Positions 1 to 64,000 of a stretch of DNA of 64,000 nucleotides are shown piece after piece. The notes below the pieces were generated by a model, which saw nothing but the letters and a program-made list of their open reading frames with translations, was not told the DNA's origin and made no database searches. The position numbers were made by a program, and so were the translations under genes. The DNA comes from Pseudoruegeria sp. SHC-113 (GTDB lineage: Bacteria > Pseudomonadota > Alphaproteobacteria > Rhodobacterales > Rhodobacteraceae): positions 62,001 through 126,000 of the forward strand of contig NZ_JAHUBR010000004.1 in assembly GCF_025376885.1 (NCBI RefSeq), written 5' to 3'. Within the stretch, counting starts at the first letter, position 1. Each line of letters opens with the position of its first letter.

Positions 1-299
1 GTCCGGCGCAGGCCACCTATCTGGACATCGCCGAAAGCCCTCATTGGGAGGCGGCGGGCAGCGGCTGGGCAGGCCACGCGAGCCTCGCCGACAGCTATGC
101 CTTCGCCCCGGAATCCGCCGTTCCCGCGCATCACTTGAGGCTGATCGAAGGCGTTCAGGCCTGCCTCTGGACGGAGCAGGTCCGCAGCTGGGCCGATCTG
201 GAAGCCCTCACCTTCCCGCGTCTTGCCGCCGTGGCCGAAACCGGCTGGACGCAAGCCGCACATAAGGATTTCACCCGCTTCATGGCCCTGCAGGCCTAG
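1..299 (+). CDS. Beta-N-acetylhexosaminidase (GH20), C-terminal end, partial
   Basis: Only the last 98 codons lie in the window; the 5' end is off the left edge and the reading frame starts at base 3. The visible part has the GH20 C-terminal signature: YAFAP, then IEGVQACLWTE, where the conserved W-T-E ends the TIM barrel, then FPRLAAVAETGW. GH20 enzymes remove terminal N-acetylglucosamine from chitin oligomers or glycoconjugates. The catalytic Asp-Glu pair lies upstream and cannot be checked. No other chitin gene is visible next to it. The family call is firm; the substrate is inferred. Confidence 0.85.
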   Translation, partial: PAQATYLDIAESPHWEAAGSGWAGHASLADSYAFAPESAVPAHHLRLIEGVQACLWTEQVRSWADLEALTFPRLAAVAETGWTQAAHKDFTRFMALQA

Positions 300-380
300 G
301 CCTGACGACCCAAATGCAGGCCCTCATGCGCGCCGCCTCCTACACGAAGCGGCGTTTTCCATGGGGAATGTTTGGGCAAC

Positions 381-402
381 AAAAAAGGCGCCGCGCGGCG
401 CC
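381..402 (-). terminator. Intrinsic terminator of tRNA-Pro
   Basis: Read on the minus strand, a perfect 8-bp self-complementary stem (GGCGCCGC/GCGGCGCC) is followed by six T residues. It begins about 10 nt after the CCA end of the tRNA. Confidence 0.85.
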
Positions 403-412
403 TTGTTTGTAT

Positions 413-489
413 TGGTCGGAGTGAGAGGATTCGAACCTCCGACCCCTGCCTCCCGAAGACAGTGCTCTACCAGGCTGAGCTACACTCCG
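413..489 (-). tRNA. tRNA-Pro (anticodon CGG)
   Basis: This is a 77-nt cloverleaf including an encoded CCA end. The acceptor stem is CGGAGTG/CACTCCG, the D arm contains AGCTCAGCCTGGTAGAGC, the anticodon stem is CTGTC/GGCAG around loop TTCGGGA (anticodon CGG), and the T arm contains GGTTCGAATCC. It reads CCG proline codons, which are frequent in this GC-rich DNA. Confidence 0.96.
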
Positions 490-504
490 ACCGTGAGGGC
501 GGGA

Positions 505-531
505 ATTATAGCCAAGCTTGGGCTTTGGCAA
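505..531 (-). promoter_or_regulatory. Promoter of tRNA-Pro
   Basis: On the minus strand a consensus -10 (TATAAT, 505-510) lies 16 nt upstream of the tRNA 5' end. A TTGCCA -35 sits at 526-531 with a 15-bp spacer. Confidence 0.65.
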
Positions 532-571
532 CCCCGAGTCGCGCAGATTCTTGGCGCGGGGATGAAAAAAG

Positions 572-1630
572 TCAGGGGGTGCCGCCGGGGGTGTCCTTTG
601 CCTTCGGGGCCTCGGTTTCGGGCGCTGCTGTGGGGGCGTCTTGAGACGCCTCAGCAGGCCGCCTCGCGCCGCGCAGGCTGGCCGGGAGATAGGCCCCGAC
701 GCGCAGCGGGTTGCCTGTGCCCGTGCGGGAGCGCGAGCGCAGCACCGGCGTGGTTTTCGAGGTTTTGCCCCGGCTTTCACGGAACAGGATGTAGAGGCCC
801 GACAGGATGATCACGCCCGCGCCAAGGGCGGTGGGGCCGTCGAGAGTTTCGTTGAAGAAGATCAGCCCGTAGACGGTGGCCCAGATGATCTGGGAATATT
901 GCATCGGCGCGACGATCACCGCCTCGCTGTGGCGATAGGCCATGATCAGGCAGAAGGTCGCTAGCAGCGCCATGGCCGAGATCAGCGCCACGCCACCGAA
1001 ATCCTGCAGCGGCATCGGCACGTAGACGAAGGGCAGGACGCAGCCGAGCACGATGAAGTTCGCCAGCATCGGATAGAGCAGCAGCACCGCGCTGCGTTCC
1101 TCCTGCCCGATCTTGCGCACGATCACCGAGTTCAGCGCGCCGCCCACGGCGCACATAAGCGCGCCGAGGTGGCCAAGCTCCAGCGCGGTGGAGCCCGGAC
1201 GCAGCACGATCAACACGCCGCACAGCCCGACGATCACCGCGCCCCAGCGATGGATGCCCACGCTTTCGCCAAGGATCGGGATCGCCAGCACCGTGATCAG
1301 CAGCGGAGCGGCGAAGATGATGGCATAGACCTGTGCCAGCGGCAGCACCGAGAAGGCGTAGAAAGCCCCAAGCCCTGAGGCCATCGAGGCCACGGTGCGC
1401 GTGAGCATCCACCACGGGTGCACCGGGCGCAGCGTGCCCTTGTCGGGATCGCCGATCAGCATCAGCACCAGCAGCGGAAAGCCCAGAAGGCCCGAAAAGA
1501 ACAGGATCTGGAACGGCGTATAGGTGCCGCCGAGAAACTTCACGATCACGTCGTGGGTGGAGAATATTCCGTAGGCGGCGAGGGCGAAAAGCGCCCCGGT
1601 GACATTCCCGCCGGGCAGGGCTTTTGTCAT
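572..1630 (-). CDS. DMT superfamily (EamA) transporter
   Basis: This 352-aa inner-membrane protein has about ten hydrophobic segments arranged as two EamA repeats. A conserved stretch in the first repeat (residues about 70-145) includes LGAFYAFSVLPLAQVYAI and ends near LGESVGI; the second repeat ends with ILSGLYILF. Members export small metabolites, and substrates cannot be read from sequence. The start chosen is the ATG at 1630, whose next residues TKALPGGNVTG run into the first helix; an in-frame ATG at 1669 adds 13 non-hydrophobic residues. The C-terminal tail of about 60 residues is polar, rich in Arg, Pro and Ala, and probably cytoplasmic. It lies downstream of leuB behind leuB's terminator, so it is probably transcribed separately. 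Confidence 0.85.
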   Translation of the reverse strand: MTKALPGGNVTGALFALAAYGIFSTHDVIVKFLGGTYTPFQILFFSGLLGFPLLVLMLIGDPDKGTLRPVHPWWMLTRTVASMASGLGAFYAFSVLPLAQVYAIIFAAPLLITVLAIPILGESVGIHRWGAVIVGLCGVLIVLRPGSTALELGHLGALMCAVGGALNSVIVRKIGQEERSAVLLLYPMLANFIVLGCVLPFVYVPMPLQDFGGVALISAMALLATFCLIMAYRHSEAVIVAPMQYSQIIWATVYGLIFFNETLDGPTALGAGVIILSGLYILFRESRGKTSKTTPVLRSRSRTGTGNPLRVGAYLPASLRGARRPAEASQDAPTAAPETEAPKAKDTPGGTP

Positions 1631-1705
1631 GACGTGATCTCGAAAAAGGGTCGGAGTTGGGCCGACCATAAAGGTTGTGGCCGGGCCGTAAAGACAGGCT
1701 GACGC

Positions 1706-1733
1706 AAAAAGCGGGCCGCTGAGGGCCCGCTTT
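1706..1733 (-). terminator. Intrinsic terminator of leuB
   Basis: The stem AAAGCGGGCC/GGCCCGCTTT (10 bp, 6-nt loop) is followed by more T residues on the minus strand. It starts 26 nt after the leuB stop codon. Confidence 0.8.
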
Positions 1734-1758
1734 CAAGCTTTTACAGGCAGGTGCCGCC

Positions 1759-2865
1759 TTACAGGCTGGCGTCCAGCGCCTTGATGATCGCGTCGCCCAT
1801 TTCGGAGGTGGAGACGGGCTGCTCGCCGTCGGCTTGCAGCAGATCGGCGGTGCGCACGCCATCGGCCAGCACCTTCTCTACGGCAGCTTCAAGGCGGGTG
1901 GCCTCATCACCCTGATCGAAGGAGTAGCGCAGCGCCATGGCGAAGCTCAGAACGCAGGCGATCGGGTTGGCCTTGCCTTGGCCCGCAATGTCGGGGGCGG
2001 AGCCATGCACCGGCTCGTAAAGCGCTTTCGGGCGGCCATTGGCCATCGGTGCGCCGAGCGAGGCCGAGGGCAGCATGCCGAGCGAACCGGTGAGCATCGC
2101 AGCGGCATCCGACAGCAGATCGCCGAAGAGGTTATCGGTCACGATCACGTCGAACTGCTTGGGCCAGCGGCAGAGCTGCATGGCGCCAGCGTCGGCGTAC
2201 ATGTGGGACAGCTCCACGTCGGCGTATTCGGCCTGATGGATCTCGGTGACCACGTCGCGCCACAGGATGCCGCTTTCCATCACGTTGGCCTTCTCCATGG
2301 AGCAGACCTTGTTGCCGCGGCGGCGGGCCAGTTCAAAGGCGGAGCGCGCCACCCGGGCGATCTCGCTCTCGGTGTAGCGCTGGGTGTTGATGCCGACGCG
2401 CTCGTTGCCTTCGTTGATGATGCCGCGCGGCTCACCGAAGTAGATGCCGCTCGTCAGTTCACGCACGATGACGATGTCGAGTCCGGCCACCACGTCGCGC
2501 TTGAGCGAGGAGAAATCGGCGAGTGCGTCGAAACACTGGGCGGGGCGCAGGTTGGAGAAGAGGTCCATCTCCTTGCGCAGGCGCAGCAGGCCGCGCTCGG
2601 GTTTCACCGAGAAATCCAGAACGTCGTATTTCGGGCCACCCACGGCGCCGAGCAGGACAGCGTCCACTTCCTGCGCCTTCTCCATGGTTTCGTCGGTCAG
2701 CGGGGTGCCGTGGGCGTCGTAGGCCGCACCGCCCACCAGATCCTCGGAGACGTCGAAGGCGAGGCCGCGGTTGGCGCCGAACCAGTCGATGACCTTGCGG
2801 ACCTCGGCCATGACCTCGGGGCCGATACCGTCGCCGGGAAGGATCAGAAGGGAAGGATTGCTCAT
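1759..2865 (-). CDS. leuB: 3-isopropylmalate dehydrogenase
   Basis: LeuB oxidises and decarboxylates (2R,3S)-3-isopropylmalate to 2-oxoisocaproate with NAD+, the third step of leucine synthesis, in the cytoplasm. At 368 aa it has the usual length. Visible signatures are [10 protein letters not shown] at the N-terminus, [11 protein letters not shown], the substrate-binding [20 protein letters not shown] with the metal-binding aspartates, and [18 protein letters not shown] for NAD+ binding. It ends in its own terminator. leuC and leuD lie on the same strand about 4.3 kb upstream, separated by four unrelated genes, so leuB is a separate transcription unit here. Confidence 0.97.
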
Positions 2866-2907
2866 CAGGAGGCCTCGTCTCGCAAGTAAATGTCGGGAAA
2901 CGGCCTA

Positions 2908-2925
2908 CCCCTTGAAATAAAGGGG
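2908..2925. promoter_or_regulatory. Inverted repeat in the leuB promoter region
   Basis: CCCCTT and AAGGGG form a perfect 6-bp inverted repeat with a 6-bp spacer, 43 bp upstream of the leuB start codon. On the minus strand it lies just after a TTGACC hexamer, where a -35 would be, so it could be an operator or a hairpin in the promoter spacer. No regulator can be assigned. Confidence 0.4.
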
Positions 2926-3077
2926 GTCAAGCGGTGCGATGGACGTTGCGGCATCTCGGAAGCATTTCACCAGCCCCTTTCGCCCGGCGGCACGCTGGGC
3001 AGCCCCCGCCCGCCCCCAAGGCGGGGGCTTTCAGCCCCCACCTACGGGCTGGGGCCGCCCGGCTCTGTCATGCATTC

Positions 3078-3977
3078 TCACCCGCGCTCCACCACCTCTG
3101 TCAGGCCCTCGCTGAGCAGGTCATACACCCGCCGCACGCGCGGGCTGTGGCGCAGACTTTGCGGCACCGAGAGCCAGACGGGCAGGGGTGGGATCGTGAC
3201 CTCCGGCAGAACCGCGCGGATCTCGGGGCATTGGCGCGCCACAAAGGTCTGTCCGGCGCCAATGCCGAGGCCCGCGCGCACCAGTTGCCAGTAAGCGGGC
3301 TGGTTGTCGCAGCGGATGCCGAAGAAGCTGCGGTCCACTTCGACGCCAAAACTGCGCATGCCACGCAGGATCAGGTCGGAGCGGTCATAGCCCACCCAAT
3401 CGTGCTGCAGGGCTTCATCGAGGTTTGCAGGCATCCCCCGCCGTGCGATGTAGTTTTCGGCCGCATAAAGCCCGAGGGCGATGTCACCCAGATGGCGCGT
3501 GGCGATGTCGAGTTGCGTGGGCCGATACATCCGCACCGCGATGTCGGCCTCGTGAAACAGCAGGTTCTCGCTCTTGTCGGAGGCCAGCAGCTCCAGCTCG
3601 ATTTCCGGCGCTTGTTGGCGGATCATGGCGAGGATCGGCGGCAGCACATGTTGCGCCATCATCACTGAGGCGGTGATCCGAACCGTGCCCGCAGGCTCCG
3701 CCGCCTGCCCGCTGGCGACCATGCCCAGCTGCGCGGCGGCCTCGGCCATGGCGCGGGCTGGCGCAAGCAGGGCCTCGGCCTCCGCGGTGAGCGACAGCCC
3801 GCGCGCCTGCCGGGCGAAGAGCGTGAGCGACAGCGTGGTTTCCAGCTGGCGGATGTGACGGCCCAGCGTGGGCTGGCTCAGGCCCAACTGCCGCGCGGCC
3901 GCCGACAGCGAGCCGGTGTCAGCCACGGCAAGGAAGCTCTGCCAGAGGGTCCAATCGGGAGGGGTGCTGTTATCCAT
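3078..3977 (-). CDS. LysR-family transcriptional regulator
   Basis: This 299-aa protein has an N-terminal winged helix-turn-helix (residues about 10-68, containing GSLSAAARQLGLSQPTLGRH) and a LysR substrate-binding domain from about residue 95. It is divergent from the epimerase-like gene at 4074, which is 96 bp away and is the probable target by the usual LysR arrangement. The effector cannot be predicted. The divergent region is AT-rich, and an ATTCA-N4-TGAAT palindrome overlaps the start codon (3976-3989), which could serve autoregulation. Confidence 0.93.
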   Translation of the reverse strand: MDNSTPPDWTLWQSFLAVADTGSLSAAARQLGLSQPTLGRHIRQLETTLSLTLFARQARGLSLTAEAEALLAPARAMAEAAAQLGMVASGQAAEPAGTVRITASVMMAQHVLPPILAMIRQQAPEIELELLASDKSENLLFHEADIAVRMYRPTQLDIATRHLGDIALGLYAAENYIARRGMPANLDEALQHDWVGYDRSDLILRGMRSFGVEVDRSFFGIRCDNQPAYWQLVRAGLGIGAGQTFVARQCPEIRAVLPEVTIPPLPVWLSVPQSLRHSPRVRRVYDLLSEGLTEVVERG

Positions 3978-4073
3978 TCACAATTGAATAGCATATCGCC
4001 GATTTCGGGCAATAGGTGAACGCCTTTCTTGAACGTATGTCAGAGGCAAGGCGATATTCGCAGGAGACACCCC

Positions 4074-5003
4074 ATGACGAAAACGGTTCTTATCCTTGGC
4101 GGGCGCGGCAAGATCGGCCGCCATGCCACTGAAGCCTTCTGGAACGCGGGCTGGTGCGTGCGCCAGTTCGACCGTGAGACGGACGATCTGATCGAAGCGG
4201 CGAAAGGCTGCGACGTGATCGTCAACGGCTTCAACCCGCCCGCCTACCACGATTGGGACACCCTGCTGCCGCGTCTCACCGCACAGGTGATCGCAGCGGC
4301 GCAGGCGAGCGGGGCCACGGTGATCCTGCCGGGCAATGTCTATAACTTCGGAGATCAGCCCGGCCCCTGGTCGGAAACCACGCCGCAAGAGCCCTGTGCC
4401 CGCAAAGGCGAGATCCGCAAAAGCATCGAGGCCTCCTACCGCGCCGCCGCCGCGCGGGGTGTGCAGACGATCGTATTGCGGGCGGGGGATTTCATCGACC
4501 CGGCTCATGAGGGCACGCTCATGGCGCTGGTGATCATGAAGGATCTGGCGAAAGGGCGGCTCACCACGCTGGGCGATCCGGGCGTCACGCGCGCTTATTG
4601 CTACCTGCCGGATTGGGCGCGGGTGGCCGTGCTGCTGGCGGAGAAGCGCGAAAGCCTTGCGCCGTTCGAGGATGTGCCTTTCGAGGGCCATGCCTTCTCG
4701 ATGCTCGCCTTGAAAGCGGAACTGGAGCGCCAGTTGGATCGCCCGCTGAAATTGGCGCGCTTTCCGTGGTGGTACATGACGGTTGCCAGCCCGTTCTGGG
4801 AGCTGGCCCGCGAGATGCGCGAAATGCGCTACCTGTTTGAAACGGACCACGCGCTGGATGGCACGAAGCTTGCCCGCCTGCTGCCAGCCTTCGAGCCGAC
4901 GCCGCTCCCCGAGGTGATGGCGGCGGAGATCCCGGAGGGGGTGAAACGCGCGGCGCCTTCGGCGTCCTACGGCCAGTCGATGTCCACCCAGACCAGCGCG
5001 TGA
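4074..5003 (+). CDS. NAD-dependent epimerase/dehydratase-like protein
   Basis: This 309-aa protein starts with a Rossmann glycine motif (LILGGRGKIGRHA), typical of atypical or extended short-chain dehydrogenases that bind NAD(P). A region like NmrA or sugar epimerases follows, with an early acidic stretch (DVIVNGFNPP). No clear catalytic Tyr-x-x-x-Lys was identified, so it may be an oxidoreductase with an unusual active site or a nucleotide-binding regulator. The ATG at 4074 has AGGAG 8 nt upstream; earlier in-frame codons lack a ribosome site. The gene is divergent from the LysR regulator. Its last 37 bp overlap the 3' end of the nuclease gene on the other strand. Confidence 0.8.
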   Translation: MTKTVLILGGRGKIGRHATEAFWNAGWCVRQFDRETDDLIEAAKGCDVIVNGFNPPAYHDWDTLLPRLTAQVIAAAQASGATVILPGNVYNFGDQPGPWSETTPQEPCARKGEIRKSIEASYRAAAARGVQTIVLRAGDFIDPAHEGTLMALVIMKDLAKGRLTTLGDPGVTRAYCYLPDWARVAVLLAEKRESLAPFEDVPFEGHAFSMLALKAELERQLDRPLKLARFPWWYMTVASPFWELAREMREMRYLFETDHALDGTKLARLLPAFEPTPLPEVMAAEIPEGVKRAAPSASYGQSMSTQTSA

Positions 5004-6154
5004 CGGCTGGCGGTGGCGGCGGTTTCTGCCGCTTCCGTGCCGGGCGCGGGCCAATGGGTGCCTGCGGCCTGTACGGTGAGGCCGCGCGCGGGCAGCACGT
5101 AGTCCACCCGCAGGTTGCCGGGGCCGCGCCCGCTGTCGGGCCAGTCCACGGTGTCCTGCGCTGGCGGGCCTTGATGGGCGGCGTTCAAGCCGCCTTGCGC
5201 TTTTGAATCCAGCCGCGCGCCGCCGCTTTCCGGGGCGGGATCCTGCAGGGCAGGGTGGGTGAGTAGCCAGCCGATGCCGCCTTTGCGGCCTTCGCCATCG
5301 AAAGGATCGGCATTGGCGTTGCCGAGCAGCACGAGGGCTTCTGGCGGGCTGTTGTCCAAGACCTCCCCCCAAAGCCGGATCTCATCATGGTTGCGCCGCC
5401 CGTTGCGATCTTCGGGGCCGTCAAACACGGGCGGCGCGGCGTGGAAGGCGAGAAGCGTGAGCGGCCCTCCGGGCAGGTCCAGTGGCACGATCCAGTGGCC
5501 GGAGCTAGAGAGCGGCTGATCCGCCACCTTCTGCGCCACATCTGCCCGCAGGTTGCCGGGCAGGGCGGACCACATCACGCCAGACAGATCCCGCGCACCC
5601 GGCAGAAAAGGAAAGCGCGAGAGCACGGCCATGCCGCCATTGCCGGGAAACTGCCCGAAACCGATGGAATCTTCCGGCTCGCCCAGGCGGCCATCGCCGT
5701 CCAGATCGAGGCCGGACGGCATCCCGCGCGGGCTGGGGCCGGTGTAGACATGCGGCAAGGCCAGCCCGGCCTCTGCGAGCCGCTGGGCTAAGGCTTGCGC
5801 TGCCAGCGAGTCCGGGTCCTGATCGAAATCCGTGAGCAGCAGCACGTCGGGCCGCGTGGCCAGCAGCACGGCAAGCGTGGCCTCTATCTGCGGATCCTTG
5901 CGGGAGAGGATATCGCGCAGCAGCAGGCCGGGGCCGCGGCGGGTCAGCTCGGAAGAATAGGTTGCGATGCGCAGGGGCTCTGCCTGTGTGACCTGTGCGG
6001 TTGCACCAAGGACGACGAGGAAAAGAGCGCCTAGGCGGCCTGCAAGGCGCGTTCGGCGGCGCGGGAGAGGGCGGAGCGCTTTTCTTCGATCATATAGGCG
6101 ATCCGCGCCATCGCGATGCCACGCATGAAGAGGGAAGCGGGAAGGAAGGCCCAT
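4967..6154 (-). CDS. Endonuclease/exonuclease/phosphatase-family protein, probably secreted
   Basis: The mature part matches the EEP (DNase I-like) fold: LRIATYSSEL early, DVLLLTDFD in the middle, GNANADPFDG as the conserved N-x-N/D pair, LRVDYVLPARG, and a final HALVWVDID, where the His and Asp are typical catalytic residues. A signal-like stretch (residues 38-58, LGALFLVVLGATAQVTQA) suggests export, preceded by RRR. The only canonical start in frame is the ATG at 6154, which makes a 40-residue N-terminal extension and overlaps the upstream membrane-protein gene by 124 bp. The true start may be non-standard. Substrate (DNA, phosphoester or lipid) is unknown. Confidence 0.75.
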   Translation of the reverse strand: MGLPSRFPLHAWHRDGADRLYDRRKALRPLPRRRTRLAGRLGALFLVVLGATAQVTQAEPLRIATYSSELTRRGPGLLLRDILSRKDPQIEATLAVLLATRPDVLLLTDFDQDPDSLAAQALAQRLAEAGLALPHVYTGPSPRGMPSGLDLDGDGRLGEPEDSIGFGQFPGNGGMAVLSRFPFLPGARDLSGVMWSALPGNLRADVAQKVADQPLSSSGHWIVPLDLPGGPLTLLAFHAAPPVFDGPEDRNGRRNHDEIRLWGEVLDNSPPEALVLLGNANADPFDGEGRKGGIGWLLTHPALQDPAPESGGARLDSKAQGGLNAAHQGPPAQDTVDWPDSGRGPGNLRVDYVLPARGLTVQAAGTHWPAPGTEAAETAATASRHALVWVDIDWP

Positions 6155-6861
6155 AGCGCTACGATCCAGATCAGCGTCTGCGGCGACTCAAAGGAGAGCG
6201 GCGCGAAAACGCCCGCCGCATAATGCACCGCAACCGGGATCAAGAATGGCAACGTGAAGCCTAAGGAAACGTTAACGCGGCCATCCCGCAGCAGCCGCTT
6301 CACCACATCGCCCCCGGCGGTGGGGTCAAAGGTGGGCAGGTTGATCCAGACGTTGAACTGCCCGGCCTGCGCGGGCCAGTTCCACAGGCGCAGGATGATC
6401 AGGAAAATCGCCAGCGTCACCAGCGACACAAGGTAGGACATGCCCACAGCCGCCGCCAGCAGGTGCAGCGCTTCGGGGGGTGTGTCCAGCGGCGCGGCCT
6501 GCGTAACGAGCCGCACCGGGCTGAAGGGGAAATCCATCGCGTGGCTGACGACCGTGCCGATCGCCGTCACCAGCTCTGTCATGGGCGTGGCGGTATAGGC
6601 CCCGCGCACGATCATGGTGAGCATGAACACCGTGACGAACAGCGAGAGCATCCGGATGCGGTTGAAGGGGGGAGCGTCGCGGAACTCGATCAGCGAGGGG
6701 CTGACGACGGCATATTCGACGAAGGTGAGAAGGGCGGCGAAAATGGCAACGAGCGCAACCACCTGATTGGAGTCCGCCGAGGTGTTGCCCAGCAGCAGGG
6801 ACGGCGTCGCGATGACGATCCCCACAAGCGCTGCGCGCACCAGCGCACCTGTCAGCTGCAT
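6031..6861 (-). CDS. Multi-spanning membrane protein of unknown function
   Basis: This protein of about 276 aa has roughly six hydrophobic helices: residues about 5-25, 33-53, 70-88, 130-156, 200-220 and 225-245. I do not recognise the family. The ATG at 6861 is preferred over an in-frame GTG at 6867. Its 3' end overlaps the 5' end of the EEP gene, which suggests co-transcription and translational coupling. The C-terminus is a charged cytoplasmic tail (AYMIEEKRSALSRAAERALQ). Confidence 0.65.
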   Translation of the reverse strand: MQLTGALVRAALVGIVIATPSLLLGNTSADSNQVVALVAIFAALLTFVEYAVVSPSLIEFRDAPPFNRIRMLSLFVTVFMLTMIVRGAYTATPMTELVTAIGTVVSHAMDFPFSPVRLVTQAAPLDTPPEALHLLAAAVGMSYLVSLVTLAIFLIILRLWNWPAQAGQFNVWINLPTFDPTAGGDVVKRLLRDGRVNVSLGFTLPFLIPVAVHYAAGVFAPLSFESPQTLIWIVALWAFLPASLFMRGIAMARIAYMIEEKRSALSRAAERALQAA

Positions 6862-7162
6862 GATCACTGCCGTTTTACCCTCAACCTGGACGGGACGATC
6901 TTGGCGCCGTTCCCTTGTTCCAAACTGTGCCGCTCTTGGTGTTCGGCGGCTGCCTCATTCTTGCCTTAATCCTGCATCGCATTCACGTCCGCGGGCAAGG
7001 TGTTGTTAATGATCACCTTTAGGATTTGCCATATTCGCCCCATCACTGGTGCGCGTTTGCATCATTCAAACGCAAACACGGTCAGCAACAAAGGCTGACC
7101 GTGCTTATTGTTTCCGCAATGAAAACGACCCATGCGCGAGTCGTTAACCTTGTCTTTCGCGT
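6862..7162. other. Intergenic region between leuD and the membrane-protein gene
   Basis: These 300 bp carry no convincing gene. They hold the leuD terminator-like hairpin (7078-7102) and presumably the promoter of the minus-strand membrane-protein gene. The stretch at 7003-7080 is less GC-rich than its neighbours. Confidence 0.6.
7078..7102 (-). terminator. Hairpin terminator downstream of leuD
   Basis: There is a perfect 9-bp stem (ACGGTCAGC/GCTGACCGT) with a 7-nt loop. On the minus strand it is followed by GTTTGCGTTTG, a weak U-rich tail. It lies 60 bp after the leuD stop. Confidence 0.6.
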
Positions 7163-7768
7163 TCAGACCCAGGGGCGCTGGGCGCTGGCGGCGGCCTCGA
7201 AGGTGTCGATGGACGCGGCCTTCTCCAGCGTCAGGCCGATGTCGTCGAGCCCGTTCAGAAGGCAGTGCTTCTTGAAGGCATCCACCTCGAATTTGATCAC
7301 ATCGCCTTCCGACGTGGTGATCTCCTGCGCCTCAAGATCCACCGTCATGCGGGCATTTTCGCCCTTCTCGGCGTCCTTCATCAGGATGTCCACCTGCTCC
7401 TGCGGCAGCACGATCGGCAGCATGCCGTTCTTGAAGCAGTTGTTGAAGAAGATGTCGGCGAAGGAGGTGGAGACCACGACCTTGATGCCGAAATCCGCCA
7501 GCGCCCAGGGCGCGTGCTCGCGCGAGGAGCCGCAGCCGAAGTTGTCGCCCGCGATCAGGATCTGGCTCTTGCGGTAGGCCGGCTGGTTGAGCACGAAATC
7601 GGGGATCTCGTTGCCCTGCCGGTCAAAGCGCATCTCGTCAAAGGCGTGCACACCAAGGCCCGAGCGTTTGATCGTCTTCAGGAAGACCTTCGGGATGATC
7701 ATGTCGGTGTCGATGTTGACGAGCGGCATGGGGGCCGCGATGCCGGTGAAGGTTTCGAATTTTTCCAT
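7163..7768 (-). CDS. leuD: 3-isopropylmalate dehydratase small subunit
   Basis: LeuD (201 aa, normal length) pairs with LeuC to isomerise 2-isopropylmalate to 3-isopropylmalate. Conserved blocks are [10 protein letters not shown] near residue 20, [27 protein letters not shown] with the swivel-domain signature, and [16 protein letters not shown]. The ATG at 7768 (EKFETFTGI follows) is the family start; the reading frame runs 70 codons further upstream, inside leuC. It follows leuC by 11 bp on the same strand. Confidence 0.97.
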
Positions 7769-7779
7769 CGCTTGGCTCC

Positions 7780-9183
<1,404 letters not shown>

Positions 9184-9251
9184 GGTTATCCTCTCCCGCT
9201 AAAGGTTCGTCGTGGCGTGATGGTTCGGCTGCGCGTAAGCGAGCGACCGGC

Positions 9252-9338
9252 TCATAGGCCGGTGACGATGGACAAAGCCAGACCGTGGAAGCGCCAGGGC
9301 AGGCGCGCGTGGTCATCTATGTCGAAAATACGAGTCAT
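9252..9338 (-). CDS. Possible 28-aa leader peptide upstream of leuC
   Basis: This is an ATG-initiated 28-codon ORF within the leuC leader, about 40 nt after the predicted transcription start. Four of its last 16 residues are Leu, and the last sense codon is CTA, a rare Leu codon in this GC-rich DNA, next to the TGA stop. A short stem, ACCGGC/GCCGGT, has its loop exactly on CTATGA. This fits a leucine-sensing leader, but there is no clear Shine-Dalgarno site and no T-run terminator, so it is speculative. Confidence 0.3.
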   Translation of the reverse strand: MTRIFDIDDHARLPWRFHGLALSIVTGL

Positions 9339-9384
9339 CGGCGTTGGGATACAGGCTTCCCGCCGCATCGGCAAGTGACTCCGG

Positions 9385-9412
9385 GCTATACAAGCGGCGC
9401 GGCTTGATCCAA
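9385..9412 (-). promoter_or_regulatory. Predicted leuCD promoter
   Basis: A -35 TTGGAT (9407-9412) and a -10 TATAGC (9385-9390) with a 16-bp spacer face leuC. The -35 lies only 10 bp from the start of the divergent mechanosensitive channel gene, so the two promoters must overlap. Confidence 0.5.
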
Positions 9413-9422
9413 TGATCGCCCT

Positions 9423-10784
9423 ATGGAGCAGGAACTACAGCAACTCACGGCGGAATTCTGGCGCTATACGGATGAGGCCGAGGGCTTCCTGCGCTCAATG
9501 CTCCTGCCGTCGCGCCTGCGCCAACTTGTGATCCTGATCGCGCTGGCCTGTGCGGCTTGGGGGGCCAAGGCCGTGATCGCACCGCGCGTCTATGCGTGGA
9601 TCCGAGGCCTTGAGGGGCGCAGCAAGGCGCAGTTGCGCAACCTCGTGGAGTTGCACCGCAGGATCTGGGGCTACAGCTATGTGGCGCTGATCTGGCTCTC
9701 CGTCTTCGTGATGAACAACCTCTTGGGGATGTTCCCCTCGCACACCTACATCCTGCGGATTGCCGGATCGGTGGGGCTGGCGTGGATTTTCGTGAGCCTG
9801 ATCACCCGCTTCGTGCGCAACCCGCTGATGGGCCGCATCCTGAAGTGGGTCGCCTGGACCTACACCGCGCTCTATTTCACCGGCCTTCTGGAACCGGTTG
9901 CGGGCGTGATGGATGCCATCGCCATAGAAATCAACGATTTCCGCCTCTCGGTGCTAATCGTCTTCAAGGCGCTCGTGGTGACGGGGGCGCTGGTATTCCT
10001 GGCCCGCTCGCTTTCCAATTTCATCACGCGCTGGGCCGCCAAGAACGAAAACATCTCGCCCACGCTCGGGGTGCTGATCGCCAAGCTCACGCAGGCGTTC
10101 CTTTATGTCTCTGCCGTCTTCTTCGGCCTGCGCGCCATCGGGTTCGACCTGACGGGCCTCACCGTGCTCTCCGGTGCCATCGGCCTTGGCCTAGGTTTTG
10201 GCTTGCAGAAGATCGTCTCCAACATCGTGTCGGGCGTTATCATCCTAATGGACAAATCGGTGAAGCCCGGTGACGTGATCTCGCTTGGCGATACCTTCGG
10301 CTGGATCGACTCGCTGGGCGCGCGCTACGTCTCGGTGGTGACACGGGACGGGCGGGAATATCTGATCCCCAACGAGGACCTGATCACCAACCAGGTGGTG
10401 AACTGGAGCCACTCAAACGAGCTTGTCCGCCTCGATATCCACTTCGGCACCGCCTATGGCGACGATCCGCACCACGTGCGCCGCACCGCCATCGACGCCG
10501 CGCTTTCGGTGAACCGGGTGCTGCCGGACAAGCAGCCCGTCTGCCACATCACCGGCTTTGGCGACAGCAGCGTGGACTATGTGCTGCGGTTCTGGATCTC
10601 CGATGCCACCAGCGGCCTCACCAACGTACGCGGCGATGTCTATCTGGCGCTCTGGGATGCCTTCAAGGCGGCCGGGATCAGCATTCCCTTCCCGCAGCGC
10701 GAGGTGCGGATACTGGGCGAAGAAGCGCCGAAGCCCGAGCGCCCGCGCGGAGCGCCGATGCCGCCCGATCTGGACGGCGATTGA
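9423..10784 (+). CDS. MscS-family mechanosensitive ion channel
   Basis: This 453-aa protein has an N-terminal coiled segment and about four or five membrane helices, followed by the MscS pore helix and beta domain. The pore region is rich in Gly and Ala (SGAIGLGLGFGLQKIVSNIV, about residues 247-266). The upper beta domain carries IILMDKSVKPGDVI and GREYLIPNEDLITNQVVNW, typical of MscS. It releases solutes on hypo-osmotic shock. It is longer than the 286-aa E. coli MscS, with extra N-terminal helices as in the MscK/YbdG groups. It is divergent from leuCD. Confidence 0.93.
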   Translation: MEQELQQLTAEFWRYTDEAEGFLRSMLLPSRLRQLVILIALACAAWGAKAVIAPRVYAWIRGLEGRSKAQLRNLVELHRRIWGYSYVALIWLSVFVMNNLLGMFPSHTYILRIAGSVGLAWIFVSLITRFVRNPLMGRILKWVAWTYTALYFTGLLEPVAGVMDAIAIEINDFRLSVLIVFKALVVTGALVFLARSLSNFITRWAAKNENISPTLGVLIAKLTQAFLYVSAVFFGLRAIGFDLTGLTVLSGAIGLGLGFGLQKIVSNIVSGVIILMDKSVKPGDVISLGDTFGWIDSLGARYVSVVTRDGREYLIPNEDLITNQVVNWSHSNELVRLDIHFGTAYGDDPHHVRRTAIDAALSVNRVLPDKQPVCHITGFGDSSVDYVLRFWISDATSGLTNVRGDVYLALWDAFKAAGISIPFPQREVRILGEEAPKPERPRGAPMPPDLDGD

Positions 10785-10896
10785 CCGCCGGCGGCGGGGC
10801 CGGATGGTGGCGTTAACACATTCAGCCTTCCTTCACGCGCCATGCTGCGCCAAGGTGGCGCCACTGATTGCTGTTTCCCGATCCAAGGTCTTTGTC

Positions 10897-11457
10897 ATGT
10901 TGCCTGCATCCCCTTTCTCCGCCCTGAAACCCGCGCTTGCCTGCCTTGCGCTGGCCACCCTCGTGGCCTGCACGCCGCCGCCGCCGGCCGGGGTGAAGCT
11001 GCTGGAGGACACGGACCCGCTCACCGTTGATCCGGCCACCATCGCCGTGCGCATCCACCTGCCCGAGGGCGTGGGCCTGCAAAAAGGCGGCGCGGTGCTT
11101 TCGGTGGGGGCCACGAATGGCACCACGCAGCTGAAAGAGGATTTCAAGCTGCAGACGGTGAAGCGTGGCGACGATCTACTGGACTTCTCGCTCACAGAGA
11201 AAGATGCCGCGCGCTTCCGCGAATTGCAGGCGCAGGCGCGCACGTGGAAGGCCGAAAGCCCCGATACCGCGAAGGGCAGCCTTTCGGTCGATGTGAAGGG
11301 CTGCGCCATCGACGGGCCGGTCTCGCCCACCGTCACCACCGCCATCGACATCAGCCTCGACAGCGGCGCAACCTTCCTGCCCCTGCTGCCGCGCACCCCC
11401 CTGTGGGAGATCACCGATGCGGTGAACGTGGCGCAACTGCAGCCTTGCAGAGGCTAG
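10897..11457 (+). CDS. Putative lipoprotein of unknown function
   Basis: This 186-aa protein has a lipoprotein signal peptide: a hydrophobic core followed by the lipobox LVAC, with the lipidated Cys at about residue 26, then a Pro-rich linker. The mature part is mostly beta-like and polar, with no family I recognise. Only two Cys remain in the mature part besides the lipid anchor (VKGCAIDG and QPCRG). The ATG at 10897 is chosen because it directly precedes the signal peptide; the frame is open further upstream into the channel gene. It is probably anchored in the outer membrane, facing the periplasm. Confidence 0.75.
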   Translation: MLPASPFSALKPALACLALATLVACTPPPPAGVKLLEDTDPLTVDPATIAVRIHLPEGVGLQKGGAVLSVGATNGTTQLKEDFKLQTVKRGDDLLDFSLTEKDAARFRELQAQARTWKAESPDTAKGSLSVDVKGCAIDGPVSPTVTTAIDISLDSGATFLPLLPRTPLWEITDAVNVAQLQPCRG

Positions 11458-11638
11458 AACGAAACGTCATAGCGGCATTGTGGCCTGCGCGGCGGGGGCA
11501 TGGATTGAGATTTGCCCCCGTGAGTGTTACCTTTGAGCCATGCCCAGCGCCGGGGCCTTGTCGGCGCGTTGCAAGGAGGACGATGTCCTGTCTCACGCTG
11601 CAGACGCAATCGATGGCACGATTGCACCGGAAACCGCG

Positions 11639-12004
11639 ATGACGGCGGTTCAAACGGATTGGTCGAGCGAAACGCTGCTCGACGCCATTCTCTCTTCGCT
11701 TCAGGATGACAAGGCCGAGGATGTCACGCAGATCAACCTGCGCGGCAAGTCCGAGATGGCGGATTACATGGTGATCTGCTCGGGCCGCTCGTCGCGGCAG
11801 GTTGCCTCGATCTCCGAGAAGCTGACCGAGCGCCTGAAAACCGAATTCGGCATCCACTCCAAGGTGGAAGGTGCCGATGCGGGGGATTGGGTGCTGATCG
11901 ACACGGGCGATGTGATCGTGCATGTCTTCCGTCCGGAAGTGCGCGAGTTCTACCAGCTCGAAAAGATGTGGCTCACAGCCGGCGCGACGCCTGCGAAAGC
12001 CTAG
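11639..12004 (+). CDS. rsfS: Ribosomal silencing factor RsfS
   Basis: RsfS (Iojap/YbeB family) binds ribosomal protein L14 and blocks subunit joining in slow growth. The core matches: DDKAEDVTQINLRGKS, YMVICSGRSSRQVASI, GDWVLIDTGDVIVHVF and REFYQLEKMW. From the ATG at 11639 it is 121 aa, normal. The frame is open upstream to 11540. A strong AAGGAGGA at 11573-11580 serves an overlapping 19-codon ORF (11583-11642) that ends in an ATGA overlap with this start, so initiation could be by coupling. rlmH follows with no gap, as is usual. Confidence 0.93.
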   Translation: MTAVQTDWSSETLLDAILSSLQDDKAEDVTQINLRGKSEMADYMVICSGRSSRQVASISEKLTERLKTEFGIHSKVEGADAGDWVLIDTGDVIVHVFRPEVREFYQLEKMWLTAGATPAKA

Positions 12005-12475
12005 ATGCGCGTTCATATCTGTGCCGTGGGCCGCCTACGGGCCGGTCCCGAGCGCGAGTTGATCGACGACTACCTGACCCGGTTCGACAGGACCGGGCGC
12101 GCACTGGGCCTTGGGCCCGCCACCCTCACCGAAGTCGAAGACAAGAAGGGCGGCGGCATGGCTGCCGAGGCCGCGCTCTTGGAGCGCGCCCTGCCCAAGG
12201 GCGCGGTGATCTGCGCGATGGATGAGCGTGGCCGGGTGATGACCTCACCCGATTTCGCCATCCAGCTAGGCCAGTGGCGCGACATGGGGCGCGGGGATGT
12301 GGCCTTCCTGATCGGCGGGGCTGACGGGCTGGCGCCCGAGTTGCGGGCACAAGCCGATTTCAAGCTTTCCTTCGGCAAGATGGTCTGGCCGCATATGCTG
12401 GCCCGCGTGATGCTCACCGAGCAGCTCTACCGGGCGGCCTCCATTCTTGCGGGCAGCCCCTACCACCGCGTTTAA
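12005..12475 (+). CDS. rlmH: 23S rRNA (pseudouridine-1915 N3)-methyltransferase
   Basis: RlmH (156 aa, normal) is a SPOUT methyltransferase that methylates pseudouridine 1915 in helix 69 of 23S rRNA using SAM. Conserved blocks are the N-terminal VGRLRAGPE, AMDERGRVMTSPDFA, FLIGGADGL and LARVMLTEQLYRA, the last forming the trefoil-knot tail, ending in SPYHRV. It starts immediately after the rsfS stop, indicating one operon. Confidence 0.97.
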   Translation: MRVHICAVGRLRAGPERELIDDYLTRFDRTGRALGLGPATLTEVEDKKGGGMAAEAALLERALPKGAVICAMDERGRVMTSPDFAIQLGQWRDMGRGDVAFLIGGADGLAPELRAQADFKLSFGKMVWPHMLARVMLTEQLYRAASILAGSPYHRV

Positions 12476-12518
12476 AGCCTCCAGAAACTTAAATAACCTG
12501 AGCTGTATAGAACAGTGG

Positions 12519-12554
12519 GCGTTCACCGGGCCGAGGGAACGGCCCGGTGAACGC
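12519..12554. terminator. Strong inverted repeat between convergent rlmH and mtlK
   Basis: There is a perfect 15-bp stem (GCGTTCACCGGGCCG with its complement) and a 6-nt loop. It lies 43 bp after the rlmH stop and about 80 bp from the end of the convergent mannitol dehydrogenase gene. It lacks a T-run on either side, so it may stop both transcripts or protect their 3' ends. Confidence 0.55.
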
Positions 12555-12631
12555 ATGCCGCATGTGGGGTTCCACGTCTCACTCTGGGGAAACCAAAAGG
12601 CAGGTACTCCGGCACAGGCGGCAAGCTGGTG

Positions 12632-14137
12632 TCATTGGGCCAGATAGACCGCGATTGCGGCTTCTGCTCCTTCCGCCCAGATCAGCGACAACCAGCGCGT
12701 AAACGCCTCGGCAAACCCTTCGTGTTCATGCAGATCGCCGTAGAAGCGTTCCATGCTCAGCCAGACCAGCGGCGCGCTGCGGGCTTTCGCGGCGCAAGTG
12801 GTCAGCTCGTCCCAGAAGGGGTCGTTGGCGGCAATGCGGCTGCCGTCCTCCCGCGTGCCTTCGCACATACGCGCCCAGAAGGCCTCCACCAGTGCGAGCC
12901 CCTCCACCGGCGCGCCCTTGGCAAGGGCGTCCTGCACCGTGGGTAGGATGAAGCCCGGATGGCGCGAGGCGCCATCAAAGGCCACACGGCGGGTGGTGTC
13001 CACGATGCGCGGGTTTGCGAAGCGGCGCGCGATCAGGTCGATATAGGCTTGCGGCGTCATCCCCGGCACGTCCGCCACATGGGGCGCGATTTCCTCGCGC
13101 TCAACCTTCAGGAAGAAGGGCTGCACGGCGGCATGGGCCATGCAGTCGGCGATGGTCGCGAGCCCGAGGATCTCCCCGACATTGGCAAGGATCTGGTGGC
13201 CGCCGTTGAGCTGACGGATCTTCATCGCCTCAAAGGCGTGCACATCATCGGTGAAGGTCGCCCCCACGCGGCCCCAATCGGGCCGCCCGGCGCAGAAGTC
13301 ATCTTCGATCACCCACTGGCGGAAGGTCTCATGGGTCACCGGCACGGCATCGGCGACGCCCATCTCCCGCGCCAGAGCCAGTTCGCCGGGGCCAGTGGCG
13401 GGCACGATGCAATCCACCATGGAATTCGGGAAGCTGCAGTGCGCCTCGATCCACGCGGCCAGATCCGGGTCCGACAGCTGCGCGAGCGACAGAACGGTTT
13501 GCTTCAGGATCGTGCCGTTGCCCTGCAGGTTGTCACAGCTTTGGCAGGTGAAGGGGCCAGCGCTTGCAGCACGGCGCAGCTTGAGCGCGGCGATCATCGC
13601 GCCGAAAGCCGTGCGTGGGCGGGCCGGATGCGCCGCATCATGCTGGATGTCGGGGTGATCGGTGGCAAAGCCGCCGGTGGCCGGATCGATGTAATAGCCG
13701 CCTTCCGTCACCGTGAGCGAGACGATGCGGATCGCCGGATCGGCCATGGCGGCAATCAACGGCGCGTTGCCCTCCTCGATGGGCAGGTAGCCGATCATCG
13801 CGCCCGTGACTTCCGCCGAGGAGCCTGCCGGGTCCAGCGCGATCAGCGTCGAGAGGCAATCCTGCGCCAGAAGCTTTTCGCGCATCTGCGCATCATAGGG
13901 GCGCACGCCTGCGCCGAGGATGGCCCAATCCTGCGCCAGACCGTCCTGCATCAGCCGGTGCAGATACCACGCCTGATGGGCGCGGTGGAAATTGCCAAGC
14001 CCAATATGGACGATGCCCGGAGTGAGCGCCTTGCGGTCGTAGCGGGGGCGTTCAATGCCCTCGGGCAGCCTGCCGAACGTGGCATTGCTCAGGGGCAGCG
14101 GGGCAGGGGCTTTCGCGGTGTCATCTGGCTTTGCCAT
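12632..14137 (-). CDS. mtlK: Mannitol 2-dehydrogenase (polyol dehydrogenase)
   Basis: This 501-aa long-chain dehydrogenase oxidises D-mannitol to D-fructose with NAD+. It shows the NAD-binding IVHIGLGNFHRAHQAWYL near residue 45 and the catalytic motif KIRQLNGGHQIL, with Lys, Asn and His in the K-x4-N-x2-H spacing of the family. A Rossmann domain is followed by the helical C-terminal domain. The start could be the ATG at 14137, 2 nt after the smoS stop, or the ATG at 14152, which overlaps smoS; the N-terminal 25 residues are poorly conserved in either case. It is the last gene of the polyol operon, as in R. sphaeroides. Confidence 0.92.
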   Translation of the reverse strand: MAKPDDTAKAPAPLPLSNATFGRLPEGIERPRYDRKALTPGIVHIGLGNFHRAHQAWYLHRLMQDGLAQDWAILGAGVRPYDAQMREKLLAQDCLSTLIALDPAGSSAEVTGAMIGYLPIEEGNAPLIAAMADPAIRIVSLTVTEGGYYIDPATGGFATDHPDIQHDAAHPARPRTAFGAMIAALKLRRAASAGPFTCQSCDNLQGNGTILKQTVLSLAQLSDPDLAAWIEAHCSFPNSMVDCIVPATGPGELALAREMGVADAVPVTHETFRQWVIEDDFCAGRPDWGRVGATFTDDVHAFEAMKIRQLNGGHQILANVGEILGLATIADCMAHAAVQPFFLKVEREEIAPHVADVPGMTPQAYIDLIARRFANPRIVDTTRRVAFDGASRHPGFILPTVQDALAKGAPVEGLALVEAFWARMCEGTREDGSRIAANDPFWDELTTCAAKARSAPLVWLSMERFYGDLHEHEGFAEAFTRWLSLIWAEGAEAAIAVYLAQ

Positions 14138-14139
14138 CG

Positions 14140-14913
14140 TCAGCTCATCCATTGTCCGCCGTCCACGTTGTAGCATTGTGCCACGATGTATTCGGCCTCT
14201 TCGCTGGCGAGGAAGACGGCCATCCCCGTCAGATCCTCGGCGCGGCCCATGCGCCCGTAAGGCACGCCCGCCGCGACTTCCTTCTTCTTCTGGCCCGGTG
14301 CCTTGCCTTCGTGCTTGGCGAAAAAGGCGTCCACGCCGTCCCAGTGCTCGCCATCCACCACGCCGGGGGCGATGGCGTTGACGTTGATTCCGTGCTGGAT
14401 CAGGTTCAGCCCCGCCGATTGGGTGAGGCTGATCACGGCAGCTTTCGTGGCGCAGTAGACGGCCACCAGCGGCTCGCCCCGGCGGCCCGCCTGGCTGGCC
14501 ATGTTGATGATCCGGCCCCGGATGCCGCGTTCGATCATGTGGCACGCCACGGCCTGCATCGTGAAGAGCGTGCCGGCGACGTTGATCTGAAATACGCGGT
14601 CATAATCGGCGCGCTCGATCTCGACGACGGGCGCGGCGGTGAAGAGGGCGGCGTTGTTGATCAGGATGTCGATCTGGCCGAAGCGCGCCACCGTCGCGGC
14701 GATGGCCGCGTCGATGCTCTCCTGCCGGGTGACGTCCATCTCCACCGCAAAGGCGTTTTCGCCCAGCTCCGCGGCTGTTTCCTGCGCGCGGGCGATGTTG
14801 ATGTCGGCGATGGCCACCTGCGCCCCTTCGCGCAGATAGGCCTGCGCAAACGCCGCCCCGATGCCGCGCGCGGCACCGGTGATCAGCGCGGTTTTTCCGT
14901 CCAGCCGTTTCAT
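14140..14913 (-). CDS. smoS: Sorbitol dehydrogenase (short-chain dehydrogenase)
   Basis: SmoS (257 aa) oxidises D-sorbitol (glucitol) to D-fructose, and galactitol to tagatose in relatives. The NAD-binding motif TGAARGIG (residues about 12-19), the NNA motif (INNAAL), a catalytic Ser in NMASQAG and YCATK with Tyr-x-x-x-Lys are all present. The sequence closely resembles Rhodobacter SmoS as I remember it, including [15 protein letters not shown] and the end [10 protein letters not shown]. It overlaps smoK by 4 bp and abuts mtlK, so all three are translationally linked. Confidence 0.93.
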
Positions 14914-15914
14914 GCGATCCTCAGGCCCTGCGCGTCAAAGCGGTGGATCACATCGGCGCGCGGGGTCAGGTGCACGCGGTCGCCGTGGCGGAAGCCCACC
15001 TCGCCATCGGCGCGCACGGTGATCGTGTCGGCGAGGCCGGTCTGGTGGATGTGGAAGAACGTATCGGAGCCGAGGTGCTCGGAGACGCCAACCACGCCGC
15101 TCCACGGCCCTTCGCTCGCGCTCACGGCGATATGCTCGGGCCGCACGCCGATGGTGTGGGCGTCGTGCTTGGCAGCCTCGGGCCCTTCGATGAAGTTCAT
15201 CTTGGGCGAGCCGATGAAGCCGGCCACGAAAAGGTTGCGCGGTTCGCGGTAGAGCTCCAGCGGGCTGCCGACCTGCTCGATATTGCCCGCGCGCAGCACG
15301 ACAATCTTGTCGGCCATCGTCATGGCTTCCACCTGATCGTGGGTCACGTAGATCATAGTGGTTTTCAGGCGTTCGTGCAGTTCGCTGATCTCCAGCCGCA
15401 TGCCCACGCGCAGGGCGGCGTCGAGGTTGGAGAGAGGCTCATCGAAGAGGAAGGCCGCCGGTTCGCGCACGATGGCACGGCCGATGGCGACCCGCTGGCG
15501 CTGCCCGCCCGAAAGCTGGCCCGGGCGGCGGTCCAGATAATCGGTGAGGTTCAGCACCGAGGCCGCCCCTTCCACGCGTTTGTCGATCTCGGCCTGATCG
15601 AGCTTCGCCATCCGCAGCGGGAAGGCGATGTTCTTGCGCACGCTCATATGCGGGTAGAGCGCGTAGGACTGGAACACCATGGCAAGCCCGCGCTTGGCCG
15701 GGGGCACGTCCGTGGCATCGGTGCCGTCGATCTCGATATGGCCGGTGGTGATGTCCTCAAGGCCGGCGATCAGGCGCAGCAGGGTGGATTTCCCGCAGCC
15801 CGAGGGGCCGACAAACACCGTGAACTCGCCATCCTGAATGGTCAGATCCAGCGGGGGAATGACCTCGACATCGCCAAACTTCTTGGTGACTTGTTTGAGT
15901 TGGATACGTCCCAT
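14910..15914 (-). CDS. smoK: Polyol ABC transporter ATP-binding protein
   Basis: This 334-aa ATPase is of the MalK/UgpC type. It has Walker [12 protein letters not shown], signature [14 protein letters not shown], Walker [13 protein letters not shown], the switch His in [10 protein letters not shown], and a C-terminal OB-fold/TOBE regulatory domain from about residue 240. It energises import of sorbitol or mannitol through SmoF-SmoG. It lies 12 bp after smoG and overlaps smoS. Confidence 0.93.
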
Positions 15915-15926
15915 GGGTCGGGTTCC

Positions 15927-16757
15927 TTATTTCACTGCGCCGAAGGTCAGGCCGCGGACAAGTTGTTTCTGGCTGAACCAGCCAAGGATGAGGATCGGCG
16001 CGATGGCCATGGTGGAGGCCGCGCTCAGCTTGGCGAAGAACAGGCCTTCGGGGCTGGAATAGCTGGCGATGAAGGCGGTGAGCGGCGCGGCGTTGACCGA
16101 GGTGAGATTGAGCGTCCAGAAGGCTTCGTTCCACGCGAGGATGAAGTTCAGCAGCAGCGTGGAGGCGATGCCGGGCACGGCCATGGGCGTGAGGATGTAA
16201 AGAAGCTCTTCCTTCAGCGTGGCCCCGTCCATCCGCGCGGCTTCAAGGATTTCGCCGGGGATTTCGCGGAAGTAGGTGTAGAGCATCCAGACGATGATCG
16301 GCAGGTTGATCAGCATCAGGATGATCACCATGGCGAAGCGGTTGTCCAGAACGCCCAGCTGGATGCAGAGCAGGTAGATCGGGTAGAGCACGCCCACTGC
16401 GGGCAGCATCTTGGTGGAGAGCATCCACATCAGGATGTCCTTGGTGCGCTTGGAGGGCACGAAGGCCATGGACCATGCCGCAGGCACTGCGATGATGATG
16501 CCCAGCACGGTGGAGCCGCCGGCGATGATCACCGAGTTCCACAGGAAGCGCATGTAGTCGGAGCGCTCTTGCACGATGGCGTAGTTTTCCAGCGTCCAGT
16601 CGAAGTTCAGAAAGATCGGCGGGCTTGCGATGGCCTGCGCCTCGGTTTTGAAGCTCGTCAGGATCGTCCAGAGGATCGGGAAGAAGATCAGCAAGCCGAT
16701 GGCCCAGGCGAGGGCTGTGTTGAGGATCTTGCGGTTGGGGGTCACGGAGCGTGCCAT
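15927..16757 (-). CDS. smoG: Polyol ABC transporter permease (MalG-type)
   Basis: This 276-aa inner-membrane permease has six predicted helices and the binding-protein-dependent transport (EAA) loop EAARMDGATLKEELLYILTP near residue 180, which contacts the ATPase. It is the second permease of the pair, 13 bp after smoF. Confidence 0.92.
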   Translation of the reverse strand: MARSVTPNRKILNTALAWAIGLLIFFPILWTILTSFKTEAQAIASPPIFLNFDWTLENYAIVQERSDYMRFLWNSVIIAGGSTVLGIIIAVPAAWSMAFVPSKRTKDILMWMLSTKMLPAVGVLYPIYLLCIQLGVLDNRFAMVIILMLINLPIIVWMLYTYFREIPGEILEAARMDGATLKEELLYILTPMAVPGIASTLLLNFILAWNEAFWTLNLTSVNAAPLTAFIASYSSPEGLFFAKLSAASTMAIAPILILGWFSQKQLVRGLTFGAVK

Positions 16758-16770
16758 GGTCAGTTTCTCC

Positions 16771-17646
16771 TCACGCGTCCAGGTTCTTGCCGACGATGCG
16801 CATCAGGAAGAGCGCGATGATATTGGCAAGGATGATGGCGTAGACGCCGCCTGCAGAGCCGAGGCCCACGTTCTGGCTTTCCAGCACGCGCTGGAAGATC
16901 AGGTAGGTGAGCGTCCGGGTGCCGAAGGCGCCGCCGGTGGTGACGAAGATCTCGGCGAAGATCGCCAGCAGGAAGATCGTCTGGATCAGGATCACGATGG
17001 TGATGGCGCGGCTCAGGTGCGGCAGGACGATGTGGTAGAAGCGCTTGAGCGGCGGGGCGCCGTCCATCTCGGCGGCTTCGAGCTGTTCGCTGTCCAGCGA
17101 CTGGATCGCCGTGAGCAGGATCAGCGTGGCGAAGGGCAGCCACTGCCACGAGACGATCATGATGATCGAGCCGAGCGAGGCATCCGAGAGCCAGGAAACC
17201 GGCTCGGCCCCGAAGAAGCGCCAGAGGTGCGCAAACAGGCCGTTCACGGGATCCATGAACATGTTCTTCCACACCAGCGCGGAGACGGTGGGCATGACGA
17301 AGAAGGGGGCAATCACGAGGATGCGGACAACGCCTTGCCCCCACATCGGCTGGTCCAGCAGCATTGCGAGCAGGATGCCGAGGATCACCGTGATCAGCAA
17401 CACGCCGCCGACGATCACAAGCGTTGTCTGTACGGCAGGCCAGAAGGCGCTGGAGGTGACAAAGCGGACGTAGTTGTCAAACCCCACCCAGCCAAGATCG
17501 CCGCCGCGCAGCGGAAGGTATTTCTTGAAGGAGAAATACAAGGTCATCGTGAGGGGCACGAGCATCCAGACGAGCAGGACGAAGACGGCCGGTGCCATCA
17601 TGATCCGTGCTGCTGACCGGGAGTGTTGCGTTGCCATTGGGGACAT
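16771..17646 (-). CDS. smoF: Polyol ABC transporter permease (MalF-type)
   Basis: This 291-aa permease has six helices, a YFSFKKYLPLRG segment after helix 1 as in UgpA-like permeases, and the EAA loop EAAEMDGAPPLKRFYHIVLP near residue 195. It partners SmoG. It is separated from the binding-protein gene smoE by 116 bp that carry a strong hairpin (17720-17747). Confidence 0.92.
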   Translation of the reverse strand: MSPMATQHSRSAARIMMAPAVFVLLVWMLVPLTMTLYFSFKKYLPLRGGDLGWVGFDNYVRFVTSSAFWPAVQTTLVIVGGVLLITVILGILLAMLLDQPMWGQGVVRILVIAPFFVMPTVSALVWKNMFMDPVNGLFAHLWRFFGAEPVSWLSDASLGSIIMIVSWQWLPFATLILLTAIQSLDSEQLEAAEMDGAPPLKRFYHIVLPHLSRAITIVILIQTIFLLAIFAEIFVTTGGAFGTRTLTYLIFQRVLESQNVGLGSAGGVYAIILANIIALFLMRIVGKNLDA

Positions 17647-17719
17647 CTCCTCTGTTGACGCTCGTCAAGCGTCCCAGAAACCCTTCGGAAATTTCAAGGA
17701 AAAGGTGGGGTGGTGAAGT

Positions 17720-17747
17720 GGGGCGCGGGGTGGAGGGCCCGCGCCCC
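17720..17747 (-). other. Stem-loop between smoE and smoF
   Basis: GGGGCGCGGG and its perfect 10-bp complement surround an 8-nt loop just downstream of smoE. There is no T-run. By analogy with malE-malF and other transporter operons it may protect the smoE 3' end so the binding protein is made in excess over the permeases. Confidence 0.5.
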
Positions 17748-17762
17748 TTCAGGGAGGAAGCC

Positions 17763-19061
17763 TTAGTAGCCTGCAGCTTCCATCGCTTCGGTCGTGATGG
17801 CCTGAGCTTTCTCAAGCGCTTCTTCGACGGTCTGCTGACCGGCGTAGGCGGCGGAGAATTCCTGGCTTACTTCCGTGGCGATACCGGCGAACTCCGGGAT
17901 GGCGGCGAATTGGATGCCGACATAGGGAACCGGATCAACCGTGGGGTTGTTCGGATCCGCAGACAGGATGGAGTCCAGCGTCATTTTCGCGAAGGGCACT
18001 TCCTGGTATTCAGGCGTTTCGTAGAGCGAGGTGCGAGCACCCGGCGGTACGTTCGCCCAGCCTTCGTTTTCAGCAACCAGCGCGATGTAGTCCTTGGACG
18101 TGGCCCACTCGATGAACTGCTTGGCTTCAGCTTCTTTCTGGGTGCCGGCCGGAACGGCCAGTGCCCAGGCCCAGAGCCAGTTGGAGCGCTTGCCAAGGCC
18201 GGTGTCCGGCGCAAGGGCAAAGCCCACGCTGTCGGCGACGGTCGAGTCCTTGCCGGTCACGAAGGACGCCGCAACAGTGGCGTCGATCCACATGCCGCAT
18301 TTGCCTTGGTTGAACAGCGAGAGGTTCTCGTTGAAGCCGTTGGTGGCGTAACCAGCGGGGCCGGATTCATCCATCATGCCCTTGTAGAAGTTCAGGGTGT
18401 TGGCCCAGGCTTCGGTGTCGAACTGTGCTTTCCAGTCCTCGTCGAACCAGCGCGCGCCGAAGGAGTTGGACATTGCGGTGATGAAAGCGCCGCCTTCACC
18501 CCAACCGGCTTTGCCGCGCAGGCAGATGCCGTTGATGTCGGCGTCGCGGTCCGTCATGGCGGCGGCGGCTTCGCGGATGAACTCCCACGTCGGCGCTTCC
18601 GGCATTTCGAGCCCGGCCTTCTCCATCAGATCGGTGCGATACATGATCATGGAGCTTTCGCCGTAGAAGGGCGCGGCATAGAGCGTGCCCTCGTGCGACA
18701 GGCCGCCGGCCATGGCGGGCAGGATGTCGCCCACGTCGTACTCGTCAGACAGATCGTCCAGCGCAACAAGCCAGCCATTGGCGCCCCAGATCGGGGTTTC
18801 GTACATGCCGATGGTCATGATGTCGAACTGGCCACCCTTGGTGGTGATGTCCGTGGTCACACGCTGGCGCAGGACGTTTTCTTCGAGCGTTACCCACTCG
18901 ACGTCGATGCCCGTCGCTTCGGTGAATTTGTCGGTGTAGCCCTGCATGCGGATCATGTCGCCGTTGTTGACGGTGGCGATGGTGATCGTTTCAGCGGTGG
19001 CAGCACCACCCGACACGAGCGCGAGTGCGGTAGCCGCACGAAGTGCGTTCTTAAGGTTCAT
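17763..19061 (-). CDS. smoE: Polyol ABC transporter substrate-binding protein
   Basis: This 432-aa periplasmic protein of the family-1 (sugar) binding proteins has a signal peptide (ALRAATALALVSGGAATAE) cleaved near residue 23. The mature part begins TITIATVNNGDM, and GKCGMWIDATVAASF and FAKMTLDSILSADPNNPTV follow later. It binds sorbitol/mannitol by homology and context. It is the first structural gene of the operon; 95 bp upstream separate it from the regulator gene and contain operator-like sequences. Confidence 0.92.
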   Translation of the reverse strand: MNLKNALRAATALALVSGGAATAETITIATVNNGDMIRMQGYTDKFTEATGIDVEWVTLEENVLRQRVTTDITTKGGQFDIMTIGMYETPIWGANGWLVALDDLSDEYDVGDILPAMAGGLSHEGTLYAAPFYGESSMIMYRTDLMEKAGLEMPEAPTWEFIREAAAAMTDRDADINGICLRGKAGWGEGGAFITAMSNSFGARWFDEDWKAQFDTEAWANTLNFYKGMMDESGPAGYATNGFNENLSLFNQGKCGMWIDATVAASFVTGKDSTVADSVGFALAPDTGLGKRSNWLWAWALAVPAGTQKEAEAKQFIEWATSKDYIALVAENEGWANVPPGARTSLYETPEYQEVPFAKMTLDSILSADPNNPTVDPVPYVGIQFAAIPEFAGIATEVSQEFSAAYAGQQTVEEALEKAQAITTEAMEAAGY

Positions 19062-19110
19062 TGGGTCCTCCCGTAAACAATTTACCCGACGACAAGCATC
19101 GGAAAATTCT

Positions 19111-19145
19111 TTTCGCGCGTCAACAAAAATTTTACGCGCGATAAT
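19111..19145. promoter_or_regulatory. Operator-like repeats upstream of smoE
   Basis: Two related sequences, TTTCGCGCGTCAA (19111-19123) and TTTACGCGCGATAA (19131-19144), lie 20 bp apart in an AT-rich gap of 95 bp. LacI-type operators are palindromes with a central CG, and TTTACGTAAA upstream of the regulator itself (20278) is similar. Binding is inferred. Confidence 0.45.
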
Positions 19146-19156
19146 TTTTGGAGAAA

Positions 19157-20188
19157 TCAGGCAGAGGCGCGCAGGATAAGTCTTGCTGGATAAAGGGTTT
19201 CTGTCCGGTTCGCGAATTTGCCCCCGGCCTCAATCAGCTCGAACAACGTCTCCACCGAGCGATTCGAGACGGCCTCATAGTCATGTGCTGCAGTTGTCAG
19301 AGGCGGGCAGGTGAATCGCGCGAAAGGGTGATCGTCCATCGAAGCCACACGCAGATCGCAATCCGCCCCGATGCCCACGCGCAGGTTCTTTTCGTAGCAG
19401 GCCGAGAGAAAACCGATGGCCAGCCGGTCGTTGCTGCACAGGACGGTGTCGGTGGGCAGTTCGTCGCGTTCGAGCATGGTCAGGCAGCCCTGCCGCCCGA
19501 TTTCCTCAAAGGCCCAGCCTTCGCCGCCGACGCTGATGACATGGGGGCTGAGGCCGAGTTTTTCCATCCGGGTCAGGTAAGCGATGCGGCGTTTGTTGGC
19601 GTTGGGGTTGGCCGGGTGGCGCATCTCGAAGAAGCTCGGCGCGGTGCCACTGCGGCTCAGGTATTCTACCGTCTGATCCACGAAACTCGCATTGTCGGAG
19701 CCGATGAAGGCCGCGCCCATACCTTCGATGTTTGAGTCGAAAATCACCGTGGGCACCGCTTTGCAGAAGCGCTCGATCTCGCCTTTGATCGACGCGCGGC
19801 CCAGTGGCGCAAGCAACACGCCAGCCGGTTTGAGCGAACGCAGCCCGTCCAGGATCTCCACCTCCAGTTCGGGGATGCCGTGAGAGGAATAGAGCGTGGG
19901 GCGGTAGCCCGCATCGATGCAGCGTTGTTCGATGTTGCGGGCGATCTCGGCAAAGAACGGGTCCGCCAGATAGGGCACGACGATGCCGATGTTCTTGGTC
20001 AGCCGCCGGTTCTGGTTCATCGCGTAGACGTTGGGGCGGTACTCGTAGCGCTCCAACGCTTCTTCGATACGCGCACGGGTGGAGGCCCGCACGCTCTCCG
20101 GATCATGGAAATACTTCGACACCGTGGGCCGCGAGATGCCGCTCACCGCCGCGAATTCCTCCATGTTTCGGATCTTCTTCTGTGTCAT
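19157..20188 (-). CDS. LacI-family transcriptional regulator of the polyol operon
   Basis: This 343-aa protein has an N-terminal LacI helix-turn-helix (AAVSGISRPTVSKYFHDP, then the hinge RYEYRPNVYA) and a periplasmic-binding-protein-like sensor domain from residue about 60, containing GIVVPYLADPFFAEI and LCSNDRLAIGFLSACY. The ATG at 20188 fits the family start (TQKKIRNMEEFA); the longer frame from 20242 adds an unlikely basic tail. It lies directly upstream of smoE on the same strand, so it probably represses the operon and itself and is relieved by a polyol or its phosphate. R. sphaeroides regulators of smo that I recall are of another type, so this pairing deserves note. Confidence 0.92.
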   Translation of the reverse strand: MTQKKIRNMEEFAAVSGISRPTVSKYFHDPESVRASTRARIEEALERYEYRPNVYAMNQNRRLTKNIGIVVPYLADPFFAEIARNIEQRCIDAGYRPTLYSSHGIPELEVEILDGLRSLKPAGVLLAPLGRASIKGEIERFCKAVPTVIFDSNIEGMGAAFIGSDNASFVDQTVEYLSRSGTAPSFFEMRHPANPNANKRRIAYLTRMEKLGLSPHVISVGGEGWAFEEIGRQGCLTMLERDELPTDTVLCSNDRLAIGFLSACYEKNLRVGIGADCDLRVASMDDHPFARFTCPPLTTAAHDYEAVSNRSVETLFELIEAGGKFANRTETLYPARLILRASA

Positions 20189-20277
20189 CTTTCCCCGCTT
20201 TTCGGCCCTTGCCCGTGGCCCATGGCCGATTGGTCTCGGCAAAGAGGGTTTCTTACCGCGTGGAAAAAATCAATAAC

Positions 20278-20287
20278 TTTACGTAAA
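20278..20287. promoter_or_regulatory. Palindromic operator candidate upstream of the LacI regulator
   Basis: TTTACGTAAA is a perfect 10-bp palindrome with the central CG typical of LacI-family sites, 90 bp upstream of the regulator's start codon and 22 bp beyond the end of the thiamine operon. Confidence 0.45.
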
Positions 20288-20309
20288 ATTTTGGCCGCGA
20301 ATTAATCCT

Positions 20310-21050
20310 TCAGCCACCTGCGGCGCGGGCGGCGAGGCGGCGGGAGAGCGCGTCGAAGATCAGGTAAAGCACCACGGACATGGCACAAAGCGCCAGTACC
20401 GCGGCGAACATCAGGTCCGTTTTGGCACGGCCATTGGCCAGCAGCATGAGGTAGCCGAGCCCGCGCGAGGCCCCCACCCATTCGCCGATCACCGCGCCGA
20501 TGGGGGCGTAGACGGCGGCGAGTTTCAACCCGGTGCCGAGGTTGGGCAGGGCCGCCGGAATGCGAATGCGCAGCAACACCTGCCGGGGCTTGGCCTGCAT
20601 GGCGTGGGCCAGATCGAGGTAGCCCTTCGGTGTGGTCAGCAGCCCGTCAAGGAAGGAGGAGGTGACAGGGAAATAGATGATCAGCACTGCCATGGCGATC
20701 TTGCTCCAGAGCCCGTAGCCGAGCCAGAGCGTGAGCACCGGGGCAAGGGCAAACACCGGGATTGCCTGTGAGAACACGAGGATCGGCCCCAGAAGCTGCC
20801 GCGCGCGGGGCGAGAGCGCCAGATGCAGCGCGGTGGCAATGCCCAGAGCGGTGCCGATGGCCATGCCCAAGAGCACCTCGCCCAGTGTCACCAGCGCGTG
20901 CTCTCCGATCAGGGCACGGCTGTCCCAGAACACTTTGAAAACGCGAAACGGCGAGGGCAGGATGAAATGGGGCAGGCCCGTCAGCCAGACGATGGCTTGC
21001 CAGATCACGATCAACAACGCGAAGGAGGCAAGCGCGTGGTGCACTCTCAT
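20310..21050 (-). CDS. thiX: ABC transporter permease, thiamine-precursor type
   Basis: This 246-aa permease of the SsuC/TauC group has about six helices and an EAA-like loop (DLAHAMQAKPRQVLLRIRIP, about residues 143-162). Its position as the last gene of a TPP-riboswitch operon, with a THI5-like binding protein, an ATPase and TenA, identifies it as the permease of a hydroxymethylpyrimidine or formylaminopyrimidine importer (ThiXYZ). It overlaps the ATPase gene by 4 bp (ATGA). Confidence 0.88.
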   Translation of the reverse strand: MRVHHALASFALLIVIWQAIVWLTGLPHFILPSPFRVFKVFWDSRALIGEHALVTLGEVLLGMAIGTALGIATALHLALSPRARQLLGPILVFSQAIPVFALAPVLTLWLGYGLWSKIAMAVLIIYFPVTSSFLDGLLTTPKGYLDLAHAMQAKPRQVLLRIRIPAALPNLGTGLKLAAVYAPIGAVIGEWVGASRGLGYLMLLANGRAKTDLMFAAVLALCAMSVVLYLIFDALSRRLAARAAGG

Positions 21051-21778
21051 GCGGGGGCTCCTTCGCGCAGGAAGGCGTGCAGGCGGCCCTGCAGGGCCAG
21101 CGTGTCCGGGTGATCCACCGGGCGCGGGACGGGCGCTTGCGGCACGTCGAAGCTGCGGGTGCTGCCCGGCGCCATCACATGGATGCTGTCACCCAGCCGG
21201 GCGGCCTCACCGGGATCGTGGGTGACGAGCAGCACGGTCCGGTCTGCGAGCTGTGCGGCGGCCAGATCCTGCATGTCGGCGCGGGTGCGGGCATCAAGCG
21301 CGGAAAAGGGCTCATCCAGCAGGATGATGGGGCGATCCTCCATCAGCGTGCGGGCCAGCGCCACGCGCTGCCGCTGCCCGCCCGAAAGCGCGGCGGGGCG
21401 TTTCTCAATGTGATCGCCAAGGCCCACGCGGGTCAGCAGATCCCGCGCGCGGGCCAGATCGGGGGCGTCGCCCCTGAGCCGCGCGCCGATGGCGACGTTT
21501 TCGGGCGGCGATAGCCACGGCAGCAGCAGATCGCTCTGCGCCATATAGGCGATGCGATCCTCCAGCGGCGCGCCATCGCTGGCGGTGATCGTACCTTGGA
21601 AATCCACATGCGCCGCCAGCCCGGCGATCAGGCGCAGCACGGTGGTTTTGCCAACGCCCGAGGCCCCCAGAAGGCAGGTCCAGCGCCCCGGTGCCATCTC
21701 CAGCGTGAGCCCTGAGAAGAGCGGAACGCCCTCCACCGAGGCGGCACCAGAGAAGCTTATGCCGGGGGCCATGCTCAT
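21047..21778 (-). CDS. thiZ: ABC transporter ATP-binding protein, thiamine-precursor type
   Basis: This 243-aa ATPase has Walker A GASGVGKTTVLR, signature [13 protein letters not shown], Walker B IILLDEPFSALDA and switch His LLVTHDPGEA. It pairs with ThiX (overlap 4 bp downstream) and follows tenA with a 4-bp overlap. It drives uptake of a pyrimidine precursor of thiamine by context. Confidence 0.9.
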   Translation of the reverse strand: MSMAPGISFSGAASVEGVPLFSGLTLEMAPGRWTCLLGASGVGKTTVLRLIAGLAAHVDFQGTITASDGAPLEDRIAYMAQSDLLLPWLSPPENVAIGARLRGDAPDLARARDLLTRVGLGDHIEKRPAALSGGQRQRVALARTLMEDRPIILLDEPFSALDARTRADMQDLAAAQLADRTVLLVTHDPGEAARLGDSIHVMAPGSTRSFDVPQAPVPRPVDHPDTLALQGRLHAFLREGAPA

Positions 21779-22452
21779 GCGGGGGAGAGGCCCATCTGCC
21801 AGAAATCGACCTCAAGCCGCGTGGCCACGGCGAAGCGCTGCGACAGCCGCGTCCAGCGCGGGGTTTGTGTGTAGCCTTCGCCCAAGCGATGCACGAGCGC
21901 GCCGTCGATCAAAGCGCCCACGTCACGGCAGATCTGCTGATACTCCTCGCCCGCATAGGTGCCGATCCATTCGGCATAGGCCTCGCTCGTGGCCTCGGTG
22001 CCAAGCCGCGCGCCGATCTCGCCGTAGCCCATCACACAAGGAGCCAGAGCGGCCACGAGATCGAGGAAGTCGCCCGAATAGCCCGCCTCCAGCACATAGC
22101 GCGTGTAGGCGAGGTTGGCGGGGGTTTCCTCGGTGGCGAACAGCTCCGCCTCGCTGATCCCGGCCTTGGCGCAGGTTTCCACATGCAGCTGCATCTCGTG
22201 GTTCACCAGCCCGTTCACCGTGGCCGCCGCCGCCTTCATTTCCGAAAGCGTATCGGCCTTGGCCACGGCCAGCGCCCAAGCGCGGGAGAAATGCACGAGG
22301 AAAACGTAATCCTGCCGCAGGTAATGCAGGAAGGCCGCCTGCGGCAGGGTTCCGTCTTTCAGCCCTTCCACGAAAGCGTGGCGGGTATAGGCCCGCCACG
22401 CCTCCGGGCAATCCGCGCGCCAAAGCGCGAAGGCTTTGCCGTAGTCGCTCAT
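21775..22452 (-). CDS. tenA: Thiaminase II / aminopyrimidine aminohydrolase
   Basis: TenA (225 aa, normal) hydrolyses the aminomethylpyrimidine from degraded thiamine to HMP, or cleaves thiamine. The catalytic Cys is in LAPCVMGYGEIG (near residue 136), and the conserved Glu is in TRLEVDFWQMGL near the C-terminus. The all-helical fold signature FLHYLRQDYVFL is present. Next to a pyrimidine importer this points to salvage of base-degraded thiamine from the environment, as described for Bacillus halodurans. Confidence 0.95.
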   Translation of the reverse strand: MSDYGKAFALWRADCPEAWRAYTRHAFVEGLKDGTLPQAAFLHYLRQDYVFLVHFSRAWALAVAKADTLSEMKAAAATVNGLVNHEMQLHVETCAKAGISEAELFATEETPANLAYTRYVLEAGYSGDFLDLVAALAPCVMGYGEIGARLGTEATSEAYAEWIGTYAGEEYQQICRDVGALIDGALVHRLGEGYTQTPRWTRLSQRFAVATRLEVDFWQMGLSPA

Positions 22453-23384
22453 TGCGCCGTCACGTCGATCGCGATGGTGGAGACGGGGTTCACCGACGGC
22501 ACAAGGCCGAACTCGTGCAGGAAGGTCTCGAAGGCGGCGTAGCGGCCAGCGTCAAAGGCGGCCGGGCGCAGGGCGAAGCGGGGCAGTGTATCAACCCAGG
22601 CCTTGGCGTTCAGCTCGTCCTGCAACTCCTTGGAGGTGCCTGCAAAGATCTCCCAGCTCTTTTCCGGGTGGTTCACGATGAACTGCGTGGCCTTCTCGGT
22701 TGCCGCGAGGAAGCGGGCGATCTTTTCCTTGTCGAGGCTTTCGGTGTTGGCGACGTAGATCAGCTCGTCATAAGTCGGCAGACCCTCTTCCTCGATGTAG
22801 AAGCAGCGCCCTTCCACGCCTTCGATCTCCATCTGGTTCAGCTCGAAGTTGCGAAACGCGCCAATCACCGCATCCACTTGCCCGCTCATCAGCGAAGGCG
22901 AAAGGGACCAATTGACGTTCACCAGTTCGATGTCGTCCAGCGTCAACCCATTGGGCTGAAGGATCGCGCCCAGCACGGCCTCTTCCACACCGGCCACGGA
23001 GAAACCAACCTTGCCGCCCTTCAGATCGGCGATGGATTTGATCGGACCGTCTTGCAGCACCAGCAGGCAGTTCAGCGGCGTGGCAACTAGTGTGCCGACG
23101 CGGGTGAGCGGTAAGCCCTCGTGGATCTGCAGGTGCAGCTGCGGCTGGTAGGAGACGGCCAGATCGGCCTTGCCGGCGGCCACCAGTTTCGGCGGATCAG
23201 AAGGATCGGCGGGCGGGATGATCTCCACCTCGAGGCCCTGCTCGGCAAAATAGCCGTTCTCCTGCGCGATGATGATCGGGCCGTGGTCGGGGTTAATGAA
23301 CCAGTCGAGGATCAGGGTCATCTTGTCTTGCGCCATGGCCGGAGTGGCCAGCAGCATGGCGGCAAGGGTGAGCGCCTTTTTCAT
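22449..23384 (-). CDS. thiY: Pyrimidine-precursor ABC transporter substrate-binding protein
   Basis: This 311-aa periplasmic protein of the NMT1/THI5 family has a signal peptide (KKALTLAAMLLATPAMAQ). The mature part starts with KMTLILDWFINPDHGPIIIA; the D-W-F/x-N-P-D-H motif is typical of proteins that bind hydroxymethylpyrimidine or formylaminopyrimidine. The ATG at 23384 has AAAGGA at a good distance; the ATG at 23399 overlaps the thiF stop. It supplies ThiXZ. Confidence 0.92.
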   Translation of the reverse strand: MKKALTLAAMLLATPAMAQDKMTLILDWFINPDHGPIIIAQENGYFAEQGLEVEIIPPADPSDPPKLVAAGKADLAVSYQPQLHLQIHEGLPLTRVGTLVATPLNCLLVLQDGPIKSIADLKGGKVGFSVAGVEEAVLGAILQPNGLTLDDIELVNVNWSLSPSLMSGQVDAVIGAFRNFELNQMEIEGVEGRCFYIEEEGLPTYDELIYVANTESLDKEKIARFLAATEKATQFIVNHPEKSWEIFAGTSKELQDELNAKAWVDTLPRFALRPAAFDAGRYAAFETFLHEFGLVPSVNPVSTIAIDVTAQ

Positions 23385-23395
23385 CGGGTGTCCTT

Positions 23396-24370
23396 TCATG
23401 TGGCGGTGTCTCCCATGGCGACGAGGGCAATCTCGCCGCTCCAGTAATCGTTGAGGGCAGCGGCCGCGCGCCAGGAGCGCAGGCCGGTGCGGCAGACCAT
23501 GACAGCGCGCTGGCCCTCGGCGGGGTTCAAGCGGGCTGTGGCGAAATCTTCGGGCGTGAGCCGCTGCGCGTTGGGGGTGACGCAGGGGGCCTCATCGGCG
23601 CCGCGCAGTTCGACCACGAAATCCTCCGCCGCGATGTCGCGGTGGCTGATGAAGGGGAACTGGCCCGCATCGGGCTCCGGCGCGCCGTCAAAGCGGAAGG
23701 TGGCGGTGCGGAAGGCAATCGCATCATAGCGCAGCATCTGGCCCAGAGGCTTGCCAAGGCCCAGGAGGTGGTTGAGCGCCATCTGCGCCTGCAACGTGCC
23801 CAGCGTGCCGACGACGGGGCCCAGCACGCCATTGGTGGCGCAGCTCCCGGCTACGGCAGGCAGATCGGGGAAAACCGCCCGCAAAGATGGCGCGCCGCCG
23901 CAGCAGCCCGCCGCATAGCCTTCGGTGCCCAGCACGGAGGCCGTGAACAGCGGGATCCCGGCGGCCAGACAGGCATCCGACAGCGTGTAGCTGGCGGCAA
24001 ACGTATCGGCGCAATCGAGCACCACGTCGCAACCGTGGATCAGCCCGCCCACGTTGTCAGGGTTGAGCGCGGCGAAGACGGGCTCAACCGTCACCTCGCC
24101 GTTCAGCGCCTCCAGCCGCGCGGCGGCGGCGCGGGCCTTGGAGCGGCCCACGTCGGCTTCGGTGAAGAGCACCTGTCGGTGCAGGTTGCTTTCGTCCACG
24201 CGGTCCGGGTCAACGAGTGTGATATGGCCAAGCCCCGCGCCCACCAGATAGGGCAGCGCCGCCGCGCCGAGCCCGCCCGCACCCACAACGAGGGCATGGG
24301 CCCCGGACAGGCGCTGCTGCCCCCCGGGCCCGACCTCGGGCAGGATCATCTGGCGGGCGTAGCGGCTCAT
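23396..24370 (-). CDS. thiF: ThiF/MoeB-type sulfur-carrier adenylyltransferase with C-terminal rhodanese-like domain
   Basis: This protein activates the C-terminal Gly-Gly of ThiS by adenylation. At 324 aa it is longer than E. coli ThiF (about 250). The N-terminal domain has RYARQMILPEVG, the nucleotide loop VVGAGGLGAA (residues about 28-37), the Asp in LVDPDRVDESNLHRQ, and a Cys in AGSCATNGVLG at the expected sulfur-transfer position. One of the usual CxxC zinc sites is altered (GCCGG). Residues about 240-315 look like a rhodanese, with VELRG and an active-site loop VMVCRTGLRSWRAA. It overlaps thiE by 4 bp. Confidence 0.9.
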   Translation of the reverse strand: MSRYARQMILPEVGPGGQQRLSGAHALVVGAGGLGAAALPYLVGAGLGHITLVDPDRVDESNLHRQVLFTEADVGRSKARAAAARLEALNGEVTVEPVFAALNPDNVGGLIHGCDVVLDCADTFAASYTLSDACLAAGIPLFTASVLGTEGYAAGCCGGAPSLRAVFPDLPAVAGSCATNGVLGPVVGTLGTLQAQMALNHLLGLGKPLGQMLRYDAIAFRTATFRFDGAPEPDAGQFPFISHRDIAAEDFVVELRGADEAPCVTPNAQRLTPEDFATARLNPAEGQRAVMVCRTGLRSWRAAAALNDYWSGEIALVAMGDTAT

Positions 24371-24963
24371 CCGCAGGCCTCCAGCCAGGCGCGGATGCGG
24401 GCTTCGGGATCATCGTTCAGGGTGATGTCCGTCACCGCCGAGACCACATCGGCCCCAGCTGCAAACACGCCGGGCGCGCGTTCCACGCTCATGCCGCCGA
24501 TGCCAACGAGGGGGATATCGCCGATGCGCTTCTTCCATTCGGTGACGCGCGGCAACCCCTGCTCGTGCCATTTCATCTTCTTCAGGATCGTCGGGTAGAC
24601 GGGGCCGAGCGCGATGTAATCGGGCGCCAGCGCCAGCGCGCGCTCCAGTTCCTCTTCATCGTGGGTGGAGATGCCCAGCCGGATGCCGGCTTTCTTGATC
24701 GCGGCAATGTCGGCCGTGTCCAGATCCTCCTGCCCGAGGTGCAGGAAGTCGCAGCCTTCTTCGATGGCCATCTGCCAGTAATCGTTCACCACCAGAGTCG
24801 CGCCATGTTCCCCGCAGAGCCCCTTGGCCGCTCGGATTTCGGCGCGCACGTAGCCGGGCATCTGATCCTTGATGCGCAGTTGCACGAGTTTCACGCCGAG
24901 GGGCAGGGCGCGCAGGAGCCATTCGGAGGAGTCGAAAATCGGGTAGAAGCGGGGGAGCGTCAT
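24367..24963 (-). CDS. thiE: Thiamine-phosphate synthase
   Basis: ThiE (198 aa) joins HMP-diphosphate and thiazole phosphate to form thiamine phosphate. It has QLRIKD near the N-terminus, [20 protein letters not shown] with the substrate-binding loop, [20 protein letters not shown] and VGIGGM. Some ThiE-like proteins are TenI; the long synthase-type motifs favour ThiE. It overlaps thiG by 4 bp. Confidence 0.9.
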
Positions 24964-25736
24964 TCGAGGAAGGCCTTTCCGATCACGGGGGTGGAGGGCG
25001 CGGCCATGTCGCGCGGCTCGATCGGGTCGGCCTCATAGGCGGCCTGCCCGGCGAGCACGGCGCGGGAAAAGGCCTTGGCCATCATCGCCGGATCGCCCGC
25101 CTTGGCGACGGCGGTGTTCAGGAGCACGGCGTCAAAGCCCAGCTCCATCGCGCGGGCGGCATGGGACGGCAGGCCGATCCCGGCATCCACCACCAGGGGC
25201 ACGTCCGGAAAATGCGCGCGCATGGAGCGCAAGGCGTATTCATTGGCGAGCCCGAGGCCCGAGCCGATGGGCGCGCCCCAGGGCATCAGCACCTCGCAGC
25301 CCGCGTGCAGCAGCTTTTCGGCCACCACCAGATCCTCTGTGGTGTAGGGGAAGACCTGAAAGCCCTCTTCGCTCAGCACCCGCGCAGCCTCGACCAGCGC
25401 GAAGACATCGGGCTGCAGCGTATCGGTATGGCCGATCACTTCGAGCTTGATCCACGGCGTGTCAAAGACCTCCCGCGCCATATGGGCGGTGGTGATGGCC
25501 TCTTTCGCGGAGTGGCACCCGGCGGTGTTGGGCAGCACCGGCACGCCGAGATCGGCGATCATCGCCCAGAAATCCTGCCCGGCGCGATCCGCCCCGCTTT
25601 CGCGCCGCAGCGAGACGGTGGCCACGCCCGCGCCGGAGCAACGGAAGGCCTCGGCCAGAATGGCCGGAGAGGGATATTGCGCCGTGCCCAGCATCAGCGG
25701 GTTGGCAAGCGGGGTGCCGTAAAACTCGCGCATCAT
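24960..25736 (-). CDS. thiG: Thiazole synthase
   Basis: ThiG (258 aa, normal) condenses deoxyxylulose phosphate, dehydroglycine and ThiS-thiocarboxylate to the thiazole. The Schiff-base Lys is in WIKLEVIGH. Also visible are [44 protein letters not shown] and [12 protein letters not shown]. It abuts thiS. Glycine oxidase ThiO in the same operon supplies dehydroglycine, so this is the aerobic route. Confidence 0.97.
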
Positions 25737-25934
25737 TCAGCCCCCCTGCATCGGGGCGAGCACCTCGATGCGGTCGCCGGCGTCCAAAGCATGGTCGGCA
25801 CGGGCGGGGGCTGCCACGAAAGCCTCGTTTACGGCTGTGGCCACCTTGGCCTCGGCGAGGCCGATTTCGGCCAGCAGCTCGGCCAGCGTTGTGGCCTCTG
25901 TCTCGCGGCGTTCGCCGTTAAGCGTAATCTTCAT
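25737..25934 (-). CDS. thiS: Sulfur carrier protein ThiS
   Basis: This is a 65-aa ubiquitin-like beta-grasp protein ending in the essential Gly-Gly (VLAPMQGG), which is adenylated by ThiF and thiocarboxylated. It overlaps the 3' end of thiO by 17 bp and is directly followed by thiG. Confidence 0.96.
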   Translation of the reverse strand: MKITLNGERRETEATTLAELLAEIGLAEAKVATAVNEAFVAAPARADHALDAGDRIEVLAPMQGG

Positions 25935-26892
25935 CCATCACCTCCGGGCGCGCGCCCGTTTCAAGCATGTCGGCCACCATCCGTGCCAGCGCAGGCGCGA
26001 GCAGGAAGCCGTGGCGGTAAAGCCCGTTTGCATAGATCGTATCGCTGCGGCGGCGGATGCGCGGCAGGTTGTCGGGGAAAGCGGGGCGCGCATCGACGCC
26101 GATTTCCAATACCTCCGCCTCGCCGAAGGCCGGGTGCAGCGCGTAGGCGGCACTCAGCATTTCCAGAAGCGAGCGCGCGGTGATCCGGCCACGCTCGCCC
26201 GCCTCGATCATCGTTGCGCCGAGCATGTAGACGCCATCGCCGCGCGGCACGATGTAAAGTGGGATGCGCGGGTGCAGCAGGCGCACGGGGCGCGAAAGCT
26301 GCACATCGGGGCAGCGCAGGATCAGCATCTCGCCCTTCACGCCGCGCAGGTCGGTGAGCGCGTCGCGCGCCGAAAGGCCCCGGCAATCTATTGTGGTGGC
26401 GGCCTCGGCCTGCGGCTGCACTGCGATGCCCTTGGCGGCGAGGTTGCCCGACAGCGTTTCGAGCGCGGCGCGGGGGCTCAGGTGGGCTTCCTGTGGGAAG
26501 TAGAGCGCGGCGCGGAAGCGGCCGGCGAGGTCCGGTTCCAGCGCGTCGATCTGGGCCGCGTCCAGCCGTTCGAAATTTTCCGTGCGGCGGGCGAAACGGT
26601 CCAGCTCCTTCAGATCGCGCCCCAGCGCCACCACGAGCGAGCCTTGCGTCTCCACAAGCCCGGTGTGCTGCTGCCACCAGCCGATGGACTGCGCGCCGAG
26701 CCGCACCACGGGCTCTTCCGCGCTTTCGCCTTCGCACCACGGCGCAAGCATGCCGCCCGCCCACCAGCTGCAGGCATGGGGGCCGGGGCTAGGCTCCTTG
26801 TCCACCAGCGCGAAATCGATCCCGCGCGCGGCCAGTTCCGTGGCCATGCAGAGCCCGGCGATGCCGGCGCCAAGGATGCGCAGCTCAGCCAT
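25918..26892 (-). CDS. thiO: Glycine oxidase ThiO
   Basis: ThiO (324 aa) is an FAD enzyme of the DAAO family that oxidises glycine to iminoglyoxylate for thiazole formation. The FAD-binding motif is LRILGAGIAGLCMATELAARG with the GxGxxG at residues 9-14. A C-terminal GLYRHGFLLAPALA segment contacts flavin. The ATG at 26892 overlaps the thiD stop by 8 bp. Confidence 0.95.
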   Translation of the reverse strand: MAELRILGAGIAGLCMATELAARGIDFALVDKEPSPGPHACSWWAGGMLAPWCEGESAEEPVVRLGAQSIGWWQQHTGLVETQGSLVVALGRDLKELDRFARRTENFERLDAAQIDALEPDLAGRFRAALYFPQEAHLSPRAALETLSGNLAAKGIAVQPQAEAATTIDCRGLSARDALTDLRGVKGEMLILRCPDVQLSRPVRLLHPRIPLYIVPRGDGVYMLGATMIEAGERGRITARSLLEMLSAAYALHPAFGEAEVLEIGVDARPAFPDNLPRIRRRSDTIYANGLYRHGFLLAPALARMVADMLETGARPEVMDEDYA

Positions 26893-27694
26893 AGACGGGC
26901 CATTGGGCGTGGAAATGATGCACCGGGCCGTGGCCGGACCCGATCTGCAGATCGTCTGCCGCAGCAATTGCGGCCTGCAGGTAGCCGTGGGCGGCCACGA
27001 CGGCGGCGGTAAGATCGGCCCCTTTCGCCAGTTCGGCGGCGATGGAGGAGGAGAGCGTGCAGCCGGTGCCGTGGGTGTTCTGGGTTTCCGCGCGCGGGGC
27101 CGTGAGCACCAGCGGCGGGGCGTCCTCGGTGATCAGCAGATCCTCGCAGACCGCGCCTTTCGCATGGCCGCCCTTCATCAGAACGGCCTCCGCCCCGAGC
27201 GCCAGCAGCGCTTCGCCCTGCGCGGCCATCGCGGCGCGGCTTTCGGCCTCGGACTGGCCCAGAAGCCGCGCGGCCTCGGGCAGGTTGGGGGTGAGTACGG
27301 TGGCCATGGGAAGGAGCCGTTCGATCAGCGCGGCCACGGCATCCTCCTGCAGCAGGCTGTCGCCGGATTTCGCCACCATCACCGGATCGAGCACGATGGG
27401 GCCTTTGAAGCCCTTCAGCCCGTCCGCAACGGTGGCGATGATCTCGGGCGTGGCGAGCATGCCGATCTTCACCGCATCCACTGCGAGATCCGAGAGCACC
27501 GCCTCGATCTGGGCGGAGATCACCGGCAGGTCGATCCCCTGCACGGCCGTCACGGCGCGGGTGTTCTGGGCGGTGACGGCGGTGATCACGGAAGCCCCGT
27601 ACACCCCAAGCGCGCTCATGGCTTTCAGATCGGCCTGAATCCCGGCACCGCCGCCGCTGTCGGAGCCGGCAATCGTCAGGGCAATCGGTGTCAT
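26885..27694 (-). CDS. thiD: Hydroxymethylpyrimidine/phosphomethylpyrimidine kinase
   Basis: ThiD (269 aa, normal) phosphorylates HMP twice to HMP-diphosphate. Signatures are IAGSDSGGGAGIQADLK, QNTRAV, VLDPVMVAKSGD and the ribokinase-family motif NTHGTGCTLSSSIAAELA with the catalytic Asp position replaced by the usual Cys. It is the first gene after the TPP riboswitch and, with TenA and the importer, lets the cell use external pyrimidine. Confidence 0.96.
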   Translation of the reverse strand: MTPIALTIAGSDSGGGAGIQADLKAMSALGVYGASVITAVTAQNTRAVTAVQGIDLPVISAQIEAVLSDLAVDAVKIGMLATPEIIATVADGLKGFKGPIVLDPVMVAKSGDSLLQEDAVAALIERLLPMATVLTPNLPEAARLLGQSEAESRAAMAAQGEALLALGAEAVLMKGGHAKGAVCEDLLITEDAPPLVLTAPRAETQNTHGTGCTLSSSIAAELAKGADLTAAVVAAHGYLQAAIAAADDLQIGSGHGPVHHFHAQWPVYG

Positions 27695-27763
27695 CAGGCG
27701 CGCCTTTCAGCTTGCCCGGGCGTCACCTGCGGTTTGATGGAAAGGGGGCGGCTTGCGCGTTCT

Positions 27764-27850
27764 CCGTTCCCTCCGCCGGCATTGCCCGGATCAGGTTCTA
27801 TGGGTTGATGCCCCGCATCTCTCAGCCCTCCAGCGAAGGCACCCCAACGG
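27764..27850 (-). promoter_or_regulatory. TPP riboswitch (THI element)
   Basis: On the minus strand the order is P1 CCGTT, GGGGTGCC, then GCTGAGAGATGCGGGG, ACCC, GAACCTGATCCGGGCAAT, GCCGGCGGAGGGA, and P1' AACGG. These are the conserved thi-box blocks including CTGAGA and CCTGATC. It lies 70 nt upstream of thiD and should switch off the thi operon when thiamine diphosphate is abundant, probably by covering the thiD ribosome site since no clear T-run terminator follows. Confidence 0.96.
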
Positions 27851-27864
27851 TTTCTTGCCCGGTG

Positions 27865-27892
27865 AGATAGCGCAGCCATCAGGCACAATCAA
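27865..27892 (-). promoter_or_regulatory. Predicted promoter of the thiamine operon
   Basis: TTGATT (27887-27892) and CTATCT (27865-27870) with a 16-bp spacer place the transcript start near 27857, a few bases before the first strand of riboswitch P1. Confidence 0.5.
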
Positions 27893-27993
27893 TTCGGAAA
27901 TAGCCGGGCGCGGATTTCGCCGCGATACAAACTTCTGGCCCGAACCCGGTGCGGATTGCATAGTGGGGCCATGACAAGCGGAGGAGGCGAGTC

Positions 27994-29259
27994 ATGCATT
28001 TGTTGAAGAAATTGGGGCTTTTCCTGGCGGCTTTGGCGCTGAGCGCAGGAGCGTCCCTCGCCCAGACGGAGGCCACGGAAGCTACAGAAGCCACGGCGGA
28101 AGAGGCGCTCTTGAGCGGCGCGGAACTGGACACGCTCATGGCCCCGGTGGCGCTCTATCCCGATACGCTGCTGATCCAGATCCTTGTCGCGTCAACCTAT
28201 CCGCTGGATGTGGTGAAGGGCGACAGGTTCGTGCAGGCCAGCGCGCTGGAAGGCGAGGCGCTAGAAGAAGCGATTGACGCGGAAGGCTGGGATGCCAGCG
28301 TCGGCGTGCTGGCGAAAGCCTTCCCGGATGTGCTGGGCAAAATGGCGGAACATGTGGATTGGACCGAGGCCGTGGGCACTGCGATGATGGCGCAGACGGA
28401 GGACGTTCAGGCCTCCATCCAGCGGCTGCGCGATCAGGCGATCCAGACGGGCGCACTTGTCAGCACCGACGAACAAACGGTTGAGACGGTGGACGACGAG
28501 GTGGTGATCACCCCGGCCGATCCGGAAGTTGTCTATGTGCCTCAATATGATGCCAACACGGTGTATGACTCCTCTGTCGGGGATGCGCTGCTGACCGGGG
28601 CGCTCATTTTCGGCGGCGCAATCCTGATCGACGAGATCTTCGATGATGATGACGATTGGAACGACTACTGGGGCTGCCGCAACTGCGGCGGCTGGGGTGG
28701 CGGTCCGATCATCCGGGATCCGGACATCGACATTGATATCGACGGCGATGTGAACATCGGAAACGGCAATCGCCCGGATTTCGGCTGGGAGCCGGACGAC
28801 GACCGCGCACAGGAGGCGCGTGACAAGATCGCCGAGAAACGCGGCAAGGAGGGCGCGACGACGCTGCCCATCGATCGTGGCCCCAACCGCGGCGACGACC
28901 TGCGCAAGGAGCTTTCGGAAAAAGCCGGCGTGAAAGACATCACCCAGCGCGAGGGGGCCTCTGCCGAGCAGCTGCGGTCCGCTGCCGGGGCGGCTGGTGC
29001 AGGGGCTGCAGCCGGAGCCCTTGCAGGCAAGGCTGCAGGGAAGGCTCAGGGCAAGGCTCCGGGCGACATCAAGGCCCGGACGGGAGAGGGCGCTGTCTCC
29101 CGCCCGAAGGCGGCTGTGCAGAAGCCGGCCCAGATCAAGAAGCCCACACAGGTGAAGAAACCGTCTGGCGGTGCGATCAAACCGAAGGCCGGTGGGGCGA
29201 GCAAGGCGAAGGTCTCGAAGGCAAGGGGCGCAAAAAGCGCTGGCAAGAGGAGGAGATGA
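27994..29259 (+). CDS. DUF3300 domain protein, exported
   Basis: This 421-aa protein has a signal peptide (residues 1-23, FLAALALSAGASLAQ). DUF3300 spans about residues 30-200, with LDTLMAPVALYPDTLLIQIL, PADPEVVYVPQYDANTVYD and a Cys-Gly-Trp-rich patch (CRNCGGWGGG). Residues about 225-260 alternate Asp and Ile (DPDIDIDIDGDVNIG). The last 90 residues are repetitive, rich in Ala, Gly, Lys and Pro, and strongly basic. Function is not established; it may act in the envelope. It overlaps the DUF2950 gene by 4 bp (ATGA); these two families commonly pair. Confidence 0.9.
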   Translation: MHLLKKLGLFLAALALSAGASLAQTEATEATEATAEEALLSGAELDTLMAPVALYPDTLLIQILVASTYPLDVVKGDRFVQASALEGEALEEAIDAEGWDASVGVLAKAFPDVLGKMAEHVDWTEAVGTAMMAQTEDVQASIQRLRDQAIQTGALVSTDEQTVETVDDEVVITPADPEVVYVPQYDANTVYDSSVGDALLTGALIFGGAILIDEIFDDDDDWNDYWGCRNCGGWGGGPIIRDPDIDIDIDGDVNIGNGNRPDFGWEPDDDRAQEARDKIAEKRGKEGATTLPIDRGPNRGDDLRKELSEKAGVKDITQREGASAEQLRSAAGAAGAGAAAGALAGKAAGKAQGKAPGDIKARTGEGAVSRPKAAVQKPAQIKKPTQVKKPSGGAIKPKAGGASKAKVSKARGAKSAGKRRR

Positions 29260-30161
29260 CGATGCGAGGTTTTCTGACGATCTTTGCCACCGCTGCGATG
29301 CCACTCGCGGCACAGGCCGATGCCCCGCGCAGCTTTGACTCGCATGGCGCAGCGGCCGAGGCTCTCGCCTCCGCGTTGCGCTCTGGCGATGTGCAAACCG
29401 TGCTCTCTGTCTTTGGCGATGGCGCCGAGGCGTTGCTGCTTGACGTGGATGAGGCGCAGCGCGCGGAGAACTGGCAAGCGTTTCTTGACGCCTATGACGC
29501 CGAACACGCGTTCCGGCTGCAACCGGACGGGCTCGCCTTTCTCGTTGTCGGTGAGGAGGACTGGCCCTTCCCTGTGCCCATCGTGCGTCGGGTTGATGGC
29601 GGCTATCAGTTTGATCTGGACGCCGGCGCGGAGGAAATCCTGTTGCGCCGTGTCGGCGAGAACGAGTTGGCGATCATCGACACGATGCGGGCCTATGTGG
29701 ATGCGCAGGCGGAATACCGGGCGCGTGATCCCGATGGCGATGGGATCCATGCCTTCGCCAGCCATCTGATTTCAGAGGAGGGCGCGAAGGACGGGTTGTA
29801 TTGGGATGGCCCAGACAGCGTGGTGGGCGATGCTTTCGCGCGCGCCAGTGCGCAAGGGTTCCTGACCTACAATGGCGATCAGGATGCGGTGCCTTTCTCT
29901 GGCTACTTTTTCCACATGCTCTCAGGTCAGGGGGAGAGTGCCCCCGGCGGGGCGATGAGCTACGTGGTGAATGATCATCAACTCGCCGGCCACGCGCTGA
30001 TTGCCGTGCCCGCGATCTACGGCGTCACAGGGATCATGAGCTTCATGGTTTCGGAAAACGGCGCGGTGCTGGAGGCCGATCTGGGGGACGATTCCATTGA
30101 GGAGGGGCTGGCTCTGGAACTTTATGACCCCGGTGAGACATGGGTGCCGGTTGAGCCCTAA
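29256..30161 (+). CDS. DUF2950 domain protein, exported
   Basis: This 301-aa protein has a short signal peptide (FLTIFATAAMPLAAQA). The mature part carries the DUF2950 pattern: a helical N-terminal half (FDSHGAAAEALASALRSGD), EDWPFPVPIVRR, EYRARDPDGDGIHAFA and FHMLSGQG. It is translationally coupled to the DUF3300 gene and the pair ends in a strong terminator, so it is a two-gene operon. Molecular role is unknown. Confidence 0.9.
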   Translation: MTMRGFLTIFATAAMPLAAQADAPRSFDSHGAAAEALASALRSGDVQTVLSVFGDGAEALLLDVDEAQRAENWQAFLDAYDAEHAFRLQPDGLAFLVVGEEDWPFPVPIVRRVDGGYQFDLDAGAEEILLRRVGENELAIIDTMRAYVDAQAEYRARDPDGDGIHAFASHLISEEGAKDGLYWDGPDSVVGDAFARASAQGFLTYNGDQDAVPFSGYFFHMLSGQGESAPGGAMSYVVNDHQLAGHALIAVPAIYGVTGIMSFMVSENGAVLEADLGDDSIEEGLALELYDPGETWVPVEP

Positions 30162-30186
30162 GCCGCGGAAGATCCCGGCAAAAACG

Positions 30187-30216
30187 AAAACCCCGGCCTT
30201 TGGGCCGGGGTTTTTT
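30187..30216. terminator. Bidirectional intrinsic terminator
   Basis: CCCCGGCC and its complement form a stem with a 4-nt loop, bounded by AAAA on the left and TTTTTT on the right. It serves the DUF2950 gene (+) and probably the convergent mipZ (-). Confidence 0.9.
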
Positions 30217-30237
30217 CTAAGCGCCTTTGAGGATGCT

Positions 30238-31047
30238 TCAGAAATCCACGGTGACGCCGGGCAGGTTCAGCTCTTTCATCAGGTCGCGCACTTCCTGACG
30301 GGCGGCGACGTTGGAGATGTTGAGCTGCTGCACGCCGATGTCGCGCAGATCGAGAAGCGTGAGGCCGCGCGGGAAGAGCTCGCGGAAGATCACCCGCTCG
30401 CCAAAGCCCGAAGCCACGCGGAAGCCGATCCGCTTGGAGAGGTTCTCCAGCGCTTCGCCCACTTTCTTCTTGTTGTGCATCTGCTGGGCCGCGAGCCGGT
30501 TGCGCACCACGATCCAGTCGATCGGCGGCAGCCCGGCCTGCGCGCGCAGCTGGCGCGCGTTCCACACCATCTCGGAATAGACGGACGGCCCGAGGATCTT
30601 GTTGCTGTCCGGATCGACCTTCGCCAGCAGGTCGAAATCGATGAAACTGTCGTTCATCGGGGTGACGAGCGTGTCGGCGAGCGAATGGGCCACCTGAGAA
30701 AGCCGGGTGTGCGAGCCTGGGCAGTCGATCAGGATGAAATCGCTGCCCGGTTCCAGCGCGGCGACGGCGGCAGAAAGGCGGTGATCGTAGATGTTTTCAC
30801 CCGGCGCGAGGCTGTCGCGGTCCACTTCCGGCAGATCGGCGTATTCCGGTGTGGCCAGATCCAGCCCGTGCTTGGCGGCATAGGCGCGGCGGTTCTCGAC
30901 AAAGCTGCCGAAGCTGCGCTGGCGCAGGTCGAGATCGAGCACGCCAACGAAATGCCCCATCCGGCACAGCGCGGTTGCAATATGCATGGAGGTCGTGGAT
31001 TTGCCCGACCCGCCCTTTTCGTTGCCGACGACGATGATATGCGCCAC
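30238..31047 (-). CDS. mipZ: Division-plane positioning ATPase MipZ (ParA/MinD family)
   Basis: This 269-aa P-loop ATPase has the deviant Walker A NEKGGSGKSTTSMH (about residues 8-21), Walker B FILIDCPGSH, and a long MipZ-type C-terminus (RDLMKELNLPG). In Caulobacter, MipZ forms a gradient from ParB at the pole and inhibits FtsZ assembly, placing the division site. The start is GTG at 31047. It stands alone, away from parAB, as is usual for mipZ. Confidence 0.9.
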   Translation of the reverse strand: MAHIIVVGNEKGGSGKSTTSMHIATALCRMGHFVGVLDLDLRQRSFGSFVENRRAYAAKHGLDLATPEYADLPEVDRDSLAPGENIYDHRLSAAVAALEPGSDFILIDCPGSHTRLSQVAHSLADTLVTPMNDSFIDFDLLAKVDPDSNKILGPSVYSEMVWNARQLRAQAGLPPIDWIVVRNRLAAQQMHNKKKVGEALENLSKRIGFRVASGFGERVIFRELFPRGLTLLDLRDIGVQQLNISNVAARQEVRDLMKELNLPGVTVDF

Positions 31048-31238
31048 GTCTGTCCCCTTTAATCCTTGGCCAATGCCGCTCTAGGCATCGGCATCGCCAC
31101 TATATGTTGCGCGATGAGCGGTGAAAAGCACGATAGGCAAGAAGGATGCCGAAATGTGGCTCTAACGCCCGCCTTTGGCGCTCCGGCCCCGCAGATGGCG
31201 CAGCATTGCGGCCCAATTCGGGGCCTGATTGGGGCGGA

Positions 31239-31730
31239 TCAGAGGTGTTTTTCCATGCGCAGGCGGCGGGCGAAGCCGTCCGGGTCGGCAAGATAGCCTG
31301 CCTCCTGCCAGCCGTGGGCGGCATAGAAGGCGCTGGCAGCGGTGTTCCCGGCGTGGATTTCCAGCCGCGCGGTGGCGTGGCCGGCCTGCGCGATGGCGGT
31401 TTCCGCCGCGCCCAGAAGCGCGGCCCCGAGGCCCCTGCGCTGGGCAGGCGGATCCACGATCAACAAGTGCAGCAGATCGTCGAGCACCACTGAGAAGCCT
31501 GTTGCGGCACCGCCTGTGACGGCCACCATGGCGTGGCCCATGCCGCGCGCGATCTCGCGGTCCGCCGCGCCGGACTCAAGGTAGTAATCCACCGCCTTGT
31601 CGCCGAGAAAGCCGCGATAGCCCGCGTCCATCGCGCGGCAGGCAATGGCTTGCAGGGCGGCGGCCTCTTCCGGGAGCGCAGCGCGGATTGTCACGTCGGT
31701 TGTGGCTTGGGCGGATTGATCTGCAGACAT
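31239..31730 (-). CDS. GNAT-family N-acetyltransferase
   Basis: This 163-aa GNAT protein has the acetyl-CoA pyrophosphate loop in DPPAQRRGLGAALLGAAE (the R/Q-x-x-G-x-G/A motif, about residues 94-111) and a C-terminal AASAFYAAHGWQEAGYL. The substrate cannot be inferred. It is a single-gene unit between mipZ and a small hypothetical gene. Confidence 0.85.
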   Translation of the reverse strand: MSADQSAQATTDVTIRAALPEEAAALQAIACRAMDAGYRGFLGDKAVDYYLESGAADREIARGMGHAMVAVTGGAATGFSVVLDDLLHLLIVDPPAQRRGLGAALLGAAETAIAQAGHATARLEIHAGNTAASAFYAAHGWQEAGYLADPDGFARRLRMEKHL

Positions 31731-31794
31731 AGGGCCTCCGTTGTGGTGTTATCCTAGGGGAAAGCCGCGCAATCACCAACTGGAAGGATGACCC

Positions 31795-32106
31795 ATGATC
31801 GACCCGACGCAGTGGGATATGGCGGGCAGCTTGCCCGAAGGGCTCTCGCCGCCGCTGCAGGCGCTGTGGTGGCTGCGCAAGGGCGGCTTTGCCGTGGGGC
31901 CGGAGTGGGAGCGCGCCCACGCGATCTGCCAGAGCCACGAGGGCGACCCGGCCCATGATCTGGCCCATGCGGTGGCGCATCTGGTGGAAGGCGATCTGTT
32001 CAACGCCGATTACTGGTTCCGCCGCGCCGGCCACGCGCGCCGGTCCGATCGGGCGGAGGCCGAATGGGACTGGGTGGCCGCGGAACTGGCGGCACAGGCC
32101 AGCTAG
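31795..32106 (+). CDS. Conserved hypothetical small protein
   Basis: This 103-aa soluble, Trp- and His-rich protein (LWWLRKGGFAVGPEWERAH, PAHDLAHAVAHLVEGD, ADYWFRRAGH) has a good ribosome site (AAGGA, 8 nt before ATG). I do not recognise a named family. Its TAG stop lies inside CTAG, the same four bases that provide the TAG stop of the convergent lrp gene. Confidence 0.7.
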   Translation: MIDPTQWDMAGSLPEGLSPPLQALWWLRKGGFAVGPEWERAHAICQSHEGDPAHDLAHAVAHLVEGDLFNADYWFRRAGHARRSDRAEAEWDWVAAELAAQAS

Positions 32107-32576
32107 CCGACGAAGGCGCTCTGATCCAGCGCTTCCTTGACCACTTCCATCACCGCGAAAGAATTCGTCTGCAGCACGCCGGGCAGCAGATTGATCTTGT
32201 CGCCCAGCACGCTGCGGAAGTGCCCCATGTCGCGGGTGCGCACGGTGAGCAGGTAGTCAAATGAGCCCGCGATCATCACGCAGCTTTCGATCTCGGGGAT
32301 GTTCTTCACCGCGCGGTTGAAGGCATTGAGCGAGCCGTCCCCGGTGGCCGAGAGCGAAACCTGCACCACCGTCAGATGCCCGTGGCCCAATTGCTCCAGA
32401 TCCAGCAGCGCCGCGTAGCCCCGGATGTGGCCGCTCTTTTCCAGCCGCCGGACGCGTTCGGAGCAGGGCGTATTGGTGAGGTTGACGCGCTGGGCGAGTT
32501 CCACGATGGAGAGCCGTCCGTTCTCGGAAAGCGCCCGCAGGATGCTGCGATCAATTTTGTCTAGATCTCTTCCCAT
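32103..32576 (-). CDS. Lrp/AsnC-family transcriptional regulator
   Basis: This 157-aa protein has an N-terminal AsnC-type HTH (RLSIVELAQRVNLTNTPCSERVRRLEKSG, quoted in two parts as RLSIVELAQRVNL and TNTPCSERVRRLEKSG) and a C-terminal RAM effector domain (residues about 70-150). Members sense amino acids. It is divergent from uspA and an alanine/glycine symporter across 196 bp that contain AT-rich inverted repeats, so it probably controls them and itself. Confidence 0.93.
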   Translation of the reverse strand: MGRDLDKIDRSILRALSENGRLSIVELAQRVNLTNTPCSERVRRLEKSGHIRGYAALLDLEQLGHGHLTVVQVSLSATGDGSLNAFNRAVKNIPEIESCVMIAGSFDYLLTVRTRDMGHFRSVLGDKINLLPGVLQTNSFAVMEVVKEALDQSAFVG

Positions 32577-32581
32577 TAGGC

Positions 32582-32627
32582 TTTTTCCCTGAAAAATTGC
32601 GCCATTTCCCGAATTTTTACCGAAAAT
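32582..32627. promoter_or_regulatory. AT-rich inverted repeats, candidate Lrp operators
   Basis: TTTTTC-CCT-GAAAAA (32582-32596) and ATTTT-TACCG-AAAAT (32613-32627) are inverted repeats whose starts are 31 bp apart, about three helical turns. They lie just upstream of lrp in a markedly AT-rich stretch. Lrp-type proteins bind such A/T-flanked palindromes; the assignment is inference. Confidence 0.45.
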
Positions 32628-32772
32628 ACCACCATTTTAGCGCCCTTACCTAGGGAAAATCACTGATAGTTTCCTTTACGGGAAGGCAACACCCGAATGC
32701 GGTGCATGGGCCACGATTACAGGGGGTGGCCCCTGAACCGCGCTATCTGGACCAAGATAAGAGGGACAAGAA

Positions 32773-33207
32773 ATGACAGTAAAACTGGTCGTCGGCCTCG
32801 ATGGCACGGCGGATGGAGAGCGTGAGCTTTCCTTCGCCCGCGATCTGGCCTCGAAACTGGAGGGCTGCGAGTTGATCGTGGCTTTCGTGATCGAATGGTC
32901 GCCGTTCTCCTTCCAGACACCGGAGGAAAACGCGCAGCGGCACAAGCGCCGTGAGGAGGAAATCAAGATCGCGCGGGAACGTGTGGTGGATCCGGCCGTG
33001 GCCTCGCTGACAGCAGCGGGCTTCGCGGCAACGGGGGTGGTGCGCCATGGCGATGTGGCCGAGGTGCTGAACGCCATCGCCGTGGACAAGGGCGCCACCC
33101 AGATCATCGTGGGCCGGGCCTCTGCCCGCAGCCTTGCCACCCGCGTGTTCGGGAGTGCCACGCAGAAGCTCGTGATGCTGGCCGACGTGCCGGTCACCGT
33201 GGTCTGA
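32773..33207 (+). CDS. Universal stress protein (UspA family)
   Basis: This 144-aa single-domain UspA-fold protein has KLVVGLDGTADGE at the N-terminus and the nucleotide-binding GRASARSLATRVFGSATQKL (G-2x-G-9x-G-S/T type) near the C-terminus, ending VPVTVV. The ATP-binding glycines are only partly kept. It is 8 bp upstream of the symporter gene, so it may modulate the transporter as some transporter-linked Usps do. Confidence 0.9.
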   Translation: MTVKLVVGLDGTADGERELSFARDLASKLEGCELIVAFVIEWSPFSFQTPEENAQRHKRREEEIKIARERVVDPAVASLTAAGFAATGVVRHGDVAEVLNAIAVDKGATQIIVGRASARSLATRVFGSATQKLVMLADVPVTVV

Positions 33208-33215
33208 GGGAGGGA

Positions 33216-34760
33216 ATGACCATGCAGAAATACCTGATCCCCGCCGCGGCGGGCAGCCTGTTTGCGGCCCCGCTGGCCGCGCAGGAGGCAATGAGCCTCG
33301 ATGCCAAGGTCAACGCGGCCTTCGCCGCCGCCACCGGGCCCTTCGTGAGCCTGATCTTCGCCCCCATTCCGGGCACGAGCTTTCCGTGGATCGTGATGTG
33401 GCTGGTGATTGCGGCTTCCGTGTTCACGCTCTACTTCGGCTTCGTGCAGTTCCGCTACTTCCGCCACTCGGTGCAACTGGTGAAGGGCGATTATGCCGAC
33501 CCGAACGATGCCGGTGAAGTGAGCCACTTCCAGGCGCTCGCCACCGCACTTTCGGGCACTGTCGGCCTTGGCAACATCGCCGGCGTGGCCGTGGCCGTGG
33601 GCATCGGCGGCCCGGGCGCGACCTTCTGGATGATCCTCGCGGGCCTTCTGGGCATGGCGTCGAAATTCACCGAATGTACGCTCGGCGTGAAATACCGCAA
33701 TGAATACCCCGACGGTTCCGTCTCCGGTGGCCCGATGTACTACATCTCCAAGGGCTTCAAGGAGCAGGGCCTGCCGGGCGGCAAGATCCTTGCGGTGCTG
33801 TTCTCGATTTTCTGTATCCTCGGCGCGCTTGGCGGCGGCAACATGTTCCAGGCCAACCAGGCCCACGCGCAGATCTCCGGCATTGTCGGCGATTATCCGG
33901 GCTGGATCACGGGGCTTGTCTTCGCGGCCATCGTCTTTGCGGTGATCGTGGGCGGGATCAAATCCATCGCCAAGGTGACGGAAAAGGTCGTGCCCTTCAT
34001 GGGCATCCTCTATGTCGGTGCGGCGCTGATCATCCTGATCGTGAACTACGACAAGATCGGCTGGGCCTTCGGCCAGATCTTTGCAGGGGCCTTCACCGGA
34101 CTCGGCGTGGCCGGCGGCATGGTCGGTGCGCTGATCCAGGGCTTCAAGCGGGCGGCCTTCTCCAACGAGGCCGGCGTGGGCTCTGCCGCCATCGCCCACT
34201 CAGCGGTGCGTACCAACGAGCCGATCACCGAAGGCTTCGTTTCCCTGCTGGAGCCGCTGATCGACACCGTGATCATCTGCACCATGACAGCCCTCGTGAT
34301 CACGATCTCGGGGCAGTTGATGATGGATGCGGAAACCGGGCGCTTCCTGCTCGACGGGGGGCATATCGCCACCGTGGACGGCAACACCGGCGTCGCGCTC
34401 ACCTCGGCAGCCTTCGGGGCCTCCATCGGCTGGTTCCCCTATGTGCTGGCCGTGGCCGTGGTGCTCTTTGCCTTCTCGACGATGATCTCCTGGTCCTACT
34501 ACGGCCTCAAGGCCTGGACCTACCTTTTCGGCGAAGGCAAGACGACGGAGCTGATCTTCAAGTTGATCTTCTGCGTCTTCGTGGTGATCGGCGCAGCCGC
34601 AAGCCTTGGCCCGGTGATCGACTTCTCCGACGCGGCGATCTTCGCCATGGCGGTGGTCAACATCATCGCGCTCTACTTCCTGATGAAGGTGGTGCGGGCC
34701 GAGCTTGGTTCTTATACGGCGCGGCTGAAGAGCGGGGAAATCCGCAAGTTCGCTAAGTAG
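33216..34760 (+). CDS. Alanine/glycine:cation symporter (AGCS family)
   Basis: This 514-aa protein has about 11 helices after an extra N-terminal hydrophobic segment (IPAAAGSLFAAPLAAQ) that looks like a cleavable signal, a feature of some AGCS members. Family signatures are TALSGTVGLGNIAGVAVAVG, with the sodium and substrate-binding region, PGATFWMILAGLLGMASKFTE and GFKRAAFSNEAGVGSAAIAH. It imports alanine and/or glycine with Na+. It shares a unit with the upstream Usp gene and ends in two hairpins with a T-run. Lrp lies divergent. Confidence 0.94.
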   Translation: MTMQKYLIPAAAGSLFAAPLAAQEAMSLDAKVNAAFAAATGPFVSLIFAPIPGTSFPWIVMWLVIAASVFTLYFGFVQFRYFRHSVQLVKGDYADPNDAGEVSHFQALATALSGTVGLGNIAGVAVAVGIGGPGATFWMILAGLLGMASKFTECTLGVKYRNEYPDGSVSGGPMYYISKGFKEQGLPGGKILAVLFSIFCILGALGGGNMFQANQAHAQISGIVGDYPGWITGLVFAAIVFAVIVGGIKSIAKVTEKVVPFMGILYVGAALIILIVNYDKIGWAFGQIFAGAFTGLGVAGGMVGALIQGFKRAAFSNEAGVGSAAIAHSAVRTNEPITEGFVSLLEPLIDTVIICTMTALVITISGQLMMDAETGRFLLDGGHIATVDGNTGVALTSAAFGASIGWFPYVLAVAVVLFAFSTMISWSYYGLKAWTYLFGEGKTTELIFKLIFCVFVVIGAAASLGPVIDFSDAAIFAMAVVNIIALYFLMKVVRAELGSYTARLKSGEIRKFAK

Positions 34761-34776
34761 TATCGCCAATGAAAAC

Positions 34777-34847
34777 CCCTGCCGCGTAGCGCGCGGCAGG
34801 GCTAAAAAGGGGGCGCACCGGGTCATATGGCCGGGTGCGCCTTTTTT
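34777..34847 (+). terminator. Tandem hairpin terminator of the symporter gene
   Basis: The first stem CCCTGCCGCG with its complement (34777-34801) is followed by a second stem GGCGCACC/GGTGCGCC (34812-34841) that runs into TTTTTT. Confidence 0.85.
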
Positions 34848-34908
34848 GCGAGACGAACGCCTTTCCCGGTGGCACCATACCCCACGGCAGCCAACAGGGA
34901 GAAGCGCC

Positions 34909-35313
34909 ATGGGCTATGACAGGCAACTCGTGTCCAACGGGAATCCGATGGAGGAAATCGTCGGCTTCAGCCGCGCGGTGAAAGTGGGCCCTTACATTGC
35001 GGTGGGCGGCACCGCGCCGGTGGATGCGGAGGGCAAAACAGTAGGGGTGGGAGACGTTTTCGCCCAGACAACGCGCTGTTTCGAGATCATCGAGGCCGCG
35101 CTCGCGCAGGCCGGGGCCGGGCTGGGGGACATCGTGCGCACGCGGGTGATCCTCACCGACATCGACAACTGGAAGCCCGCCATCGAGGCGCGCAAGGCCT
35201 ACTGCCGGGAGGCGCGGCCCGTGGATACGATCATGGCAATCACCCGCTTCGTGAACCCGGAATGGCTGGTGGAGATCGAGGTGGATGCTGTGATTGGTGG
35301 CTGGGAGGGCTGA
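34909..35313 (+). CDS. Rid-family (YjgF/RidA-like) protein
   Basis: This 134-aa protein of the Rid fold has FSRAVKVGPYIAVGGTAPVD and the C-terminal EIEVDAVIGG. Rid proteins hydrolyse reactive enamine/imine intermediates. The Arg equivalent to RidA Arg105 is in MAITRFVNPEWLVEIE, supporting deaminase activity, although this group (GxGG rather than QIP) differs from archetypal RidA. The ATG at 34909 has AGGGAGAAG upstream. It is a single-gene unit. Confidence 0.88.
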   Translation: MGYDRQLVSNGNPMEEIVGFSRAVKVGPYIAVGGTAPVDAEGKTVGVGDVFAQTTRCFEIIEAALAQAGAGLGDIVRTRVILTDIDNWKPAIEARKAYCREARPVDTIMAITRFVNPEWLVEIEVDAVIGGWEG

Positions 35314-35382
35314 GCGCCTCAGGGAAAACCAGAAACGAACCCCGAGGTTTTTGCCCGGCGCCACGCCAGTGGTGGAGTGCAA

Positions 35383-35433
35383 GCGTCCGCACGGGTGGGC
35401 GCGGAACGCGCCCGCCATGGGGCGGGCGGACGC
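35383..35433. repeat. Nested inverted repeats upstream of the rpmE terminator
   Basis: Outer arms GCGTCCGC (35383-35390) and GCGGACGC (35426-35433) enclose GGGCGCG-GAA-CGCGCCC (35397-35413), which is partly exclusive with CGCCCGCC-ATG-GGGCGGGCG to its right. It could be a structured RNA or a transcription barrier between ridA-like (+) and rpmE (-); no promoter was seen. Confidence 0.4.
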
Positions 35434-35495
35434 GTCGCCACCGCTTACGCGGCGGCGGAAAAAGTGCAGGGGCCTTGAGGCTTTGTATCCACCAA

Positions 35496-35528
35496 AGAAA
35501 AACGCCGCCCCGGTGAGGGCGGCGTTTT
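35496..35528 (-). terminator. Intrinsic terminator of rpmE
   Basis: The stem AACGCCGCCC/GGGCGGCGTT, with a 6-nt loop, is followed on the minus strand by TTTTTCTTT, 24 bp after the rpmE stop. It ends the ribosomal/tRNA-methylase operon. Confidence 0.88.
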
Positions 35529-35551
35529 CCGTAAATCCGAAGGGGCAGGGC

Positions 35552-35773
35552 TTAGAAGCCGAGGCCTTCGTATTTCTTCTTGAACTTGGACACGCGGCCG
35601 CCGGTGTCCATCAGTTTGGAGGTGCCGCCGGTCCAGGCCGGGTGCACGGAAGGATCGATGTCCAGCGCGATCTGGTCGCCTTCCTTGCCCCAGGTGGAGC
35701 GCATCTGGATGACGGAGCCGTCGGTCAGCTTGACGTCGATGAAGTGGTAATCGGGGTGCAGATCTTTTTTCAT
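35552..35773 (-). CDS. rpmE: 50S ribosomal protein L31
   Basis: This 73-aa protein starts [19 protein letters not shown] and contains VHPAWTG and [15 protein letters not shown], typical of bacterial L31. It has no CxxC zinc motif, so it is the zinc-independent form. It follows rplS by 11 bp. Confidence 0.96.
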
Positions 35774-35784
35774 GACCTGTGTCC

Positions 35785-36177
35785 TTACGCGTCTGCGCCG
35801 GTGGCCGCAGCCTTCGGCTTGTAGTTGGTGACTTCTGCGATACGGGCGGATTTGCCGCGACGGGAGCGCAGGTAGTACAGCTTGGCGCGGCGCACTTTAC
35901 CACGACGCACAACTTCGATGCTGTCGATGTTGGTGGAGTAGAGCGGGAACACACGTTCCACGCCTTCGCCGAAGGAAATCTTGCGGACGGTGAAGGAACC
36001 GGCGATGCCGGAGCCGTTCTTGCGGGAAATGCAGACGCCTTCGTACATCTGCACACGGGTGCGGGAACCTTCCGTCACCTTGAAGCCGACGCGCACGGTG
36101 TCACCGGCTTTGAAATCGGGAATGGATTTCCCGAGGGAGGCGATTTGTTCCGCCTCGAGCTGTGCGATCAGATCCAT
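35785..36177 (-). CDS. rplS: 50S ribosomal protein L19
   Basis: L19 (130 aa) sits at the 30S-50S interface. It shows [29 protein letters not shown], here quoted as [13 protein letters not shown] and [16 protein letters not shown], then [20 protein letters not shown], and [20 protein letters not shown]. There are 270 bp between trmD and rplS that hold no recognisable gene and may contain an extra promoter for rplS-rpmE. Confidence 0.97.
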
Positions 36178-36447
36178 CTGACCTTCTCCATATCTGCTCG
36201 TGGTTTTTCCACGAAGTTGGTGCCGCCTCAGAGCTCTGTATCTTCACCGGGTCCGCTTTCGCGCCCGCCAGAGGTAAGTCTGCGTTTCTTTGGTGCCTCG
36301 CTGTGGCTGCCTCGCCCGGCTGAAGAAAGCGGGTGTGCTATGCACAACGAGCCCGGACGACTCATGCGAGCCCCGGACGGGCGGTGTTTAGGGCAGGTTG
36401 GCCTTGGGTGCAAGGGGTTTGCGGGCAAAGCTGGGGCTGCTGCGGCC

Positions 36448-37260
36448 TCAGCCCTTGCTGTGCTTTTCCCAGAGATCGGGGCGGCGCTCCTTGGTGAGCG
36501 CCTCGCTCATGGCGCGCCGCCAGTCTGCGATCTTGCCGTGATGGCCGCTCATCAGCACCTCGGGGATGGCACGGCCCTGCCATTCGGCGGGGCGGGTGTA
36601 TTGCGGGTGTTCGAGCAAGCCGTTGGAATGGCTCTCTTCCTCGGTGCTTTCCTCGTTGCCCAGCACGCCGGGCAGCAGGCGCACGGTGGCATCGAGCAGC
36701 GCCTGCGCGGCGATTTCACCACCGGTGAGTACGAAATCCCCGAGCGAGACCTCTTCCACCTCGAAATGCTCCAGCACGCGCTCGTCCACGCCTTCAAAGC
36801 GGCCGCAGAGCAGGGTGATCCCGGCCCCGGCGGCAAAGCGGCGGGCCATTGCCTGATCAAAGCGCCGCCCGCGCGGGCTGAGGTAAACCACCGGCCAGAG
36901 CGCGCGATCCTGCGGCGTGCCGCGCGCGGCTACGGCGAGCGCATTGCCCACCACATCGGGGCGCAGCACCATGCCCGCGCCGCCGCCGGCGGGGGTGTCA
37001 TCGACGTTCTTGTGCTTGCCGGTGCCGAAATCGCGCAGGGCAATCGTGTCGAGCGCCCATTTGCCCTCTTTCAGCGCGCGACCCGTCAGTGATTGGCCGA
37101 GCACGCCGGGGAAGGCTTCAGGAAACAGCGTCACGATCTTGGCCCGAAAGGCGGCGTTGAGGTTCAGGTGCTCTTCCATCAGGTCGCGCGGCTTGCGCAC
37201 CGTGGCGAGCGAGGCCTTGATCGACAGCCGCCCGTGGGAGCGGTTGGGGGCATCACTCAT
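36448..37260 (-). CDS. trmD: tRNA (guanine-37 N1)-methyltransferase
   Basis: TrmD (270 aa) methylates G37 next to the anticodon, preventing frameshifts. The SPOUT core begins at [15 protein letters not shown] (about residue 38) and includes [34 protein letters not shown] and [14 protein letters not shown], the knot that binds SAM. The first 37 residues are an extra N-terminal extension. The ATG at 37260 overlaps the rimM stop by 8 bp. Confidence 0.96.
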
Positions 37261-37768
37261 CGTCAAACAGCCCCTCGGGCGGATCGGCGATGATGCGCCC
37301 CCTTTCCAGATCCACGGTGGGCACCACGGCCAGCGTGAAGGGCAGCAGCACGCTCTCGGCCACGCCCGCCGGTTTGAGTTCCAGCAGATCGGACGCGCCG
37401 TGGTTGAGCACGTTGATCACCTTGCCAAGCTCCGTGCCGCCGGTATCAAGCACGGTGAGGCCGATCAGATCGGTGTGGTAGTATTCGTCGTCCGGCAGAT
37501 CGGGCAGGGCGTCACGATCGGCGTAGAGCTGCACGCCCTTCAGCGCATCGGCCTCTTCCTTGGTGGCAACGCCGCCCAGCCGCGCGGCAAAGCCGTTCTT
37601 CACGGGGCGGGTGATGGTGACGGTGAAGCGCTGGCTGCCGTCCTCGGTGCTCAAGGGGCCGTATTCGGCGATGTCCGAAGGCTCGGCGCAGAAGCTTTTT
37701 AGCCGCACCTCGCCCTGCACGCCAAAGGCGCCCGCAATCGCGCCTACGCAGATTTTCTGATCGCTCAT
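37253..37768 (-). CDS. rimM: Ribosome maturation factor RimM
   Basis: RimM (171 aa) binds S19 in the 30S head during assembly. It has the N-terminal [19 protein letters not shown] and a PRC-barrel C-terminal domain with [25 protein letters not shown] (quoted in part: [16 protein letters not shown]), ending LLPF and [10 protein letters not shown]. It overlaps trmD and follows bluB by 24 bp. Confidence 0.96.
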
Positions 37769-37792
37769 GGCCTGTGTTTCCTGCCTGCAGAT

Positions 37793-38422
37793 CTATCGTG
37801 TTTCAATCGCCAGCGTGGCCGCGCGGCTTTCCCAGCCTGCGGCCTCCAGCTCGGGCTGCTCGCCCTCGTCTTCCGGCCAGCCGATGCAAAGATAGCCGAC
37901 CAGCGCCCAGCTGTCAGGCACCGCGAGATCGCGGGCCAGCTGCGCCGGGTCAAGGATCGAGACCCAGCCCACGCCCAACCCCTCGGCCCGCGCAGCGAGC
38001 CAGAACTGGGTGATCGCGCTCACAACCGAATAGCGGCGCATCTCGGGCATGGTGCCCGCGCCGAGCCCTGCGCCCTTCTCGGTGGCCTCGTCGCAAAAGA
38101 CCGCGATCTGCACCGGCGCATCGCGCATGCCCGAAAGCTTGAGGCCCGCGTAAAGCTGCGCTTTCTCGCCCCCGTATCCCGCGAGCGCTTCGCTGTTGGC
38201 GGCCTCGAAATTGGCCAGCGTGGCGGCGCGCGCGGTGGCCGATTGCACCCGGATGATCCGCCACGGCTCGCTCAAACCGACAGAGGGCGCCAGCGCGAAG
38301 GTTGCCAGGCAACGATCGAGCAAAGCGCCCTCCACGGGATCAGTGCGGAAGCGGCGGACATCCCGCCGCCACCGCATGAGCTGGTCGAACTCCGCGCGGA
38401 AGCGTTCAGAGAACTGCGCCAT
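37793..38422 (-). CDS. bluB: 5,6-dimethylbenzimidazole synthase (flavin destructase)
   Basis: BluB (209 aa) cleaves reduced FMN with O2 to make the lower ligand of vitamin B12. It is a nitroreductase-fold protein with the BluB marks RRDVRRF (the Asp required for cleavage), APSVGLSEPW, LKLSGMRDAP and AARAEGLGVGWVSI (the conserved Ser). The ATG at 38422 is preferred to an in-frame TTG at 38431. It sits inside the ribosomal operon between rpsP (23 bp upstream) and rimM, an unusual place. Confidence 0.9.
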   Translation of the reverse strand: MAQFSERFRAEFDQLMRWRRDVRRFRTDPVEGALLDRCLATFALAPSVGLSEPWRIIRVQSATARAATLANFEAANSEALAGYGGEKAQLYAGLKLSGMRDAPVQIAVFCDEATEKGAGLGAGTMPEMRRYSVVSAITQFWLAARAEGLGVGWVSILDPAQLARDLAVPDSWALVGYLCIGWPEDEGEQPELEAAGWESRAATLAIETR

Positions 38423-38445
38423 CCGGGGCAACCGGTGTGATCCGA

Positions 38446-38820
38446 TTACTCGGAAGCAGCTTCTTCGGAAGCTTCGGCAGCAGCAGCGGCCTTGGCGGCT
38501 TTCTCTTCAGCGCGCTCAACGGCTTTCTTGCCCGGCTTGGCTTTCTTCGGGTTGGAGCGCTCTGTCTTGGCGACAACACCGGCAGCTTCCAGCATGCGGG
38601 CCACACGGTCGGTCGGCTGGGCGCCTTTGTCGAGCCAGGCCTGGATTTTCTCGATGTCCAGTTTCACGCGCTCTTCGCTGTCTTTCGGCAGCAGCGGGTT
38701 GTAGACGCCGAGTTTCTCGATGAAACGGCCATCGCGCGGCATGCGGCTGTCAGCAGCCACAACGCGGTAGAAGGGGCGTTTCTTGGAGCCACCACGGGCC
38801 AGACGGATCTTCATTGCCAT
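38446..38820 (-). CDS. rpsP: 30S ribosomal protein S16
   Basis: S16 (124 aa) has [21 protein letters not shown] and [19 protein letters not shown]. The C-terminal third ([20 protein letters not shown], then a run rich in Ala and Glu) is a long low-complexity tail, common in alphaproteobacteria. Confidence 0.97.
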
Positions 38821-38868
38821 TGTTCAATCTCCTTTGAATGGCGGGTGAGGCGGGGGCCTCAGGTAGGG

Positions 38869-39195
38869 TTAATCCTGGTGCTTCATGTGGTGCTGAATTA
38901 CCTCAGCGATGATGAAGTTCAGGAAGGCTTTGGCGAATTCCGGGTCGAGGTCGGCCTCGGTTGCCAGGGCTTCGAGCCGCTCGATCTGCTTGGCCTCGCG
39001 GGCCGGATCGGAGGGCGGAAGATCGTGTTCGGCCTTGAGTTTTCCCACGGCCTGCGTGTGTTTGAAGCGCTCGCCCAGCGTGTAGACGAGGATGGCATCG
39101 AGCCGGTCGATGCTTTCGCGGTGCCCTTTCAGCAGGGTGGCGGCGCGGGCGACGGGATCAGACATTTCGGCCTCGTTTTCTAGGGACTGGCTCAT
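38869..39195 (-). CDS. Chorismate mutase (AroQ class)
   Basis: This 108-aa all-helical enzyme converts chorismate to prephenate for phenylalanine and tyrosine. It shows the AroQ pattern RESIDRLDAILVYTLGERF, then VGKLKAEHDLPP, and R-E-x4-R-type residues. The start may be ATG 39195 (overlapping the GNAT stop by 4 bp, ATGA) or the internal ATG 39165, nearer to the usual start. It is 48 bp upstream of rpsP. Confidence 0.9.
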   Translation of the reverse strand: MSQSLENEAEMSDPVARAATLLKGHRESIDRLDAILVYTLGERFKHTQAVGKLKAEHDLPPSDPAREAKQIERLEALATEADLDPEFAKAFLNFIIAEVIQHHMKHQD

Positions 39196-39770
39196 GCGTA
39201 GGCCTCCGGGCTGCCGTCGGCATCATCGGGGTTGTAGCGATAGGTGCAGGTGCCGCTTTCGCGCTGCTCAACCAGTACGCCGCCCAGCCGTTCGGCCAGC
39301 GCGCGGGCGCGCGTGTTGGCGGCTTCGATGTAGCTCACCACCGGATCGGCGCCGAGCGTGAAGAGGTGTTCGAGAGCGGCTCGTGCGGCTTCAAAGGCGT
39401 AGCCCTTGCCCTCGGCTTGCGCAGAAAGCAGGAAGCCCAGTTCCAGCGCCTCATCGCCCGGCTCGCAGCCAGCGAAGATGAAGCCGATGGTCTCGCCCGT
39501 GCGGGTGATCGTGAACACGCCATCGCCGCGCAGCAGCCAACCGGCGCAGTAGTTGGCGAAATCTTCCCAGGCCTCGGCCTCGCTCATCGGGCCGCCGAAA
39601 TAGACAGAGCGCTGGCTGGCCACAAGCTCGGCGAACAGCGCGAAATCGGGCAGGCTCGGCGCGCGCAGCGCAAGGCGCGGCGTCTGCAGCACAGGCAGGG
39701 CGGCTTGTGCGGCCTGCGCGAAAGCTTTGCCCGGCGTCGGCAGCGTGGCGGGGGCGATTGTTGCGGCCAT
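39192..39770 (-). CDS. GNAT-family acetyltransferase (RimJ/RimL type)
   Basis: This 192-aa protein is the third of three related GNATs in a row. Visible are LQTPRLALRAPSLPDFALFAEL, ITRTGETIGFIFAGC, ALELGFLLSAQAEGKGYAFEA with the acetyl-CoA loop (AQAEGKGYA), and IEAANTRARALAERLGG. The stop-start overlaps (TGATG with the upstream gene, ATGA with chorismate mutase) indicate coupled translation. The target is unknown. Confidence 0.85.
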   Translation of the reverse strand: MAATIAPATLPTPGKAFAQAAQAALPVLQTPRLALRAPSLPDFALFAELVASQRSVYFGGPMSEAEAWEDFANYCAGWLLRGDGVFTITRTGETIGFIFAGCEPGDEALELGFLLSAQAEGKGYAFEAARAALEHLFTLGADPVVSYIEAANTRARALAERLGGVLVEQRESGTCTYRYNPDDADGSPEAYA

Positions 39771-40288
39771 CACGCAGCCCTCCGGTGCCGGTAGACAACG
39801 GTCTCCGCGGCCGTCTCGCCCTCGGGCAGCACGGCCTGCGGATCATGGGTCGCGCCCAGCCGATTGGCGAGCGCGATGGAGCGGGTGTTTTTCGGGTCGA
39901 TATAGCTGACGAGCGTGTCGCAGCCTTCGAGGGTGTCAAAGGCCCAGTCGCGCGCGGCCTTGGCGGCGGCATAGGCGATGCCACGCCCTTCAAAGCCGTC
40001 AAACAGGATCCAGCCAATCTCGCGTTCGGGGAAGCGCGGCGGCTGCGTGACTGCAACCTGCCCGGCCAGCGCGCCGTCGGCGGTTTCGATGGACCAGCCG
40101 CCCTGACCCAGAAGTCCCCAGCTTCCGGCCTCGGATGCGAAACCATACCAGAGATGCGTGCGGTTGGCGGGGCCATCCACATAGGCGGCGCGGGGGGATT
40201 GGAAGAACTCCCACAGCGGCTCCAGATCGCTCATGCGATAGGGGCGCAGGCGGATGGAGCCTGTTTCGATGATCGGGGCGGAGGTCAT
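39770..40288 (-). CDS. GNAT-family acetyltransferase (RimJ/RimL type)
   Basis: This 172-aa protein is the middle GNAT. It has ETGSIRLRPYRMSDLEPLWEF, EIGWILFDGFEGRGIAYAAAKAAR (quoted here as EIGWILFDGFEGRGIA), and SYIDPKNTRSIALANRLGA. It overlaps both neighbours by 1 to 4 bp. Its likeness to the flanking genes suggests tandem duplication followed by divergence. Confidence 0.85.
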   Translation of the reverse strand: MTSAPIIETGSIRLRPYRMSDLEPLWEFFQSPRAAYVDGPANRTHLWYGFASEAGSWGLLGQGGWSIETADGALAGQVAVTQPPRFPEREIGWILFDGFEGRGIAYAAAKAARDWAFDTLEGCDTLVSYIDPKNTRSIALANRLGATHDPQAVLPEGETAAETVVYRHRRAA

Positions 40289-40803
40289 ACGAGCACCTCC
40301 TGCGCGCAGGGATGGCGGAAGACGAAACAGGGCGCGCCCTTGGGCGTGGCGGCTGTTTCATCCAGCTCCGCGCCCATGCGCTCGGCCAGCGCGATCGAGG
40401 CGCGGTTGGCGCGGTCGATATAGGAGACGAGCGATTTCAGCCCGGTGTTGGCATAGATCCAGCGGCGCAGGGCCAGTGCGGCCTCGCCGGCAAAGCCCTT
40501 GCCTTCATGGCCGTCAAACAGGAACCAGCCGAGCTGTGCGTCGGGGAACTCAAGGCCTTTGGTCACGGCGACCTGCCCAAGGCGGCGGCCCACACTGTCC
40601 TCGATGATCAGCCCGCCGAAGCCGAAAAGCGGCCAATGGGCGATGTCGTTGCAGAACCAGCTCCAGGCTTTCTCCTGCCCGTGGGGCCCACCCATATGCC
40701 GCGCGCGGTCCGACGCCAGAAACGCGGCGTAGTCGGAGAAATCCGACAGCCGAAACGGGCGCAGGGTCAGCCGCTCGGAGGTTATGGTGGGCGCGACGGT
40801 CAC
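40285..40803 (-). CDS. GNAT-family acetyltransferase (RimJ/RimL type)
   Basis: This 172-aa protein is the first GNAT after ffh, with no gap to the ffh 3' side. It has SERLTLRPFRLSDFSDYAAF, QLGWFLFDGHEGKGFAGEAA with the CoA loop, and SYIDRANRASIALAERMGAE. It overlaps the next GNAT by 4 bp. RimJ/RimL enzymes acetylate ribosomal protein N-termini or small molecules; the adjacency to ribosome and SRP genes is suggestive only. Confidence 0.85.
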   Translation of the reverse strand: MTVAPTITSERLTLRPFRLSDFSDYAAFLASDRARHMGGPHGQEKAWSWFCNDIAHWPLFGFGGLIIEDSVGRRLGQVAVTKGLEFPDAQLGWFLFDGHEGKGFAGEAALALRRWIYANTGLKSLVSYIDRANRASIALAERMGAELDETAATPKGAPCFVFRHPCAQEVLV

Positions 40804-42324
40804 TTATTTCTTCTTCCCGAAGCCGGAGAGGCCGGGGGGCAGGCTGCCGCCACCTAGGCCGGGAAGCCCGCCGGGCATGCCACCAGGAAGGCCGCCTTTG
40901 CCCATGGCTTTCGCCGCCGCTTCCAGCGCCTTCGGGTCCATCTGCGAGGGGTCCACATCGGGCATGCCGCCCTTGCCCATCATGCCTTTCATGGCCTGTT
41001 TGAGCATGCCGCCTTTGCCCATCTTGCCCATCTTCTTCATCATGTCCGCCATCTGGCGCTGCATCTTCAGAAGCTTGTTCAGATCGGAGACATCCATGCC
41101 CGAACCGGCGGCGATGCGCTTCTTGCGGCTCGCCTGCAGGATCTGCGGGTTGGCGCGTTCCACCTTCGTCATGGACTGGATCATGGCGATCTGGCGGGTG
41201 ATCGTCTTGTCGTCAAAGCCCGCGTCCTGCACCTGCTTGGCCATCTTGCCCATGCCGGGAAGCATGGACATCACGCCTTCCATGCCGCCCATCTGCTGCA
41301 TCTGCTCCAGCTGGGTCTTCATGTCGTTCATGTTGAAACGCCCCTTCTGGAACCGCTTCATCATGCGCTCGGCCTGTTCGGCCTCCACGACTTCCTGTGC
41401 CTTCTCAACGAGCGCGACGATGTCGCCCATGCCGAGGATACGGCCCGCGATCCGGTCCGGCTCGAAGGTTTCGAGCGCGTCCATCTTCTCGCCGAGGCCG
41501 ACGAATTTGATCGGCTTGCCGGTGACGGCGCGCATCGAAAGCGCGGCACCGCCACGGCCGTCGCCGTCCATCCGGGTCAGCACAACGCCGGAGATGCCGA
41601 TCTTCTCATCGAAGTTCTCGGCCACGTTCACGGCGTCCTGACCGGTCAGGCCATCGACCACCAGCAGCGTTTCGCGCGGGGAGACAACGTTGCGCACGGC
41701 CTCCACTTCGCCCATCAGCGTGTCGTCGATGTGCAGGCGGCCGGCGGTGTCGAGCAGGTAGACGTCATAACCGCCCATCGTCGCTTGCTGCTTGGCGCGC
41801 TTGGCGATGTCCACGGCGCTCTGGCCCTTCACGATCGGCAGCGTGTCCACGCCGATCTGGGTGCCGAGCACGGCGAGCTGATCCATGGCGGCGGGGCGGT
41901 AGATGTCGAGCGAGGCCATCAGCACCCGCTTGCCGTTCTTCTCTTTCAGCCGCTTGGCGAGCTTGCCCGTCGTGGTTGTCTTACCGGAGCCCTGCAAGCC
42001 GACCATGAGGATCGGGGCGGGGGCGTTGTCGATCTTCAACTCGCCCGGCTCGGCGTTGTCACCGGCCAGAACATGGCGCAGCTCGTCATGGACGATCTTC
42101 ACCACCTGCTGGCCCGGCGTCACCGATTTGGTGACGGACTGGCCGGTGGCCTTCTCCTGCACCGCCTTGACGAAATCGCGCGCCACGGGGAGGGAGACGT
42201 CGGCCTCGAGCAGCGCCACGCGCACTTCGCGCAGGGCGGTTTTCACGTCCTCGTCGGAGAGGGCGCCCTGTTTGGTCAGGCGGTCAAAGACGCCGGAAAG
42301 GCGTTCGCTCAGATTTTCAAACAT
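40804..42324 (-). CDS. ffh: Signal recognition particle protein Ffh
   Basis: Ffh (506 aa) is the GTPase that, with 4.5S RNA, delivers nascent membrane proteins to FtsY. The N domain opens MFENLSERLSGVFDRL, G domain has G1 GLQGSGKTTTTGKLAKRL, DTAGRL and TRMDGDGRGG, and the C-terminal M domain (from about residue 310) is rich in Met (MQQMGGMEGVMSMLPGMGKM). It ends in a Gly/Pro/Met-rich tail with GFGKKK. It is the first gene of the run towards rpsP. Confidence 0.97.
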   Translation of the reverse strand: MFENLSERLSGVFDRLTKQGALSDEDVKTALREVRVALLEADVSLPVARDFVKAVQEKATGQSVTKSVTPGQQVVKIVHDELRHVLAGDNAEPGELKIDNAPAPILMVGLQGSGKTTTTGKLAKRLKEKNGKRVLMASLDIYRPAAMDQLAVLGTQIGVDTLPIVKGQSAVDIAKRAKQQATMGGYDVYLLDTAGRLHIDDTLMGEVEAVRNVVSPRETLLVVDGLTGQDAVNVAENFDEKIGISGVVLTRMDGDGRGGAALSMRAVTGKPIKFVGLGEKMDALETFEPDRIAGRILGMGDIVALVEKAQEVVEAEQAERMMKRFQKGRFNMNDMKTQLEQMQQMGGMEGVMSMLPGMGKMAKQVQDAGFDDKTITRQIAMIQSMTKVERANPQILQASRKKRIAAGSGMDVSDLNKLLKMQRQMADMMKKMGKMGKGGMLKQAMKGMMGKGGMPDVDPSQMDPKALEAAAKAMGKGGLPGGMPGGLPGLGGGSLPPGLSGFGKKK

Positions 42325-42518
42325 GCCTCGGCCCTCCTAAAAGCCCTTCGCGCTGATCTTTGCCCCACCAGTTAAGGTGCGACGCTCCATATGCCAATGG
42401 CCCCCGTGGGCGCGACGCGCTGACGGGGGGCGATCCCTGAAACGACTCAAGGGACCGGAAGCTTGACCGACTTCCGGGGTTTGCGGGTTCGCTTACGGGC
42501 TTGGGGCGGGGGAGTCAA

Positions 42519-42547
42519 GGGAAGGGGCCGGTGCGTGGCCCCTTCCC
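42519..42547 (-). terminator. Hairpin terminator of the saccharopine operon
   Basis: GGGAAGGGGCC and its perfect 11-bp complement, 7-nt loop, lie 9 bp after the stop of the 42556 gene. The minus strand continues TTGACTCC, so the U-tail is poor. Confidence 0.6.
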
Positions 42548-42555
42548 GGTGCATA

Positions 42556-43695
42556 TCAGCTATGATCGACGATCTGCAGGTGCTGGGCGAGGGCGCCGAT
42601 TTCCCCCATCCAGCGCGCCACGAGCCGGGGATCGGCGGGCGCGGCGCTGACACCGGCGGGGATCTCGCGGGCCAGCACGGCCTCGATGGCCAGCGCCACG
42701 GGCACACTCACAAGCCGCGCCATGGCGGTGCCGCGCGCATCGCCCCAGGCGTCCATCACGTAGCTCTTGTGGTAGACGGGCACGCCGTCCTTCTCGGCCT
42801 TCAGCGCCACGCAAAGCACGACGCGGTCGGGCTCGCCTGCGTCATAGGCGTTCTCGGCCCAGAACTGATCGCTCATCTCTTTCAGGCGGGCGTCGCCTTC
42901 GGGGCCTTGCAGCGTTTCGATCTCGGAAAACACGCCGCCCCAGGCCTCGGCCCAGCCGTTCAGCCGCAGGGTGCCGCGCACGAATTCCTTCACCTGCCAG
43001 TCGGGCTCGAAACCGTAATCGGCCATGAAGGGCAGGGAATCGCGGTTGGGGTAGACTTCGAAGACTTCGGGTGTGGGCAGTGGCGCGGTGTAGCTGCTGA
43101 TCGCATCCCACGGGCGGGCCACGTCCAGCGGCGCGAAATCGCGGATGGAGCGCGAGGGCGAGCGCAGCGCCTTCAGCACGCCAAGGGGCGACCAGCTGAA
43201 CTTGTAGCGAAAGGCGTTGGCTTCCTTCGGCACACCGCCGCAGTAGGAGATGAAGGAGAGCGTGTTGCCCGCGTCAAAGGCAGCGCTGGCCCGGTAGTCG
43301 GCCACCAGCCAATGGGCCATGAGGTGATCGATGCCGGGATCAAGGCCGACCTCATTGACGAAGCGCAGGCCCTTCTCGCGGGCGGCATCGTCCAGCGCGC
43401 GCATCTCCGGGGCGATGTAGCTTGAGGACACGAAATGCGCGCCTTTCTCAAGGCAGAGCGTGGCGAGCGGCACGTGCTGATCGCCCGGCAGCATGGAGAC
43501 AACGACGTCGCCCGGCTGCACCGCATCGGCGATGGCTTCCGGCGTGTAGGCGCGGATGTCTTGCGCCAGATCGCCCACAGCCGCCTGCGCTTTTTCCGTC
43601 GTGCGGTTCCAGACGGTTACGTCCTGCCCGGCTTCCAGAAGCCTGCGCAGGCCGGGGATGGCGGAAAGGCCGGTGCCGCACCAATGGATTGTCAT
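42556..43695 (-). CDS. Saccharopine dehydrogenase (glutamate-forming type)
   Basis: This 379-aa protein has an N-terminal NAD(P) Rossmann region (TIHWCGTGLSAIPGLRRL, an altered GxGxxG) and the saccharopine dehydrogenase C-terminal domain: VNEVGLDPGIDHLMAHW, SFISYCGGVPKEANAFRYKFSWSP (quoted as SYCGGVPKEANAFRYKFSW). With the adjacent lysine-forming enzyme it would oxidise saccharopine to glutamate and alpha-aminoadipate semialdehyde, the second step of lysine degradation. It is the last gene of a four-gene run, 11 bp after its partner. Confidence 0.85.
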   Translation of the reverse strand: MTIHWCGTGLSAIPGLRRLLEAGQDVTVWNRTTEKAQAAVGDLAQDIRAYTPEAIADAVQPGDVVVSMLPGDQHVPLATLCLEKGAHFVSSSYIAPEMRALDDAAREKGLRFVNEVGLDPGIDHLMAHWLVADYRASAAFDAGNTLSFISYCGGVPKEANAFRYKFSWSPLGVLKALRSPSRSIRDFAPLDVARPWDAISSYTAPLPTPEVFEVYPNRDSLPFMADYGFEPDWQVKEFVRGTLRLNGWAEAWGGVFSEIETLQGPEGDARLKEMSDQFWAENAYDAGEPDRVVLCVALKAEKDGVPVYHKSYVMDAWGDARGTAMARLVSVPVALAIEAVLAREIPAGVSAAPADPRLVARWMGEIGALAQHLQIVDHS

Positions 43696-43706
43696 GGCTG
43701 CCTCCT

Positions 43707-44762
43707 TCAGAGTGCTTTGATGTGGGTTTCAAATTCCGCCGCCGCGCGGTGCCAGACGCCTGCATCCAGCGCATCGAGCGTGAGGAGGGAGGGCAGAAGC
43801 TGGGCGGCGTAATCTTCGCTGGATTCGGCTGGGAGCAGCGAGGGCAGGTTGTCGATCGCCATCACGTCGAGCACCGGGTTCTCGGCCACGCGCAGCGCGG
43901 GCGCGGCCCAGCTGGTGGCGCGGTCATAGACGGGGATCGGGTTGTAATCGCTGTCCGGATCGCAGGCCACATCGCCCACGGCGGTGAGGCGGCGTTCGGC
44001 CAGCAATGCCTCACGTGGGACAAACACCGGCGTGCCGGGGCGGGCGAAGATGCAGTTCAGGAACAGATCATGAGCAAGGATTTCCGGGAAGGGCCCACCC
44101 GAGGCCGTCTCGGCCATGTCCCAGCGGGTTACGGAAACGCCCATGGCCTCCAGCAGATCGCTCGCGCCGGTGCCCACGCGCCCCAGCGCGCCGATGACGA
44201 TGGCAGTGGGTTTGTCTGCGCCGGTGGCGGCAAGCTCCGCGCCCAGATCGGCGAGCAGGGCATCCTTGCTGGCGTAGACGCCCACGGGGCCGCAGATCTC
44301 GCCGCGCTGCTGGGCGGCCCAGCATTTCAGGGTCACAGCCGCGCCCGCATAGCCTGCCCAGTAGCCAAAGGCCGCCACGCGCCGCCCGGCTTCGTCCACA
44401 AGGTATTCCAGATCATAGAGCGTGCCGCCTCCGGCCTTGAAGCGCTCCAGTAGCGCCTTGCCGGAATGCTGGCCCTTGAAGGCATGGCCGAACATGATGT
44501 GGCGGTGGGGCAGGGGGGTGCCGTCCTCGGGCAGTTCCTTCAGGCCGAAGATGATCGCGTCGCGCGGGGCCTCGGGCCAGCTGTTTTCCGGCGCAATCTC
44601 GCAGCCCGCATCGATATAGGGCTGCAGCGGCAGCGCGCGCACGGAGCTTTCCTCGACCGTCACGCGAATACCCGCCGCGATCAGCGCCTTTGCACCGTCT
44701 GCTGTCAGGCCCACGCGTTCCTCATTCGGGCGTTGCTCGGCCCGGACCCAAAGATGCGTCAT
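43707..44762 (-). CDS. Saccharopine dehydrogenase (NAD+, lysine-forming) / lysine-ketoglutarate reductase type
   Basis: This 351-aa LYS1-like protein has WVRAEQRPNEERVGLTADGA at the N-terminus (alanine-dehydrogenase-like domain), HIMFGHAFKGQHSGKALLERF, and an NAD Rossmann motif IVIGALGRVGTGASDLL. It interconverts lysine plus 2-oxoglutarate with saccharopine. The reading frame extends 121 codons upstream inside the GST gene; the ATG at 44762, in a 4-bp overlap (ATGA), is the family start. Confidence 0.88.
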   Translation of the reverse strand: MTHLWVRAEQRPNEERVGLTADGAKALIAAGIRVTVEESSVRALPLQPYIDAGCEIAPENSWPEAPRDAIIFGLKELPEDGTPLPHRHIMFGHAFKGQHSGKALLERFKAGGGTLYDLEYLVDEAGRRVAAFGYWAGYAGAAVTLKCWAAQQRGEICGPVGVYASKDALLADLGAELAATGADKPTAIVIGALGRVGTGASDLLEAMGVSVTRWDMAETASGGPFPEILAHDLFLNCIFARPGTPVFVPREALLAERRLTAVGDVACDPDSDYNPIPVYDRATSWAAPALRVAENPVLDVMAIDNLPSLLPAESSEDYAAQLLPSLLTLDALDAGVWHRAAAEFETHIKAL

Positions 44763-45382
44763 GTGATGATCCCCCGTTCCCGGATCCGCGCCACCGAGGG
44801 GCGCGCGGCGATGGTTTCGAAATGGCGGGCGAGCTTGGGGTAGGCGGTGATGTCCACGCTGTCCCCCGCAAGCCAGCGGCAGATGGTGTAGAGCCAGGTA
44901 TCGGCCAGCGTGAAGCTCTCGCCCAGGGCGAAGGGGCCGCCGGTCAGCACATGGCCTTCCAGATAGGCGCAGCATTCGGCCATGGTCTGCGGCACCTTGG
45001 CCGTCATGTCCGCGAAGGAGCTGTCCTGATCGGCCCAGCGGTGGCCGCGCATCTTGTGGGCATGGGCCACATGCATCGTGTTGCCGAGGTAATGCATCAG
45101 CGCGCGTGTTTGGGCGGCGTGCCACGGATCGGTGGGCATCAACCCGGCCTCGGGCGCAAGCGCGGCGATATACTCAAGAATGGCCCCCGTCTCGGTGAGC
45201 AGCCCCTGATCCGTGGCCAGCGTCGGCACCCGGCCTTTCGGGTTCACCGCGTGGTAGGCCGGTTTCATCTGTGCACCGGTGGTGAAATCCACCAGCACCG
45301 GCTCGTAGGCGATCCCGGCTTCCTCCATCGCGATGGCCGAGGCCACGGCGACGGTTCCGGGGGCGTAGTAAAGCTGCATCAT
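44759..45382 (-). CDS. Glutathione S-transferase family protein
   Basis: This 207-aa protein has a thioredoxin-fold N-terminal domain (MQLYYAPGTVAVASAIAMEE, with the Ser/Thr-less APGT position of bacterial GSTs) and VNPKGRVPTLATDQGLLTET with the glutathione-binding cis-Pro and E-S/T-like motif. The C-terminal helical domain has SFTLADTWLYTICRWL. It overlaps the lysine-forming saccharopine dehydrogenase and may protect against or isomerise an aldehyde intermediate; that link is inference. Confidence 0.88.
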   Translation of the reverse strand: MMQLYYAPGTVAVASAIAMEEAGIAYEPVLVDFTTGAQMKPAYHAVNPKGRVPTLATDQGLLTETGAILEYIAALAPEAGLMPTDPWHAAQTRALMHYLGNTMHVAHAHKMRGHRWADQDSSFADMTAKVPQTMAECCAYLEGHVLTGGPFALGESFTLADTWLYTICRWLAGDSVDITAYPKLARHFETIAARPSVARIRERGIIT

Positions 45383-45391
45383 GGCTGCTCC

Positions 45392-46042
45392 TTATACGAA
45401 AGTGCGCGCATGGGCGCGCTCGGGCGCATCGAGATGCGGCGTGGCGTTGAACTGTGCCAGCATCATCTGGCCGTGAATGCGCTCGATCCGGTGCAGGGAC
45501 GAGTTCATCACCTGAAGCATGATCTTGCCCGTCGCCGCCAGATCAAGCCCCAGTACGAGGCGCAGCGCCATGGAGATGACACCGCCCGAGGTGACAAGCA
45601 GCACGCGCCCGCCGTCCGCCGTATGGGCGTTGAGCGCCTCGGCCACGCGGGTCTCGAACGCGTTAAAGCTCTCGGCCACATCGGAAAGCGCACGGCGCTG
45701 CCAGTGATCCAGCAGCACCGGCACATGGGCGGCAAAGCCCGCGCCATCCTGCGGCATGGCGATGCCGTGCTCGGCCTGCATCTGCTGGGCGAGGCCGAAG
45801 TAATCAAATTCATCCAGCCGCGGATCGGTGGCGCGCAGATCCTGCCCCATCGCCGCCGCCGTCTGGTGGTGGCGGCGCAGGGTGCCGCAGACGGTATGGG
45901 AAAACGGTAGCGCCCCCTGCTGCAGCGCTTCGCCCAGCCAGCGGCCCTGCTCGATGCCAAGGGGTGAGAGGTTGTCGTAGCTTTCCGCATCCTGTGCGGT
46001 GCTGTTGGCCTGCCCATGCCGGACCAGAATCAACTCTGCCAC
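45392..46042 (-). CDS. Histidine phosphatase family protein
   Basis: This 216-aa protein begins LILVRHGQAN, the RHG catalytic signature with the phospho-acceptor His, followed by NLSPLGIEQGRWLGEAL. A second catalytic His is expected in the LVTSGGVISM position, which reads S-G-G rather than the usual S-H-G, so the second His is missing and activity is uncertain. The start is a GTG at 46042 with AGGGAGGG upstream. The gene lies 9 bp upstream of the GST gene in the same operon. Confidence 0.88.
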   Translation of the reverse strand: MAELILVRHGQANSTAQDAESYDNLSPLGIEQGRWLGEALQQGALPFSHTVCGTLRRHHQTAAAMGQDLRATDPRLDEFDYFGLAQQMQAEHGIAMPQDGAGFAAHVPVLLDHWQRRALSDVAESFNAFETRVAEALNAHTADGGRVLLVTSGGVISMALRLVLGLDLAATGKIMLQVMNSSLHRIERIHGQMMLAQFNATPHLDAPERAHARTFV

Positions 46043-46267
46043 ACTGCCCTCCCTGCCTGTCTTGCGCGCCCGCCAGTGATAGTGGCTTGGGCGCGGAGGT
46101 AAACCCCGATCCGCCGCGCAAAGGGCCCCGATGCGCGCCACGCGGGAGGCGATCGGAAACGCCGGTGGCGCAAAAAGCGCAATTGCCGTCGCTGTTGATG
46201 CGCTGCGCGGCGGGGCGAAATGCTCTAGTTTGGGGCAAACAGCCGCGCCGATACAGGAAAGCACGCC

Positions 46268-49051
46268 ATGTCCGATACCATCCGTTTCACGCTCGATGGC
46301 CGCGAAGTGCAGGCCTCGGAAGGCGAGAGCATCTGGGAGGTGGCCAAGCGCGAGGGCACGCTGATCCCGCATCTCTGCCACAAGGATGCGCCGGGCTACC
46401 GGTCTGATGGCAACTGCCGCGCCTGCATGGTGGAAATCGACGGCGAGCGCACACTGGCGGCCTCCTGCATCCGCGCGCCCTCTGATGGCATGGTGGTGCA
46501 CACGGCCACGGCGCGCGCGGATAGCGCCCGCAAGATGGTGATGGAGATGCTGCTGGCCGATCAGCCCGAGCAGGCTGTGGCGCATGACAAATCCTCCCAC
46601 CTCTGGGACATGGCCGCCGCACAGGGCGTCGCCGAAAGCCGCCTTCCGACGCTGGAGGCCGAGCGCATCCCTCTTCTGGACGACAGCCATGTGGCGATGA
46701 GCGTGAACCTTGATGCCTGCATCCAGTGCGGCCTCTGCGTGCGCGCCTGTCGCGAGGTTCAGGTGAACGACGTGATCGGCATGGCCGGGCGCGGCCATGA
46801 TGCCTACCCGGTGTTTGACATGGGCGACGACATGGGCGCCTCGACCTGCGTGGCCTGCGGCGAATGCGTGCAGGCCTGCCCCACCGGCGCGCTGATGCCC
46901 AAAACGGTGCTGGACGCCGACCAGGTGGGCGATTCCGCCGATTATGATGCCGAGGTCGAAAGCGTCTGCCCCTTCTGCGGGGTCGGGTGTCAGGTCTCGC
47001 TCAAGGTGAAAGATGGCGCGATCAAATACGTGGAGGGCATCAACGGCCCCGCCAACGAAGGCCGCCTCTGCGTGAAGGGGCGCTTCGGGTTTGACTACAT
47101 CCACCACCCGCACAGGCTCACCAAACCGCTGATCCGGCGTGAAGATGCGCCCGCCAAGGGGCTGAACGTCGATCCCGCCAACCCGCTCACCCATTTCCGC
47201 GAAGCCAGCTGGGAGGAGGCGCTGGACGCCGCCGCCGGAGGGCTTGCGCGCCTGAAGGCCGATCACGGTGGCAAATCCGTGGCTGGCTTCGGTTCGGCCA
47301 AATGCACCAACGAGGAAGCCTATCTCTTCCAAAAGCTGATCCGGCAGGGCTTTGGCCACAACAACGTCGATCACTGCACCCGGCTTTGCCATGCGTCTTC
47401 CGTGGCGGCGCTGCTGGAAAATGTCGGCTCAGGCGCGGTGACGGCCACCTTCAACGAGATCGAACACGCCGATGTGGCCATCGCCATCGGCTGCAACCCG
47501 GTGGAAAACCACCCCGTCGCGGCGACCTATTTCAAGCAATTCGCCAAGCGTGGCGGAAAGCTGATCGTGATGGATCCGCGCGGTGTCGGCCTGCGGCGGC
47601 ACGCCAGCCACATGCTGCAGTTCCGCCCCGGAGCCGATGTGGCGATGCTGAACGCGATCATGCATGTGATCGTGGAAGAGGGACTTTACGATCAGCAATA
47701 TATCGCGGCCTTCACCGAGAACTGGGAGGCCGAGAAGGCCCATCTGGCCGATTTCGCGCCCGAGAAGATGGCCGAGGTCTGCGGGATCGAGGCAGACGTG
47801 CTGCGCGACGTGGCCCGCACCTTTGCAGGCGCCAAGGCCGGGATGATCTTCTGGGGCATGGGGGTGAGCCAGCATATCCACGGCACGGATAATTCGCGCT
47901 GCCTGATTTCGCTGGCGCTGATGTGCGGCCATGTGGGCCGCCCCGGCACCGGGCTGCACCCGTTGCGCGGCCAGAACAACGTGCAGGGGGCCTCGGATGC
48001 AGGGCTGATCCCGATGTTCCTGCCCGACTACCAGACGGTAGCAGACGACGGCGTGCGCGCCGCCTTCACCGAGGTCTGGCAGTCCGGCGATTTCTCTTCC
48101 GAGAAAGGGCTCACCGTCACCGAGATCATGGACGACATCCACGCCGGCAACACGCGCGGGATGTATATCCTTGGCGAGAACCCGGCGATGAGCGATCCGG
48201 ATGTGGATCACGCGCGGGATGCGCTTGCGAAGCTCGAACATCTCGTGGTGCAGGACATCTTCCTCACCGAAACCGCCAATTACGCCGACGTGATCCTGCC
48301 CGCCTCCGCCTTTGCCGAGAAAACCGGCACGGTGACGAACACCAACCGGCAGGTGCAGATGGGCCGCCCCGCCGTCACGCCGCCGGGGCAGGCGCGCGAG
48401 GATTGGTGGATCGAGGTGGAACTGGCCAAGCGGCTGGGCCTGCAATGGGCCTATAGCCACCCGCGCGAGATCTTTGCCGAAATGAAACAGAACATGCGCT
48501 CGCTGGCCAATATCACATGGGAGCGGCTGGAAGCCCAGAACGCGGTGACCTATCCCTCGCTTTCGCCCGAAGACCCGGGGCAGGCGATCGTTTTTGGGGA
48601 CGGCTTCCCCCGCGCGGAAGGCCGTGCCCGCTTCACCCCGGCCGCTGTCATCGCGCCCGATGAAGCGCCGGACGCGGAGTATCCGATGATCCTCACAACA
48701 GGCCGCCAGCTCGAGCATTGGCACACGGGTTCCATGACGCGCCGCTCCAAGGTGCTCGATGCGGTGGAGCCCGAGGCCAACTGTTCGCTGCACCCGAAAA
48801 CCCTGCGCCGCATGGGGCTTGCGCCCGGCGCCATGGTGCGGCTCACCACCCGGCGTGGCAGCGTCGAAGTCATGGCCCGCGCCGACCGCGCGGTTGCCGA
48901 GGATATGGTTTTCCTGCCCTTTGCCTATGTGGAGGCCGCGGCCAATATCCTCACCAACCCGGCGCTCGACCCTTACGGCAAGATCCCGGAGTTCAAGTTT
49001 TCTGCCGTTCGCGTGGAACCGGCAGGGCAGGAAACCGTGGCGGCGGAATAG
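46268..49051 (+). CDS. fdhA: Formate dehydrogenase alpha subunit (Mo-bis-MGD, NAD-type N-terminus)
   Basis: This 927-aa protein oxidises formate to CO2. The N-terminus is complex-I NuoG-like: 2Fe-2S Cys 37, 50, 53, 67; 4Fe-4S Cys 151/154/157/161 and 194/197/200/204; then the Mo domain 4Fe-4S Cys 234/237/241/268. The Mo ligand is Cys374 followed by His375 (CTRLCHASS), replacing the Sec of E. coli FdhH. The rest is molybdopterin oxidoreductase (HGTDNSRCLIS) and dinucleotide-binding C-terminus (LTTGRQLEHWHTGSMTRRS). No beta/gamma (fdsB, fdsG) or maturation gene is near, so it is an orphan alpha subunit. It stands alone, divergent from the phosphatase operon. SD AGGAAA precedes the ATG. Confidence 0.93.
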   Translation: MSDTIRFTLDGREVQASEGESIWEVAKREGTLIPHLCHKDAPGYRSDGNCRACMVEIDGERTLAASCIRAPSDGMVVHTATARADSARKMVMEMLLADQPEQAVAHDKSSHLWDMAAAQGVAESRLPTLEAERIPLLDDSHVAMSVNLDACIQCGLCVRACREVQVNDVIGMAGRGHDAYPVFDMGDDMGASTCVACGECVQACPTGALMPKTVLDADQVGDSADYDAEVESVCPFCGVGCQVSLKVKDGAIKYVEGINGPANEGRLCVKGRFGFDYIHHPHRLTKPLIRREDAPAKGLNVDPANPLTHFREASWEEALDAAAGGLARLKADHGGKSVAGFGSAKCTNEEAYLFQKLIRQGFGHNNVDHCTRLCHASSVAALLENVGSGAVTATFNEIEHADVAIAIGCNPVENHPVAATYFKQFAKRGGKLIVMDPRGVGLRRHASHMLQFRPGADVAMLNAIMHVIVEEGLYDQQYIAAFTENWEAEKAHLADFAPEKMAEVCGIEADVLRDVARTFAGAKAGMIFWGMGVSQHIHGTDNSRCLISLALMCGHVGRPGTGLHPLRGQNNVQGASDAGLIPMFLPDYQTVADDGVRAAFTEVWQSGDFSSEKGLTVTEIMDDIHAGNTRGMYILGENPAMSDPDVDHARDALAKLEHLVVQDIFLTETANYADVILPASAFAEKTGTVTNTNRQVQMGRPAVTPPGQAREDWWIEVELAKRLGLQWAYSHPREIFAEMKQNMRSLANITWERLEAQNAVTYPSLSPEDPGQAIVFGDGFPRAEGRARFTPAAVIAPDEAPDAEYPMILTTGRQLEHWHTGSMTRRSKVLDAVEPEANCSLHPKTLRRMGLAPGAMVRLTTRRGSVEVMARADRAVAEDMVFLPFAYVEAAANILTNPALDPYGKIPEFKFSAVRVEPAGQETVAAE

Positions 49052-49159
49052 GGGGCTCTGCCCCCGCCGCCTGCGGCGGCCCCCCGAGATATTTTCAGAA
49101 CAAAGTGGGGCCCCTTCAGCTTGGCCCAAATATCCCGGAGCGCGAGGCAGAGCCTCGCA
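49051..49159. repeat. Intergenic inverted repeat with GATATTT core
   Basis: Two related arms lie in opposite orientation between the fdhA stop and the 3' end of the exonuclease gene. The left arm has GGGGGCTCTGCCCCC, a GCCGC/GCGGC stem and CCCCCGAGATATTTT; the right arm, read on the minus strand, has GAGGCTCTGCCTCG and CTCCGGGATATTT. Such palindromic extragenic elements are frequent in Rhodobacteraceae and probably terminate both convergent transcripts. Confidence 0.7.
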
Positions 49160-49165
49160 TGAACG

Positions 49166-51217
49166 TCAGTTGAGATCGGCCAGGAGCCGCCCGTGCTCGC
49201 GGGTTTTGCGCGTGGCGTCGGCGAAGGTTTCTATGCCAACGGCTTCCATCATCGGCAGCAGCTTCAGGAAGACCTCCGCCGTGGCCAGCGCATCGCCATG
49301 GGCGGTGTGGCGCAGCTCGGGTGGGATGGTGACGCCGAGCCGGGCGGCGAGCGCGTCCAGCGAATGTTCGGCGGATTGTCCAAAGACGACGGCAGAGAGC
49401 AGCACGGTGTCGAGCACGGGGTGATCGAACATCTCGCCGAATTCTCCCTTGTCGCGGCGCAGCATGCCGATGTCGAACGGCGCGTTATGAGCCACCAGCA
49501 CCGCCCCTTCGCAATAGCTGTGGAAGCTCTTCCCGGCGGTTGCGAGGGTGGGGGCGCCGGCCACGTCGGCATCTGTAATGTGGTGGATCTTCGTACTTTC
49601 GGGCGGGATTGAGCGTTCCGGGTCCACCAACGTGTTGAAGATCTCCTCTGGCACGATGCGGCCATTGACGACACGGACTGCCGCGATCTGCACGATGCGA
49701 TCGCCTTTCAGCACCGAAAGCCCGGTGGTTTCGGTGTCAAACACCACGTAATGCAAGCTGCGCAACGGGCTTTGGGCGATGTCGGGCGGCGCAGGGCGCG
49801 TCATCAGGGCGAAATCATAGACGGCGGCGGAGCGGGCATAGGCCTGCGCGGCGGCTTCGGTTTCGGCGCGCGGCAGGGCGATGCGTAGGCGGTTGCGGCT
49901 GCCTGCCGCCCGTTCGGGCCAGCTTTCCGCGCCGTGCATGTCGAGCAGGCGGCGGCCTGTGATCGCCGGGAGGTTTTCGTCAAAGGGCGCGTCCAGCCAG
50001 TGCTCCAGTTCCGTCACCGCGAGCGGCGCGCCTTCCCACGTCAGATCGAGCGTGGCGCCGGGGCTGGCCTTGGACAGGCTCGCGGCAAGGCCCGTGCCGC
50101 GCCCTTCAGTGCGCAGGCGCTGCCCGAGGTTGCAGGCCAGCTGCACCAGCGCGTAGCCGTCGCAGGGCAGGCTCATCGGATCGGCGGTGGCTGTGAGGCC
50201 AAGGCCGGTTTCCAACCCGGCGCGGATGTCTTCGCCGTGGATCAAGGGCATCGGCCACCACGCGCCGGAGCGATCCTCCTGCGCGCGGCGGGCGATCAGC
50301 CCGTTGACCTGCGCCACCAAGGCTTCGGTCTCCTCGCGCATCGCCGTTTGCAGCGCCGTGCGTTCGGCCTCCTGCAGATCTTCGCCCAGCACGCTGAGGA
50401 TCGTTTGCAGCCCTGCGGCGGGGCGGCGCATTTCTTCCAGCGCGCTGGCCAAAGCGGCGTCGCGTTCAAGGTGGCCGCGCAGGGCTTTCGTGACGTCGCG
50501 CAGCACTAGCACATAGCCGCCGCGCCCGCCGGCGGAGAAGAGCCGCATGCGGCCCGAGAGCGTCTGCCCGCTTTCGGAGACGCAGAGTAGATCGCTCGCC
50601 TCCCCCGGCGCGCCGGAGCGCAGCCTTGCGTAGGCGTGCAGGATCGGGCCGGCTTTCAGCGTGCGGAAGACGGAGCGGTCCAGCCCCGGCGCGTGATCGC
50701 GGAACAGGGCGGCGGCGTGGCCGTTGTAAAACGCGATCTGGTGATCGTCGGTGCAGAGGATGATCCCGGCTTCCACATCCGACAGGATGGCTTCGAGCTG
50801 GGCGCGGTTGTCCTCGATGGCGCGGGTTTCGCGGGCGACGGCCTCCTGCAGGGCGGTCTTGGTTTCCGAAAGCCCGGTGGCCACGGCGGCGGCGGCGGGG
50901 GCGAGATCGCCGAGGTATTTAGCGGCGTCCCCATCCAGCCCATGGGCCACATCGGCATGGGCGCGGCTGCGCATGTCGCTTGCCAGCCGCTCCACGGCCT
51001 TGGCGACATGTTCGTCAAACAGCAACCAGATGCCCGCGCTCATGCCGAGGATGACGAAACAGGCCACGAGGCCGGAGGTGATAAAGGCCGAAAGCGCGGC
51101 CGGATCGCCGAGCCGCGTGTAGCCCCAGGCCAGCGCGCCGATCACCGCCGCCGCGCCACCGAGGCCCACCAGCGCGAAGAAGAGGAAAATGCGCAGCCGG
51201 AGGGAGAGGCGCTCCAT
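49166..51217 (-). CDS. Membrane PAS / degenerate histidine-kinase / DEDDh exonuclease fusion
   Basis: This 683-aa protein has two membrane helices (residues about 10-31 and 46-67), a HAMP-like linker, and a PAS domain (about 138-245). A kinase-like region follows (about 250-450). There the H-box reads EEMRRP with Glu261 in place of His; an N-box-like Asn363 remains, but no DxGxG box is evident. A complete exonuclease domain (about 488-655) follows: DTETTGL (Asp494, Glu496), HNAPFDIGML (Asp582), HTAHGD (His637, Asp642). It could be a signal-controlled nuclease for small nucleotides or DNA. It is the last gene of the acetate module, 2 bp after the response regulator. The start is the ATG at 51217. 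Confidence 0.88.
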   Translation of the reverse strand: MERLSLRLRIFLFFALVGLGGAAAVIGALAWGYTRLGDPAALSAFITSGLVACFVILGMSAGIWLLFDEHVAKAVERLASDMRSRAHADVAHGLDGDAAKYLGDLAPAAAAVATGLSETKTALQEAVARETRAIEDNRAQLEAILSDVEAGIILCTDDHQIAFYNGHAAALFRDHAPGLDRSVFRTLKAGPILHAYARLRSGAPGEASDLLCVSESGQTLSGRMRLFSAGGRGGYVLVLRDVTKALRGHLERDAALASALEEMRRPAAGLQTILSVLGEDLQEAERTALQTAMREETEALVAQVNGLIARRAQEDRSGAWWPMPLIHGEDIRAGLETGLGLTATADPMSLPCDGYALVQLACNLGQRLRTEGRGTGLAASLSKASPGATLDLTWEGAPLAVTELEHWLDAPFDENLPAITGRRLLDMHGAESWPERAAGSRNRLRIALPRAETEAAAQAYARSAAVYDFALMTRPAPPDIAQSPLRSLHYVVFDTETTGLSVLKGDRIVQIAAVRVVNGRIVPEEIFNTLVDPERSIPPESTKIHHITDADVAGAPTLATAGKSFHSYCEGAVLVAHNAPFDIGMLRRDKGEFGEMFDHPVLDTVLLSAVVFGQSAEHSLDALAARLGVTIPPELRHTAHGDALATAEVFLKLLPMMEAVGIETFADATRKTREHGRLLADLN

Positions 51218-51219
51218 GG

Positions 51220-51612
51220 TTACGCCACCGGCTGGCCGGGCTGCGTGCCGCCGATCAGCGCGGCGACCTTCTCGGTCAGGTCTTTCATGGCGAAGGGTTT
51301 GGCGAGGAAATCATCGGCCCCGAGCGCGAGCCCCTTGCGGCGGTCCATTTCGGAGCCGCGGGCCGTCATGATCAGGATCTTCACATCGTCAAAGGCGTGA
51401 TCATTGCGCACCGTCTGGCAGATCTCGTAGCCCGAGACTTCCGGCAGGGTGACATCGAGGATCACCAGATCGGGGTGCTGTTCGGTGATCGCGGCCACCG
51501 CCTTGCCGCCGTTGGCGACGCGGCTCATGGCATAGCCTTGCCGGCCCACCATGATCTCAAGCGCGGTCGCGATGTTGTCCTCGTCCTCCACGAGCAGTAC
51601 CGATTTTGCCAT
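51220..51612 (-). CDS. Stand-alone response regulator receiver protein
   Basis: This 130-aa CheY-like protein has the acidic pocket EDED (residues 9-12), phospho-acceptor Asp53 (VILDVTLPEV), Thr83 (MTARG) and Lys105 (KPFAM). It has no output domain. It overlaps nothing but lies 2 bp from the degenerate kinase-exonuclease fusion and 35 bp after the membrane protein. Because that kinase-like protein lacks the acceptor His, phosphate would have to come from elsewhere. Alternatively the regulator acts as an unphosphorylated partner. The ATG at 51612 precedes AKSVLLVEDED. Confidence 0.92.
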   Translation of the reverse strand: MAKSVLLVEDEDNIATALEIMVGRQGYAMSRVANGGKAVAAITEQHPDLVILDVTLPEVSGYEICQTVRNDHAFDDVKILIMTARGSEMDRRKGLALGADDFLAKPFAMKDLTEKVAALIGGTQPGQPVA

Positions 51613-51647
51613 GCGGACCTCCCGTCCCATATCTGCTGCGCGGGCCT

Positions 51648-52166
51648 TTAGGCCTTGCAGCTCAATGTCAAAAGCGCGTCTTCCTGTGCCAGGTCTTGCC
51701 AGCGCGCATCTGTAATCGCGCCGTTTTCGTCAAATTCGGCCCCCGCTACCAGCTCGGCCATGCGGCTGCCTGCGCAATCCACCAGAACGGGGACGCGGGC
51801 GAGCTGCTGCCAGCGGGTGTAGAGGTAGATGTCGGCCATCACCTGCCCCTCGACCTGATCGTTGCGGCGCAGGGTGGCCTGATCCACCGCCGAGAAGCGG
51901 TTCACGAAGGGTTTGGCGTAGGTCCAGGGGCGGTAGAAGGCGGAATGCTCATAGGTCTCGGCCACCTCGATGCCCTCGGGCAGGGTGAGCAGCGTGCGCG
52001 GATACCACGTGTATTCGCTCCAGATCGTGAAGCCGATCATCGCGGCACCGGCGGCCACGGGCGCAAGCCAGCGTGGCAGGCGGCCGCGCAGCATGTGGTT
52101 GAGCAGTAGGACGATCCCCGCCGCGCAGAAGCCGATTGCGATGGTGGAGATGAAATCGAAGAACAT
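51648..52166 (-). CDS. Uncharacterised membrane protein of the acetate module
   Basis: This 172-aa protein has two N-terminal helices (about residues 5-27 and 33-50), then a soluble domain with WSEYTWYPRTLLTLPEGIEV and RPWTYAKPFVNRF. A Cys lies in the domain (LVDCAGSRMAEL) and another near the C-terminus (LSCKA). I do not recognise the family. It is 4 bp downstream of the DUF294 gene and 35 bp upstream of the response regulator, so it probably belongs to the same signalling branch. Confidence 0.7.
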   Translation of the reverse strand: MFFDFISTIAIGFCAAGIVLLLNHMLRGRLPRWLAPVAAGAAMIGFTIWSEYTWYPRTLLTLPEGIEVAETYEHSAFYRPWTYAKPFVNRFSAVDQATLRRNDQVEGQVMADIYLYTRWQQLARVPVLVDCAGSRMAELVAGAEFDENGAITDARWQDLAQEDALLTLSCKA

Positions 52167-52170
52167 GGGC

Positions 52171-53997
52171 CTACCCGAGCATGGACCGGCCGTGGCCGAT
52201 CGAGGATTGCATGGTGCGGATCACCACGAACGCATCGCGCAGGTGGGACCGCTCGAAATCGGAGAGCGCGGCCGGGGGCAGGAAGTTGTCGGGCTTGCCG
52301 CCCGCCTTGATCTGCCCGGCCTGATGCTCCAGCCGAGTCTGCGCGATCAGGTCGTAGGCATCAACCAGATCCCGCGCACCGGTTTTCGATAGCACGCCCG
52401 CCTCGCCCGCCGAAAGCAGGCGTTCGCGGGTGTTGGCGGCGGTCAGCTGGCCCTGCAGCGCATAGACGCGGCCCAGATCCACCACCGGCACCACGCCGTT
52501 GTGTTTCAGATCCAGCGTGTTCTTGTGCTCGCCGGAGCGGATCGTGGCAAAGCCGCGCAAGAGCCCGAGCGGGGGCGTATGCTTGAGCGAATTGCTGACC
52601 ATATGGGCCACGAAAATCGAATTGCCCGCCGCCGCCTTCAGCGTGTCGGCCTGCAGGGTGTCAAACAGCGCCGCCGTCCCGCCGATGGGGCGCAGATCGA
52701 ACATCACCGAGGCCAGCATCTGTGCTTTCGGATCGGGTTTGGCGATCCAGTTCTGGAAGTAGCGCGTCCAGGTGGCCAGCGGCTGGCACCATTGCGGATT
52801 GGTCGCCATCATGTCGCCGGGGCAGTAGTAGTAGCCCGCCGCGTCCAGCCCGTCGGAGACGAATTTGGCGAAGGCGGTGAAATAGGTGCGGTCCGCCTCG
52901 GTGAAAGCGTCATCAAGGATCAGGCAGTTGTCCTGATCCGAAACGCCGGTCTGTTCGCGCCGCCCTTGCGAGCCGCAGGCCAGCCAGAGGTAGGGCACGG
53001 GCGCGGGGCCGAGCTTTTCTTCGGCCAGCGCGAGCAGGCGGCGGGTGACGGCATCGCCGACGTCGGTGATCAGCCGCGTCACCACCTGATGCGGGTTGCC
53101 GGAGCCCACAAGCTGCACCAGCATCTGCGGGATGCGCGCGGTGACGGCGGCCAGATCGAAGGCGTCGCGGGCCTCGGCCACATCGGCCACCAGCACCGAA
53201 GAGGAGATTGCCTGAAAGCGGGTGAGATCTGTCTGCGTGACCATGCCGATCAGGCAGCCACGGTCCACCACGGGCAGGTGGCCCACGCCCATTTCGAGCA
53301 TCGCGTGCAGCACGTCGGAGCCAAGCGCGCCGGGATCCAGCGTCACCGGGTCAGCCCGCATCACCTCGGAGACGGGCGCGCTGCCGGGGGTGCCATCGGC
53401 CACGGCCTTATAGGCGAGATCGCGGATCGTGAGGATGCCGACCATCTGGCCGCCCTCGCCGATCACCCCGAGGCTTGAGACACGATTGTCACGCATGATC
53501 CGCGCGGCTTCGGTGACGGAGGTCTTGGGCGTGCAGGTCAGCGGATCGCGCGCCATCAGATCGCCGATGCCGATGGTGCTCAGATCGCTGGGCGCGGCCA
53601 CGGTGGCGCGGGAACGGTCAAAGAACCGCGCGAAGCTGGCTTGGGTTTTCAGCAGGTGCAGGAAGACGCGGGCAGGCACCAGCAGCAGCTGCGCGTCGCC
53701 TGCGGCCCGCGCCGTGGTGACGGCCTTGCCGTCGCGCAGAAGGCCGCGTTCCCCGAAGGAGTTGCGGCTGCCGAGGTGGGAAAGCTGGACGCCGTTTGCG
53801 TCCTCCACATCCACCTCGCCGGAAAAGACGATGTAGAGCCCTTCTAGCTTGTCGCCCTGTTTGTAGACGGTTTCGCCGGCGGCGACTGTCTTGCAAGCGC
53901 TGGCCTCGCTGACGCGTTCCAGATCGGCGGCGGGAAGGGTGTCGTAGGGGTGGATGCCGGCCAGGAAGGCCGCGATCTCGGGGGCTCGCATGGGCAT
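52171..53997 (-). CDS. cNMP-binding / CBS-pair / DUF294 nucleotidyltransferase-like protein
   Basis: This 608-aa soluble protein has, in order: a cyclic-nucleotide-binding beta roll (about 15-125, with FGERGLLRDG), two CBS domains (about 143-200 and 207-265), a DUF294 nucleotidyltransferase-like domain (about 290-440), and a C-terminal DUF294 domain. The nucleotidyltransferase motif is CGSQGRREQTGVSDQDN, with Asp354 and Asp356 as the metal pair, as in GlnD and related enzymes. Such proteins are known beside acetate permease genes. Start ATG 53997 or 53991; upstream codons look non-coding. It is 118 bp after the symporter gene, with two hairpins between. Confidence 0.9.
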   Translation of the reverse strand: MPMRAPEIAAFLAGIHPYDTLPAADLERVSEASACKTVAAGETVYKQGDKLEGLYIVFSGEVDVEDANGVQLSHLGSRNSFGERGLLRDGKAVTTARAAGDAQLLLVPARVFLHLLKTQASFARFFDRSRATVAAPSDLSTIGIGDLMARDPLTCTPKTSVTEAARIMRDNRVSSLGVIGEGGQMVGILTIRDLAYKAVADGTPGSAPVSEVMRADPVTLDPGALGSDVLHAMLEMGVGHLPVVDRGCLIGMVTQTDLTRFQAISSSVLVADVAEARDAFDLAAVTARIPQMLVQLVGSGNPHQVVTRLITDVGDAVTRRLLALAEEKLGPAPVPYLWLACGSQGRREQTGVSDQDNCLILDDAFTEADRTYFTAFAKFVSDGLDAAGYYYCPGDMMATNPQWCQPLATWTRYFQNWIAKPDPKAQMLASVMFDLRPIGGTAALFDTLQADTLKAAAGNSIFVAHMVSNSLKHTPPLGLLRGFATIRSGEHKNTLDLKHNGVVPVVDLGRVYALQGQLTAANTRERLLSAGEAGVLSKTGARDLVDAYDLIAQTRLEHQAGQIKAGGKPDNFLPPAALSDFERSHLRDAFVVIRTMQSSIGHGRSMLG

Positions 53998-54030
53998 GGC
54001 ATCGACCTTTTGAAAAATCGGGTGTGGGGT

Positions 54031-54103
54031 GTGGCACGCCCAAAGCGGGAAGGGAGGGCGTGCCACGAGAGGGGCCGGCGCGGATCAGGGGGCCGCGCCG
54101 GCC
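54031..54103 (-). other. Two strong stem-loops between the symporter and DUF294 genes
   Basis: GGCCGGCGCGG with its complement (54073-54103, 11-bp stem) and GTGGCACGCCC with its complement (54031-54066, 11-bp stem) occur in tandem. Neither has a T-run. They could attenuate or process the transcript so that the signalling genes are expressed below the transport genes. Confidence 0.55.
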
Positions 54104-54115
54104 GCAAGGTAGGCC

Positions 54116-55900
54116 CTAGTGATCCTGGGCCACACCGGCACCGCGCGGGATACGGACGCTGGCAACCAGGTCCTTGATCTCTTGCGGCGTTTCTTCGGTC
54201 GCGTTGGACACCACATAGGCGGTCACGAAGTTCAGCAGCGCGCCGATGGCCCCGAAGGAGGTCGACTTGACAGTGAACAGGAGCGGATCCGCATCCGTGA
54301 AGCTGTTGGTGCCCGGGATGAAGAACCAACCCTTGTGCAGGAAGATGTAGACCAGCGTCACCACGAGACCAACGAGCATACCGGCAACGGCACCCTTGTT
54401 GTTCACGCGCTGGCTGAAGATCCCCATCATCAGCGCCGGGAAGATCGACGCGGCGGCCAGACCGAAGGCAAGAGCCACGGTTTGCGCTGCGAAGCCCGGA
54501 GGATTGAGGCCCAGGTAGGTTGCGACACAGATTGCCACGGCCATTGCGATCCGGGCGGACAGAAGCTCGCCTTTTTCGCTGATGTTGGGCGTGAACTGGC
54601 CCTTCATCAGGTCGTGCGACACGGCCGAGGAGATCGCGAGCAGCAGGCCGGCGGCGGTGGAGAGCGCGGCGGCGAGGCCACCGGCGGCCACGAGGCCGAT
54701 CACCCAGCCGGGCAGGTTTGCGATTTCCGGGTTGGCCAGCACGAGGATGTCGCGGTTGAAGTTGGTCAGTTCGTTGCCTTCCCAACCATTCGCGGCAGCC
54801 CGCTCAGCCAGAGCTTCGGACTTGTCGTTGTAGTACTGGATCTTGCCGTCGCCGTTCTTGTCTTCCCAGCCCAGCAGGCCGGTTTTCTGCCACGTCGCCA
54901 TCCAGGCGTATTGCTCGTCGGTTTCGATCTGCTCGACAGAGACAGCCTCGCCGGAGGTGCCGTTGGGCCACATCATCTCGGAGATGTTGAGGCGGGCCAT
55001 GGCGCCGACAGCCGGGGCGGTCAGGTAGAGCAGGGCGATGAAGACAAGCGCCCAGCCAGCGGACCAGCGTGCGTCAGACACTTTCGGCACGGTGAAGAAG
55101 CGCATGATCACGTGCGGAAGGCCGGCGGTGCCGATCATCAGCGAGAGCGTGAACAGGACCATGTTGAGCGTGTCGGCATGGTGCTCCGTGTAGGACGCGA
55201 AGCCAAGCTCCGTCACGATCTGGTCGAGCTTCGCCAGCAGCGGCTCGCCGGACGCGACGTGATCGCCAAACAGGCCAAGCGCCGGGATCGGGTTGCCCGT
55301 CAGTTGCAGCGAGATGAAGATCGCCGGGATGGTGTAGGCGGTGATCAGCACGACGTATTGCGCCACCTGGGTATAGGTCACACCCTTCATGCCGCCGAAC
55401 ACGGCGTAGGCGAACACAACGGCGGCACCGATCAGCAGGCCGGTGGTGTTGGACACTTCGAGGAAGCGGCCAAAGGCCACGCCAACGCCCGTCATCTGGC
55501 CGATCACGTAGGTCACCGAGGCGACGATCAGGCAGATCACGGCCACAAGGCGCGCGGTCGGGCTGTAGAAGCGGTCGCCGATGAACTCGGACACCGTGAA
55601 CTTGCCGAACTTGCGCAGGTAGGGCGCGAGCAGCAGGGCCAGCAGCACGTAGCCGCCCGTCCAGCCCATCAGGAAGGTGGAGTTGTCATAGCCGGTGAAG
55701 GCGATGAGGCCCGCCATCGAGATGAAGGAGGCGGCCGACATCCAGTCCGCCGCCGTGGCCATGCCGTTGGTGACAGGGTGAACACCGCGGCCAGCGGCGT
55801 AGAATTCCGACGTGGAACCCGCGCGGGCCCAGATCGCGATGCCGATGTAGAGCGCGAAGGATGCGCCCACGAACAGCAGGTTGATGGTAAACTGATCCAT
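54116..55900 (-). CDS. Sodium:solute symporter (SSS family, acetate/short-chain acid type)
   Basis: This 594-aa protein has about 13 helices. It resembles ActP/VC_2705-type carriers: FYAAGRGVHPVTNGMATAADWMSAASFISMAG (quoted in part: VTNGMATAADWMSAASF), KFTVSEFIGDRFYS, and GLAAALSTAAGLLLAISSAV. A long hydrophilic loop (about 325-370) contains an EF-hand-like DKNGDGKIQYY. It lies 5 bp after the DUF4212 partner, the usual pair, and is expected to import acetate, propionate or lactate with Na+. Confidence 0.93.
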   Translation of the reverse strand: MDQFTINLLFVGASFALYIGIAIWARAGSTSEFYAAGRGVHPVTNGMATAADWMSAASFISMAGLIAFTGYDNSTFLMGWTGGYVLLALLLAPYLRKFGKFTVSEFIGDRFYSPTARLVAVICLIVASVTYVIGQMTGVGVAFGRFLEVSNTTGLLIGAAVVFAYAVFGGMKGVTYTQVAQYVVLITAYTIPAIFISLQLTGNPIPALGLFGDHVASGEPLLAKLDQIVTELGFASYTEHHADTLNMVLFTLSLMIGTAGLPHVIMRFFTVPKVSDARWSAGWALVFIALLYLTAPAVGAMARLNISEMMWPNGTSGEAVSVEQIETDEQYAWMATWQKTGLLGWEDKNGDGKIQYYNDKSEALAERAAANGWEGNELTNFNRDILVLANPEIANLPGWVIGLVAAGGLAAALSTAAGLLLAISSAVSHDLMKGQFTPNISEKGELLSARIAMAVAICVATYLGLNPPGFAAQTVALAFGLAAASIFPALMMGIFSQRVNNKGAVAGMLVGLVVTLVYIFLHKGWFFIPGTNSFTDADPLLFTVKSTSFGAIGALLNFVTAYVVSNATEETPQEIKDLVASVRIPRGAGVAQDH

Positions 55901-55905
55901 GGGAT

Positions 55906-56166
55906 TTACTCCTCCTCAACGCCGTGTTCGGCGTCGAGCTTGTTCATCTTCCAGGCGTAGAAGAAAATCAGCGCCAGGAAGACGAGGATCGAGCCCTGTT
56001 GGGCAAACCAGAAGCCAAGGTCTGTCCCGCCGACAGGAATGCCCGACAGCATCGGGCGCAGCAGGATGCCAAAGCCAAACGAAACCAGTGCCCAGATCAC
56101 AAGACAAATCTTGATGATCCGGAGGTTCGCCGACCAATAGTCGTTATCGGATGGATTTTCCGCCAT
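55906..56166 (-). CDS. DUF4212 small membrane subunit
   Basis: This 86-aa protein has two helices (IIKICLVIWALVSFGFGILL and QQGSILVFLALIFFYAWKM) in the DUF4212 pattern, with YWSANLR before the first. It is found together with VC_2705-type symporters and probably assists or regulates them. The ATG at 56166 is preferred to GTG at 56169. It overlaps nothing, 5 bp before the symporter gene. Confidence 0.92.
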   Translation of the reverse strand: MAENPSDNDYWSANLRIIKICLVIWALVSFGFGILLRPMLSGIPVGGTDLGFWFAQQGSILVFLALIFFYAWKMNKLDAEHGVEEE

Positions 56167-56226
56167 CACGTCTTCTCCCTCTATTGTGGTGATCGGCGCC
56201 CCTCTCCTTTGGGCACCTTTCTCCGG

Positions 56227-56916
56227 TTAGGCCGAAACGCCCGCGACGATCGTGCCAAGGGCTTCGGTGATGGCGTCGATCGACCCCATCGCATCCACCG
56301 ACTTAAGCAGTCCCTTTTCGTCGTAATAGGCAATCAGCGGAGCCGTCTGGGCGTGGTAGGCGGCAAGCCGTTCACGCACCGTCTCGGCGTTATCGTCAGC
56401 GCGGCGCTTGAATTCCGTGCCTCCGCATTTGTCACAGACACCCGCTTTTGCCGGGGCCTTGAATGTATCGTGGTAGCCTTCCCCGCAGGCTGCGCAGGTG
56501 GAGCGGCCCGAGATGCGCTCGACCATGGCCTCGTCGTCCACCTCAAGCGAGATGACGCAATCGACCTTGGTGCCGGCTTCAGCCAGCAGCGCGCCAAGCG
56601 CGTCGGCCTGGCCGATGGTGCGGGGGAAGCCATCAAGGATGACTCCAGAGGTCACATCCGGCTCGCCCATGCGATCTTTCAGGATCGCCAGAACGATCTC
56701 GTCCGACACCAGCCCGCCCGCTTCCATCACGGCCTTGGCCTTGCGGCCCGCTTCGGTCCCGGCGGCCACCGCGGCGCGGAGGAGGTCGCCTGTGGACAGC
56801 TGCACGAGGCCGAAGCGGGATTCGAGGATCCGTGCCTGGGTGCCTTTGCCGGCCCCCGGGGGGCCAAGCAGGATGAGGGTCACGGGTGTTGCGGGCTGGG
56901 GCTGAACGCTGTCCAT
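56227..56916 (-). CDS. adk: Adenylate kinase (zinc-LID type)
   Basis: Adk (229 aa) interconverts ATP + AMP and 2 ADP. It has the P-loop GPPGAGKGTQA (about residues 19-29), LSTGDLLRAA, VILDGFPRT, and a LID with four Cys (CAACGEGY and CDKCGG) for zinc. It lies 2 bp downstream of acs, so AMP from acetate activation is recycled by a co-expressed enzyme. The usual adk sits in the ribosomal operon, so this may be a second copy. Confidence 0.93.
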   Translation of the reverse strand: MDSVQPQPATPVTLILLGPPGAGKGTQARILESRFGLVQLSTGDLLRAAVAAGTEAGRKAKAVMEAGGLVSDEIVLAILKDRMGEPDVTSGVILDGFPRTIGQADALGALLAEAGTKVDCVISLEVDDEAMVERISGRSTCAACGEGYHDTFKAPAKAGVCDKCGGTEFKRRADDNAETVRERLAAYHAQTAPLIAYYDEKGLLKSVDAMGSIDAITEALGTIVAGVSA

Positions 56917-56918
56917 GA

Positions 56919-58880
56919 TCAGGTGGCCTTGTTCATGCGGTTTTCGATCAGATCATCCACCACGGCAGGCTCTGCCAGCGTGGAGGTATCGCCCAGAGCG
57001 CCGAAATCATCCTCGGCGATCTTGCGCAGGATGCGGCGCATGATCTTGCCGGAGCGGGTTTTCGGCAGGCCCGGTGCCCATTGGATCAGATCTGGCGAAG
57101 CGATGGGGCCGATCTCGGTGCGCACCCAGGTGCGCAGCTCCTTGCGCAGTTCCTCGGAAGGCTCGACGCCGTTCATCAGGGTCACGTAGCAGTAGATTCC
57201 CTGACCTTTCACGTCGTGCGGGTAGCCCACCACGGCGGCCTCGGCCACTTTGGCGTGCGCCACGAGCGCGCTTTCCACTTCGGCGGTGCCCATGCGGTGC
57301 CCGGAGACGTTGATCACGTCATCCACGCGCCCTGTGATCCAGTAATCGCCATCGGCGTCGCGGCGGCAGCCGTCACCGGCGAAGTAGTAGCCTTTGTAGT
57401 CGGAGAAATAGGTTTTCTGGAACCGCTCGTGATCGCCCCAGACGGTGCGCATCTGGCCGGGCCAGCTTTCCTTCAGCGCCAGCACGCCCTCGGCAGCGGT
57501 TTCGTGGATCTCTTCGCCGGTCTGGGCGTCCAGAACCACCGGGTGCACGCCGAAGAAGGGCTTCTGCGCGGAGCCGGGCTTGGTGGCATGGGCGCCGGGC
57601 TGCGGGGTCAGCATGTGGCCGCCGGTTTCGGTCTGCCACCATGTGTCCACGATCGGGCATTTGCCCTTGCCGACAACCTCGTTGTACCAGTTCCAGGCTT
57701 CCGGGTTGATTGGCTCGCCCACGGTGCCGAGCAGTTTCAGATCGCTCAGGTCGTATTTCTCGACGAACTCGGTGCCCTGACCCATCAGCGCGCGGATGGC
57801 GGTGGGGGCGGTGTAGAACTGGTTGACCTTGTGCTTCTCACAAACAGCCCAGAAGCGGCCTGCGTCCGGGTAGGTCGGTACGCCTTCGAACATCAGCGTG
57901 GTGCCGCCATTGGCTAGCGGGCCATAGACGATGTAGCTGTGGCCGGTGACCCAGCCCACATCGGCGGTGCACCAGTAGATGTCGCCCTCGTGGTAATCGA
58001 AGGTGTATTGATGCGTCATCGCCGCGTAGACGAGATAACCACCGGAGCAATGCACCACGCCCTTGGGCTGGCCGGTGGAGCCGGAGGTGTAGAGGATGAA
58101 GAGCGGATCCTCGGCGTTCATCTCGGCGGGCGCGCAGACGTCAGAAGCTTCCAGCGCCATCTCGTTGTAGTCGTAATCGCGATCCGCGATCCACGTCGTC
58201 TGCCCGCCGGTACGCTTCACCACGAGGCATTTCACCGTGTCTTTGCAGTGCAGTAGGGCGGCGTCGGCGTTGGATTTCAGCGGCGTCTTGCGGCCACCGC
58301 GCGGGGCTTCATCGGCGGTGATGAGAACCTTGGCGTCGCTGCCGTTGACACGGGCTGCCAAAGCATCGGGGCTGAAGCCTGCGAAGACGATCGAGTGGAT
58401 CGCCCCGATCCGGGCGCAGGCCAGCATGGCATAGGCGGCTTCCGGGATCATCGGGAGGTAAATGACAACCCGGTCGCCTTTACGCACGCCCAGCTCTTCC
58501 AGGATGTTGGCCATCCGGCAGACGCTGGTGTGCAGCTGTTTGTAGGTGATGTGCTTGGCCTCTTCCTCCGGGGAGTCGGGCTCCCAGATGATGGCCGTCT
58601 GATCGCCTCGGGTGGCGAGGTGGCGGTCGATGCAGTTGGCGGCGACGTTAAGGGTGCCGTCCTCGAACCATTTGATGTCGACATTGCCGAACTCGAAGCT
58701 GGCGTTCTTCACCTTGGTGAAGGGTTTGATCCAGTCGATTCGCTTGCCGTGCTCTGCCCAGAAGGCGTCCGGATCGCTGATGGATGCTGCGTACATCGCA
58801 TCGTATTTGGCGGCGTCGAGATGGGCGTTTGCAATGAAATCCGCGGAAGGCGCGTAAGTGGTTGGCGCAGAATCGGTCAT
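56919..58880 (-). CDS. acs: Acetyl-CoA synthetase
   Basis: Acs (653 aa, normal) converts acetate, CoA and ATP to acetyl-CoA, AMP and PPi. Signatures are [53 protein letters not shown] and [13 protein letters not shown] with the conserved acetylatable Lys. Start ATG 58880 with GGGGGGA upstream; the frame to 58967 has no support. It is the first gene of an eight-gene run on this strand. Confidence 0.97.
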
Positions 58881-59024
58881 GAGAATGATCCCCCCTGAAA
58901 TGCTGTATCGCGGCTGCTCCAACCAGCGCGATTCCTCCGATGCTGTAAATCGTAAAGGATCAGCCAATACACTGAAAAGCTTTTATTTTTCTGTAAAACA
59001 ATTTGACTATATCACGCGTATTTG

Positions 59025-59038
59025 GTCAACTTGTTGAC
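59025..59038. promoter_or_regulatory. Palindrome upstream of acs
   Basis: GTCAAC-TT-GTTGAC is a perfect 6-bp inverted repeat with a 2-bp spacer. It overlaps the -35 area of a possible acs promoter (TATAGT on the minus strand at about 59006-59011), with no good -35 hexamer, as expected if an activator is needed. Confidence 0.5.
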
Positions 59039-59176
59039 AGAACTGCGATGCGTGGAATTTGCTGGGTTTTTTCCGGTATCGCGGCCTTCCGGAGGGGAAA
59101 ACGCCTGCGACACAACGGCAAGGCGAGCGCGAGGTGGCGGCGTCGCGTTCGCGCTAACAACGGCGAGCCTGTGCCT

Positions 59177-59195
59177 CGAATCACATCCGAATCAC
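59177..59195. promoter_or_regulatory. Direct repeat upstream of the Rieske oxygenase gene
   Basis: CGAATCAC occurs twice (59177-59184 and 59188-59195), 11 bp apart, about one helical turn. This spacing suits a tandem-binding response regulator or similar protein. The gene's start is 122 bp downstream. Confidence 0.4.
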
Positions 59196-59316
59196 TGAAT
59201 TTGTTACGGGCGGCGGTGTCGCTTCCGAACCTTCCCGTGTCTTGCCTGTTCTAGCGCGCGCACGGCCTGCGCGCCCAAGCTTGCAGGCAGCAGCGCTAAG
59301 GCCGGGGGAGGGGCAG

Positions 59317-60483
59317 ATGCAGCATATCCAGACAGAGGATCTACACGCCGTCCTGAAGGATGTTTCGCAGGCGCGCGGCCTGCCCAACGCGCATTACATC
59401 TCGCCCGAAGTCTTTGCGCAGGAGCGGCAGGCGGTGCTGTTTGAGAATTGGTCCGGCGTAGGGTTCGGCGCGGATGTGCCGGAGCCGGGCGACGTGATGC
59501 CGGTGGATTTCCTCGGCATGCCGCTCCTGTTGGCGCGGGACCGGCAGGGCGGCCTGCATGTCTATCAGAACACCTGCCGCCATCGCGGGATGATCCTTGT
59601 CGAAGAAAAGCGCAAGGTGGAGGGCGCGCTGCGCTGTCCTTATCACAGCTGGTGCTACGCACTCACCGGCGAGTTGCGCGCCACGCCGCACGTTGGCGGG
59701 CCGGGGCACAACACGCACCGGGAAGTGGATAAGGGCGATCTGGGCCTGATCCGCGTGCGCCACCACGTCTGGCGCGACATCGTCTTCGTCAATGTCTCCG
59801 GCACCGCCGCGCCTTTCGAGGAGGTGCACGCCGATCTGCTGCAGCGCTGGGCGGAGTTCGAGCACCCCGTTTATGCGGGTGGTCCCGAAAGCCGGTTCGA
59901 GTTGGATGTGGCGACGAACTGGAAGCTCGCGGTCGAAAATTACTGCGAAAGCTATCACCTGCCGTGGGTGCATCCGGGCCTTAACAGTTACTCGCGGCTG
60001 GAGGATCACTACCATATCGAAGCGCCGGGGGCCTATTCGGGGCAGGGCACGCTGGTTTATCGCCAGTTGAAACGTGAGGGACTTGCGCCCTTCCCGGACG
60101 TGCCGGGCCTGAGCGACACATGGGAGACAGCAGCGGAATATGTGGCGCTCTATCCGAACGTGCTTCTGGGCGTGCACCGTGATCACAGCTTCGCCATCCT
60201 GCTGCAGCCGATCTCCACCGAGCGCACCATCGAACATGTGGCGCTCTACTACACCGCGCCGGAGGTGCAGGGCAGCAGCTATCAGGCGTTGCGCGATGAC
60301 AACGCGACGCTGTGGAAGGGCGTGTTCGAGGAAGATGTCTTCGTGGTAGAGGGCATGCAGCGCGGCCGCCACGGCGTGCTGTTTGACGGAGGCCGCTTCT
60401 CGCCCGCGATGGACGGGCCGACGCATCTGTTCCACCATTGGGTGGCCTCGCAGATCCTGAAGGGGCAAGAGGCGCAGGCGTGA
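59317..60483 (+). CDS. Rieske 2Fe-2S ring-hydroxylating-type oxygenase, alpha subunit
   Basis: This 388-aa protein has the Rieske motif C87-x-H89 (CRHRG) and C107-x2-H110 (CPYHSW), and a mononuclear-iron site in NYCESYHLPWVHP (Glu211, His214, His219). The overall form resembles GbcA/CntA-type oxygenases that demethylate glycine betaine, carnitine or similar amines, rather than classical aromatic dioxygenases. No reductase gene is nearby. The ATG at 59317 has GGGGGAGGGG upstream; the frame before it has no support. The next gene overlaps by 4 bp (GTGA). Confidence 0.9.
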   Translation: MQHIQTEDLHAVLKDVSQARGLPNAHYISPEVFAQERQAVLFENWSGVGFGADVPEPGDVMPVDFLGMPLLLARDRQGGLHVYQNTCRHRGMILVEEKRKVEGALRCPYHSWCYALTGELRATPHVGGPGHNTHREVDKGDLGLIRVRHHVWRDIVFVNVSGTAAPFEEVHADLLQRWAEFEHPVYAGGPESRFELDVATNWKLAVENYCESYHLPWVHPGLNSYSRLEDHYHIEAPGAYSGQGTLVYRQLKREGLAPFPDVPGLSDTWETAAEYVALYPNVLLGVHRDHSFAILLQPISTERTIEHVALYYTAPEVQGSSYQALRDDNATLWKGVFEEDVFVVEGMQRGRHGVLFDGGRFSPAMDGPTHLFHHWVASQILKGQEAQA

Positions 60484-60725
60484 GCGCCCTGCCTGAGGAG
60501 GCGGCGGATCTGGACGCGGCGCTGCTGGCGGCCCATGCGCGGCGCGATGCCGGGGCTCTGATCGGGCTCTACAAGCAGGCCGGGGAGGCTGCGCAAGGCG
60601 CGGATGCCGCTTGTTTCTACTTTACCCAGGCCTTCATCTTCGCGCTTGAAGCGGGCGATGCGCGCGCGCTTTCCTTGCAGGCGCGGCTCCATGCGCTGGG
60701 CCGTGAGGATGCGCCCCCGGCCTAA
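60480..60725 (+). CDS. Small helical protein coupled to the Rieske oxygenase
   Basis: This 81-aa GTG-start protein is acidic at the N-terminus and rich in Ala. Its helical pairs (AALLAAHARRDAGALIGLYK and ACFYFTQAFIFALEAGD) suggest one or two TPR-like repeats. Its start overlaps the oxygenase stop, so it is translationally coupled and may be an accessory or maturation factor. No family assigned. Confidence 0.72.
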   Translation: MSALPEEAADLDAALLAAHARRDAGALIGLYKQAGEAAQGADAACFYFTQAFIFALEAGDARALSLQARLHALGREDAPPA

Positions 60726-60734
60726 TGCTTCAAG

Positions 60735-61499
60735 TCAGTGGGCGAAGCGCATCTGTTTGCAGGCGGTACGGCCAAAGCGGCGCGGGCTGGCGGAGGCGGG
60801 GAAGAAGTCGAGCAGGCTGGAAAGCTCCTCCGACGTGTAGCTGACTTCGAAATTCTCGCCGGGGTGAAAGCTCTCCATCGGCAGGCCACCGGCCATGACG
60901 ATCTCGTGGCGGGCAAAGCCGATGTGATAGAGGCTCACGGCGGAGGCTGAGGCCGTCTGCACCACCGTCATATCATCGCAAAGGCCTGCCACGGGGCGCA
61001 GGGTGGCGAAATCGCCTTGGCCGCGCAGGATGCGGGCATAGGGGCCCAGAAGCATATCGCGCTCGGGAAGGACGCCGCCAAAAGCGCCGGGCAGAATGCG
61101 CAGTAGCGGCAGGGCAACGGGGCTTGCGGTTTGCGCCGGGGGCAGGGTGATGCGCCCGATCCAGCGCAGCGGCTGCGGGCCATTGTGCAGGGTGTCCACC
61201 TTGTCGCCCGGCTCCAGATCCTCGATCGCGCGCGGGCCCTCTGGCGTGGCCAATAGGGTGCCATGGGCAAAAGCGGCGAAGGCGGCGTCCAGATGGGGGC
61301 TCGCGGGGGCCACGCGCGAGAAGCGGTGGAGGCTTGGCATATCGTCGAGGGGGATCCCGAGGCAGGCCACGTCGTAGCGGCGCAATGCATGCACAGCCTC
61401 CGACGAAGGCCTGCCTGGGTGAGCGTTCCAGTTCCGAGAGCCGTTGCCGGCTCGTGCATCTTCCCCCGTGAGGCGGACGGGGTTGAGGGGGTAGGTCAT
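60735..61499 (-). CDS. Hint-domain protein with altered catalytic position
   Basis: This 254-aa protein contains a Hedgehog/intein (Hint) domain typical of Rhodobacteraceae: HGTLLATPEGPRAIEDLEPGDKV, WIGRITL, and DMLLGPYARIL, then HIGFARHEIVMAGGLPMESF. The residue before FAHGT, normally the nucleophilic Cys (C-F-T-x-G-T), is Ala76. It may be a non-catalytic relative. The ATG at 61499 is the likely start; the frame to 61661 has no support. It is convergent with the oxygenase operon. Confidence 0.85.
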   Translation of the reverse strand: MTYPLNPVRLTGEDARAGNGSRNWNAHPGRPSSEAVHALRRYDVACLGIPLDDMPSLHRFSRVAPASPHLDAAFAAFAHGTLLATPEGPRAIEDLEPGDKVDTLHNGPQPLRWIGRITLPPAQTASPVALPLLRILPGAFGGVLPERDMLLGPYARILRGQGDFATLRPVAGLCDDMTVVQTASASAVSLYHIGFARHEIVMAGGLPMESFHPGENFEVSYTSEELSSLLDFFPASASPRRFGRTACKQMRFAH

Positions 61500-61743
61500 G
61501 CGTTCAGCCTTTCGCCTGATCACATCTGCACCGGCCCCCACCGAAGAAGCAGAAGGACTATGCAAAGACGATGCGGGATCTGGCCGGGGATTGTCAAAAT
61601 TCCGGCCATATTGATCCGCGGGCTGCGGGCAATGGCGAGGGGAGGGGCGCTTTGTTTCCATAAATCGGGATCGGTTGCCACATTTGGCGAAGGGAAGGGC
61701 GAATCGCGTGTGGCGGGGCCGGCCAAGGGGCGCGAAAACACGA

Positions 61744-61764
61744 AGGCCGCCCGGTGGGCGGCCT
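61744..61764 (-). terminator. Terminator of the small basic-protein gene
   Basis: AGGCCGCCC and its complement surround a 3-nt loop. The minus strand continues TCGTGTTTTCG, a modest U-run. It is 24 bp after the stop of the 61788 gene. Confidence 0.65.
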
Positions 61765-61787
61765 CGTCAGGGCGATAGGGCCAGGGA

Positions 61788-61949
61788 TCAGGCCATCAGC
61801 TGGCGCAGGCTGCGGCGGCGGGGCTGCTCCTGCAAGCGGCGTTTCACGATGAAGGCCTCCCGGCGCGCGCCGCGTTCCCAGGGCATTTTATGCGTCAGGG
61901 TTTCGGCTTCAGCCTTGATGCCGTCGAGCATGCGTTTCTTCAGTTTCAT
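61788..61949 (-). CDS. Small basic hypothetical protein
   Basis: This 53-aa protein (start MKLKKRMLDGIKAEAETL) is rich in Lys and Arg, with RREAFIVKRRLQEQPRRRSL near the end. GGAG lies upstream of the ATG, and the gene has its own terminator, both of which support it being real. Similar short proteins occur in Rhodobacteraceae as I recall; function unknown. An open frame to 62051 is unsupported. Confidence 0.65.
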   Translation of the reverse strand: MKLKKRMLDGIKAEAETLTHKMPWERGARREAFIVKRRLQEQPRRRSLRQLMA

Positions 61950-62229
61950 GATACCCACTCCGTAACTTTTTGATGCACCGCCGTGTTGGCGTGTCTTGCC
62001 GTGTTGGAGCCAATATGGCGGGGCGGCGGGCCGATCGCGGGAAGATTCCAAGGAAAGTTTGAGGCAATTGCCATGCAGTGCCAGACCGGCCTAACCATGC
62101 GCTGCTAGCGCAAAACCCCTGGAAAACAGTTGTTTTGCAAACAATGCGGGGTTTGGTGCGGGGATTGTTTCGCCGCTTTGTGGCGGCAATGGGCAGGGGC
62201 TTGCCGCCTTCCTGCCCGAATTCGCCCCG

Positions 62230-62985
62230 TTAAAGGCGGATGACGCTGATCAACCGGCCGTAATCGGCTTCGCGCTGGTGCACGCTGCGACGGTAGGAAT
62301 AGAAGCGCTGCGGATCGGAATAGGTGCAGTGGCCTGTCCATTCCGCCACGCCCACGCCCGCCGCGCGCAGCTTGTCCGCGCCGAGATGGGTGAGGTTGAA
62401 GAGGTAGCGGTCGCCCTCGCCGTTGCCGAAGTAGCGGGCGTTCTCAGGATCTTCGTCCATGAAACGCTCGAAGAACTCCGGGCCAACCTCATAGGCGCGC
62501 TGGCTGATCGAGGGCCCGATGCTGGCGCGGATCGCGCTGCGCTCGGCCCCGGCGGCTTCCATTGCGGCGACGGTGTTTTCCAGCACGCCGTCGATCGTGC
62601 CTTTCCAGCCCGCATGGGCCGCGCCGATTACGCCGTTCTCAGGATCCGCCAGCAGGACGGGCTGGCAATCGGCGGTGAGGATCGCAAGGGCGAGCCCCGG
62701 CGTTGCCGTGACGAGCGCATCGGCCTGGCCGCCGCCTTCGCCCGGCGCGGAGACAGTCAGCACGTCAGGGGAATGGATCTGGTGCACGAAGGTCATCGCC
62801 TCGGGCGCAACCTCCATCGCGTTGGCCACGCGGCTGCGGTTGATATGCACGATCTCGGCCTGATCCGAGGATCCCATGCCGCAGTTGAGCCCCTCGAAAA
62901 TGCCCGACGAGGCCCCGCCCCGGCGGGTGAAGAAGCCATGGCGCACGGGGCCTAGGGCTTCGCTGGTGAGGATTTCTAGCGTCAT
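62230..62985 (-). CDS. pgeF: Peptidoglycan editing factor PgeF / laccase-domain protein
   Basis: This 251-aa YfiH-type protein has GVRHGFFTRRGGAS-like VRHGFFTRRGG near the N-terminus, LTADCQPVLL (Cys) and GAAHAGWKGTIDG (His), with a later metal-binding His in TGHCTYSD; these form the metal site of the family. PgeF removes wrongly incorporated L-Ser in peptidoglycan precursors; older work called it a polyphenol oxidase. It overlaps the upstream methyltransferase gene by 4 bp. The 280 bp downstream of it (61950-62229) hold no gene apart from the presumed promoter of the small basic protein. Confidence 0.93.
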   Translation of the reverse strand: MTLEILTSEALGPVRHGFFTRRGGASSGIFEGLNCGMGSSDQAEIVHINRSRVANAMEVAPEAMTFVHQIHSPDVLTVSAPGEGGGQADALVTATPGLALAILTADCQPVLLADPENGVIGAAHAGWKGTIDGVLENTVAAMEAAGAERSAIRASIGPSISQRAYEVGPEFFERFMDEDPENARYFGNGEGDRYLFNLTHLGADKLRAAGVGVAEWTGHCTYSDPQRFYSYRRSVHQREADYGRLISVIRL

Positions 62986-64000
62986 CGTTCCACCCCCGGC
63001 GGCATCAAAGCCCCTTGCGGGACCATGGCCAGCACCTTGAAGAGCCTTCCCATCTCGTCCGGATGGGCGAGGCGCCGATGGGCAGCAACATGCGCCGTGA
63101 GCGCTTCGCCCGCAAGGCCCTTTGCCAAGGCCTGCGCCCGCGCTGTGAGGCCGAGCCGTTCAAGGAAGATGCCCTGCGGCGTCAGGCGGCTGATATCGGC
63201 CTTGCCTGCGGCGGCTTGTGCGAGGGTTTCGAAATCCACATGGGCCGTCAAATCGGCCTGCCCCGGCGCGGTGAGCGGATCGGTGGGGGCATGGCCGCGC
63301 AGGGCCTGCAGCGTGTCGCCCAGCGAGCGCCAGTCGCCGTAGTCCACGATCAGCGCCGCGCCGCCTGCGCGCGCGATCCGCTCCGCGATTTCTCCCGCGA
63401 TGGCCCGGCCCGCGCTGCTGACCTCCACCAGATCGCCGGGCCGCGTGTCCTCCAACCGGCCATCGAGCACTGCAATGGGTGCGGGGCGGGAGAGGCCGAA
63501 GCTCAGGGTGCCATCTTCGCTGAGGCCGACGAGCCGTTCGCTCCAACCTTCTGCGGCGCGTTCGAACTGGCGGAGGGGGAGCGCGTCGAAAAATTCGTTC
63601 GCGATGAGGAAGATGGGGCCAAGTGGCACGTCGGCGAGGCTTTCGTGCCACTGCACGTCAAAGCCCTCAAGGGCCGTTCGCTGCGCGCCGCGCAGCACGG
63701 GCGAAGCCTCCACGAGGTGCAGCCGCATCGCCGCGTGAAACCCCGGCACGCCCTTCGTTGCGCGCAGCAGATCCGCCATCAGCGTACCGCGCCCGGGGCC
63801 AAGCTCCACGAGCAGGAAGGGGCTGGGCGCGCCCTGATCGAGCCACGCCTGCGCGAGGGAAAGCCCGCAGAGCTCGCCGAACATCTGACTGATTTCCGGT
63901 GCCGTGGTGAAATCGCCCCCCGCGCCGAAAGGATCACGCGTGCTGTAATAGCCGTGTTCGGGATGCATGAGGCATTCGGCCATATAGTCGGCAAGGCTGA
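62982..64000 (-). CDS. MidA/NDUFAF7-type SAM-dependent methyltransferase, partial
   Basis: The 5' end lies beyond the right edge; 339 codons are visible. The core has HPEHGYYSTRDPFGAGGDF, TTAPEISQMFGELCGL, VELGPGRGTLMADLLRA (the SAM-binding glycines) and ANEFFDALPLRQF. This family includes the mitochondrial complex-I assembly methyltransferase NDUFAF7, which symmetrically dimethylates an Arg in the complex-I subunit NDUFS2; the bacterial target is not settled. It overlaps pgeF by 4 bp, a common pairing in alphaproteobacteria, often following lgt. Confidence 0.92.
   Translation of the reverse strand, partial: SLADYMAECLMHPEHGYYSTRDPFGAGGDFTTAPEISQMFGELCGLSLAQAWLDQGAPSPFLLVELGPGRGTLMADLLRATKGVPGFHAAMRLHLVEASPVLRGAQRTALEGFDVQWHESLADVPLGPIFLIANEFFDALPLRQFERAAEGWSERLVGLSEDGTLSFGLSRPAPIAVLDGRLEDTRPGDLVEVSSAGRAIAGEIAERIARAGGAALIVDYGDWRSLGDTLQALRGHAPTDPLTAPGQADLTAHVDFETLAQAAAGKADISRLTPQGIFLERLGLTARAQALAKGLAGEALTAHVAAHRRLAHPDEMGRLFKVLAMVPQGALMPPGVER

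Follow-up and report, generated by a model that had tools for sequence, protein, structure and literature searches.

A histidine kinase fold without kinase residues, joined to a DEDDh exonuclease, suggests a docking switch in an acetate-uptake gene cluster

What does a histidine kinase core that has lost its kinase residues do when it is joined to a nuclease? The question is raised by a gene of Pseudoruegeria sp. SHC-113, found in a 64,000-nt stretch of contig NZ_JAHUBR010000004.1 (hereafter the window). In the literature searched, no published description of a pseudokinase-exonuclease fusion was found. The sequences suggest that, in an acetate-uptake gene cluster, bacteria have a nuclease whose docking switch is a broken kinase.

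The fusion protein and its two halves

A first-pass annotation, made from the letters alone, had described a single polypeptide with two membrane helices, a PAS domain, a degenerate kinase core and an exonuclease, and had proposed a structure prediction. The reading frame is exactly as described, and an AF2 model of the full protein (built on a 36-member alignment; pLDDT 86) gives a transmembrane hairpin, a signalling helix and PAS, DHp-like, CA-like and DEDDh domains:

49166..51217, minus strand: 683-aa membrane-anchored PAS / pseudo-histidine-kinase / DEDDh exonuclease (open reading frame, domain matches, AF2)
51011..51202, minus strand: two transmembrane helices, residues about 6-69 (hydrophobicity; AF2)
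50780..50905, minus strand: signalling helix, putative coiled coil, residues 105-146 (AF2 model)
50495..50767, minus strand: PAS domain, residues 151-241 (AF2 fold; PAS_4 among relatives)
50267..50491, minus strand: DHp-like helical hairpin, residues 243-317, with Glu261 at the phospho-acceptor site and a conserved Arg264 at His+3 (profile, fold, alignment)
49874..50245, minus strand: CA-like (HATPase-fold) domain, residues 325-448, without N-box and G-boxes, with invariant Trp394 and Trp407 (profile, fold, alignment)
49202..49762, minus strand: DEDDh 3'-5' exonuclease domain, residues 486-672, or 489-682 by the AF2 model, catalytic D494, E496, D582, H637 and D642 (Pfam RNase_T, fold, conservation)

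The membrane helices are seen both as hydrophobic windows (starting at residues 4-15 and 38-51) and as model helices (6-36 and 39-87), and the helix that follows would, to judge from the model, form a coiled coil. HMM searches, also proposed earlier, had a mixed outcome: a Pfam scan of the single sequence matched RNase_T (PF00929, E 1.3e-37) but missed HisKA and HATPase, and found PAS only as PAS_9 at E 0.097. The PAS domain is nevertheless borne out by its fold and by PAS_4 matches in 29 of 36 relatives.

The kinase-like core is confirmed as well. Compared with the PDB, the family profile matched histidine kinases only (5c93, E 1.4e-11; 4u7n, 1.9e-11; DivL, 4q20, 5.2e-7), and hhalign of the family core against eight kinases of the same genome gave 97.3% (E 2.5e-11, 218 columns). 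Since the full-length fold search was dominated by the exonuclease, the core was folded and searched separately (pLDDT 91), which gave Z scores of up to 13.9 against kinase CA domains and 13.2 against DivL. By profile and fold comparison, then, the DHp-CA fold of the core is homologous to that of histidine kinases (HisKA plus HATPase_c).

Kinase chemistry has been lost from this core across phyla. Aligning SHELR with LEEMR puts Glu261 at the H-box position, as the annotation had read it; among 71 core-bearing relatives this site is Asp or Glu in 60 and His, which the annotation had named as contrary evidence, in none, while Arg264 is Arg in 68. The G-boxes are absent from the core in the alignment of 36 relatives, where GxGLG was not found and the Asp site of the G1 box (DxGxG) is Trp in 36/36, in keeping with the earlier reading. 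The partial N-box reported at the same time did not survive: Asn363 is Asn in only 2 of the 36, and there is therefore no conserved remnant. With His found nowhere, Arg264 kept and Trp at the G1 Asp site, the dead state is evidently old and constrained. Recent decay of an intact kinase is ruled out, since the His is missing from every relative and several phyla share the dead state. The dead CA domain has two invariant tryptophans, Trp394 in place of the G1-box Asp and Trp407, and the pocket that contains them may hold some non-ATP ligand.

In the other half of the protein, the five DEDDh residues are where they had been placed and are invariant in 137/137 relatives; the best fold matches are PolC (Z 25) and the DnaQ exonuclease (Z 21.9). 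From its sequence, the domain is predicted to act as a DEDDh 3'-5' exonuclease (RNase_T superfamily), and by precedent the substrate is most likely RNA. DnaQ, PolC and RNase T share its catalytic fold and five residues, but the fusion differs from them in being membrane-anchored and joined to a pseudokinase. A plain Pol III proofreading subunit, an objection the annotation had itself raised, is ruled out: the fusion scores 111.6 bits against the DnaQ equivalog TIGR01406, far under its cut-off of 222.7, and the genome has a separate dnaQ, whose product reaches 277.5.

The exonuclease family is present in 86 of 198 Rhodobacteraceae genomes, with the core in roughly 35 and as a short TM-PAS-exonuclease form in about 50 (in G025 the form consists of TM and exonuclease and lacks PAS). 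Of 299 genomes sampled across the phylum, 41 have the family, short forms counted. Full-length relatives are also found in Beta- and Gammaproteobacteria, Desulfuromonadales, Nitrospirota, Acidobacteriota and Chloroflexota MAGs, with identities of about 26-35%.

A receiver-only regulator and the DHp helices

What could a dead kinase core respond to? The fusion gene is the last of an apparent operon that begins with acs; the genes before it are listed here from the fusion gene upstream:

51220..51630, minus strand: stand-alone CheY-like response regulator, 136 aa, phosphorylation residues intact (Response_reg, 3.6e-27)
51648..52166, minus strand: 172-aa protein with two predicted TM segments, unmatched in Pfam and NCBIfam; nearly all Rhodobacteraceae loci have it, whichever the architecture
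52171..54066, minus strand: cNMP-CBS-DUF294 (GlnD-like) nucleotidyltransferase, motif GSQGRREQTGVSDQD intact (Pfam and motif check)
54116..55900, minus strand: VC_2705-family sodium/solute symporter (NCBIfam TIGR03648, 820 bits)
55906..56169, minus strand: DUF4212 symporter small subunit (TIGR03647, PF13937)
56227..56916, minus strand: adenylate kinase, adk (PF00406, 1.1e-55)
56919..58967, minus strand: acetyl-CoA synthetase, acs (AMP-binding, ACAS_N)

The 172-aa protein also adjoins the symporter in a gammaproteobacterial MAG (L114). The regulator gene stops 2 nt upstream of the fusion gene, and in a Pfam scan its product is receiver-only, without an output domain. The annotation's suggestion of a sensory, non-phosphorylating module on a nuclease is supported, but this adjacent regulator, the main clue, had been missed.

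Collecting homologues, as the annotation had advised, gave 137 loci with upstream sequence, in which the regulator and each domain were detected with HMMs. Where the DHp half is present (71 loci), the regulator is adjacent in 64 and not in 7; where it is absent (66 loci), there is no adjacent regulator in 65, the single exception (L048) being a protein whose DHp scores weakly though the region is full length. Ten loci have kept the CA-like part and lost DHp, and all ten are without an adjacent regulator, so that the link is to the docking (DHp) helices. Evolutionary distances of the regulator agree, with partial correlations of 0.56 for DHp, 0.46 for CA and 0.38 for PAS; the correlation of regulator with DHp HMM scores was uninformative, since in Rhodobacteraceae the scores of PAS and exonuclease show an equal correlation. 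On the tree there are about 15 DHp changes, but joint gain or loss of adjacent genes can have other causes, and supported branches yield only 6 independent pairs (on average 5.5 in the same direction, 0 opposite, median p 0.03).

Nor has the regulator simply moved. A whole-genome search found no ortholog in 36/36 core-less genomes, one of them from a species of the window's genus, where the best matches (a paralog beside an SLC5 kinase, or other regulators) were at E 2e-29 or weaker, and found it in 7/7 controls at E 1e-37 or better; relocation is thereby ruled out for these 36 genomes. The window's own genus has one genome with both core and regulator (G001) and one with neither (G002).

The seven cores without an adjacent regulator are of several kinds. 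In two Accumulibacter loci (L119, L129) a kinase, a regulator and a second copy lie elsewhere in the genome; two more have Gln in place of Arg264 (L137, L140), one has a weak DHp (L099), and for the last two (L130, L134) no regulator was found in the genome. A partial exception in reverse is G031, in which the exonuclease is core-less and a regulator and kinase lie about 1.5 kb off, past a divergent gene. The core is a conserved module tied to the upstream regulator gene, the two being almost always kept and lost jointly. Accumulibacter has two family copies, one with kinase and regulator (L237, L238) and one without (L119, L129). In L223 (G024 contig 164), a core-bearing relative that retains the regulator is split within the CA-like region by what looks like a frameshift; the genome is fragmented, and the break may be an error of sequencing.

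A candidate kinase and a proposed switch

If the regulator is the input, what phosphorylates it? A candidate is found in about 20 distant loci, where an intact kinase adjoins the regulator and the gene order is mostly kinase-regulator-exonuclease. This kinase is about 920 aa long and has HisKA, HATPase and the H-box [ST]HELRTP. Its N-terminus is transporter-like (SLC5-type, CrbS-like), matching Pfam SSF in one protein (0.00017) and being homologous in all. In the Rhodobacteraceae, the window's genome among them, the SLC5 kinase is unlinked and always lies beside its own receiver-only regulator. In one locus (L133), what looked like a fusion of the regulator with a 1062-aa protein was an artefact of a long out-of-frame ORF, the real kinase lying in a separate frame.

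Several known systems resemble this arrangement in part. In Caulobacter, the pseudokinase DivL senses DivK~P via its DHp, with Tyr550 replacing His and Arg553 as the proposed switch (PMC4211667). Like the fusion, DivL has a histidine kinase fold without the His, PAS in front, a stand-alone regulator and Arg at His+3, and in Rhodobacterales DivK and the DivL pseudokinase core have been lost jointly (PMC9430884). The cores are related in sequence (E 5e-7), but in architecture and gene neighbourhood the two proteins are unlike, the fusion has Glu/Asp where DivL has Tyr, and DivL controls the kinase CckA, whereas here the dead core is joined to an exonuclease. CrbS/CrbR (MxtR/ErdR) and RpuS/R, systems with SLC5/STAC histidine kinases (PMC5715377, PMC9100948), have a transporter-fused kinase, as in the distant loci, and the same acetate/pyruvate neighbourhood; CrbR, however, is a LuxR-type DNA-binding regulator, while the regulator in the window is receiver-only, with 136 aa and a nuclease as its proposed output. 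In P. putida, PP_0353, an RNase_T-family protein, shares an operon with PP_0354, which has CBS domains; the SLC5 kinase MxtR has PP_0353 among its targets, and the protein influences growth on pyruvate (PMC9927547). PP_0353 is a possible relative, likened to the fusion by published description, in which it is simply an RNase_T protein under transcriptional control and no fused PAS or pseudokinase is reported (PMC9927547). Together with the gene neighbourhood, the pyruvate phenotype points to short monocarboxylate metabolism.

The 683-aa protein is, on balance, probably a membrane-anchored 3'-5' exonuclease gated by a response regulator, docking being inferred from co-inheritance. The transporter-fused kinase would sense a short monocarboxylate, for example acetate or pyruvate, and phosphorylate the stand-alone receiver (51220-51630), which, like DivK~P on DivL, would dock on the pseudokinase at its DHp hairpin. 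With Glu or Asp for His at 261, no phosphate would be transferred, and Arg264 would take the role of DivL Arg553. The resulting change, passed to the CA-like part and combined with PAS input, would turn the exonuclease on or off at the membrane, beside the symporter and the DUF294 nucleotidyltransferase. Docking is the most economical model because of the co-inheritance, the receiver without an output domain, the conserved dead docking module and the DivL/DivK precedent; since regulator presence follows the DHp half, the phosphorylated regulator is the likely input, besides PAS. On the other hand, core-less forms are common, so regulator input must be dispensable, and in the half or so of Rhodobacteraceae relatives without a core, PAS regulation alone must suffice.

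Those same core-less proteins, which have kept TM-PAS-exonuclease, together with several intermediates in which the core is decaying (L008, L014, L057, L062), are what one would expect if the core were a relic or spacer, left by a kinase that decayed once it had been fused. The nuclease would then answer only to PAS and membrane localisation, and the regulator would act elsewhere. Neutral decay, however, does not fit a core whose length, fold, R264, W394 and W407 are conserved in several phyla with the His missing throughout, nor does a relic explain why the core and one specific neighbour gene disappear together, and this explanation is unlikely. Alternatively, the core might act on the regulator, as phosphatase or sink, the fusion merely co-localising the two. 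Histidine kinase-fold modules can work as phosphatases, and the co-inheritance, being symmetrical, gives no direction; but the HisKA phosphatase residues (His, and Thr/Asn at His+4) and the ATP-binding boxes are missing, the regulator has no output domain of its own, and neither activity is found in DivL, the nearest system that has been studied (PMC4211667); this is the least probable of the alternatives.

A different kind of explanation concerns the enzyme itself, which could be a phosphodiesterase and not a nucleic-acid exonuclease. It would take off the nucleotides that the DUF294 enzyme attaches, perhaps to one of the uptake proteins. DUF294 is found in 104 of 113 neighbourhoods of the exonuclease family, the nucleotidyltransferase motif is intact, and in two loci (L092, 4509-6776; L166, 6155-8290) one ORF joins the DEDDh exonuclease to a CBS-DUF294 nucleotidyltransferase. 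We know of no case in which a nucleotidyltransferase is paired with a DEDDh enzyme that removes the nucleotide, and the close fold match to DNA/RNA exonucleases speaks against such a cycle, which we regard as improbable, if slightly less so than the phosphatase or sink.

Regulator-gated docking would have some wider consequences. The authors of the DivL study asked how widely dead kinases serve as sensors of phosphorylated regulators (PMC4211667), and this family would be such a case in several phyla, with a plain enzyme output and a defined partner gene. As natural variants have lost both parts and the partner is defined, the docking idea is biochemically testable. It would also give a possible input to the orphan pair of exonuclease and nucleotidyltransferase found alongside genes for acetate and pyruvate uptake.

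Could there be other outputs of this kind? In 20 of 21 Rhodobacteraceae SLC5 kinase loci, an ScfR-type transcription factor adjoins the kinase and its regulator, and its middle segment is DHp-like (hhalign 91%, E 9e-7 against the fusion core); it may be a second output protein, read through regulator docking. A multi-phylum class of two-component systems, in which a receiver-only regulator docks on dead DHp modules inside output proteins (the membrane exonuclease and possibly the ScfR-type factor), is conceivable, though we hold this broader proposal only tentatively; if true, the usual kinase-to-regulator direction would be reversed, with the nuclease as a directly gated output. The ScfR-type factor (HTH_3 plus ScfRs) lies at 2016-3323 of L236 (G000 contig 1, about 1509015-1510322) and is also present in L239-L258.
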